Positions 1 to 39,638 of a DNA stretch of 39,638 bases are shown one piece after another. The position numbers and the translations under genes are program-made. The stretch covers positions 1 to 39,638 of the forward strand of contig VBBY01000061.1 of NCBI GenBank assembly GCA_005881595.1, read 5' to 3'. Position 1 is the stretch's first letter. Each line of letters starts with the position of its first letter. This DNA comes from Betaproteobacteria bacterium (GTDB lineage Bacteria > Pseudomonadota > Gammaproteobacteria > Burkholderiales > SG8-39). The notes beneath the pieces were generated by a model. The model was given only the letters and a program-made list of their open reading frames with translations, did no database searches and was not told the origin of the DNA.

Positions 1-841
1 ACGGCAGCTTCACGCGCTCCGGATATTGCAGGTAGCAGGTGTAGATCGGCTGGTAGGAATACTCGGGCGCGTGATCGGGCAGGAGCTGCTTCAGTTGGTG
101 CGGACCCACCGCTACGATGATCGCGTCGAATTTGAGCTCGCTTAGGTTGTGGATGGTGGTGCGGAGCCGGATCTCGCCGCCGTGGCTTTTTACGAACTCT
201 GCCGCCGGCTCGGGGAAGAGACGCGAGAGGTCCACCCGCGGCAGGAGGAGATCGCTGGATCCTGGCGGGCCGGCGAGGGTGTCGCGCAGGACCGCGAGGA
301 AGACGTTGGCGGAGGCCTGCTCGATCGGCGTGTTGAGCGCCGCAACGCAGAGCGGGGCCCAGAGGTAGCGCCCGATCGCGCCGTCCTGGCCGTGCTGCTT
401 CAGAAGCTGCAGAAAGGAAATGTCCGGCTCGACGCGAAATCGCGCCCTCTTCAGCGCCGTCAGGAAGCGCACTGCGCCGAGCCGCTCGCCGAGCGAAACG
501 CCTTTCGCCGCGAGCAGGCCGCCGAGGAGGTCGAAAGGCGCGGGAAACCAGAGCGCGCGGAAGGAAAAATCCTTCGCGTAGCGGATCTCGAGCGGCAGGC
601 GCAGGAAGGCGTCGTGCGGCACGCCCACCGTGCGCAGGATGCGCCAGAGCTCCGAGTAGGCGCCGACCAGGATGTGCTGGCCGTTATCGAGCTCGTGCCC
701 CTGGGAGATGACGCGCCGGGCCCGGCCGCCCGGCACCGGCCCGGCTTCGAAGACGGTGACGGGGATGCCGCGCTCGGCGAGCGTCACCGCGGCGGCCATG
801 CCGGCATACCCTGCGCCTACGACCGCGACGGCACGACCCAC
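1..841 (-). CDS. hpnE: Hydroxysqualene dehydroxylase HpnE (partial, 3' end outside window)
   Basis: FAD-dependent enzyme that reductively removes the hydroxyl of hydroxysqualene to give squalene, the last step of the HpnCDE route. About 280 N-terminal residues are visible; the C-terminus and stop lie left of base 1. The N-terminus has a Rossmann dinucleotide-binding motif (GAGYAGMAAAVTLAE, about residues 10-24), followed by an acidic strand end (VFEAG) and the GGRARR segment typical of phytoene-desaturase-like amine oxidases. I chose a GTG start at 841 because it sits just before the Rossmann strand; the next in-frame ATG is inside the motif. The start overlaps hpnD by 25 bases in another frame, so translation is probably coupled. 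Family proteins are about 420-450 residues, so roughly two thirds are present. The family assignment is firm; the exact start is less so. Confidence 0.88.
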   Translation of the reverse strand, partial: MGRAVAVVGAGYAGMAAAVTLAERGIPVTVFEAGPVPGGRARRVISQGHELDNGQHILVGAYSELWRILRTVGVPHDAFLRLPLEIRYAKDFSFRALWFPAPFDLLGGLLAAKGVSLGERLGAVRFLTALKRARFRVEPDISFLQLLKQHGQDGAIGRYLWAPLCVAALNTPIEQASANVFLAVLRDTLAGPPGSSDLLLPRVDLSRLFPEPAAEFVKSHGGEIRLRTTIHNLSELKFDAIIVAVGPHQLKQLLPDHAPEYSYQPIYTCYLQYPERVKLP

Positions 842-1689
842 GTTTTCCAGGCGATCCAGAATTTCCGCAGCGGCGTCAAGGATGTACGCTGGGTAAGCAC
901 GCGAAAGCCGTCGCTCTCGATCTCTTGGAGCAGCGCGCGGTAGATCGCCGCCATGATGAGGCCGGGGCGCTGCCGGCGACGGTCCACGCGCGGTAAAGCT
1001 TGTATTGCGTTCTTGTATTGCTGCTGTGCGCGCTCGGCCTGGAATGCCATCAGCGCCTTGAACCGGGGCGAATCCCGTCGCTGCAGGATCTCGGCGGCGG
1101 TCACGCTGAAACGCCGCATGTCCTCCATGGGCAGGTAGATCCTGTTCTTGCGGGCGTCTTCGCCGACGTCGCGGATGATGTTGGTGAGCTGGAATGCGAT
1201 ACCGAGCTCTTTCGCATAGTCGAGCGTGCGTTCGTCGCGATAGCCGAAGATGCCGGCGGCGAGCAGGCCGACGACGCCCGCGACGTGGTAGCAGTAATGC
1301 TCCAGCGCGCGCCAGTCGAGATAGCGGGTCTGCGTGAGATCCATCTCCATCCCGTCGATGATCTCGTTGAGGCGCGCCGCGGTGATATCGAACTTCTCCA
1401 CGAAAGGCGCGAGCGCGCGGCTTACCGGATGCTGCGCCTTGCCGGCGGCGAGATTGGCGATCTCGGCGCGCCACCATGCGAGCTTGGCGCCCGCTACCTG
1501 CGGATCCGACGTTTCGTCGACCACATCGTCGACTTCCCGGCAGAAAGCATATAGCGCAGTGATGGCGCGGCGCCGCTTCGGCGAGAGGAACAGGAACGAG
1601 TAGTAGAAGCTCGAGCCGCTCGCGGCCGCTTTCTGCTGGCAGTACTCGTCCGGGGTCATGTCAAAAACGTGGTCTGTCCCTGATTTCAT
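817..1689 (-). CDS. hpnD: Presqualene diphosphate synthase HpnD
   Basis: Trans-isoprenyl diphosphate synthase that condenses two farnesyl diphosphates into presqualene diphosphate, feeding HpnC. It has 290 residues, normal for the family. The first Asp-rich Mg-binding motif is DDVVDE (about residues 54-59). The second is in the QLTNIIRDVGED segment, followed by RIYLP. The ATG at 1689 overlaps the TGA of hpnC as ATGA, suggesting coupling. However, family members usually begin at MTPDEYCQQ, here at 1659. The extra N-terminal residues MKSGTDHVFD are encoded by a short sequence that looks like a dispersed repeat (see 1663-1686), so 1659 may be the ancestral or true start. It is the middle gene of hpnC-hpnD-hpnE. 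Confidence 0.9.
   Translation of the reverse strand: MKSGTDHVFDMTPDEYCQQKAAASGSSFYYSFLFLSPKRRRAITALYAFCREVDDVVDETSDPQVAGAKLAWWRAEIANLAAGKAQHPVSRALAPFVEKFDITAARLNEIIDGMEMDLTQTRYLDWRALEHYCYHVAGVVGLLAAGIFGYRDERTLDYAKELGIAFQLTNIIRDVGEDARKNRIYLPMEDMRRFSVTAAEILQRRDSPRFKALMAFQAERAQQQYKNAIQALPRVDRRRQRPGLIMAAIYRALLQEIESDGFRVLTQRTSLTPLRKFWIAWKTWVVPSRS
1663..1686. repeat. Short dispersed-repeat-like sequence at the hpnC/hpnD junction
   Basis: The plus strand reads ACGTGGTCTGTCCCTGA flanked by A- and T-rich ends (minus strand: TCAGGGACAGACCACGT). From memory, this core recurs as a short extragenic element in many beta- and gammaproteobacterial genomes, possibly linked to REP-associated tyrosine transposases. 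Only one copy is seen here, so the repeat status is recall, not something this window shows. It encodes the first residues of the longer hpnD reading frame. Confidence 0.35.
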
Positions 1690-2456
1690 ACTGCTTTACA
1701 GAGCACAAGCGGCCAATCCAGGCCTCGCAGTGCAGGGCGGTGACGGAAAACATCGTAACCGGCATGCTCGATTTTCTGCAGGATGCGCAAGCCGCCCTGG
1801 ATGGTGGCGCGGATTTCGAGCCCGACGCGGCCGGGCAGGGCGCGCCCGAGGGGTTCACCAGAGAGCAGAAGAGTTCTTGACCGAGCGACCTGGAAGCGCA
1901 TCAACGCACGCCAGGAGTCATCACATCTCTTTTCCAGAAGATGCTGTTCGGTGACGCGGTGCCGCGCCATCTCGTCCTGCGGCAGGTAGATGCGGCCCTT
2001 GGCGTAGTCGATCTCCACGTCCTGCCAGAAATTGACGAGCTGCAGCGCCGAGCAGATCGCGTCCGAGCAGGCGAGATCCGAATCGCTCGTGCGCTTGAAA
2101 AGATGCAGCAGCAGGCGGCCGACCGGATTGGCGGAGCGCCGGCAATAGTCGAGCAGCTCGGAGAAACTGGCGTAGCGCTTCTTCGTGACATCCTGGGTGA
2201 ACGCATCGAGCAGGTCCTCGAACAGCTCGACCGGAAGGGCGTGCCGCCGGATGAGGCGTGCCAGCTCCGAGGGCGCTTCGAGCTGCGTTCGATAGCGCCT
2301 TAATTTCTCGAGGCGAATCTCCGCAGCGTCGTCGCCTTCATCGGCGATGTCGTCGGCGCCGCGCGCGAAGCGGTAGATGGCGCCGACCGGCTCGCGCAGC
2401 GCCGCCGGCAGCAGAAGCGACGCGACTGGGAAGTTCTCGTAATGGCCGACCGACAC
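1686..2456 (-). CDS. hpnC: Hydroxysqualene synthase HpnC
   Basis: Converts presqualene diphosphate, made by HpnD, into hydroxysqualene, the substrate of HpnE. It has 256 residues. It keeps the all-alpha isoprenoid-synthase features: first Asp-rich motif DDIADE at residues 35-40, and a second motif at 139-159 (QLVNFWQDVEID, then GRIYLP). The start at MSVGHYENFPVAS matches the usual family N-terminus. First gene of the hpnC-hpnD-hpnE operon; its TGA overlaps the ATG of hpnD. A TATTATA-like sequence lies only about 10 bases before the ATG, so the leader may be very short. The product route leads to hopanoids or other squalene-derived lipids; no cyclase gene is in this window. Confidence 0.9.
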   Translation of the reverse strand: MSVGHYENFPVASLLLPAALREPVGAIYRFARGADDIADEGDDAAEIRLEKLRRYRTQLEAPSELARLIRRHALPVELFEDLLDAFTQDVTKKRYASFSELLDYCRRSANPVGRLLLHLFKRTSDSDLACSDAICSALQLVNFWQDVEIDYAKGRIYLPQDEMARHRVTEQHLLEKRCDDSWRALMRFQVARSRTLLLSGEPLGRALPGRVGLEIRATIQGGLRILQKIEHAGYDVFRHRPALRGLDWPLVLCKAV

Positions 2457-2463
2457 GCGCGGG

Positions 2464-2469
2464 TATAAT
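2464..2469 (+). promoter_or_regulatory. Probable -10 box (TATAAT) for tRNA-Leu and possibly tig
   Basis: A perfect TATAAT lies 40 bases before the mature tRNA-Leu, in the divergent gap between hpnC and the tRNA. No good -35 hexamer is visible 16-18 bases upstream. Its complement (ATTATA) could also serve hpnC on the other strand. Placement is sensible for a tRNA promoter, but it is assigned by eye. Confidence 0.45.
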
Positions 2470-2508
2470 ACGTTGTTTTTATCCCGTTTTTCGGGTCTCT
2501 AAACGGCG

Positions 2509-2590
2509 GCGAAGGTGGCGGAATTGGTAGACGCACCGGGTTTAGGTTCCGGCGCCGCGAGGCTTGAGGGTTCGAGTCCCTCCCTTCGCA
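2509..2590 (+). tRNA. tRNA-Leu (anticodon UAG)
   Basis: Acceptor arms GCGAAGG (2509-2515) and CCTTCGC (2583-2589) pair fully. The anticodon stem CCGGG/TCCGG encloses loop TTTAGGT, giving anticodon TAG. There is a long class II variable arm, and the T arm GAGGG-TTCGAGT-CCCTC is intact. The discriminator is A at 2590. The following bases are CCCA, so CCA is not encoded exactly and would be added after transcription. It lies 38 bases upstream of tig. Confidence 0.95.
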
Positions 2591-2628
2591 CCCATCACGG
2601 CAGGCGGGTCAACCGGGGAAGCGGCTGA

Positions 2629-3933
2629 ATGGCGGCGAACGTGGAGTCGTTGGGGGCGCTCGAGCGGCGCGTATCGATGAGCGTTCAGGTCGAGGAAATC
2701 GACCGGCAGGTCGATGAGCGGCTGAAGAAGCTCGCGCGCGACGTGCGCATGCCCGGATTCCGCCCCGGCAAGGTGCCGCTCAAGCTGGTGGCGCAGACTT
2801 ACGGGCCGCAGGTGCGCTCGGAAGTGCTCGGCGACGCCGTGCAGAAGGCCTTCACCGAGGTCGTGAAGGAAGCCAACCTGCGCGTCGCCGGCTACCCGCG
2901 CATCGAGAAAAAAGCCGCCGCCGACGACAAGGCGCTCGAGTTCAGCGCGACCTTCGAGATTTATCCGGAGGTGAAGCTCGGCGACCTCGGCGCCGCGAGC
3001 ATCGAGCGAGCGCAGGTCGAGGTCGACGATGCGGCGGTCGACAGGACGATCGAGATCCTGCGCAAGCAGCGCACGCGCTTCGTGCCGGCGAGCCGTCCGG
3101 CGCGCGACGCCGATCGCCTGACGGTCGATTTCGAGGGGACCATCGCCGGCCAGGCCTTCGACGGCGGCAAGGCCGAGAGCTTCGTCTTTCCGCTCGGCGA
3201 AGGCCGCATGCTGCCGGAGTTCGAGGCCGCCGCGCGCGGCATGTCGCCGGGCGAAGCGAAGACCTTCGCGGTCAGGTTTCCCGACAACTACCACGGTAAG
3301 GACGTTGCCGGAAAAGAAGCTTCGTTTGAAATGAAAGTCAAAAGCGTCGAAGAACCGCAGCTGCCGGCGCTCGACGCCGAGTTCGCCAAGCAGCTCGGCG
3401 TCGCCGATGGCGACCTCGCCAAGATGCGCGCCGAGATCCGCGCCAACGTCGAGCGCGAGGTCAGGAAGCGCGTCGATGCGCGCATCAAGGGCCAGGCGCT
3501 GCAGGCGCTGCTCGATGCCGCGCCCATGGAGCTGCCGAAGTCGCTGGTCGAGATGGAAACGCAGCAGCTCGTCGAGCGGGCGGCCGCCGACCTGCAGGCG
3601 CGCGGCGTGAAGCCCGGGCAGCTGCCAATCAATCCGGCATCGTTCGAGGGCGCGGCGAAGCGCCGCGTGGCGCTCGGCCTGATCATCGCCGAGCTCGCGC
3701 GCGCCGAAAACCTGCAGCCGAAGCCCGGCGAGGTGCGGGCGATCGTGGAGCAGGAAGCGCAGTCCTACGAGAGTCCCGCCGAGGTAGTAAAATGGTTTTA
3801 TATGCAGCCGCAACGCTTGTCGGAGATGGAGGGCGTGGCCCTCGAAGCCAATGTAGTCAAATGGGTTTTGTCGAAAGCGAAGGCGGTCGACAAGCCGGTT
3901 TCCTTCGACGAGCTGATGGGCGGCAGCGCATGA
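2629..3933 (+). CDS. tig: Trigger factor (ribosome-associated chaperone, peptidyl-prolyl isomerase)
   Basis: Ribosome-bound chaperone that meets nascent chains at the exit tunnel. It has 434 residues, the usual length. The N-terminal ribosome-binding domain carries the signature FRPGKVP (about residues 43-50). The FKBP-type domain follows (about 160-245), beginning near [19 protein letters not shown]. The helical C-terminal substrate-cradling domain runs to the end. A GGGGAA purine stretch about 8 bases before ATG 2629 may be the ribosome binding site. The TGA overlaps the ATG of clpP (ATGA), so tig, clpP and clpX are probably translated from one message. Segments near 3297-3352 and 3780-3870 use more AT-rich codons than the rest. 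Confidence 0.97.
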
Positions 3934-4556
3934 ACTGGGAAAGCTCGGCAGCGGAGACCAAGGACCTCGGGCTGATCCCGATGGTCATCGAGCAGTCGGG
4001 GCGCGGCGAGCGCGCCTACGACATCTATTCCAGGCTGCTGAAGGAGCGCGTGGTGTTCCTGGTCGGGCCGGTGACCGAGATCACCGCCAACCTGATCGTG
4101 GCGCAGCTCCTGTTCCTCGAGTCCGAGAACCCGGACAAGGACATCTTCTTCTACATCAACTCGCCGGGCGGCTCGGTTTCGGCCGGCCTCGCGATCTACG
4201 ACACCATGCAGTTCATCAAGCCCGACGTCAGCACGCTGTGCGTCGGGCAGGCGGCGAGCATGGGCGCGCTGCTCCTCGCCGCCGGCGACGCCGACAAGCG
4301 CTTCTGCCTGCCCAACTCGCGCGTCATGATCCACCAGCCGATGGGCGGCTTCCAGGGGCAGGCCTCGGACGTGGAAATCCACGCCAAGGAGATCCTGTAC
4401 CTGCGCCAGCGGCTGAACGAGATCCTGGCCAAGCACAGCAAGCAGCCGATCGACGTGATCCAGCACGACACCGAGCGCGACTTTTTCATGGGCGCCCAAG
4501 ACGCGGTAAAGTACGGCATTGTCGACAAGGTACTGGTATCCAGGGAGAACACGTAA
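3930..4556 (+). CDS. clpP: ATP-dependent Clp protease proteolytic subunit
   Basis: Serine peptidase that forms the double-ring barrel of ClpXP and degrades substrates unfolded by ClpX. It has 208 residues. Catalytic triad: Ser110 in GQAASMGA, His135 in MIHQP, and Asp184 in TERDFF. The frame is open further upstream to 3792, but ATG 3930 is chosen because it overlaps the tig stop (ATGA) and gives a standard ClpP N-terminus with a short propeptide before GLIPMVIEQ. It is followed by clpX after 4 bases. Confidence 0.97.
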
Positions 4557-4560
4557 GTCC

Positions 4561-5832
4561 ATGTCGGAAAAGAGCTCCTCGGGCGAAAAGCTCCTCTACT
4601 GCTCGTTCTGCGGGAAGAGCCAGCACGAGGTGCGCAAGCTCATCGCCGGCCCCTCGGTGTTCATCTGCGACGAGTGCATCGAGCTGTGCAACGACATCAT
4701 TCGCGAGGAGACGGCTTCAGACAAGGGCGGCAAGGGCGCCAAGTCCGACCTGCCGACCCCGCGCGAGATCCGCCAGATCCTCGATCAGTATGTGATCGGG
4801 CAGGACACCGCCAAGAAGATCCTCTCGGTCGCGGTCTACAACCACTACAAGCGGCTCAAGCACCTGTCGAAGAACGACGAGGTGGAGCTGGCGAAGTCCA
4901 ACATCCTGCTGATCGGGCCGACGGGATCCGGGAAGACGCTTCTCGCCCAGACTTTGGCAAGATTATTGAATGTTCCCTTTGTGATCGCGGATGCCACCAC
5001 GCTGACCGAAGCGGGCTACGTCGGCGAGGACGTCGAAAACATCATCCAGAAGCTGCTGCAGAACTGCGACTACGACGTCGACAAGGCTAAGCGCGGCATC
5101 GTCTATATCGACGAGATCGACAAGATCTCGCGCAAGTCGGACAACCCGTCGATTACCCGGGACGTGTCGGGCGAGGGCGTGCAGCAGGCGCTGCTGAAGC
5201 TGGTCGAGGGCACCATCGCCTCGGTGCCGCCGCAGGGCGGCCGCAAGCATCCGAACCAGGACTTCGTCCAGGTCGATACCACCAACATCCTGTTCGTGTG
5301 CGGCGGCGCCTTCGACGGCCTGGAGAAGATCGTGCGCAACCGCACCGAAAAGACCGGGATCGGCTTCGGCGCCGAGATCAAGAGCCCGAAGAACTCCAGG
5401 GCGATCTACGATCTGCTGAAGAACGTCGAGCCGGAGGACCTCATCAAGTACGGGCTCATCCCGGAATTCGTCGGCCGGCTGCCGGTGCTCGCCACGCTCG
5501 AGGAGCTAGACGAGCACGCGCTGATCCAGATCCTCACCGAGCCGAAAAACGCGCTCATCAAGCAGTACCAGAGGCTGTTCCTGATGGAAGGCGTCGAGCT
5601 CGAAGTGCGCACGCCGGCCCTTGGGGCGGTCGCCAAGCGCGCTCTCGCGCGCAAGACCGGCGCGCGCGGCCTGCGCTCGATCCTGGAGCAGGTCCTGCTC
5701 GACACGATGTACGAGCTGCCGACGCTGGAGAACGTGAGCAAGGTGGTGGTCGACGAGCAGATGATCTCTGCCGACGGCAAGCCGCTGCTCATCTACTCCG
5801 ACCAGCACAAGGTGGCTGGCAGCGCCGGCTGA
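4561..5832 (+). CDS. clpX: ATP-dependent Clp protease ATP-binding subunit ClpX
   Basis: AAA+ unfoldase that recognises tagged substrates and feeds them to ClpP. It has 423 residues from ATG 4561; the frame opens upstream inside clpP, but [10 protein letters not shown] is the normal type of N-terminus. The zinc-binding domain has Cys14, Cys17, Cys36 and Cys39. Walker A GPTGSGKT is at 119-126, the GYVG pore loop at 152-155, and Walker B VYIDEID around 181-187. The ClpP-docking IGF tripeptide is at 267-269. The stretch encoding [10 protein letters not shown] (about 4960-4985) uses unusually AT-rich codons (AGA, TTA, TTG, AAT), unlike its surroundings. Confidence 0.97.
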
Positions 5833-5905
5833 AAGCACCACAAAGCTCACATTACGTGACGGTTTCCGCATTGCGGTAGGCGCGCCATGCGTGTAGGCTT
5901 TGGCC

Positions 5906-5933
5906 ATTGATTTTTCGGGGGGAACCCGCATCT
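5906..5933 (+). promoter_or_regulatory. Possible sigma-32-like heat-shock promoter for lon
   Basis: ATTGATT (5906-5912) and CCCGCATCT (5925-5933) are separated by 12 bases and resemble the sigma-32 pattern CTTGAAA / CCCCATNT with mismatches. They lie in the 138-base gap between clpX and lon, about 40 bases before the lon start. lon is a classic heat-shock gene in proteobacteria, which makes the site plausible. The match is imperfect. Confidence 0.3.
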
Positions 5934-5970
5934 GGAGCGGGCGTCCAACTGGATAATGAGGTCAAACTAA

Positions 5971-8394
<2,424 letters not shown>

Positions 8395-8405
8395 GACGCA
8401 GTCCC

Positions 8406-8678
8406 ATGAACAAGGCCGATCTGATTGAGCAGATCGCGCAGGCGGCCGAGATTTCGAAGTCCGCCGCCGAGCGCTCGCTCGACGCCCTCGTCGCCGCGGT
8501 GAAATCCAGCCTGCGGAAGGACGAGATGGTGACCCTGGTCGGCTTCGGCACCTTCTACGCCGCCAAGCGCGCCGCCCGCACCGGCCGCAATCCGCGCACC
8601 GGCGAGCCGCTCGACATCAAGGCGGCGCGCCTGCCGAAGTTCCGCGCCGGAAAGGCGCTGAAGGACGCCATAAACTAG
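8406..8678 (+). CDS. hupB: DNA-binding protein HU-beta
   Basis: Small histone-like nucleoid protein that bends DNA as a dimer. It has 90 residues, the canonical length. It begins [11 protein letters not shown], carries GFGTF in the dimer core, and has the DNA-grasping arm [11 protein letters not shown] around residues 58-68. It lies 11 bases after lon and may be read through from it. Its last 13 codons, stop and terminator stem are duplicated downstream at 10202-10242, and a degenerate version is at 11875-11928, so this 3' end is the reference copy of a repeat that brackets the inserted modules. Confidence 0.97.
8637..8677. repeat. Direct repeat copy 1: 3' end of hupB
   Basis: 41 bases, from AAGTTCCGCGCC to the ATAAACTA at the hupB stop. 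They are identical to 10202-10242. This copy is functional coding sequence and also forms the left arm and loop of a stem-loop. Confidence 0.9.
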
Positions 8679-8685
8679 CGTCCTT
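8661..8685. terminator. Stem-loop overlapping the hupB stop codon
   Basis: AAGGACGC (8661-8668) pairs with GCGTCCTT (8678-8685) around a 9-base loop holding the stop codon. There is no clear T-run after it (GCCTTAG follows), so termination may be weak. It lies between convergent hupB and the first post-COAP-like gene. Copy 2 at 10226-10261 has a longer stem and a proper T-run. Confidence 0.5.
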
Positions 8686-8699
8686 GCCTTAGTCGGCGT

Positions 8700-9263
8700 T
8701 CAGGCGCCCGGGCATCTGCCGCTGGAGTCCCCCGTGGTCGACGGGCTCGACGTGTGGAGTTGGATATTGCCGCCGCTCAACCCCAAGCTGGCGACGGTCG
8801 AGTAGGGGGGGATGGTTGTTATTAGCGTGATGTCGAACTCGTCCATGTCGCCCGGCTCGCCGGCGTCCCTGGCCCGCACGATGAAATCGACGTCGAATGG
8901 TGGGAGGTTCGTCCTCGCGGTGCCGCAGATGAGACGGATGCCGGTCGGGTGGCCTTGGGAGTCGGTACCGTCCGCGCCCACCCTGACGTAACCCGTGATG
9001 CTCGTCCCGTGGACTTTCACGTCGGCGCCGTGGTCGATGTACTCCAGGTGCCCCCAGAGAAATCCGTTCTTGCATCCGCCCCCGACGCCGAAGTTCGCGT
9101 GGGCGCCAGCTGTGGGGCCGGGGATGATGAAGCCGCCCCCGGTCACAAAGTCGCCGATCGGAGAGCACTCAGTCGAAGAGGACTGGGCGCTGACCGAACT
9201 GCTTGCGAGCGCGAGGGCGAGGGTCGCGATCCCGGGCGCAAGACGTGTCCAAATTGTACGCAT
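8700..9263 (-). CDS. Secreted post-COAP-1-like protein, module 1
   Basis: 187 residues from ATG 9263. The N-terminus MRTIWTRLAPGIATLALALA...VSAQ is a clear Sec signal peptide cut near residue 27. The mature part contains FVTGGGFIIP, ANFGVGGGCKNG, WGHLEYIDHG, an ICGTARTN segment and EPGDMDEF. The VTGGG / FGVGG / GHLEYIDH pattern recalls the domain NCBI calls post-COAP-1, usually found after a choice-of-anchor-P domain in one chain. Here it is a separate gene 13 bases after the COAP-like gene. Its ribosome site AAGGGAG overlaps that gene's stop, with 8-base spacing to the chosen ATG (another in-frame ATG is only 2 bases from it). No C-terminal anchor is visible. Function unknown; probably extracytoplasmic. 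The mature region is far more diverged from its module 2 paralogue than the signal peptide is. Confidence 0.75.
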   Translation of the reverse strand: MRTIWTRLAPGIATLALALASSSVSAQSSSTECSPIGDFVTGGGFIIPGPTAGAHANFGVGGGCKNGFLWGHLEYIDHGADVKVHGTSITGYVRVGADGTDSQGHPTGIRLICGTARTNLPPFDVDFIVRARDAGEPGDMDEFDITLITTIPPYSTVASLGLSGGNIQLHTSSPSTTGDSSGRCPGA

Positions 9264-9276
9264 GATCATTTCTCCC

Positions 9277-9927
9277 TTACTGAACGGCCGCGGTGGCGGA
9301 GCCGAGGACCACGTCTGCGATACCGTCGACGACAAGGTGCAGGGCGTTCACGACGATGCCGCCAGCGGTGGGCGTCTGCTCGTTGATCACGAGCCGGCCC
9401 CCCGGAAGCGAGATCGTCTGGTTCGGAGCGCCGCTCACGTCAACCGGCACGCCGTTGAGCGTGAGATTGCCGAGAACCGAGCTGCCGGTTGCGCTGCCTG
9501 CAGCCGCCTCGGCTTGAGCCAATACTGCATCGGCACCGATGCTGGTCGCGCCGACGCCAAGGACTAGGTTGCCGAGCGAAGCTTGCGAAGCGACCCGGTC
9601 GGACAAGCCGATCGCGGTCGCGTGAAGCGTTTCCGCGCTGAGCAGCGCCGGGACGCTGCCCGTGAGCTGCGAGGCTTGCCGCGCGTCGGTGAGACCGGAG
9701 AGCGTCCCGCTGCTCGCAAGGGTCGTGACCGTTCCGAGACTGTAGGCTTGCACCGCGCTCGCGATCCCGTTGACCGTTTGCGTCGTGCCACCGCCTCCTA
9801 TCGGCAGGGGCAAGGGCTGGGGCAGGCCCCCGAGTTGCGCCGCGCCGGTTACGGGCCACGCCAGCAGGCTGGCCACGAGCATGCCGCCCGCGGTGGCCGT
9901 GCGCAGGAAAGAGTCCGTGTTACGCAT
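9277..9927 (-). CDS. Secreted choice-of-anchor-P-like protein, module 1
   Basis: 216 residues. The Sec signal peptide (MRNTDSFLRTATAGGMLVAS...TGAAQ) is cut near residue 31, followed by a Pro/Gly linker and an Ala/Gly/Ser/Leu-rich beta-type domain. The segments GVPVDVSGAPNQTISLPGG and LVINEQTP, then VNALHLVVDG, match my recollection of the choice-of-anchor-P (COAP) family, so named because members carry varied C-terminal anchors. No LPXTG, PEP-CTERM or transmembrane anchor is present; the protein ends after VVLGSATAAVQ. A good ribosome site (AAGGAG, 6 bases before ATG 9927) is visible. First gene of a two-gene unit with the post-COAP-like gene. Its partner in module 2 is about 93% identical. 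Function unknown. Confidence 0.72.
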   Translation of the reverse strand: MRNTDSFLRTATAGGMLVASLLAWPVTGAAQLGGLPQPLPLPIGGGGTTQTVNGIASAVQAYSLGTVTTLASSGTLSGLTDARQASQLTGSVPALLSAETLHATAIGLSDRVASQASLGNLVLGVGATSIGADAVLAQAEAAAGSATGSSVLGNLTLNGVPVDVSGAPNQTISLPGGRLVINEQTPTAGGIVVNALHLVVDGIADVVLGSATAAVQ

Positions 9928-9997
9928 TTGAGGCTCCTTGGTTTGGGATGAGCCTCGCCATCAGAGGCGCTGCGGGTTGCACCCCGGCCGGCGCCGT

Positions 9998-10015
9998 ATA
10001 GTCCATTCGGACTAT
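9998..10015. promoter_or_regulatory. Perfect inverted repeat ATAGTCC-N4-GGACTAT, operator-like
   Basis: 7-bp arms separated by ATTC, about 70-90 bases upstream of the module 1 COAP gene. A second half-site ATTCGGACTAT lies at 10027-10037. The arrangement resembles a dimeric regulator site. It is absent upstream of module 2, where degenerate GCCGTTTGGA-type repeats occupy the matching place. Confidence 0.4.
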
Positions 10016-10038
10016 GCCCGTCCCCCATTCGGACTATC

Positions 10039-10069
10039 CCCCCCTCCCCGGCGAGGCCGGGGAGGGGGG
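10039..10069. repeat. GC-rich 14-bp stem-loop
   Basis: CCCCCCTCCCCGGC and GCCGGGGAGGGGGG pair perfectly around a 3-base loop (GAG). No T-run follows on either strand, so it is not a standard terminator. It could be a REP-like element or a hairpin in the leader of the module 1 transcript. It has no counterpart in module 2. Confidence 0.5.
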
Positions 10070-10124
10070 CCGGCAGCCCGCACCGGCCCGCCCCGGAGGC
10101 GCCGCCTCACGGCGCTCGACATGG

Positions 10125-10202
10125 TGCCGGGTGTCCCGCGCTGTCGCTGAGACGGTCCGCAGAATCCAGCCTGAGCCTGGCTGCGAGATCTACCCGGCGT
10201 AA
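10125..10202. repeat. 78-base element upstream of module 1, copy A
   Basis: About 93% identical by eye to 11720-11797 (roughly five mismatches). It contains CAGCC-TGAGCCT-GGCTG, a small inverted repeat. Conservation upstream of both COAP genes suggests promoter or regulatory content, or simply marks the edge of the duplicated unit. Confidence 0.75.
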
Positions 10203-10242
10203 AGTTCCGCGCCGGAAAGGCGCTGAAGGACGCCATAAACTA
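10202..10242. repeat. Direct repeat copy 2: hupB 3' end
   Basis: Identical over 41 bases to the end of hupB at 8637-8677, including the last codons and TAA-like end, but with no hupB gene in front of it. It marks the boundary between the two COAP modules. Confidence 0.9.
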
Positions 10243-10261
10243 ACTGGCGTCCTTCTTTTTT
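10226..10261 (+). terminator. Rho-independent terminator, probably the original hupB terminator type
   Basis: AAGGACGCCA (10226-10235) pairs perfectly with TGGCGTCCTT (10245-10254) around a 9-base loop, then CTTTTTT. It is a complete plus-strand terminator although no plus-strand gene precedes it here, which supports its origin as a copied hupB tail. It also lies just past the stop of the minus-strand module 2 gene. Confidence 0.8.
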
Positions 10262-10278
10262 GGGAGCTTGGTCGGCTT

Positions 10279-10932
10279 TTAGGCGCCCACCGCAAAATCG
10301 AGCGCGGGGCATTTCCCATCACCGAAGAAACCGAAGGTCCCGGTAATTGAATTGTTGGGCTGGTGGAGCTGGATGTTGCCACCCCCGAAGCCGCCGCCGC
10401 CCAACGTTTTGTTCGAGTCGAACTCGGTCGTGTAAACAATTCTCTGAGGGACGTTTTGGCCCACGGGTTGGGTCAGCCGGATGACGAAAATGTCATTGAC
10501 ACCTGGTTCGCCCTCGTCCTCGGCGTACACGACAAAGTTGACGTCACCGTATGCCTGGTTCGTCCTGGCCGTGCCACAAATGTAACGCGCACCGAGTGTC
10601 TTGGGGGGGGTACCGCTCGTGAACACCTCGCGATAATCCGTGATGGTGATCCAGTGAGCGTTCAGAGGGAGCTGGGTCAGGGTGCTCGTGCCTGTGCCGT
10701 GGTCGATGTACTCCAGATGGCCCCACAACCCATGTCCGTCTCCTCCATCCTTGCATGCGCCACCGACGCCGAAGTTCCCGTGGGCGCCTGAAGCCTCCGG
10801 GGAGGGAGGGGTACGGATGATGAAACCACCGCCTGTCAAAAAGTCGCACTGCCAGGCACTCGCGGAGCCGCTTGCGAGCGCGAGGGCGAGCGCCGCGATG
10901 CCGGGCGCAAGACGTGTCCAAATTGCACGCAT
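10279..10932 (-). CDS. Secreted post-COAP-1-like protein, module 2
   Basis: 217 residues from ATG 10932. The signal peptide MRAIWTRLAPGIAALALALA...SASA is nearly identical to that of the module 1 paralogue. The mature domain shares LTGGGFII, GNFGVGGACKDG, LWGHLEYIDHG, ICGTARTN and EGEP. It is only about 45% similar overall and has extra loops, including a Gly-rich GGGGFGGGNIQLH segment near the C-terminus. It lies 13 bases after the module 2 COAP gene. No anchor is seen. Family name inferred as for module 1; the molecular role is unknown. Confidence 0.75.
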   Translation of the reverse strand: MRAIWTRLAPGIAALALALASGSASAWQCDFLTGGGFIIRTPPSPEASGAHGNFGVGGACKDGGDGHGLWGHLEYIDHGTGTSTLTQLPLNAHWITITDYREVFTSGTPPKTLGARYICGTARTNQAYGDVNFVVYAEDEGEPGVNDIFVIRLTQPVGQNVPQRIVYTTEFDSNKTLGGGGFGGGNIQLHQPNNSITGTFGFFGDGKCPALDFAVGA

Positions 10933-10945
10933 GATCATTTCTCCG

Positions 10946-11599
10946 TTACTGAATGGCCGCGGTGGCGGACCCGAGGACCACGTCTGCGATACCGTAGACG
11001 ACAAGATGCAGGGCGTTCACGACGATGCCGCCCGCGGTGGGCGTCTGCTCGTTGATCACGAGCTGGCCCCCCGGAAGCGAGATCGTCTGGTTCGGAGCGC
11101 CGCTCACATCAACCGGCACGCCGCCGAGCGTGAGATTGCCGAGAACCGAGCTGCCGGTTGCGCTGCCTGCAGCCGCCTCGGCTTGGGCCAATACTGCATC
11201 TGCGCCGATGCTGATCGCGCCGATGCCAAGGACCAGGTTGCCGAGCGAAGCTTGGGAGGCGACCCGGTCGGACAAGCCGATCGCAGTCGCGTGAAGCGTT
11301 TCCGCGCTGAGCAGCGCCGGGACGCTGCCCGTGAGCTGCGAGGCTTGCCGCGCGTCGGTGAGACCGGAGAGCGTCCCGCTGCTCGCAAGGGTCGTGATCG
11401 TTCCGAGACTGGTAGTGGCTTGCACCGCGCTCGCGATCCCGTTGACCGTTTGCGTCGTGCCGCCTCCTCCTATCGGCAGGGGCACGGGCAGGGGCAGGCC
11501 CCCGAGCTGCGCCGCGCCGGTCACGGGCCACGCCAGCAGGCTGGCCACGAGCATGGCGGCGCCGGTAGCGGTCCGCAGGAAGGAATCCGCGTTTCTCAT
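10946..11599 (-). CDS. Secreted choice-of-anchor-P-like protein, module 2
   Basis: 217 residues, about 93% identical to the module 1 protein at 9277-9927 (around 15 differences), with the same signal peptide layout, SGAPNQTISLPGG and LVINEQTP segments and the same C-terminus. A strong ribosome site AAGGAGG lies about 5 bases before ATG 11599. It is first in a two-gene unit with the post-COAP-like gene. The close identity contrasts with the diverged partner genes and suggests recent duplication or gene conversion limited to this part of the module. Confidence 0.72.
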   Translation of the reverse strand: MRNADSFLRTATGAAMLVASLLAWPVTGAAQLGGLPLPVPLPIGGGGTTQTVNGIASAVQATTSLGTITTLASSGTLSGLTDARQASQLTGSVPALLSAETLHATAIGLSDRVASQASLGNLVLGIGAISIGADAVLAQAEAAAGSATGSSVLGNLTLGGVPVDVSGAPNQTISLPGGQLVINEQTPTAGGIVVNALHLVVYGIADVVLGSATAAIQ

Positions 11600-11719
11600 T
11601 TTTGCCTCCTTGGGCTGGGATGAACGCCGTCATCAGATGCGACGCGCGTTACGCGCATACACGGCGCCGTTTGAGCCGTTTGGAGTAAGCCGTTTGGATT
11701 AGTGCGCGGCGGAAAAGGG

Positions 11720-11797
11720 TGCCGGGCGTCCCGCGCCTTCGCTGAGATGGTCCGCAGAATCCAGCCTGAGCCTGGCTGCGAGATCTGCCCGGCGTAA
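11720..11797. repeat. 78-base element upstream of module 2, copy B
   Basis: Partner of 10125-10202, about 93% identical by eye. Unlike copy A it is not followed directly by a hupB tail; about 77 bases intervene. Confidence 0.75.
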
Positions 11798-11874
11798 TGC
11801 AGAAACTTAGGGTTCACGTATGACATCAGGTCGATCACTGTTCAACGCTCGCGTAGGCCGTCCCGCCCACGGAC

Positions 11875-11928
11875 CCGCGCGCCTGCCGAGCTGGCGCTGG
11901 AAAGGCGCTGAAGGACGCGATAAACTGA
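11875..11928 (+). pseudogene. Degenerate third copy of the hupB 3' end
   Basis: Begins GCGCGCCTGCCGA as in hupB, then after a 2-base net deletion reads codons for [10 protein letters not shown] and a stop (11896-11928). Against hupB, the last ten codons differ only at synonymous positions (GCT for GCC, GCG for GCC) and the stop is TGA instead of TAG. That pattern suggests it was once real hupB coding sequence, probably the original end of the gene next to tRNA-Val before the modules arrived. Confidence 0.7.
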
Positions 11929-11939
11929 GCGCCCTTTTT
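11911..11939 (+). terminator. Terminator of the third hupB tail
   Basis: AAGGACGC (11911-11918) pairs with GCGCCCTT (11929-11936) with one A-C mismatch around a 10-base loop, followed by a T-run to 11939. It lies 12 bases before tRNA-Val, where the hupB terminator would be expected in the uninterrupted gene order. Confidence 0.65.
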
Positions 11940-11951
11940 GGGTGCGTCCGA

Positions 11952-12026
11952 GGGTGCTTAGCTCAGCGGTAGAGCGCTGCCCTTACAAGGCAGATGTCGG
12001 GAGTTCGACCCTCTCAGCACCCACCA
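11952..12026 (+). tRNA. tRNA-Val (anticodon UAC)
   Basis: Acceptor GGGTGCT pairs with AGCACCC. The D arm has AGCTCAGCGGTAGAGC. Anticodon stem CTGCC/GGCAG with loop CTTACAA gives TAC. The T arm GGGAG-TTCGACC-CTCTC is intact. Discriminator A and CCA are encoded (12024-12026). Three bases before tRNA-Asp, almost certainly co-transcribed. Confidence 0.96.
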
Positions 12027-12029
12027 GAA

Positions 12030-12106
12030 GGAGCGGTAGTTCAGTTGGTTAGAATACCGGCCTGTCACGCCGGGGGTCGCGGGTTCGAGTCCCGTCCGCT
12101 CCGCCA
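12030..12106 (+). tRNA. tRNA-Asp (anticodon GUC)
   Basis: Acceptor GGAGCGG pairs with CCGCTCC. Anticodon stem CCGGC/GCCGG with loop CTGTCAC gives GTC. The T arm GCGGG-TTCGAGT-CCCGT is present. Discriminator G and CCA are encoded (12104-12106). It sits 18 bases before ppiD. Confidence 0.97.
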
Positions 12107-12124
12107 CTTGCTGTGTAGCTTCCA

Positions 12125-13987
12125 ATGTTCGATCTAGTCACCAAATACAAGCGCGTAATCCAGGTCTTTCTCGGGCTGATCGCGCTCACCTTCGCCACCT
12201 GGGGCATCGAGTCCTATACGCGCTTTCGCGGCGCGGGCGACGCCGTGGCCTCGGTCAACGGCATGAAGATCTCGCAGCGCGAGTTCACGGACGAGCTGCG
12301 TCGGCAGCAGGACCAGGTCCGCAAGATGTTCGGGCGCGCCATCGACCCGGCCGCGCTCGATACGCCGGGGTCGCGGCGCACGCTCCTCGACTCGCTGATC
12401 GCCCAGCGCCTGGTCGCGTCGGCGGCGCTCAGGGGCAACCTGACGGTGACCGACGAGACGCTGCGCGACACGATCCGCTCGATTCCCGCGTTCCAGGACG
12501 GCGGCCAGTTCTCCAAGGCGAGCTACGAGCTGGTGCTGCGCTCGCAGAACCCGCCGATGTCGCCGGCGCAGTTCGAGTCGCGGCTGCGCTACGACCTGTC
12601 GCTGCAGCAGCTCGCGCGCGCGGTCGGAGACTCGGCGATCGCGCCGCGCGCCGTCGCCCAGCGCCTGTCGGCCCTCGAGTCGCAGAAGCGCGAGGTGGCC
12701 GATGCGCGCATCCTGACGCAGCAGTTCCTTTCCGAGGCCAAGATCGACGAGGCGAAGCTGAAGGCCCATTACGACGCGAACCAGGCGGATTTCCGCACCC
12801 CGGAGCGCGTGCGCGCCGAGTACGTCGTGCTCTCGGCGGAGCTGCTTGCCCGGCAGGAGCCGGTCACCGAGGCGGAGCTCAAGAGCGCCTATGAGGCGCG
12901 CGCCGCCCAGTACCGCGTCGACGAGCAGCGCCGCGCCAGCCATATCCTGGTGAAGTCCAGGGAAGAGGCGGACAAGCTGCTCGCCGAGCTGAAAGAGTCC
13001 CCGGGGCGCTTCGCCGAGCTGGCAAACAAGCGCTCGCAGGACCCCGGGTCGGCGGCGAAGGGCGGGGATCTCGGCTGGTTCGGCCGCGGCATGATGGTGA
13101 AGCCCTTCGATGAAGCGGTCTTCAAGCTCAAGCAGAATGAGCTGCAGATCGTGCAGAGCGAGTTCGGCTACCACGTAGTGCGCCTGACCGGCATCCAGTC
13201 CGGCAAGTCGCGCCCGCTCGAGGAGGTGCGCAAGGAGCTGAGCGCCGAGCTGGCGAGGCAGAAGGGCGCGAAGAAATTCGCCGAGGCCGCGGAGAACTTC
13301 AGCAACCTGGTCTACGAGCAGCCCGACAGCCTGAAGCCGGCCGCCGAGCGCTTCAAGCTGCCGGTGCAGAGCACCGGCTGGATCGCCAAGTCGGCCAGCC
13401 AGGAGCTCGGCGCGCTCGACAACCCGAAGCTGCTGGCGGCGCTGTTCTCGCAGGATTCGATCAAGAACAAGCGCAACACCGACGCCATCGAGGTCGGACC
13501 CAGCACGCTGGTGGCCGCGCGCGTGGTCGAGTACCAGCCGGCCGCGCAGCGCAGCTTCGAGCAGGTGAGCGGCGAGATCGCGGACCTGCTGCGGCGGCGC
13601 GAAGCGGCGGCGCTCGCCGAGAAGGACGGCGCAGCGAAGCTCGAGCAGCTGCGCAAGGGCGGCGACGCCGGCGTCAAGTGGAGCGCGCCGCGCACGGTGT
13701 CGCGGCGCGATGCGCAGGGCCTGCCGGCGGAAGTATTGCGGCGGATCGTGGCCGCGGACGTCTCCAAACTGCCGGCCTATCTCGGCATGCCGGTGCCGGA
13801 AACAGGCTACCTGCTGGTCCGCATCTCGAAGGTGATGGAGGCCGAGGCGAAGCCGGCGGAGCAGCAGGCCGCGGACGCGGGCCGCGCGAGCCAGATGTTC
13901 GGGGCGGCCCAGTACGACGCCTATGTCTCGAGCCTGCGCTCTCGCGCCGACATCGACATCAGCAACGCTAATCTGGAGAGGAAGTAG
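12125..13987 (+). CDS. ppiD: Peptidyl-prolyl cis-trans isomerase D (periplasmic chaperone, membrane-anchored)
   Basis: 620-residue chaperone anchored in the inner membrane with its bulk in the periplasm, helping newly exported proteins fold near the Sec channel. A single N-terminal membrane helix spans about residues 11-28 (VIQVFLGLIALTFATWGI). A SurA/PpiD-type N-domain follows, starting with VASVNGMKISQREF. One parvulin domain is at about 270-365, with RRASHILVKS, GGDLGWFGRGMMVKPF and FGYHVVRL. The C-terminal arm is helical. No good ribosome site precedes ATG 12125; it may be translated from the tRNA-containing transcript. The 3' end overlaps convergent fabI by 20 bases. Confidence 0.93.
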   Translation: MFDLVTKYKRVIQVFLGLIALTFATWGIESYTRFRGAGDAVASVNGMKISQREFTDELRRQQDQVRKMFGRAIDPAALDTPGSRRTLLDSLIAQRLVASAALRGNLTVTDETLRDTIRSIPAFQDGGQFSKASYELVLRSQNPPMSPAQFESRLRYDLSLQQLARAVGDSAIAPRAVAQRLSALESQKREVADARILTQQFLSEAKIDEAKLKAHYDANQADFRTPERVRAEYVVLSAELLARQEPVTEAELKSAYEARAAQYRVDEQRRASHILVKSREEADKLLAELKESPGRFAELANKRSQDPGSAAKGGDLGWFGRGMMVKPFDEAVFKLKQNELQIVQSEFGYHVVRLTGIQSGKSRPLEEVRKELSAELARQKGAKKFAEAAENFSNLVYEQPDSLKPAAERFKLPVQSTGWIAKSASQELGALDNPKLLAALFSQDSIKNKRNTDAIEVGPSTLVAARVVEYQPAAQRSFEQVSGEIADLLRRREAAALAEKDGAAKLEQLRKGGDAGVKWSAPRTVSRRDAQGLPAEVLRRIVAADVSKLPAYLGMPVPETGYLLVRISKVMEAEAKPAEQQAADAGRASQMFGAAQYDAYVSSLRSRADIDISNANLERK

Positions 13988-14780
13988 CGCTGCCTCCATC
14001 AGCGATCCCGGCCACCACGTGGCTGAACCCGGCGTCGACGTGGAGGATTTCGCCGGTAATCGCGGCAGCCAGGTCGGACAGCAGGAACGCCGCCGCGTTG
14101 CCGACGTCCTCGGTGGTCACATTGCGGCGCAGCGGAGAATGCTCCTCGACGAACTTGAGGATCTTGCCGAAGCCGCCGATGCCCGCCGCGGCGAGCGTCT
14201 TGATCGGCCCGGCGGAGATCCCGTTGACGCGGATGCCCTGCGGGCCGAGGCTCGCAGCCAGGTAGCGCACCGAAGCCTCGAGGCTCGCCTTGGCCAGACC
14301 CATGGTGTTGTAGTTCGGCACAACGCGTTGCGCGCCGAGATAGGTCAGCGTAAGCAGCGACGCCCTTCGCCCGCGCATCATCGGCAGCGCGCCCTTGGCG
14401 AGCGCCGCGAAGCTGTATGCCGAAATGTCGTGCGCCTGCGCGAACGCCTCGCGCGTGATGCCCTCCAGGAAGTCGCCGGCGATCGCTTCGCGCGGCGCGA
14501 AGGCGATGGCGTGCACCAGGCCGTCCAGGCCGTCCCAGGATTTTTTCAACTGCTGAAACAGACCCCCAATTTCAGCGTCGCTCGTCACTTCGCACGGCAG
14601 CGCGATCTCCGAGCCGAATTCGCGCGCCATCTCGTGAACGCGGTCCTTGAAGCGCTCGTTCTGATAGGTGAGCGCGAGCTCGGCGCCTTCGCGCCGCGCC
14701 GCCTTGGCGATGCCGTAGGCGATCGAGCGGTTGGAGAGCAGGCCGGTGACGAGGATCTTCCTGCCGGAAAGCAAGCCCAT
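13968..14780 (-). CDS. fabI: Enoyl-[acyl-carrier-protein] reductase (NADH), FabI type
   Basis: Catalyses the last reduction of each fatty-acid elongation cycle (trans-2-enoyl-ACP to acyl-ACP). It has 270 residues, slightly longer than the usual ~262 at the C-terminus. It begins with the atypical SDR nucleotide motif KILVTGLLSNRSIAYGIA. The active site has Tyr147 (TYLGA), Tyr157 and Lys164 (YNTMGLAK), the FabI spacing. The C-terminal tail overlaps the end of ppiD. A TATAAT box lies only 6 bases upstream of the ATG on its own strand, so the mRNA leader may be absent or minimal. Confidence 0.95.
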   Translation of the reverse strand: MGLLSGRKILVTGLLSNRSIAYGIAKAARREGAELALTYQNERFKDRVHEMAREFGSEIALPCEVTSDAEIGGLFQQLKKSWDGLDGLVHAIAFAPREAIAGDFLEGITREAFAQAHDISAYSFAALAKGALPMMRGRRASLLTLTYLGAQRVVPNYNTMGLAKASLEASVRYLAASLGPQGIRVNGISAGPIKTLAAAGIGGFGKILKFVEEHSPLRRNVTTEDVGNAAAFLLSDLAAAITGEILHVDAGFSHVVAGIADGGSATSSPD

Positions 14781-14786
14781 CCACCG

Positions 14787-14794
14787 ATTATACT
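14787..14794. promoter_or_regulatory. Overlapping divergent -10 boxes for fabI and the first transporter gene
   Basis: In the 23-base gap, the minus strand reads TATAAT (14792 to 14787) facing fabI and the plus strand reads TATACT (14789-14794) facing the binding-protein gene. Both sit 6-9 bases from a start codon, so either mRNA could be nearly leaderless. -35 elements would fall inside the neighbouring genes and none is convincing. Confidence 0.35.
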
Positions 14795-14803
14795 TTCCGC
14801 GCC

Positions 14804-16582
14804 ATGAAGGCCCGCCTTCTCTTCATTTTCCTTTTCTGCGCGGCGGCGCACGCGGCCAACGGCGAGAAGATCCTGCGGGTCACCTTCCAGGTTGCGGAGA
14901 CCGGGTTCGATCCGGTGAAGGTGCACGACTATTACTCCGGGACGGTCATCGAGGCGATCTTCGACCCGCTGCTCACCTACGATTACCTGGCGCGGCCCGC
15001 GAAGCTCGTCGCCAACGCCGCCGAGTCGCTGCCCGAGATCTCAGCCGACGGCCGCACCTACGTCTTCAGGATTCGGCAGGGCATCTATTTCGCCGACGAT
15101 CCCGCGTTCAAAGGCAGGAAGCGCGAGCTGACGGCGCTCGATTACGCGTACTCGTTCAAGCGCTTCTACGATCCCAGGCACCGCTCCCCCTACGCCTTTC
15201 TCTTCACCGGAAAGATCGCCGGCCTAGACGAGCTCGCCGCGCAGGCGAAGGCGAGCGGGAATTTCGACTACGACGCGCCGGTAGCGGGCCTGCAGACGCC
15301 GGACCGCCACACGCTGGTCATCCGGCTGAAGCAGCCCGACCTGAACTTCTCGTACGTGCTCGCGTTTCCGCTCACCGGCGCGGTCGCGCGCGAGGCGATC
15401 GAAGCGTATGGCGACGAATCGCCCTCGCATCCGGTAGGCAGCGGGCCGTTCCTGCTCAAGCGCTACGTGCGCTCCTCGAAGATCGTGCTCGCGGCCAACC
15501 CCGGCTACCGCGGCCAGCTGTGGGACTTCGCGCCGGGAGACGATCCGCGGCAGCGCGAGATCGCCTCGCAGATGCAGGGCAAGAAGCTGCCGCGGCTCGA
15601 CGGCGTGGAGATCAGCATCATGGAGGAGACGCAGAGCCGCTGGCTCGCGTTCGAGCGCGGCGAGACCGACATCGAATACCAGCTGTGGGACGTGGCGCCG
15701 ACCTTCATGACCGACGACGGCAGGCTCAGGCCCGAGTTCGTGCGCCGCGGCATCCAGCTCGACCGCACCATCGATCCAGAGATCACCTACCTGTACTTCA
15801 ACATGCAGGAGCGCATCGGCGACTCGCCCAACCCGGTCGGCGGCTTCGGGAAGGAGAGAATCGCGCTGCGGCGCGCGATCGCGATGTCCTACAAGGTCGA
15901 CGACCAGATCCGCATCATCCGCAAGGGCCAGGCGGTGCGCGCCGAGTACCCGGTGCCGCCCGGGGTCGCCGGCCACGATCCGGGCTACCGCAGCCTCATT
16001 CCCTACGATCCGCGCGCCGCGAATGCGCTGCTCGAGAAGTTCGGCTACCGCAAGGGCCCGGACGGCTACCGCAGGCAGCCCGACGGCGCGCCGCTCGTCA
16101 TCCGCAACGCCTCGACGCCCACCGAGCGCGACCGGCAGTTCGACGAGCTGCTCAAGCGCTCGCTCGATTCGATCGGGGTGCGGCTCGAAATCCAGAAAGA
16201 GCGCTTCCCGGAGCTGCTCAAGCTCGAGAAGCAGTGCCGCCTCATGACGCGCATGGCGGCCTGGATCGCCGACTATCCCGACGGCGACAACTTCATGCAG
16301 CTCCTGTACGGTCCGAACACCAACGAGAGCAACAACGCCTGCTACCGCTCGGAGGAATTCGACCGGCGCTACGAGAAGTCGCGGCGCCTCGCCGACGGGC
16401 CGGAGCGCGACCGGCTGTACCACGAAATGACGCGCCGAATGGAAGTGGACACGGTGTGGCTGCTCGCCGACAGCCGCATCCGCAACGCGCTGCAGCAGCC
16501 GCGGGTGGTGGGGTTCACCAAGCACCCGGTGCTGCACGCCGAGTGGCTGTATCTCGATCTCGCGCCGAGCCCCGGGGACTGA
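14804..16582 (+). CDS. ABC transporter substrate-binding protein, family 5 (oligopeptide type), importer 1
   Basis: 592-residue periplasmic solute receptor. The signal peptide MKARLLFIFLFCAAAHA is cut near residue 17. The mature protein has the family 5 pattern: ILRVTFQVAETGFDP, an LTYDYL region near DPL, SADGRTYVFRIRQGIYFADDP, GSGPFLLKRY, and a C-terminal WIADYPDGDNFMQLLYG segment seen in peptide-binding members. The substrate cannot be read from sequence; peptides are typical. It is first of seven plus-strand genes and is followed after 4 bases by its permease. Confidence 0.88.
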   Translation: MKARLLFIFLFCAAAHAANGEKILRVTFQVAETGFDPVKVHDYYSGTVIEAIFDPLLTYDYLARPAKLVANAAESLPEISADGRTYVFRIRQGIYFADDPAFKGRKRELTALDYAYSFKRFYDPRHRSPYAFLFTGKIAGLDELAAQAKASGNFDYDAPVAGLQTPDRHTLVIRLKQPDLNFSYVLAFPLTGAVAREAIEAYGDESPSHPVGSGPFLLKRYVRSSKIVLAANPGYRGQLWDFAPGDDPRQREIASQMQGKKLPRLDGVEISIMEETQSRWLAFERGETDIEYQLWDVAPTFMTDDGRLRPEFVRRGIQLDRTIDPEITYLYFNMQERIGDSPNPVGGFGKERIALRRAIAMSYKVDDQIRIIRKGQAVRAEYPVPPGVAGHDPGYRSLIPYDPRAANALLEKFGYRKGPDGYRRQPDGAPLVIRNASTPTERDRQFDELLKRSLDSIGVRLEIQKERFPELLKLEKQCRLMTRMAAWIADYPDGDNFMQLLYGPNTNESNNACYRSEEFDRRYEKSRRLADGPERDRLYHEMTRRMEVDTVWLLADSRIRNALQQPRVVGFTKHPVLHAEWLYLDLAPSPGD

Positions 16583-16586
16583 AGCC

Positions 16587-17525
16587 TTGGCTGCGTACGT
16601 GCTGCGCCGCCTGTGGCAGTTCGTGCCGACGCTGCTCGGCGTGGTGCTGCTGGTGTTTTTCCTGTTCAACTTCGTCGGCGGCGACCCGGCCTACCTGCTG
16701 GCGGGCAAGATCTCGAACCCGGCGCAGATCGAGAACATCCGCCGCCAGCTCGGCGTGGACCAGCCCTATGCGGTCCAGCTGTGGATCTTCATCAAGCAGG
16801 TCGCGAGCGGGGATTTCGGCGCGAGCTGGTCGACCAACGAGCGCGTGTCGGAGATCTTCGCCACGCGGCTCGGGCCCTCGCTCACGGTGCTCGTGCCGCT
16901 GCTCGCGATCAGCACGCTGCTCGCGATGGCGGCGGCGATGCTGGTCGCCTACCTGCGCGGCTCGCTCACCGACCGCGCGATCATGATCGGCTGCACCGTC
17001 GGGCAGTCGATCAGCATCCTGGTGTACATCCTGGTGTTCCAGTATGTGCTCGCCTACCAGCTCGGCTGGTTCCCGGTGCAGGGCTGGGGCATCAGCTTCG
17101 CCGAGAACCTGCTGCGCTACAGCGTGCTGGCGATCATCGTCGGCGTCGCGGTTTCGCTGGCCCCGGACATACGCCTGTATCGCAGCTTCTTTCTCGACGA
17201 GATCAACCAGGACTACGTGCGCACCGCCCGCGCCAAGGGCCTGAGCGAGAACCGCGTGATGTGGGTGCACGTGCTGCGCAACGCGGCGATTCCGATCGTC
17301 ACCAACATTCTGCTGCAGCTTCCCGGGCTCCTCGCCGGCGCCTTCCTCATCGAGCGCTTCTTCGGCATCCCCGGCATCGGGCGCGAGGTGATCCTCGCCG
17401 TCGAGCGCAGCGACTTTCCGGTGATCAAGGCGGTGACCATCTACGTCGCGGTGGCCACCATGATGGTGAACCTCGGCGCCGATCTGCTCTACAAGGCGAT
17501 CGACCCGCGCGTGCAGCTCAAGTGA
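16587..17525 (+). CDS. Oligopeptide-type ABC transporter permease (DppB/OppB-like), importer 1
   Basis: 312-residue inner-membrane permease with about six hydrophobic segments. The N-terminus VLRRLWQFVPTLLGVVLLVFF is the standard first helix of DppB-type proteins. The coupling-helix (EAA) loop reads DYVRTARAKGLSENRVMWVHVLRNA. It ends with the typical KAIDPRVQLK. The start is TTG at 16587, 4 bases after the previous stop; no in-frame ATG fits the first helix. The TGA overlaps the GTG start of the next gene. Confidence 0.9.
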   Translation: MAAYVLRRLWQFVPTLLGVVLLVFFLFNFVGGDPAYLLAGKISNPAQIENIRRQLGVDQPYAVQLWIFIKQVASGDFGASWSTNERVSEIFATRLGPSLTVLVPLLAISTLLAMAAAMLVAYLRGSLTDRAIMIGCTVGQSISILVYILVFQYVLAYQLGWFPVQGWGISFAENLLRYSVLAIIVGVAVSLAPDIRLYRSFFLDEINQDYVRTARAKGLSENRVMWVHVLRNAAIPIVTNILLQLPGLLAGAFLIERFFGIPGIGREVILAVERSDFPVIKAVTIYVAVATMMVNLGADLLYKAIDPRVQLK

Positions 17526-18538
17526 GCAGATCCCCGGGCGTCTGGCTGCTAGCCTGGCGCAGGTTTGAGCGCGACCGCCTCGGCCTCGCCTGCCTGGTGG
17601 TGGTCCTCATCTATGGAGCAGTCATGGTCGCCTGCGCGGCAGGCTGGATCGTGCGCGACTGGTCGGAGGAAGTGGCCGTGACCTACGCGCCGCCGGCCTT
17701 CCTCGGGCCCGAGGCGCCGCGCGGCGCGAGTTCCGCCGCTGCGGCCGAGACAGCGCCACGGGGCGCGCTCGAGGACTACGGCATCCCCGATCCGCTCGCC
17801 GACGACCTGGCCGAGATCGCAAGAGAGCTGGCGGGCACCTCGGCGACCGAGACGCGCGCTGCCACTCTCGCGTTCGGCGCCGACAAGTGGGGCCGGGACG
17901 TCCTGAAGAAGGCGGTGAAAGGGACCGAGACTTCGCTGTTCGTGGGCCTGGTCGCGGCTGCGCTCGCCGCTTTCCTCGGCACCCTGTTCGGCGCGCTCGC
18001 CGGCTATCGGGGCGGGTGGATCGACGATTTCTTCAACTGGCTCTACAGCGTGTTCACGTCGATCCCGTACCTGCTGCTCGTGCTCGCCGTCGCGGCGGTG
18101 GTCAACCAGAAGGGCGTGCTGACGGTGATCCTGATCCTCGGGCTCACCGGCTGGACTGGAATTTTCCGGCTGATCCGCGCCGAGTACATGAAGCACAAGG
18201 TGCGCGAGTACGTGCTCGCGGCGGACGCGATCGGCGCATCCGGGGTGCGCCGCATGTTCGTCCACATCCTGCCGAACGTGAGCCACGTGGTGCTGGTGCA
18301 GCTCTCGCTGCACGTGGTGCTGTTCATCAAGTCGGAGGTGATCCTGAGCTTCCTCGGCTTCGGCGTCGGCGTCGACACCGTGTCCTGGGGCAGCATGCTC
18401 GCCGAGGCGCAAAGCGAGCTGATCCTCGGCAAATGGTGGCAGATCGCGGCGGCGACCTTTGCGATGGCGGTGCTGGTGAGCGCCTTCAGCCTGCTCACCG
18501 ACGCGCTGCGCGACGCGCTGGATCCAAGGCTGAAATGA
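17522..18538 (+). CDS. Oligopeptide-type ABC transporter permease (DppC/OppC-like), importer 1
   Basis: 338-residue second permease. The GTG start at 17522 overlaps the preceding TGA (GTGA). The first membrane helix is LACLVVVLIYGAVMVACAAGW, followed by a long periplasmic stretch (about residues 45-120). The BPD domain starts at FGADKWGRDVLKKAVKGTETSL. The EAA loop is EYVLAADAIGASGVRRMFVHILPN. It ends DALRDALDPRLK, the usual C-terminus for this family. The TGA overlaps the ATG of the ATPase gene. Confidence 0.9.
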   Translation: MSRSPGVWLLAWRRFERDRLGLACLVVVLIYGAVMVACAAGWIVRDWSEEVAVTYAPPAFLGPEAPRGASSAAAAETAPRGALEDYGIPDPLADDLAEIARELAGTSATETRAATLAFGADKWGRDVLKKAVKGTETSLFVGLVAAALAAFLGTLFGALAGYRGGWIDDFFNWLYSVFTSIPYLLLVLAVAAVVNQKGVLTVILILGLTGWTGIFRLIRAEYMKHKVREYVLAADAIGASGVRRMFVHILPNVSHVVLVQLSLHVVLFIKSEVILSFLGFGVGVDTVSWGSMLAEAQSELILGKWWQIAAATFAMAVLVSAFSLLTDALRDALDPRLK

Positions 18539-20205
18539 GCCTGCTCAGCGTGCGCGACCTGGCGGTCGACTTTCGCATCGATGAAGCGACGACGCTGCGC
18601 GCGGTAAAGGGCATCAGCTTCGACATCGACGAGCGCAGCACCGTCGCGCTGGTCGGCGAATCGGGCAGCGGCAAATCGGTGACCGCGCTCGCCATCATGG
18701 GCCTGCTGCCGCGCGAGAACGCACGCGTGCATCCTGCGAGCCGCGTAGAGTACCTCGGGCGCAAGCTGCTCGAGCTCCCCGGCCGCGAGCTGCAGGCGCT
18801 GCGCGGCGCCGAGATCTCGATGATCTTCCAGGAGCCGATGAGCTCGCTGAACCCGGTGTTCACGGTCGGGTTCCAGATCGCGGAAGTGCTGAGGCAGCAC
18901 CGCGCCCTGCCCGCGTCGCAGGCGCGGCTGCGCGCGCTCCAGCTGCTCGGCGAGGTCGGCCTCGCCGAGCCCCAGGCCAGGCTCGGCGCCTACCCGTTCC
19001 AGCTTTCGGGAGGCGAGCAGCAGCGCGTGATGATCGCCATGGCGATCGCCTGCGAGCCGAAGCTGCTCATCGCCGACGAGCCGACCACCGCCCTCGACGT
19101 CACCGTGCAGCGGCAGATCCTGGAGCTGATCGCCGGCCTGCAGGCGCGGCGCCGGATGTCGGTGCTGTTCATCACGCACGACCTGTCGCTCGTGAGCGAG
19201 ATCGCCGACCAGGTGCTGGTGATGCGCCACGGCGAGATCCGCGAGCAGGGGCCGGCCGAACAGATCTTCTCCGCCCCGCAGGACCCCTATACTCGGGCGC
19301 TGCTTGCCTGCCGGCCGCCTCTCGATCGCCGGCCGCAGCGCCTGCCGGTCATCGATGACTTCATGGGAGGAACAGGGCCAAAACCCGGTGAGCGCCCGCG
19401 CGGCCTGCGCGGCGACGAGCCGATCATCCTCGAGGCGCGCGGCCTCGCCAAGAGCTTCTATTTCCGCGACGGGCTCTTCGGAAGGCGCGAGCTGAAGGCC
19501 GTGAGGGGCGCTTCGTTCAAGCTGGCCAGGGGCAAGACGCTCGGGGTGGTCGGCGAATCCGGGTCAGGCAAGACCACGGTCGGCCTGCTGCTCATGCGGC
19601 TGCACAAGGCTTCCGGCGGCGAGGTGCTGTTCGAGGGCAGGGACCTGCTGCCGCTCACGCCGCAGGCGGCGTACCCCTACAAGCGGCGCATCCAGATCGT
19701 GTTCCAGAATCCGTATGCCTCGCTCAATCCGCGCTTCACGGTGGGCCAGATCCTGATGGAGCCGATGCACATCCACGGCGTCGGCAGCGGCGAGGCCGAG
19801 CGGCGCGCGCTCAGCCTGGAGCTGCTCGACAAGGTGGGCCTCGCCGCGGACTCGTTCGCCAAGTACCCCCACGAGTTCTCCGGCGGCCAGCGCCAGAGGG
19901 TCGCGATCGCCCGCGCGCTCACCCTGCGCCCGGAGGTCCTGATCTGCGACGAGTCGGTCTCCGCGCTCGACGTCTCGGTCCAGGCCCAGCTGTTGAACCT
20001 CCTGCAGGATTTGCAGGACGAATACGCAATGAGCTACCTGTTCATCTCGCACGACCTGGCGGTGGTCCGCTACATGGCCGACCAGGTCATGGTGATGAAG
20101 GACGGCGAGATCGTCGAAATCGCCGGCCCGGACGAGATCTACTCCAGCCCGAAGCATCCCTATACGCGGCTGCTGCTGTCGTCCATGCCCGGGCGCGCGC
20201 AGTGA
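18535..20205 (+). CDS. Fused double ABC ATPase (DppD-DppF type), importer 1
   Basis: 556 residues with two complete nucleotide-binding domains in one chain, as in YejF or GsiA. NBD1 has Walker A GESGSGKS at 41-48, signature LSGGEQQR and Walker B LLIADEPTTALD. NBD2 has Walker A GESGSGKT at 340-347, Q-loop NPYASLNPR, signature FSGGQRQR and VLICDESVSALD. Both end with the oligopeptide-family extension containing PYTR and LL. ATG 18535 overlaps the upstream TGA. NBD1 has 40 residues before Walker A, a useful comparison with the truncated NBD1 in the fusion at 23051-25528. Confidence 0.93.
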   Translation: MSLLSVRDLAVDFRIDEATTLRAVKGISFDIDERSTVALVGESGSGKSVTALAIMGLLPRENARVHPASRVEYLGRKLLELPGRELQALRGAEISMIFQEPMSSLNPVFTVGFQIAEVLRQHRALPASQARLRALQLLGEVGLAEPQARLGAYPFQLSGGEQQRVMIAMAIACEPKLLIADEPTTALDVTVQRQILELIAGLQARRRMSVLFITHDLSLVSEIADQVLVMRHGEIREQGPAEQIFSAPQDPYTRALLACRPPLDRRPQRLPVIDDFMGGTGPKPGERPRGLRGDEPIILEARGLAKSFYFRDGLFGRRELKAVRGASFKLARGKTLGVVGESGSGKTTVGLLLMRLHKASGGEVLFEGRDLLPLTPQAAYPYKRRIQIVFQNPYASLNPRFTVGQILMEPMHIHGVGSGEAERRALSLELLDKVGLAADSFAKYPHEFSGGQRQRVAIARALTLRPEVLICDESVSALDVSVQAQLLNLLQDLQDEYAMSYLFISHDLAVVRYMADQVMVMKDGEIVEIAGPDEIYSSPKHPYTRLLLSSMPGRAQ

Positions 20206-21989
20206 GACTCTGGGTTTTCTTTTTTCTCATTCTGGGGTCACCCCCGACGTGGGCAGCTCATGCCTATGCCCAGTTCGGCGACATCAAGTACCCGCGCGGC
20301 TTTCCGCACTTCGAATGGGTCAACCCGAACGCGCCTAAGGGCGGCGAGCTCGACCTGGTCGCCGCGTTGCGCATCACCAATTTCGACAAGTACAACCCGT
20401 TCACGCTGAAGGGCACGTCGCCGCCCGGGCTGGGCAACCTCGTCTTCGAGACCCTGCTCACCCCGACGCTGGATGAGCCGACCACGGCCTATGGACTTCT
20501 GGCCGAGGACATCGAGGTCGCCGCCGACGGGCTGGCGGTGACTTTCCGCCTCAACCCGAAAGCGCGCTTCCACCACGGCAAGCCAGTCATGGCGGCCGAC
20601 GTCAAGCACAGCTTCGACATCCTGATGACCAAGGAAGCCAATCCGCAATTCCGGGTGGTGTACGGCGATGTGAAGCGCGCCGTCGTCCTCGGCCCGCGCA
20701 CAGTACGGTTCGAGTTTGCGCGGGCCAGCGCTGAGCTGCCGCTTCTCGTCGGTGGGCTCGCTGTTTTCAGCCGGGACTGGGGAGCGGGAAAATCCTTCGA
20801 CAAGGTCGTGATGGACATTCCCATCGCCAGCGGTCCCTACCGGGTCGGCCGCGTGAACTTCGGCCGCGATATCACCTACGAGCGCGATCCGGACTACTGG
20901 GGGCGCGATTTGGGCGTGCGCCGCGGCATGTTCAACTTCGATCGCATCACCTACAAGATCTATCGCGACAACGTGGCGCAGACTGAAGCCTTCAAAGCGG
21001 GCGAGTTCGACTTCCTCCGGGTGTTCTCGGCGCGCGAATGGGCGCGTATCTACACCGGCAAGAAGTTCGACTCGGGCGAGCTGGTCAAGGCCGAGCTGCC
21101 ATTCGCGAACGCCGGCGATTTTCAGGGCTTCCTCATCAACACGCGCCGCGACAAGTTCAAGGATGTGCGCGTGCGCGAGGCGCTGGCGCTCGCCTTCGAC
21201 TTCGAATGGATGAGCCGCCGGCTGATGTACAACTCGTACCTCCGCTGCCGCGGCTATTTCAACAACAGCGATTTCGAGGCCAAGGGGCTGCCGGGTCCGG
21301 ACGAGCTCCAGGTGCTCGAACCTCTAAGAAATAAATTATCCGAAAAAATCTTTCGCGAGGAAGTGCCGCAGCCGCCCTCTACCGATCCGCCCAACAGCTT
21401 GCGCGGCAACCTGCAGAAGGCGCGCGAGCTTCTGGCTGCCGCGGGATGGACCTACCGCGACGGGGCGCTGCGCAATGCAAAAGGAGAGGCGTTCACCCTG
21501 GAATACATGGATAGCGGCGGCGGTGAGCGCGTCATGACGCCGTACATCCAGGCGCTCGCCAAGCTCGGCATCCGGCTCGACTATCGCCGCGCCGACTTCG
21601 CCTTGTACCGCAAGCGGCTCAACGTGTTCGACTTCGATCTCTTCTCGCTGCGCATTCCCGGCAGCGAGGCGCCGGGCGCCGACCTGCTCGACTTCTTCGG
21701 CTCGCAATCGGCCGACACCGAGGGCTCGAGCAACTGGATCGGCGTGCGCGACCCGGCGGTAGACGCCATCGTCAACCTGGCGCTGTCCGCCGCCACGCGG
21801 CCGCAGCTCGTCGCCCGGCTGCGCGCGCTCGACCGCGTTCTGCGCCACGGCCATTACGTCATCCCGCAGTGGTATTCGAGCACTCACCGCGTCGCATACC
21901 GCGCCGGCAAATTCGAGCAGCCCGAGGTGAAGCCGCTGTATTACGCCGCCGACGACTGGGTCGTCCTCACCTGGTGGAGGAAACGCTGA
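20202..21989 (+). CDS. yejA: ABC transporter substrate-binding protein, YejA-like, importer 2
   Basis: 595-residue family 5 solute receptor. The GTG start at 20202 overlaps the preceding TGA (GTGA). The signal peptide is MRLWVFFFLILGSPPTWA. The mature start AHAYAQFGDIKYPRGFPHF then WVNPNAPKGGELD is diagnostic of the YejA branch, which serves broad-range peptide and microcin C uptake in enterobacteria. The stretch EPLRNKLSEKIF (about 21317-21356) is encoded by AT-rich, otherwise rare codons. The stop abuts the ATG of yejB with no gap. Confidence 0.88.
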   Translation: MRLWVFFFLILGSPPTWAAHAYAQFGDIKYPRGFPHFEWVNPNAPKGGELDLVAALRITNFDKYNPFTLKGTSPPGLGNLVFETLLTPTLDEPTTAYGLLAEDIEVAADGLAVTFRLNPKARFHHGKPVMAADVKHSFDILMTKEANPQFRVVYGDVKRAVVLGPRTVRFEFARASAELPLLVGGLAVFSRDWGAGKSFDKVVMDIPIASGPYRVGRVNFGRDITYERDPDYWGRDLGVRRGMFNFDRITYKIYRDNVAQTEAFKAGEFDFLRVFSAREWARIYTGKKFDSGELVKAELPFANAGDFQGFLINTRRDKFKDVRVREALALAFDFEWMSRRLMYNSYLRCRGYFNNSDFEAKGLPGPDELQVLEPLRNKLSEKIFREEVPQPPSTDPPNSLRGNLQKARELLAAAGWTYRDGALRNAKGEAFTLEYMDSGGGERVMTPYIQALAKLGIRLDYRRADFALYRKRLNVFDFDLFSLRIPGSEAPGADLLDFFGSQSADTEGSSNWIGVRDPAVDAIVNLALSAATRPQLVARLRALDRVLRHGHYVIPQWYSSTHRVAYRAGKFEQPEVKPLYYAADDWVVLTWWRKR

Positions 21990-23048
21990 ATGTGGTCGTA
22001 CCTCCTGAAGCGGCTGCTGCTGATGATCCCGACGCTGTTCGGAATCCTCCTCATCACTTTCGTCGTCATCCAGTTCGTCCCCGGCGGGCCGGTGGAGCAG
22101 CTCGTCTACCAGCTCGAGGGCCGCGAAGGCGGCATGGAAGGCGGTGGTGGAACGGCGCGCGCCCCGGGGCTCGGCGGCTATCGCGGCCGCCAGGGCGTGG
22201 ACGCGGCGCAGATCGAGGAGATCAGGAAGCTTTACGGGTTCGACAAGCCGGCGCACGAGCGCTTCGTGCAGATGATCGGGCAATTCGCCCGCTTCGACCT
22301 GGGGACCAGCTTCTTCCACAACAAGAAAGTGTCCCAGCTCATCGCGGAGAAGCTCCCGGTGTCCATCAGCCTGGGACTGTGGACGTTTCTTCTCACCTAC
22401 CTGATTTCGGTCCCGCTCGGCATCGCCAAAGCGGTGAGGGCGGGCACGGCGTTCGATACCGCCACCACGTTCATCGTGCTGCTCGGCTACGCCATCCCGG
22501 GCTTCGTCCTCGGCGTGGTGCTGCTCGTGTTCCTCGCGGGCGGAACGTTCGTGCAGTGGTTTCCGCTGCGCAGCCTCACCTCCGCCAACTGGCATGACCT
22601 GAGCCTCTTCGGCAAGATCACCGATTACTTCTGGCACATCGCCCTTCCGGTCGCGGCGATGACGGTGGGCGGATTCGCCGTCATCACGACGCTGACCAAG
22701 AACTCCGTGCTGGAGGAGATCCGCAAGCAATACGTGATGACCGCCCGGGCGAAGGGCGTCGAGGAGCGCGCGGTGCTCTGGCGCCACGTGTTCCGCAACG
22801 CCCTGATTCCGATCATGACCGGATTCCCGGCGGCGTTCGTCGCGGCGTTCTTCACCGGGTCTTTGCTGATCGAGACGCTGTTCTCCCTGGACGGGCTCGG
22901 GCTGCTGTCCTATGAATCGGTGATCCGCCGCGATTACCCGGTCGTGTTCGGCAGTCTTTTCGTCTTCACCATCATCGGCCTCATTACGAATCTCATCCGC
23001 GACCTGTGCTACGTCTGGGTCGACCCGCGCGTGAAGTACTTCGACTGA
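21990..23048 (+). CDS. yejB: ABC transporter permease YejB-like, importer 2
   Basis: 352-residue inner-membrane permease. The first helix is YLLKRLLLMIPTLFGILLIT, with FVPGGPVEQLVYQLEG directly after, as in YejB. A Gly-rich insertion GREGGMEGGGGTARAPG follows at about residues 47-63. The EAA loop is QYVMTARAKGVEERAVLWRHV. It ends VDPRVKYFD. It starts immediately after the yejA stop and is followed 2 bases later by the permease-ATPase fusion. Confidence 0.92.
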   Translation: MWSYLLKRLLLMIPTLFGILLITFVVIQFVPGGPVEQLVYQLEGREGGMEGGGGTARAPGLGGYRGRQGVDAAQIEEIRKLYGFDKPAHERFVQMIGQFARFDLGTSFFHNKKVSQLIAEKLPVSISLGLWTFLLTYLISVPLGIAKAVRAGTAFDTATTFIVLLGYAIPGFVLGVVLLVFLAGGTFVQWFPLRSLTSANWHDLSLFGKITDYFWHIALPVAAMTVGGFAVITTLTKNSVLEEIRKQYVMTARAKGVEERAVLWRHVFRNALIPIMTGFPAAFVAAFFTGSLLIETLFSLDGLGLLSYESVIRRDYPVVFGSLFVFTIIGLITNLIRDLCYVWVDPRVKYFD

Positions 23049-23050
23049 GC

Positions 23051-25509
<2,459 letters not shown>

Positions 25510-25528
<19 letters not shown>

Positions 25529-25572
25529 CTCCGAAAGCTTCGCGTCGCTGGAGTTAGGGCTCCGTCCCCGAA
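25510..25572. repeat. Perfect 23-bp inverted repeat with 17-base spacer between convergent genes
   Basis: The left arm 25510-25532 (TTCGGGGACGGAGCCCTAAC and three more bases) is exactly complemented by 25550-25572. It contains the TAA stop of the transporter fusion and ends 2 bases before the mltD stop. The GGGGACGGAGCCCTAA core looks like a REP-type extragenic palindrome of betaproteobacteria (recall). As RNA it would form a strong hairpin in both directions and could stabilise or end both transcripts, though no T-run follows. Confidence 0.85.
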
Positions 25573-25574
25573 GT

Positions 25575-27089
25575 TTAGGCGGCCTTGCGGTAGCGCCTGC
25601 CTTTCGCCTTGGAGCGCGGCTTGCCCTTCTTCGCGGGCGCGCGCACCTCGAGGGCGATGCGCTGCCCAGTGGCGAGCCGGCTGATGCGGTTCCAGCGCTT
25701 GATGTCCTCGACGATGACGCCGTAGCGCTCCGCGATCGAGTCGAACGTCTCGCCGGACCTGACGGTGTGGAAGATGCGCCGCATCACAATCGGGATCGGC
25801 GGCGCGTACATGAGCGGCAGCTTGCGCATGCCGCTCGCCGCGGCGAGGTCCACCGGCACGACCAGCAGGCCTGGAACTTCGCGCCTGCGCGGCGCGATGC
25901 CGTTGACTTCCCTCAGCTGCCCCAGCGTCAGGCCGAATTTCTTCGCGATCGATTCTAGCGTCTCGCCGCGCTTCGTCTGATAGGACTGCCACGACACCAG
26001 CGCGTTCTCGTCGTGCTTGATGAGGTTGGCGTGGAACACGTCGACCTTGTCGGCGGGAAGCACGATGCGGGGCGTCAGCGCGGCGCGGATCAGCGGCCGG
26101 CTGAAACCGGGATTGAGGGCGATGAATTCCTCGACCGGCATCTCGGCGAGCTTGGCGGCGAGCTGCACGTCGATGTCCCGCAGCTCCGTATAGGCGGCGA
26201 AATAGGGCGCATTGGGGATCGGATCGAGGACGATGCCGAACAGCGCCGGGTTGGAAATGATGTTCTTCAACGCCTGCAGCTTGGGGATGTACATGCGCGT
26301 TTCTGCCGGCATTTTCAGGTTCGCGTAGTCCGTGGGCTTGCGCGCGGCGCGGTTCTTGGCGATCGCCCGCGCCACCCCGTTCTCGCCGTAGTTATAGGAG
26401 GCGAGCGCGAGCTGCCAGTCGCCGTGCAGCTCGTAGAGCTTGGTGAGGTAGTCGAGCGCCGCGGTGGTCGAGTCAACGATGTCGCGGCGCCCGTCGTACC
26501 ACCAGTTCTGCTTCAGCTCGAAGCGCCTGCCGGTGCCCGGGATGAACTGCCACAGGCCCGAGGCGTGCGCGCGCGAGTAGGCCATCGGGTTGAACGCGCT
26601 CTCCACCATCGGCAGCAGCGCCAGCTCGGTCGGCAGGCCGCGCTTTTCGATCTCCTCGACGATGTGGTAGAGGTACAGCCGGCTGCGGTCGAAGACGCGC
26701 TGCAGGTATTCTGGGCGCGCGGCGAAGTACGCGGTGTGCCTCTCCACCAGGGCACTGTCGAGGTCCGGGATCGCGAAGCCCTGGCGAATGCGCTGCCAGA
26801 GATCCGCCGGCCGCTCGGTGCGATCGATCCTCCTCAAGCCGCGCAGCGGCTCCTGCACGACCCGCTGCTCGCCCTCGAAGGGCGCCAGGAGGGACGCGTC
26901 GGGAAGAATGGCCGGCGGCAGCGCGGCCTGCGGGCTCACGGGCGGCGAGCGGGGCGGCGCGGGCGGCGCCGGGGAGGCCGTCTCCGCCGCGGCTGCCTGC
27001 TCGCCCGGCAACTCGGGCGCCACGGGCTGAGACGCGCAGGCCTGGAGCAGCGCGATCAACCACCCGGCAAGGACCTGTTTGTTCTTCAA
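25575..27089 (-). CDS. mltD: Membrane-bound lytic murein transglycosylase D (lipoprotein, two LysM domains)
   Basis: 504-residue peptidoglycan-cleaving lipoprotein. The N-terminus MKNKQVLAGWLIALLQAC has a lipobox-like end with the lipid Cys at 18. A Pro/Ala-rich linker follows to about 65. The transglycosylase domain lies around 125-290, with the catalytic Glu163 in MVESAFNPMAYS and the supporting ASGLWQFIPGTGRRFEL and ALASYNYGENGV motifs. Two LysM repeats are at about 370-415 and 440-485. The C-terminus is very basic (KKGKPRSKAKGRRYRK). ATG 27089 overlaps the gloB TGA (ATGA), so it is the second gene of gloB-mltD. Confidence 0.93.
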   Translation of the reverse strand: MKNKQVLAGWLIALLQACASQPVAPELPGEQAAAAETASPAPPAPPRSPPVSPQAALPPAILPDASLLAPFEGEQRVVQEPLRGLRRIDRTERPADLWQRIRQGFAIPDLDSALVERHTAYFAARPEYLQRVFDRSRLYLYHIVEEIEKRGLPTELALLPMVESAFNPMAYSRAHASGLWQFIPGTGRRFELKQNWWYDGRRDIVDSTTAALDYLTKLYELHGDWQLALASYNYGENGVARAIAKNRAARKPTDYANLKMPAETRMYIPKLQALKNIISNPALFGIVLDPIPNAPYFAAYTELRDIDVQLAAKLAEMPVEEFIALNPGFSRPLIRAALTPRIVLPADKVDVFHANLIKHDENALVSWQSYQTKRGETLESIAKKFGLTLGQLREVNGIAPRRREVPGLLVVPVDLAAASGMRKLPLMYAPPIPIVMRRIFHTVRSGETFDSIAERYGVIVEDIKRWNRISRLATGQRIALEVRAPAKKGKPRSKAKGRRYRKAA

Positions 27090-27850
27090 AAGCGATTCTT
27101 CCAGTCCCGTATTGCGGCGAATACTCTCACAGGATCGGCTATGCGTGCTCCGAGGTACTTGTTGGCCGACTCGACCACCGCCGGCTCGAGGCAGCGCAGG
27201 AAGGGGTTGGTGGCCTTTTCCTCGCCGAGCGTGCTCGGCAGCGTCGGCTTGCCCGCCGCGCGCAGGCGCTGGTCGCGCGCCTCGCGCTGCTCGAGCGCCG
27301 CGTTGCCCGGCTCGACGGTTTTAGCAAAGCCGATGTTCGCGAGCGTGTACTCGTGCCCGCAATACACCTTCGTCTCGTCGGGCAGCGCGCGCAGCTTCTG
27401 CAGCGACGCGTACATCTGCTCGGCGGTGCCTTCGAAGAGCCGCCCGCAGCCGCACGCGAACAGCGTATCGCCACAGAACAGCGACCCTGCCCCATAATAG
27501 GCGATGTGCGCGCGCGTATGCCCGGGGATGTCGATCACCGAGAAATCGACGCCAAGCTCGGGGATGCGAACGCTGTCGCCCTCGGACACCGGCCGCGTCA
27601 GCGCGGGGATCGGTTCCTTGCGCGGGCCATAGACAGGAACCGGGCGCGTCGCCACCAGCTCGGCGATGCCGCCGACATGGTCCGGATGGTGGTGCGTGGC
27701 GAGAATCGCGGCGAGCTCGAGCCGCTCGCGCGACAGATAGTCGAGCACCGGGCGCGCTTCGCCGGGATCGACCACCGCGGCGTGCGTCGCGTTGCGCAGC
27801 GTCCAGACATAGTTGTCCTTGAACGCTTTGACGGGAACGATCCTGAGCAT
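27086..27850 (-). CDS. gloB: Hydroxyacylglutathione hydrolase (glyoxalase II)
   Basis: Metallo-beta-lactamase-fold enzyme that hydrolyses S-lactoylglutathione to lactate and glutathione, the second step of methylglyoxal detoxification. It has 254 residues from ATG 27850, the usual length. The dinuclear metal motif is THHHPDH (His53, His55, Asp57, His58). Other metal ligands fit IPGHTRAHI, LFCGDTLFACGCGRLFEG and VYCGHEYT. The frame continues upstream to 27928, but [16 protein letters not shown] is the standard N-terminus and an AAGGAA purine stretch lies about 10 bases ahead. Confidence 0.95.
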   Translation of the reverse strand: MLRIVPVKAFKDNYVWTLRNATHAAVVDPGEARPVLDYLSRERLELAAILATHHHPDHVGGIAELVATRPVPVYGPRKEPIPALTRPVSEGDSVRIPELGVDFSVIDIPGHTRAHIAYYGAGSLFCGDTLFACGCGRLFEGTAEQMYASLQKLRALPDETKVYCGHEYTLANIGFAKTVEPGNAALEQREARDQRLRAAGKPTLPSTLGEEKATNPFLRCLEPAVVESANKYLGARIADPVRVFAAIRDWKNRF

Positions 27851-28613
27851 GGTGCAGCATTCCTTCGTGCAAAACGGGGCGCAGAAGTATAACGGCGGCC
27901 GCTCGTCGCTTTCCTGGTGGTTTTCCACACCCCAGGGAACTTATGTGCTCGACTGGGAGCTCACACAGTTTGACAGCGCCGTAGACGACGTGTTCGGCTT
28001 CAGGGCGCTGCAGGTCGGTCTGCCCGAAATCGATTTCCTGCGGCAAAACCGCATTCCCTACCGTTTTTCGCTGGCGCTCGAGCCCGGCGCCGCGCTGGCG
28101 GCGGACCCGCTGCAGCTGCCGCTCGCTTCGCAGAGCGTCGACCTGGTCGCGCTGCCGCACGTGCTGGAGTTTCACCCCAACCCCCACGACGTGCTGCGCG
28201 AGGTCGAGCGGGTGCTGATGCCCGAGGGCCAGGTCGTGATCTCCGGCTTCAACAGCGCTTCGCTCTGGCGCCTGCGGCAGGTGTTTTCCCGCAAGGCCGG
28301 GGCACCGTGGGACGGCAGGTTCATCGGGCTGGTGCGGCTCAAGGAATGGCTCAAGCTCCTCGGCCTGGAGCTGAACGGCGGCAAGTTCGGCTGCTATGCG
28401 CCGCCGTTCTCCAATCCGCAGTGGCTGCGGCGCTTCGGCTTCATGGAGAAGATGGGCCCGCGCTGGCTGTGGTTCGCGGGCGCGGTCTATGTGGTGCGCG
28501 CGGTGAAGCGAGTGCACGGCATGCGCGTCGTCACCCCGGCCTGGCGCCGGGAGCGCGCGCGGCGGCGGGCGCTCGCGCCGATGACGCAGCGCTCTCACAA
28601 GAATCATGGATAG
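27849..28613 (+). CDS. SAM-dependent methyltransferase, class I
   Basis: 254 residues from ATG 27849. The start is uncertain: in-frame ATG 27813 and GTG 27867 are alternatives, and no clear ribosome site marks any. The conserved region begins at [17 protein letters not shown]. The later segment [22 protein letters not shown] then [21 protein letters not shown] is a class I methyltransferase core. The glycine-rich motif I is weak ([13 protein letters not shown]). Genes of this type commonly sit between gloB and rnhA in betaproteobacteria. Substrate unknown. It overlaps the divergent gloB start and, at its 3' end, rnhA by 8 bases. Confidence 0.8.
27886..27891 (-). promoter_or_regulatory. Possible -10 box (TATACT) for gloB-mltD
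   Basis: Minus-strand TATACT about 36 bases before the gloB ATG, which suits a normal leader. No clear -35 was found. It lies inside the 5' part of the divergent methyltransferase gene. Confidence 0.3.
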
Positions 28614-29046
28614 AGAGGCGGTGGAGATCTTCAGCGACGGGGCATGCCGCGGCAATCCGGGCCCGGGCGGCTGGGGCGTGCTGCTGCGCGCCAAAGGCAC
28701 CGAGCGCGAGCTCTATGGCGGCGAGCCCGACACCACGAATAACCGCATGGAGCTCACCGCGGTCATCCGCGCTCTCGAGGCGCTGAAGCGCCCCAGCCGA
28801 GTACAGGTCTATACCGATTCCCTCTATGTCACGAAGGGGATCTCTGAATGGGTGCATGACTGGAAGCGCCGCGGCTGGCGCACCGCCGACAAGAAGCCGG
28901 TGAAGAATGTCGACCTGTGGCAGCGGCTCGACGAGCTGGCGGCCCTGCACGATGTGCAATGGCACTGGGTGAGGGGCCATTCCGGCCACCCCGAGAACGA
29001 GCGGGCGGACCAGCTGGCGAACCGCGGGATACCGGATGAGCGCTAG
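28606..29046 (+). CDS. rnhA: Ribonuclease HI
   Basis: Cuts the RNA strand of RNA-DNA hybrids. It has 146 residues. The DEDD metal ligands are all visible: Asp11 (FSDGAC), Glu49 (NRMEL), Asp71 (YTDSLYV) and Asp134 (ERADQLAN), plus the catalytic-loop His125 ([14 protein letters not shown]). It overlaps the upstream methyltransferase gene by 8 bases and the downstream dnaQ-like gene by 11 bases, an arrangement that recalls the linked rnhA and dnaQ of many proteobacteria. Confidence 0.97.
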
Positions 29047-29752
29047 GCAGATCGTGCTCGACACGGAAACCACCGGGCTGAACCCCAGGCTCGGCGACCG
29101 GGTGATCGAGCTCGGCTGCGTGGAGATCCTCAGCCGCCGCATCAGCGCGCGGCATTTCCACGTGTACCTGAACCCGCAGCGCGAGGTCGAGGAGGGCGCG
29201 CTCAAGGTGCACGGGCTGACGCGCGAGTTTCTCGCCGACAAGCCGCGCTTTGCCGACGTCGCCCGCGCCTTCCTGGACTTCATTCAGGGCGCCGAGCTGA
29301 TCATCCACAACGCCGACTTCGACGTCGAGTTCCTCGACCTGGAGCTCGGGATCGCCGGGCTCGGCCGGCTCGGCCAGCACGTGGCGAAGATCACCGATAC
29401 GCTCGCCTTCGCGCGCGAGCTGCATCCGGGCAAGAAGAACAGCCTCGACGCGCTTTGCGAGCGCTATTTCGTCGATCATTCCAACCGCACGCTGCATGGG
29501 GCGCTGCTCGACGCGCGGCTGCTCGCCGAGTGCTACCTGGCGATGACCCGCGGCCAGGAGAGCCTGGTGATGGAGCTCGAGACCCCGGCCGCGGCGGCGG
29601 CGGCGCTCGCGGCGCTGCAGGTCGACGTCTCCAACCTGGTGGTGCTGCGCGCCCTGCCCGAGGAGGTCGCGCTCCACGAGAAGTACCTCGACGGCATGGA
29701 GAAGGAAGCGAAAAGCGGCGTCCTCTGGCGCCGTATACTCAAGACAGCGTGA
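29036..29752 (+). CDS. dnaQ: DNA polymerase III epsilon subunit (3'-5' proofreading exonuclease)
   Basis: 238-residue DEDDh exonuclease. Exo I is DTETTG with Asp9 and Glu11. Exo II is [11 protein letters not shown] with Asp96. Exo III-epsilon is [14 protein letters not shown] with His154 and Asp159. The C-terminal region after about 175, which in DnaQ binds the alpha polymerase subunit, is short and helical. ATG 29036 overlaps the end of rnhA. The TGA overlaps the GTG start of the acyl-CoA ligase gene. Context with rnhA supports dnaQ rather than another DEDDh nuclease. Confidence 0.92.
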
Positions 29753-31392
29753 AACGCAACCCCTACGAGCAGCAGCTCGACAAGAATGCGGCGAACTATG
29801 CGCCGCTGACACCGCTGTCCTTCCTCGAGCGCGCGGCGCACGTCTATCCGGACCGCCTCGCGGTGATTCACGGCGCGCAGCGCGCCACCTGGAGGCAGAC
29901 GTACGAGCGCTCGCGCCGCCTGGCGCACGCTCTGGCCAGGCGCGGCCTGGGCGTCGGGGATACCGTCGCGGCGATGCTGCCCAATATTCCGGCGATGTAC
30001 GAGGCGCACTTCGGCGTGCCGATGAGCGGCGCAGTGCTCAATGCGCTGAACACCCGGCTCGATGCCGACGCCATCGCCTTCATGCTGAACCACGGCAACG
30101 CGAAGCTGATTTTGGTCGACAGGGAATTCGCCGAGGTGATCGAAAAGGCGATCTCAAAAATAAATCGTGAAATTGAGGTCATCGACGTCGAGGACCCCGA
30201 GTACGCCGGCCCGGGCAGGCGCCTCGGAAGCAAGACCTACGAGGAGCTGCTCGCCGGGGGCGACCCGGCGTGGGAATGGCGCTGGCCGGCCGATGAATGG
30301 CAGGCGATCTCGCTCAACTACACCTCGGGCACCACCGGCAACCCGAAGGGCGTGGTGTATCACCACCGCGGCGCCTACCTGAACGGCGTCGGCAACATCC
30401 TGGTCTGGGGCATGCCGCAGCATTCGGTGTACCTGTGGACGCTGCCGATGTTCCATTGCAACGGCTGGTGCTTTCCCTGGACGATGGCCGCGAACGCGGG
30501 GACCAGTGTATGCCTGCGCCGGGTCGATGCGCAGATGATCTTCCGGTTGATCAAGCAGCATCGCGTCACGCACTACTGCGGCGCGCCGGTGGTCCACCAG
30601 ATGCTCGTCAACGCGCCCGAGGAGATGAAACAGGGAATCAGCCACCAGGTGAGCGGCCTGGTCGCCGCGGCGGCACCGCCGGCGGCAATGATCGAAGGCC
30701 TGCAGAAGATGGGCTTCAGCATCACCCACGTGTACGGTCTCACCGAGACCTACGGCCCGGCGACGGTCTGCGCGAAGCACCCGGAGTGGGGCCGGCTGCC
30801 CCTGGCGGAGCAAGCGCGGTTGAACGCACGCCAGGGCGTGCGCTATCACGTCGAGGAAGGGCTGAGCGTCATGGACCCGCAGACCATGCGGCCGGTGCCC
30901 GCCGACGGCGAAACCATGGGCGAGATCATGTTCCGCGGCAACATCACGATGAAAGGCTACCTGAAGAACCCGCAGGCGACGCAGGAGGCGTTCGCCGGCG
31001 GCTGGTTCCATTCCGGCGACCTGGCGGTGATGCAGCCCGACGGCTATGTGAAGATCAAGGACCGCTCGAAGGACATCATCATCTCGGGCGGCGAGAACAT
31101 CTCCTCGCTCGAGGTCGAGGACATCCTCTACCGCCACCCGGCGGTGCTCGCCGCGGCGGTGGTGGCGAAGCCAGACGCGAAATGGGGCGAGACGCCGTGC
31201 GCCTTCGTCGAGCTGAAGCCGCACGCCGAGGCCTCGGAGATGGAGATCATCGAGTTCTGCCGCGGCCACCTGGCCGGGTTCAAGGCGCCGCGGGCGGTGG
31301 TGTTCGGCGAGCTGCCGAAGACCTCCACGGGCAAGATCCAGAAGTTCCTGCTGCGTGAGAAAGCAAGATCGACGAGCGCCATCGATACATGA
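29749..31392 (+). CDS. AMP-forming acyl-CoA ligase (medium/long-chain fatty acid type)
   Basis: 547-residue ANL-superfamily enzyme that activates a carboxylic acid through an acyl-adenylate to a CoA thioester. The P-loop motif YTSGTTGNPKG is at 191-201. VYGLTETYGPA is the adenine-binding motif, WFHSGDLAVMQPDGYVKI the hinge region, and the C-terminal catalytic Lys lies in KTSTGKIQKF. It resembles the AlkK/DmdB-like branch (MFHCNGWCFPW). The GTG start at 29749 overlaps the dnaQ stop (GTGA); the frame opens further upstream but that part is antisense-like inside dnaQ. Exact substrate unknown. It is coupled by ATGA overlap to the hydratase-like gene. EKAISKINREIEVI (about 30142-30183) has AT-rich codons. 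Confidence 0.88.
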   Translation: MKRNPYEQQLDKNAANYAPLTPLSFLERAAHVYPDRLAVIHGAQRATWRQTYERSRRLAHALARRGLGVGDTVAAMLPNIPAMYEAHFGVPMSGAVLNALNTRLDADAIAFMLNHGNAKLILVDREFAEVIEKAISKINREIEVIDVEDPEYAGPGRRLGSKTYEELLAGGDPAWEWRWPADEWQAISLNYTSGTTGNPKGVVYHHRGAYLNGVGNILVWGMPQHSVYLWTLPMFHCNGWCFPWTMAANAGTSVCLRRVDAQMIFRLIKQHRVTHYCGAPVVHQMLVNAPEEMKQGISHQVSGLVAAAAPPAAMIEGLQKMGFSITHVYGLTETYGPATVCAKHPEWGRLPLAEQARLNARQGVRYHVEEGLSVMDPQTMRPVPADGETMGEIMFRGNITMKGYLKNPQATQEAFAGGWFHSGDLAVMQPDGYVKIKDRSKDIIISGGENISSLEVEDILYRHPAVLAAAVVAKPDAKWGETPCAFVELKPHAEASEMEIIEFCRGHLAGFKAPRAVVFGELPKTSTGKIQKFLLREKARSTSAIDT

Positions 31393-32180
31393 GTGCCGTT
31401 CCGCAAGCCACAGAGCCGCTCCTGCTGCGCGATGATCGCGACGCCATCTGCACGCTGACCATGAACCGCCCGCAGCAGATGAACCTGCTCACGAGCCAGA
31501 TGCTGGAGGCTCTTCAGACCGCTTTTGATTCCTTAGTTTCTGATAGGAAAATACGTGTTGTGGTGCTGGCAGGAGCAGGAAAAGGCTTCTGCGCCGGCCA
31601 CGATCTGAAAGAGATCCGCGCGCTGAAGGAGCGGCCGAAGATCGAAAAGCTGTTCGCGCAGTGCAGCCGGATGATGCAGTCGATCACCGCGCTGCCGCAG
31701 CCGGTCATCGCGCGCGTGCAGGGCGCGGCGGCCGCTGCCGGCTGCCAGCTCGTCGCGCAGTGCGACCTGGCGGTGGCCTCCGATGCGGCGAAGTTCGCCA
31801 CCCCGGGAGTCAGCTGGGGCTTTTTCTGCTCGACCCCGGGTGTCGCGGTGGGCCGCAACCTGCTGCGCAAGCGCGCGATGGAGCTGCTCCTGACCGGCGA
31901 CGCTATCGATGCGAAGAAGGCGCTGGAATGGGGCCTGGTGAACCGTGTCGTTCCCCCGGATGCTCTCGACTCTGAAGTCATGAGCCTTGCCAAACAGCTT
32001 GCGGAAAAGCCGCCCGAAACCCTCGCCGCGGGCAAGCGCGCCTTCTATCAGCAGATGGACCTCGGAGTGGCCAGGGCCTATGACCTCGCCTCGGGCGTGA
32101 TCTCCAGCGCCTTTGCCCACGACGAAGGCCGTGCCGGGATGGATGCTTTCATAGAGAAGCGCCCGCCGCCGAAGCATTGA
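31389..32180 (+). CDS. Enoyl-CoA hydratase/isomerase family protein, ECHDC3-like
   Basis: 263-residue crotonase-fold protein. The oxyanion-hole segments FCAGHDLKEI and GAAAAAGCQLVAQCDLAVAS are present. Both Glu residues used by classical hydratases are replaced: the GCEL Glu is Gln120 (GCQL) and the second position is Gly140 (FATPGVSWG). FCSTPGVAVGRN closely recalls the ECHDC3 branch, whose reaction is poorly known. ATG 31389 overlaps the ligase TGA, implying it acts on the ligase product. Codons around 31507-31590 are AT-rich compared with the rest. Confidence 0.87.
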   Translation: MSAVPQATEPLLLRDDRDAICTLTMNRPQQMNLLTSQMLEALQTAFDSLVSDRKIRVVVLAGAGKGFCAGHDLKEIRALKERPKIEKLFAQCSRMMQSITALPQPVIARVQGAAAAAGCQLVAQCDLAVASDAAKFATPGVSWGFFCSTPGVAVGRNLLRKRAMELLLTGDAIDAKKALEWGLVNRVVPPDALDSEVMSLAKQLAEKPPETLAAGKRAFYQQMDLGVARAYDLASGVISSAFAHDEGRAGMDAFIEKRPPPKH

Positions 32181-32305
32181 GTCAAAACCAGACGTCGGAA
32201 ATCAGCGGCGGGCCGCTCGGGCGCCAGTTGAGCAGCACGGCAAGTCATAGTCCCTTTGAAGCCATGGTTAGGTCGCGAACCGTACGGATGGGCGCTGCGC
32301 TCGCC
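32181..32305. other. Convergent intergenic region with a core-site-like GTTAGGT
   Basis: 125 bases between the hydratase-like gene and the cupin gene. GTTAGGT (32267-32273), read as ACCTAAC on minus, fits the integron core-site consensus RYYYAAC and lies about 33 bases after the cupin stop. Nothing else is recognised. Confidence 0.4.
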
Positions 32306-32725
32306 CTAGGGTTTGAAGACGTCGACCACGATCAGCACCGCCGGTACATTTGCTTCGTTCACCACCCAGTGGGTCACGTTCTTCCCCGACGTGTGCACAG
32401 TGTCGCCAGGGCGGCGTTTCACGTATCCGCCTTCTCTGTATTCGGTGAGTTCTCCCTGCACCAAGTACGAGGCGTCCGGACGGTCGTCGTGACTATGCAG
32501 GCCGACCACTGCGCCCGGCTGAAATACGAGCTTCCTGATGCGTAGCTGCCGACCTTTAACGTCGTGCGCCCAGGGAGTCAGATCCAGGGACTCGACGTGC
32601 GAGATGTCGACCCCCTTTGTCTCGCGAATCGGCGCAGGCTGCGCCACGCCGCTTGCGCTCGCGAAAAGAGCGGCAACAGTTAAGCAGGCAGGGATAAAAC
32701 GTACCAGCAGAAGCTTGGGTTCCAC
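32306..32725 (-). CDS. Secreted small cupin protein
   Basis: 139 residues from GTG 32725. The start is chosen because GGAG lies 6 bases upstream (GGAGAACGAC-GTG) and it leads directly into a signal peptide (LLLVRFIPACLTVAALFASASGVAQ region, cut near residue 29). ATG 32758 is possible but less well supported. The cupin barrel has VGLHSHDDRPDASYLVQGE (motif 1, metal His residues) and a PGDTVHTSGKNVTHWVVN segment (motif 2). Probably a metal-binding periplasmic protein; function unknown. Lower GC than neighbouring operons. It follows the GFA-family gene in the same direction, separated by an attC-like half site. Confidence 0.7.
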   Translation of the reverse strand: MEPKLLLVRFIPACLTVAALFASASGVAQPAPIRETKGVDISHVESLDLTPWAHDVKGRQLRIRKLVFQPGAVVGLHSHDDRPDASYLVQGELTEYREGGYVKRRPGDTVHTSGKNVTHWVVNEANVPAVLIVVDVFKP

Positions 32726-32790
32726 GTCGTTCTCCAATGCAAGAGTTGTATAAAGCATCGCGCCGCGTGCCGATGGACGTCCGGTTGAGG

Positions 32791-32803
32791 GGTTAGGCGT
32801 CAC
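32791..32803. repeat. Inverted repeat arm flanking the GFA gene, integron core-site-like (3' side)
   Basis: GGTTAGGCGTCAC on plus; on minus GTGACGCCTAACC, 17 bases after the GFA stop. Contains GCCTAAC (RYYYAAC consensus). The sequence following on minus (CCCTCAACCGGACGTCC) resembles the first half of an attC site, but no matching GTTRRRY end is present before the cupin gene. Confidence 0.55.
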
Positions 32804-32819
32804 TTCGTTGCCCAAGACC

Positions 32820-33179
32820 TCAGTCGAGGTACCTCCAAGTGTCAGCTCCATCGAAGCGACGGATACGCACAGACCCTAGCGCGCTTGGCTCGAAGTTCCG
32901 TGCGTTCACCCCGAGCCAACTGTTTCGCTTTGGCTTTAGTGGCTCCCAATGTGTGACGCACCCACAGTTGCGACACCGGACTGTTCTGAGCGTCTTGTCG
33001 CCCCAAACGTACTCGGTAGTGTTCTCGGGGTGACCGGTCACGCGAACTGTTCCGACCTTGTAGTACGCCCAGAGGGCGCCATAGCGCCGGCAGATCGAGC
33101 AGTTGCAGTTGGTGAGTTTTTGCGGGCGCCGCGGAACTTCGATTCGGATGGCGCCGCAGTGACAAGTGGCGGAGAGCAC
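32820..33179 (-). CDS. GFA family zinc protein (CENP-V/GFA domain)
   Basis: 119 residues. Zinc-binding cysteines are arranged as in the GFA fold: Cys6 and Cys8 (TCHCGAI), Cys25, Cys27 and Cys30 (NCNCSIC), and Cys69, Cys72, Cys74 (VRCRNCGCVTHW). The family was named for a glutathione-formaldehyde enzyme, but most members are of unknown function. GFA-family genes are, from memory, common in integron cassettes. The gene is tightly enclosed by 13-bp inverted repeats (33194-33206 before it, 32791-32803 after it), making a 416-base unit. It has lower GC and different codon use from the flanking operons. Confidence 0.88.
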   Translation of the reverse strand: MLSATCHCGAIRIEVPRRPQKLTNCNCSICRRYGALWAYYKVGTVRVTGHPENTTEYVWGDKTLRTVRCRNCGCVTHWEPLKPKRNSWLGVNARNFEPSALGSVRIRRFDGADTWRYLD

Positions 33180-33193
33180 GGCTGGAGATCCTC

Positions 33194-33206
33194 GTGACGC
33201 CTAACC
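33194..33206. repeat. Inverted repeat arm flanking the GFA gene, integron core-site-like (5' side)
   Basis: GTGACGCCTAACC on plus, the exact reverse complement of 32791-32803. On minus it reads GGTTAGGCGTCAC, 14 bases before the GFA start, matching the GTTRRRY form expected at the left end of a cassette. Confidence 0.55.
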
Positions 33207-33339
33207 AGAAATCGAACCCCTAAATGGGGTGTTGAAACGCCCCGCAGGCGGGGCCGAGTCAGGCAAGGCTACCCGCAAGCCCTTGTTTCCTCAAACTGGC
33301 GTCGGCTCATGCCCGAAAGCGGAACCCCAAATTGGAAAC

Positions 33340-34347
33340 CTAAAGCCAATCGGGCGCGGGCAGGCCCTTTTCCTTTAGGAAAGCGCGGTTGAAGAGCTTC
33401 GACTGGTAGCGCGTGCCGGAGTCGGCGAGGATCGTCACCACGGTGTGCCCCGGGCCGAGGTCCTTCGCCAGGCGGATCGCGCCGGCGACGTTGATGCCGC
33501 TCGAGCCGCCAAGGCACAAGCCTTCCTCCTTGAGGAGACTGAAGATCAAAGGCAAGGCCTCGGCGTCGGGGATCTGGTAGGCGTCATCGACCGGCGCGCC
33601 CTCGATATTTTTCGTGACGCGTCCCTGGCCGATGCCTTCGGTGATCGACGAGCCCTCGGACTTCAGCTCGCCGTGCTTGAACCAGTGGTACATCGCCGCA
33701 CCCATGGGGTCCGACACTGCGATTTTCACGTTGGGATTTCGCTGTTTTAAAAACATGCCTACCCCGGAAAGGGTTCCACCAGTGCCGATCGCGCAGGTGA
33801 AGCCGTCCACCTTGCCGCCGGTCTGCTCCCAGATTTCCGGCCCTGTGCTGCGGTAGTGGCCGTCGCGGTTCGCGGTGTTGTCCCACTGGTTGGCCCAGAG
33901 CACTCCGTGCGATTCCCCCTTCGCGCCGAGCTCCTTTGCCAGCCGCTCGGACACATGCACGTAGTTGTTGGGATCCTTGTACGGCACGGCAGGGACTTCG
34001 TGCAGCTCGGCGCCGCACAGCCGCAGCAGGTCCTTCTTTTCCTGGCTCTGCGTGTCGGGGATGACGATCACCGTGCGGTAGCCGCGTGCGTTGCCTACCA
34101 GCGCGAGGCCGATGCCGGTGTTGCCGGCGGTGCCTTCGACGATCACGCCGCCGGGCTTGAGCGCCCCTCTCTTCTCGGCGTCGAGGATGATGTAGAGCGC
34201 GGCGCGGTCCTTCACCGAGCCGCCCGGGTTCAGGAACTCGGCCTTGCCGAGGATGCTGCAGCCGGTGACCTGCGACGCGCCGCGCAGCCGGATGAGCGGC
34301 GTATTGCCGACGGCGCCGACGAAGCCGTCTCGGGTCTTAGGGTCCAA
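33340..34347 (-). CDS. Cysteine synthase-like PLP enzyme (CysK family)
   Basis: 335-residue fold-type II PLP enzyme. The Schiff-base Lys46 is in GGSVKDRAA. The substrate loop is EGTAGNTGIG (normally TSGNTG in CysK, here TAGNTG), and the phosphate loop is GTGGTLSG. O-acetylserine sulfhydrylase is the nearest familiar activity, but the family also makes other beta-substitution products and the operon context is catabolic, so the substrate is open. Its start is TTG at 34347, overlapping the end of the SDR gene by 11 bases. It is the last gene of the seven-gene operon. GC hairpins at about 33217-33254 may act downstream. GVGMFLKQRNPNVKI has AT-rich codons. Confidence 0.85.
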   Translation of the reverse strand: MDPKTRDGFVGAVGNTPLIRLRGASQVTGCSILGKAEFLNPGGSVKDRAALYIILDAEKRGALKPGGVIVEGTAGNTGIGLALVGNARGYRTVIVIPDTQSQEKKDLLRLCGAELHEVPAVPYKDPNNYVHVSERLAKELGAKGESHGVLWANQWDNTANRDGHYRSTGPEIWEQTGGKVDGFTCAIGTGGTLSGVGMFLKQRNPNVKIAVSDPMGAAMYHWFKHGELKSEGSSITEGIGQGRVTKNIEGAPVDDAYQIPDAEALPLIFSLLKEEGLCLGGSSGINVAGAIRLAKDLGPGHTVVTILADSGTRYQSKLFNRAFLKEKGLPAPDWL

Positions 34348-35080
34348 GATTCAGGACAATGCCTGAAAGCTGCCCGGCGCGCGGCGAGGCGAGGAACGCC
34401 ACGGTGTCGCCTACCTGCTGCGGCTCGATCACGCTGCCCATCAGCTCCTCGTAGCGGCTTTCGTCGCCGAACCTGGCTTTCGCCTGCGCCTTCATGAGCG
34501 TGAGGATGCGATCGGTGCGGGTGGGGGGCGGGTGCACGCCGAGCACGCGCACGCCGTGCTCGCGCGAGCCCTTGCCCATGCCCTTGGTAAAGGCGGCCAG
34601 GCCGGCGTTGGCGGCGCCGCCGCACAGGTACTCGAAGGTCGGGTTTTCCCCCGCCATGCCGATGATGTTGACGATGACGCCGCGCTTGCGCGCCTTCATG
34701 CGGCGGAACAGCTCGCGCGTCAGGTTGATGTAGCCGAACACCTTCAATTCCCAGGCGTGCCGCCACTTGCTCTCGTCCAGCGACTCGATGGTGCCGCCGG
34801 GGATGTCGCCCGCGTTGTTGACCAGGATGTCGCTGTCTCCGCAGGCAGTGGCGAGGTCGTGCAGCGCAATGCCGTCGCGCAGGTCCAGCGCGTGCAGGCT
34901 CACGTCGACGCCGCCGTGATCGGCGCGAATCTTGCGGCGCACCGTCTCCAGCAGCTCGCGGTTTCGCGCCGCCAGGTGCAGGTCGCAGCCCTCGGCGGCA
35001 AACGACATCGCGCAAGCGAGACCGATCCCCTTGGAGCCGCCGGTGATCAGGACGGTCTTGCCTTTCAATCCGAGATCCAT
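34337..35080 (-). CDS. Short-chain dehydrogenase/reductase with altered active site
   Basis: 247 residues. The nucleotide site is intact: TGGSKGIG at about 13-20 and NNAG at 88-91. The catalytic region is unusual: Tyr151 is present (FEYLCGGAANAG) but the Lys expected four residues later is Gly155, and the Ser normally found near NISS is replaced (NIIGMAG). A known SDR subgroup has similar replacements, so it may use a different chemistry or be a binding protein. HPPPTRTDR follows as in SDRs acting on larger substrates. It lies 9 bases after the amidohydrolase gene and overlaps the PLP-enzyme gene. Confidence 0.85.
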   Translation of the reverse strand: MDLGLKGKTVLITGGSKGIGLACAMSFAAEGCDLHLAARNRELLETVRRKIRADHGGVDVSLHALDLRDGIALHDLATACGDSDILVNNAGDIPGGTIESLDESKWRHAWELKVFGYINLTRELFRRMKARKRGVIVNIIGMAGENPTFEYLCGGAANAGLAAFTKGMGKGSREHGVRVLGVHPPPTRTDRILTLMKAQAKARFGDESRYEELMGSVIEPQQVGDTVAFLASPRAGQLSGIVLNLGP

Positions 35081-35089
35081 GGTGCCTTT

Positions 35090-36553
35090 CTAGGCGGTTG
35101 GCCTGTGGAGGTAGCGCCCGCGCGGCTTGCCTACGGGATTGCCATTCTCGCAGACCAGCGCGCCGCGCAGGAACGTCGCCTTGACGCGCGCGCCGAGCTC
35201 GATGCCTTCGAACGGCGTGTAGCCCTGCGTCGAAGCGGATTCCCTGGCGCGCACCGTCCAGCTCTCGCGCGGGTCGACGAGGGCCAGGTCGGCGTCCAGG
35301 CCTGCGGCGATGTCGCCCTTGGAGTTCAAGCCGAAACGGCGGGCAGGATTGAAACTGAGTAAAGCAGAAATCCTGTTCAAGGAGAGTCCGCGTTTCATGC
35401 CTTCCGAGACTAGCGCCGGCAGCAGGTACTCGGTGCCGCCGAAGCCTGACTTGGCGAGCCAGATGTTGCCGAAGGCCTGCTTTGCCGCCTTGGTCTCTTG
35501 GCGGCAGCAGGCATGGTCGCTAACTACCCAGTCGACCTTGCCCTCGAGCAGCTTCTGCCACAGGAACTCGACGTCTTCGCGCGGCCGGATCGGCGGATTC
35601 ACTTTTGCGAGTACTCCCGCGGAAGACCTGATATCCAAAAGCAAATGCCCTATGGTCACTTCGCGCCGGAAGTCGATGTGCGGAAACACCTCCTGCATCT
35701 GCAACGCCGCCTCGAGCGCCTTCCTGGAGGAAAGATGCAGCAGATTGATCGTAGGCAATGCCGCCTCGTTCGCGAGATAGGCGGCGATGAAGACCGCGAG
35801 GCCCTCCGAATGCGGCGGCCGCGCGGCGTGGTAGGCGGCCAGGCCTTCAAGGTTTTTCTGAGACTCGACGATCTTCGTATAGGCGGTCATGATTTCCGCC
35901 GTCTCGCAGTGCAGGGACAGGCTGATCTGCGCCGCCTTGTCCGGAAAGCGCTCTCTCGCCGCCTGCACGCCGCGCATGATGAACTCGAAGTGCGCGTAGT
36001 CGTAGCGCTCGTCAGGCCCGATCATCAGGAACTCGCGCTGGCTGTCCGAGCGCCCGTGCAGGCCGTGCGAGCCGTAGAACATGAAGATCTTGAACGAAGA
36101 GACGCCGTGTTCTTCCACCAGATATGGAATTTCAGAAATCTGCGCGCCATCCATCGGCGCGAGGTGATAGCCGTAGTCGACGTGGAAGCGCCCGGCGGAA
36201 AGCTCCAGCACTTCGGGAAACAGCTGCCGGTACGGCCCGCCCTTGTTGAGGTAGTACTGGCCGCCGCGGAAATAATTGAGGCTGGAGGTCACGCCGCCCT
36301 GCGCCGCGGCGCGGCTCTCGCTCACGGCATCCTCGGCGAGCGGCGCGTAGATGCCGGTATGCATGTGGGCGTCGACCACCCCGGGGAAGGCGAGCCAGCC
36401 TTTGCCGTCATAGACGCTTTTTGCTTCTTTGACGTCAAGCCCGTTTTCAATTGTGAAGAATTTCTCACCCTTGACCGCTATATCGGCTTCGCGCACGCCA
36501 TGCTCGTTCGGCCGCACGACGCGCACGTTCTTTATGAGGAGGTCGTATTGCAT
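35090..36553 (-). CDS. Dihydropyrimidinase/dihydroorotase-family amidohydrolase
   Basis: 487-residue cyclic-amidohydrolase TIM barrel. Metal ligands: HMH (His63, His65 in VDAHMHTG), the carbamylated Lys155 in SSFKIFMFYGS, His in SLHCETAE, His in LLHLSSRKA, and Asp in VSDHACC. Length and layout fit dihydropyrimidinase, hydantoinase or allantoinase better than dihydroorotase. These enzymes open cyclic amides, or close them in reverse. The ATG overlaps the small dehydratase subunit gene by 22 bases. Several short runs of AT-rich codons occur (about 35340-35392, 35598-35660, 36413-36485). Confidence 0.88.
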   Translation of the reverse strand: MQYDLLIKNVRVVRPNEHGVREADIAVKGEKFFTIENGLDVKEAKSVYDGKGWLAFPGVVDAHMHTGIYAPLAEDAVSESRAAAQGGVTSSLNYFRGGQYYLNKGGPYRQLFPEVLELSAGRFHVDYGYHLAPMDGAQISEIPYLVEEHGVSSFKIFMFYGSHGLHGRSDSQREFLMIGPDERYDYAHFEFIMRGVQAARERFPDKAAQISLSLHCETAEIMTAYTKIVESQKNLEGLAAYHAARPPHSEGLAVFIAAYLANEAALPTINLLHLSSRKALEAALQMQEVFPHIDFRREVTIGHLLLDIRSSAGVLAKVNPPIRPREDVEFLWQKLLEGKVDWVVSDHACCRQETKAAKQAFGNIWLAKSGFGGTEYLLPALVSEGMKRGLSLNRISALLSFNPARRFGLNSKGDIAAGLDADLALVDPRESWTVRARESASTQGYTPFEGIELGARVKATFLRGALVCENGNPVGKPRGRYLHRPTA

Positions 36554-37017
36554 CGCTTCTCGAGATGCGCCAGCAGCCCGCCGTCGCGGACCATCTGCAT
36601 GAGGTGGGCGGGGATCGGCTCGCAGGCGAGCGTCTCCCCGGTGGTCAGGTTTTGGATTTCTCCAGCTTCCGCGTTCACCGTCAGCGAATCGCCGGGCCGG
36701 ATCCGCCTTGCCTGCTGGCAGACGAGAGCCGGCAAGCCGAGGTTGATCGCGTTGCGGTAGAACAGGCCGGCGAAGGATTCGGCGACGAGCGCCGCGACGC
36801 CGAGATGCCTGAGCGCTGCGGGGGCCTGCTCGCGCGAGGAGCCGGCGCCGAAATTTCGTCCCGCCACGACGATGTCTCCGGGCCGCACCGCCGCGGCGAA
36901 CGACGGATCGATCGCTTCGAGGCAGTGCTTTGCGATCTCCTCGATCGGGAGCTTCATGTAGCGGCCCGGGGCGAGCACGTCCGTATCGACGTTGTCGCCG
37001 AATACCCAGGCCCTCAT
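36532..37017 (-). CDS. Aconitase-type dehydratase small subunit (LeuD-like)
   Basis: 161-residue swivel-domain subunit. GDNVDTDVLAPGRYM at the N-terminus and GRNFGAGSSREQAPAAL (about 53-69) are the family signatures; the latter carries the Ser-Arg pair used at the active site. It resembles the short LeuD/HacB type. ATG 37017 overlaps the stop of the large subunit (ATGA), so the two form one enzyme. Context argues against leucine synthesis: no leuA or leuB is nearby. The substrate is probably another 2-hydroxy dicarboxylate, as for dimethylmalate dehydratase. Confidence 0.85.
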   Translation of the reverse strand: MRAWVFGDNVDTDVLAPGRYMKLPIEEIAKHCLEAIDPSFAAAVRPGDIVVAGRNFGAGSSREQAPAALRHLGVAALVAESFAGLFYRNAINLGLPALVCQQARRIRPGDSLTVNAEAGEIQNLTTGETLACEPIPAHLMQMVRDGGLLAHLEKRCNTTSS

Positions 37018-38255
37018 GCCAGCATCTCCCGCGGATCGCACACGCGGCCGGCGACCGCCGACGCCGCCACGGTATACGGCGAGGCCAGGTATACCTGCGC
37101 CGACGCCGCTCCCATGCGGCCCTTGAAGTTTCGCGCCGTGGTGGAGATCGCCACCGCCTTCTCGGGCAGCAGGTGCTCGCCGTAGCCGGCGCACATGCCG
37201 CAGGAGTTCGCCAGCAGCTCGGCCCCGGCATCGAGCAGCACTTGCAGCGTGCCTTCGCGCTCGGCGCTCTGCTGGTCGCGCAGGCTGGCAGGCGCGACGA
37301 GCAAACGGATCTTCGATTTCCTTCCTTTGAGGATTCGAGACGCCATGCGAAGGTCCTCGAGCTTCGCGCCGGTGCACGCGCCGATGTAGGCAAGGTTTGG
37401 TTTCACGTCTCTAAATTCGTGAACGGCCTTGGTATTGGCAGGACTATGAGGCGCAGCGACCTGTGGCGGCAGCTCCCCGGCATTGAAACGGTGGTGCGCG
37501 AGAAGCGGCGCGTCTGCGTCGCTCTCCCATATTTCAATTTCAGTTTTCAGAAATTCGCGCGTAACCGAATCCGATGCGATGAGTCCAACCTGCCCGCCCA
37601 GCTCGGCAGTCATGTTGCACAAAGTCATGCGTTCCTGCATCGAGAGCTCGCGGATCGCGTCGCCGCGGTATTCGACGGCCTGGTACTGGCCGCCGTCGAG
37701 GCCGAAGCGGCCGATGAGGAACAGCATCACGTCCTTCGCGGAAACGCCGGCGCCGAGCTTGCCGGCGAACTCCATGGCGATCGTGTGAGGCACCTTGAGC
37801 CAGATCTCGCCGGTGACCAGCACGCCGAGCATTTCCGTGGCGCCGACGCCGAACATGTAGGCGGCGAACGCGCCGCCGGTCGGCGAATGGCTGTCGCCGC
37901 CGACTACGAACATGCCGGGCCGCAGATGCCCGCGCTCGGGCAGCACGATGTGGCAGATGCCCTGCGCGTCGTAGAAGCTGTCGATGCCGGCTTCGCGCAC
38001 CCATTCCCGTGCGATGCGGATGATGTTGCGGCTTTCGTCGTCGTAGGCCGGTAGGTAGTGATCGGTGATCACCACCACCTTGCCCGGGTCCCAGACTTTC
38101 GCGCCGAGGCGCTCGAGCATCGGCTTCACGCGCCGCGGCCCGCTCGAGTCGTGCATCATCGCCAGGTCGACCTTGCAGGTGACGATCTCGCCCGGCGCGA
38201 CCGAGCTGCGGCCGGCTGCCCGCGCCACCAGCTTCTGGGCCAGCGTCTGGCTCAT
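37014..38255 (-). CDS. Aconitase-type dehydratase large subunit (LeuC-like, short form)
   Basis: 413-residue [4Fe-4S] dehydratase subunit of the compact archaeal/LeuC2 type. Cluster cysteines: Cys294 (IGACTGAKLED), Cys352 and Cys355 (SCGMCAGY), keeping the C-X57-C-X2-C spacing. VVGGDSHSPTGGAFAAYMFGVGATEM and DHYLP carry other active-site residues. IGACTGAK and CGMCAG differ from the common IGSCTNGR and GCGPC forms, suggesting a non-leucine substrate. ATG 38255 overlaps the stop of the racemase-like gene (ATGA); the frame opens farther upstream, but MSQTLAQKLVARAAG is the normal N-terminus. Confidence 0.87.
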   Translation of the reverse strand: MSQTLAQKLVARAAGRSSVAPGEIVTCKVDLAMMHDSSGPRRVKPMLERLGAKVWDPGKVVVITDHYLPAYDDESRNIIRIAREWVREAGIDSFYDAQGICHIVLPERGHLRPGMFVVGGDSHSPTGGAFAAYMFGVGATEMLGVLVTGEIWLKVPHTIAMEFAGKLGAGVSAKDVMLFLIGRFGLDGGQYQAVEYRGDAIRELSMQERMTLCNMTAELGGQVGLIASDSVTREFLKTEIEIWESDADAPLLAHHRFNAGELPPQVAAPHSPANTKAVHEFRDVKPNLAYIGACTGAKLEDLRMASRILKGRKSKIRLLVAPASLRDQQSAEREGTLQVLLDAGAELLANSCGMCAGYGEHLLPEKAVAISTTARNFKGRMGAASAQVYLASPYTVAASAVAGRVCDPREMLA

Positions 38256-39013
38256 CCGTGCTCTAGAAACTCCTTCAGCGATTTCTCCGGCGGCCTGGCG
38301 AAGTTCGAGCGGCGGCTCACTTTGCCGGCCCCGAGCCTGCGCAGCTTGATCGCCATCTCCGCGCTCTTTGCGATCACCGTGATGCCATTGATAACCGGTG
38401 CGCCGTCCATCTCGCCCGAGAACAGCATCATCGGCAGGCCGCCGGCGGGGACGATGACGTCGGCGCCGGCGTCGAGCAGGGCGCGGCATTCGCGCTCCCA
38501 CTTCGGTTGCAGTTTCTTGAAACCCTCTTCAGTTGAGAAGGCGTCCATGAAATCGGTGATCTTCGCATCGACGGCGCGCACCGCGATCACGCGCTGCTGC
38601 AGGCCGTAGCGGATCACCTGGTCCTCGTGCCACGGGATGAACGCCGGGTTGATGGTCACCAGGCCGAGCTTGCGCCCGAGCGTGCAGGCGTGGAGGAGCG
38701 TCGTCTCGCCGAGCCCGAGGACCGGGATGTCTACCACCGACTTCGCTTCGGCGAGGCCCGCATCCTGGAAATGGGTGATGGCGATCGCGTCATAGCCCTG
38801 GCGCTCGGCCTCGATGGCGTTGCGGATGAAATTGCGCGCGATGCGGAATTCGGTGACGGCGTGGGTCGTCGTCGCGGGTGGCGTAGTCGTGTTGAAGGTG
38901 CCGGTGAACTCGGGGTCGAGAATCGCCTTCAGGTGCGGTTCGACCTTGTTGATGTAGGGCGCATGCTGCACGCGGTCGGTCGCGCCCTGGAACCAGATTT
39001 TGTATTGGCTCAT
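38252..39013 (-). CDS. Asp/Glu/hydantoin racemase superfamily protein lacking both catalytic cysteines
   Basis: 253 residues from ATG 39013. The fold markers of the superfamily are visible: AITHFQDAGL (about 78-87), DIPVLGLGE (95-103), a GRKLGLVT segment and ADVIVPAGGLPMM (184-196). In hydantoin racemases, catalytic Cys residues stand in the first and last of these; here the positions hold His81 and Gly191. The only cysteines are 110 and 176. A standard two-base racemase mechanism is therefore unlikely; a lyase, isomerase or decarboxylase reaction is possible. ATGA overlaps link it to the cyclase gene before and the large dehydratase gene after. Confidence 0.8.
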   Translation of the reverse strand: MSQYKIWFQGATDRVQHAPYINKVEPHLKAILDPEFTGTFNTTTPPATTTHAVTEFRIARNFIRNAIEAERQGYDAIAITHFQDAGLAEAKSVVDIPVLGLGETTLLHACTLGRKLGLVTINPAFIPWHEDQVIRYGLQQRVIAVRAVDAKITDFMDAFSTEEGFKKLQPKWERECRALLDAGADVIVPAGGLPMMLFSGEMDGAPVINGITVIAKSAEMAIKLRRLGAGKVSRRSNFARPPEKSLKEFLEHG

Positions 39014-39638
39014 TTGCCGCTCTCCATCAGGGCAAGCGCGCGCAGCGGGCTGCCGCTGCCGTTGCGGATCTTCAATGGCGCCGCCACCACCACCGCGCCG
39101 GTCGGTGGCAGCTGGTCCAGGTTGGTGAGGCATTGCAGGCCGTAGCGCCCCGCGCCGTGCATGTAGTAGTGGCAGGGATAGGGCGGACGAAGGTGATACG
39201 CCTGCCCTGCATCCGTGCCGATCGACTCGGTGCCGAAGCCGAGCAGGTCGCGCTCGGCGACGAGGAACTTCACCGCGTCGGTGTCCGGGCCGGGCGTGTG
39301 CTGGCCCGTCTCGTCGTAGTTCTGGTACTCGACCGGTTCGATGCTGCGTTTCGACCAGCCGGTGCGCATCAGGACCCAGGCTCGTGCAGGAATGCGACCG
39401 TGGCGTCTTTCCCATCCCAAAAGATGTTTCTTTGTCAGGAGGAAATCCGCATCCTTTGCGGCCTGCGTCGAGCAATCGATCACGCAGGCTGGTCCGATGA
39501 AGCGCTCGGGCGGAATGCTGTCAGTCGCGTTGTTCGGCAAGTCCCTGCCGGACACCCAGTGGATCGGCGCGTCGAAATGCGTGCCGGTGTGCTCGCCGCA
39601 GGAAAAATTGTTCCAGTACCAGGCCGGGCCGCGCTCGT
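39010..39638 (-). CDS. Cyclase-family metal hydrolase (kynurenine formamidase-like), partial
   Basis: At least 208 residues; the 5' end lies beyond the right edge. The frame is open to the last base and begins ERGPAWYWNNFSCGEHTGTHFDAPIHW. The HTGTHFDAPIH segment is the metal-binding H-x-G-T-H-x-D-x-P-x-H signature of the cyclase family, which includes bacterial formamidases and isatin hydrolase. Later RTGWSKRS and VGTD-like GFGTESIGTDAGQAY segments also fit. It ends with a TGA overlapping the next ATG. It is first of the visible operon genes and suggests cleavage of a formamide, cyclic imide or lactam-type bond. Confidence 0.87.
   Translation of the reverse strand, partial: ERGPAWYWNNFSCGEHTGTHFDAPIHWVSGRDLPNNATDSIPPERFIGPACVIDCSTQAAKDADFLLTKKHLLGWERRHGRIPARAWVLMRTGWSKRSIEPVEYQNYDETGQHTPGPDTDAVKFLVAERDLLGFGTESIGTDAGQAYHLRPPYPCHYYMHGAGRYGLQCLTNLDQLPPTGAVVVAAPLKIRNGSGSPLRALALMESGK

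Follow-up and report, generated by a model that had tools for sequence, protein, structure and literature searches.

Threefold hupB 3' end beside the tRNA-Val and tRNA-Asp genes of a betaproteobacterium, and a possible promoter within it

In relatives of the betaproteobacterium studied here, tRNA-Val lies directly 3' of hupB, the normal order from which the preliminary description had started, whereas in the window (the whole stretch analysed, 39,638 nucleotides of contig VBBY01000061.1) four genes stand between the two and the hupB end is present three times. This raises the question of why an insertion should leave three copies of a gene end, one of them degenerate. The repetition probably exists because the hupB end doubles as the start signal of the tRNA genes and hence was copied when the two were separated.

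The hupB locus and its three tails

The HU gene scores above the threshold of Pfam PF00216 (108.7 bits versus 22.4) and has HU-beta as its best NCBIfam match, under the cut-off of that model (119.6 versus 157); the gene names lon and ppiD were assigned by eye. Rfam models applied to 8300-12300 detected tRNA-Val and tRNA-Asp and nothing else. The inserted DNA had been described as two secreted-protein modules lacking an integrase or transposase, and both statements hold for the four inserted genes. These comprise two post_COAP_1 and two choice_anch_P (COAP) members above the curated cut-offs, like known proteins of these families, and family searches of these genes (8700-11599) matched no integrase or transposase. 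The cargo differs from COAP/post-COAP loci elsewhere in this genome (C139 and C217 in G000), where both domains share one open frame, in being split into two short genes. Its G+C content (0.61-0.69) is similar to that of the window (0.66), and structures predicted from two-row alignments have a mean pLDDT of 39.5 for post-COAP and 36.3 for COAP.

Table 1. Coordinates of features at the hupB locus
Feature	Position	Strand	Basis or remark
hupB (HU family), complete, with tail 1 as its end	8406..8678	+	HMM match
Tail 1, functional coding end of hupB	8637..8677	+	weaker match to the conserved tRNA-proximal element of the family
Post-COAP gene 1	8700..9269	-	NF041523, 101.7 bits versus cut-off 40; signal peptide judged by eye
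COAP (choice-of-anchor P) gene 1	9277..9927	-	NF040603, 91.5 bits versus cut-off 27
Right end of unit 1, 80 bp	10123..10202	.	94% like 11718-11797
Tail 2, non-coding, identical to tail 1	10202..10242	+	read as by-product of unit duplication
Perfect 11-bp stem (10225-10235 / 10245-10255), 9-nt loop, then T6	10225..10261	+	sequence
Post-COAP gene 2, in the tree not sister of gene 1	10279..10938	-	NF041523, 61.9 bits
COAP gene 2	10946..11599	-	NF040603, 94.1 bits
Right end of unit 2, 80 bp	11718..11797	.	pairs with 10123-10202
Stretch without significant hupB similarity	11798..11874	.	shuffle test
Tail 3, putative remnant of the ancestral hupB 3' end	11875..11928	+	coding part decayed, promoter-like part kept
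Proposed tRNA promoter	11897..11934	+	conservation; no consensus match
tRNA-Val (TAC)	11952..12026	+
tRNA-Asp (GTC)	12030..12106	+

The 41-bp end of hupB (tail 1) recurs without mismatch as tail 2, which starts sharply at the end of unit 1 (GGCGTA, then AAGTTCC), and in degenerate form as tail 3, with 76% ungapped identity over 11887-11927, as described earlier; an exact 20-mer is common to all three. Since a hupB 13-mer (8625-8637) is found again at 11877-11889, copy 3 begins near 11875. Reading of its last ten codons (GCT GGA AAG GCG CTG AAG GAC GCG ATA AAC, then TGA) bears out that they differ from hupB at two synonymous sites and in the stop codon only. Tail 3 ends 23 nt before tRNA-Val, a distance contained in the family range, and has kept most of the tRNA-proximal family bases, which supports the earlier suggestion that it is the original hupB end. 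A longer hupB relic upstream of it (11798-11875) was rejected, as 219 of 1000 shuffles scored equally high, and so was a copied tRNA-Val start behind tails 1 and 2 (241 and 186 of 1000 shuffles as high, respectively).

Constraint on the hupB end and the proposed tRNA promoter

The family sample covers 24 genera, with 75 hupB genes taken from genomes other than this one; these genomes are related and therefore not independent. Of the 98 family genomes, 22 yielded no match to hupB at E 1e-22 and did not enter the sample. The third base of codon 89 is A in 73 of the 75 genes, across Ile, Val and Leu codons (ATA 22, GTA 21, CTA 16, TTA 14), and that of codon 81 is T in 71, as compared to 45 of 1098 I/L/V codons ending in TA and 62 of 1245 A/P codons ending in T among codons 2-80 of the same genes, which is a constraint on the DNA beyond the amino-acid code. 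This constrained end lies near the tRNA genes, with tRNA-Val starting 12-123 nt past hupB in all 73 loci measured and its start visible by eye before the contig end in the other two. An exception is the genus-mate G004, with ATC as codon 89 but TAAACTAGCGCCCC directly 3' of its stop codon. An earlier third-base test on 22 rows chosen by motif (one short row and G004 dropped) pointed in the same direction, is partly circular and was not used. In G005 and G009, of the same genus and without a close hupB match, ppiD was seen and the stretch examined held neither tRNA nor hupB; G007 gave a weak ppiD match only.

Judged by conservation and position, the hupB end looks like an embedded promoter of tRNA-Val and tRNA-Asp. 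Its proposed parts in the window are a -35 region CTGGAA (11897-11902), a -10 element TAAACT (11921-11926) and a GC-rich block GCGCCC (11929-11934). By our own count, TAAACT agrees with the textbook hexamer in 4 of 6 positions and CTGGAA in 3 of 6, and a scan of 8500-12200 for a sigma-70-like site (9 of 12) found none, for which the E. coli consensus may be the wrong yardstick.

Scoring against a profile of 73 genomes (G004 and G044, with TAAACT not in frame, were left out) showed that tails 1 and 3 have decayed in opposite parts. For tail 3 the scores are 17.0 at -35 (no lower than in 49 of 73 genomes) and 24.6 in the spacer (no lower than in 52 of 73), whereas its coding block upstream, at -22.6, falls under all 73 genomes. 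Conversely, tail 1 scores 17.2 in the upstream block (at least as high as all 73), but 12.8 and 19.0 in the -35 block and spacer (at least 5 of 73 each), with deviations from the conserved element at codon 81 (GCC), codon 88 (GCC) and the stop (GCGTCC); GCC is likewise codon 81 in 4 of the 75 genes, three of which have TAAACT in place. The retention is not uniform, since tail 3 reaches 57.8 over -27..+15, lower than the family median of 63.1, and its GC-rich block is at least as high as merely 13 of 73 genomes. The total for tail 1 (50.9) is inside the range of the genomes (38.4-69.3), so it would be weakened as a promoter and not dead. The -10 block is circular in this profile because the 73 rows were picked for TAAACT, which does not affect the count over 75 rows.

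The overall explanation that we favour, with a probability of roughly 70% on the sequence evidence, starts from a hupB 3' end of dual use, encoding the HU C-terminus and serving as promoter of the tRNA-Val/tRNA-Asp operon in the same bases. A pair of secreted-protein genes, accompanied by a copy of this segment, would have entered the space that separates hupB from the tRNA genes, upon which tail 1 would have retained the code and tail 3 the promoter, losing its upstream coding match. The unit of 41-bp hupB end and gene pair would later have undergone tandem duplication through an illegitimate event, with a microhomology of about 1 bp, giving tail 2, and subsequent recombination would have replaced most of one post-COAP gene. 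It had been argued that tandem duplication explains two copies but not a diverged third; this puzzle disappears if the third is a retained tRNA promoter, as one tail-duplicating insertion and one later tandem duplication then suffice.

In duplication-degeneration-complementation (subfunctionalisation), the ancestral role is divided, each duplicate giving up another part of it, as tails 1 and 3 do, although what was duplicated here is the end of a gene, with its overlapping promoter, and not a gene, and tail 1 is weakened as a promoter and not dead. Wherever the end of a gene also acts as a tRNA promoter, insertions are expected to leave a tail-like promoter relic, which is a testable rule; such relics before tRNA genes could expose other overlapping promoters and explain some repeats currently taken for attachment sites. 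The third bases of hupB would by themselves predict a tRNA operon promoter in 24 genera of one family. PMC10016265 describes a likewise embedded promoter in the coding end of E. coli uxuR; the hupB promoter would differ in serving tRNA genes, in a third-base constraint over 24 genera and in having been split from the code by duplication. None of the papers listed in our literature search was on a tRNA promoter in hupB, which may be published all the same.

Integration and hairpins as alternatives

There are integrative elements and genomic islands whose insertion into the 3' end of a gene restores that end. A site-specific integration at hupB, with the integrase acting in trans or since lost and tails 1 and 3 as attachment repeats, would agree with the rebuilt gene end, the direct repeats at both outer ends, the 20-mer shared by all tails and a patchy cargo beside tRNA genes. 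We regard it as unlikely, since the four inserted genes include no recombinase match, no second occupied site was seen (all 73 measured hupB loci are unoccupied, the site being occupied here alone) and viral contigs contained no close relative of the COAP gene. Unlike such elements, the cargo resembles the window in G+C and the outer repeat seems to retain another function as promoter. Tails 1 and 3 also share G at -14, absent from six genus-mates, which hints at a local copy; this argument is weak because G004 and many family members have the same base.

The conserved hupB end could alternatively be a terminator or RNA signal, with tail 3 kept to end transcripts or process the tRNA leader. 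In the centroid fold of L003, a genus-mate, the sequences on either side of TAAACT pair with each other, and tails 1 and 2 fold strongly in that region as compared to shuffles (z -3.77 and -5.59). Of the terminator-like hairpins earlier ascribed to all three tails, that of tail 3 is not borne out (z -1.02); like both tested genus-mates, tail 3 folds no better than shuffles. A consensus terminator scan with a loop limit of 8 found no terminator. The base at -23 falls outside the L003 hairpin, and tail 3 is now without a same-strand gene before it, for which a terminator seems unneeded. Such a role for the hupB end thus appears improbable.

Unit borders, mosaic identity and tandem duplication

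The two units have the same borders, and the junction between them joins a right end to a left end, so that a by-product of tandem duplication is the best reading of tail 2. The right end is not a scattered repeat, being found just in the two copies here among 11 genomes of the genus, this one included. The units are a mosaic, with blocks of the COAP gene and the post-COAP signal-peptide region 90-99% identical (202 of 217 aligned positions between the COAP proteins) and blocks of the remaining post-COAP gene 37-69% identical, gaps counted.

The preliminary description had proposed a module spreading by recombination at hupB tails, i.e. two units arriving successively from outside with the tail as handle for homologous recombination. 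The exact tail does adjoin diverged DNA, and post-COAP 2, with 58% identity to post-COAP 1, is nearer to the post-COAP of G110 (70% over the full length), whereas the two COAP genes are each other's sisters (94%). This proposal found no support and has a low probability, since no insert was present at the other hupB loci read, a search of relatives for the tail and gene pair found no module at hupB, and the DNA examined around module loci of other genomes held neither hupB nor tRNA-Val. The unit borders fit tandem duplication, and replacement of the post-COAP gene alone can yield the post-COAP difference. A repeat wrongly joined or duplicated by the assembler is very improbable, even in a genome fragmented into 257 contigs (3.79 Mb), as both outer flanks are normal neighbours and the units diverge over much of their length, hence are not one copy doubled.

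Within the favoured dual-use explanation, a more tentative reading is that code and promoter overlap obligatorily, making the hupB end a barrier to insertion that is passable only by copying the overlap, followed by complementary decay. The array may in addition be an exchange site, where strains may trade the secreted post-COAP part, the exact tail and the signal-peptide/COAP region forming the borders of the exchange. That tails 1 and 2 show no difference over 41 bp has a probability of 0.005-0.07 at the COAP dS of 0.13 and of 0.09-0.29 at 6%, so the two tails may have been homogenised or constrained.

Layout of the hupB locus and its counterpart in relatives

The window is one complete contig of a fragmented genome (3.79 Mb in 257 contigs), and in it hupB is followed by two units, tRNA-Val, tRNA-Asp and ppiD, the last named by eye. 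Each unit contains one post-COAP and one COAP gene on the minus strand (COAP, choice-of-anchor P) and closes with an 80-bp stretch; the two closing stretches are 94% alike and both finish in CCCGGCGTA. The exact repeat of the 41-base hupB tail and the degenerate third copy, reported in the preliminary description, were both found in place.

Features of the hupB locus in the window
Feature	Coordinates	Remark
hupB	8406-8678	upstream of both inserted units
Unit 1	8637-10201	starts with the 41-bp tail, closes with the 80-bp stretch
Tail 1	8637-8677	final 41 bp of hupB
Unit 2	10202-11797	starts with the 41-bp tail, closes with the 80-bp stretch
Tail 2	10202-10242	exact repeat of tail 1
Tail 3	11875-11928	degenerate copy of the hupB end, before tRNA-Val

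Relatives were collected by a hupB protein search of the family, so that rows were not picked by motif; at an E value of 1e-22 or better, 76 of the 98 genomes including the source genome were retained, the other 22 giving no such match. This gave 75 further hupB ends, 31 from earlier loci and 44 from newly taken stretches. In these relatives tRNA-Val directly follows hupB, starting 12-123 nt past its end in all 73 measured cases; in G010 and G011, whose contigs stop too soon for ARAGORN, its start was seen by eye. No insert was thus observed between the two genes in any of the 75, and the distance in the source genome is 3273 nt. Two members of the same genus lacking a close hupB match (G005, G009) have neither tRNA nor hupB in the examined ppiD flank (L163, L164), and the locus may be rearranged there.

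Constraint and a putative promoter in the hupB end

Constraint on the hupB end acts at the DNA level. Codon 89 in the 75 genes is ATA (22), GTA (21), CTA (16), TTA (14), ATC (1) or TTG (1), hence its last two bases are TA in 73 genes although the amino acid differs, as compared to 45 TA-ending codons among 1098 Ile/Leu/Val codons at positions 2-80 of the same genes. Codon 81 is GCT in 59, CCT in 12 and GCC in four genes, T-ending Ala/Pro codons amounting to 62/1245 in the same comparison. A at codon 89 and T at codon 81 are found throughout all genomes in 22 and 21 of 24 genera, respectively. Telling is G004 (L006, 810-823), whose codon 89 is ATC without the motif, yet TAAACTAGCGCCCC stands directly after the hupB stop. 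In an earlier set, picked by a TAAACT-containing motif, 24 of the 98 genomes matched (none with the control pattern), tail 3 of the source genome and G004 among them; conservation there begins near -28 and fades to noise after about +16 relative to TAAACT. As counted from the rows for ten genomes of other families, TAAACT lies at the same place in six and TAAA in G026, and TAAACT is absent there from G027, G030 and G040.

Three features together resemble a promoter of the stable-RNA type: TAAACT as a -10 element, a CTGG(C/A)A region lying 18 nt before it, and a GC-rich stretch after it (GCGCCCC), which is presumably akin to that of stringently controlled promoters. Counter to this reading, a sigma-70 consensus scan of 8500-12200 found no site, so that the promoter case rests on conservation and position. 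Elsewhere in the window, at 2464-2592, a tRNA-Leu has TATAAT about 40 nt upstream, by eye nearer to consensus than the hupB element.

Divergence of the three tails and origin of the array

Each tail was scored on a profile of 73 genomes; G004 and G044 were left out, as TAAACT is not in frame there. In the coding block (-37..-28) tail 3 scores -22.6, lower than all 73 genomes, and tail 1 scores 17.2, at or above all 73; in the -35 block tail 3 reaches 17.0 (at or above 49/73) and tail 1 12.8 (5/73), and in the spacer 24.6 (52/73) and 19.0 (5/73), respectively. These opposite scores therefore indicate complementary decay in the main blocks, with tail 1 merely weakened. In the GC-rich block tail 3 ranks lower (13/73) than tail 1 (19/73), its GCGCCC being displaced by one base by eye. 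Totals over -27..+15 are 57.8, 50.9 and 43.0 for tails 3, 1 and 2, within the genomes' 38.4-69.3 (median 63.1), and the best other place in the window scores 0.4. Lying before tRNA-Val and keeping its -35 block and spacer scores, copy 3 is borne out as the original hupB end. The hairpin proposed at every tail holds for tails 1 and 2, which have perfect stems (fold z -3.77 and -5.59); tail 3 and two genus-mates fold no better than shuffles.

Tail 2 begins abruptly, unit 1 finishing in GGCGTA before AAGTTCC opens the tail, and unit 2 finishes in GGCGTAATGCAG. Such a junction is expected of a tandem duplication that used microhomology of about 1 bp and broke on the left within hupB, so that a separate arrival of the second unit is unnecessary. 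The best account, to which we assign a probability of roughly 0.7, is that the hupB end is an overlap of code and promoter which would have been duplicated, its roles being divided between the copies, with the tandem duplication occurring afterwards. Site-specific integration at the hupB 3' end is unlikely; the base at -14 that tails 1 and 3 share hints weakly at a local copy instead.

Mosaic units and occurrence of their genes

COAP 1 and COAP 2 agree at 202 of 217 aligned positions (dS 0.13), and the mature post-COAP parts at 85 of 202 aligned columns (pS 0.48). The identity border is sharp at the post-COAP signal peptide (8703-9269 versus 10282-10938), with blocks of at least 93% on one side and of 46% on the other, in units that otherwise resemble each other. 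Post-COAP 2 resembles its G110 counterpart more (70%, full length) than it does post-COAP 1 (58%); in the tree the two post-COAP genes of the window are not sisters (moderate support, 0.67-0.92). One post-COAP part was probably replaced. A simple model puts the chance of seeing zero differences between tails 1 and 2 at 0.005-0.07 for the COAP dS and at 0.09-0.29 for 6% divergence, so homogenisation of the tails or constraint is possible. The G+C of the inserted genes (0.61-0.69) is near that of the window (0.66), and base composition is thus no mark of foreign origin.

Both genes are sporadic: COAP and post-COAP each occur in 8/98 family genomes, and post-COAP in 2/399 genomes of the order sample and 3/369 of the class sample (one below cut-off), the source genome being included every time. 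Of 47 module loci, some overlapping, some from the source genome and many with a flank of 1.5 kb only, four contain hupB or tRNA-Val, all from the source genome; with the 75 uninterrupted hupB ends, this speaks against the suggestion of a module spreading by recombination at hupB tails. A scan of viral contigs gave no close relatives of COAP 2; among species genomes these were two loci, from one archaeal genome. Elsewhere in the source genome, at L061 and L062 (contigs C139 and C217), a single open frame holds both domains, COAP and post-COAP; the two frames have 350 and 294 residues, respectively.
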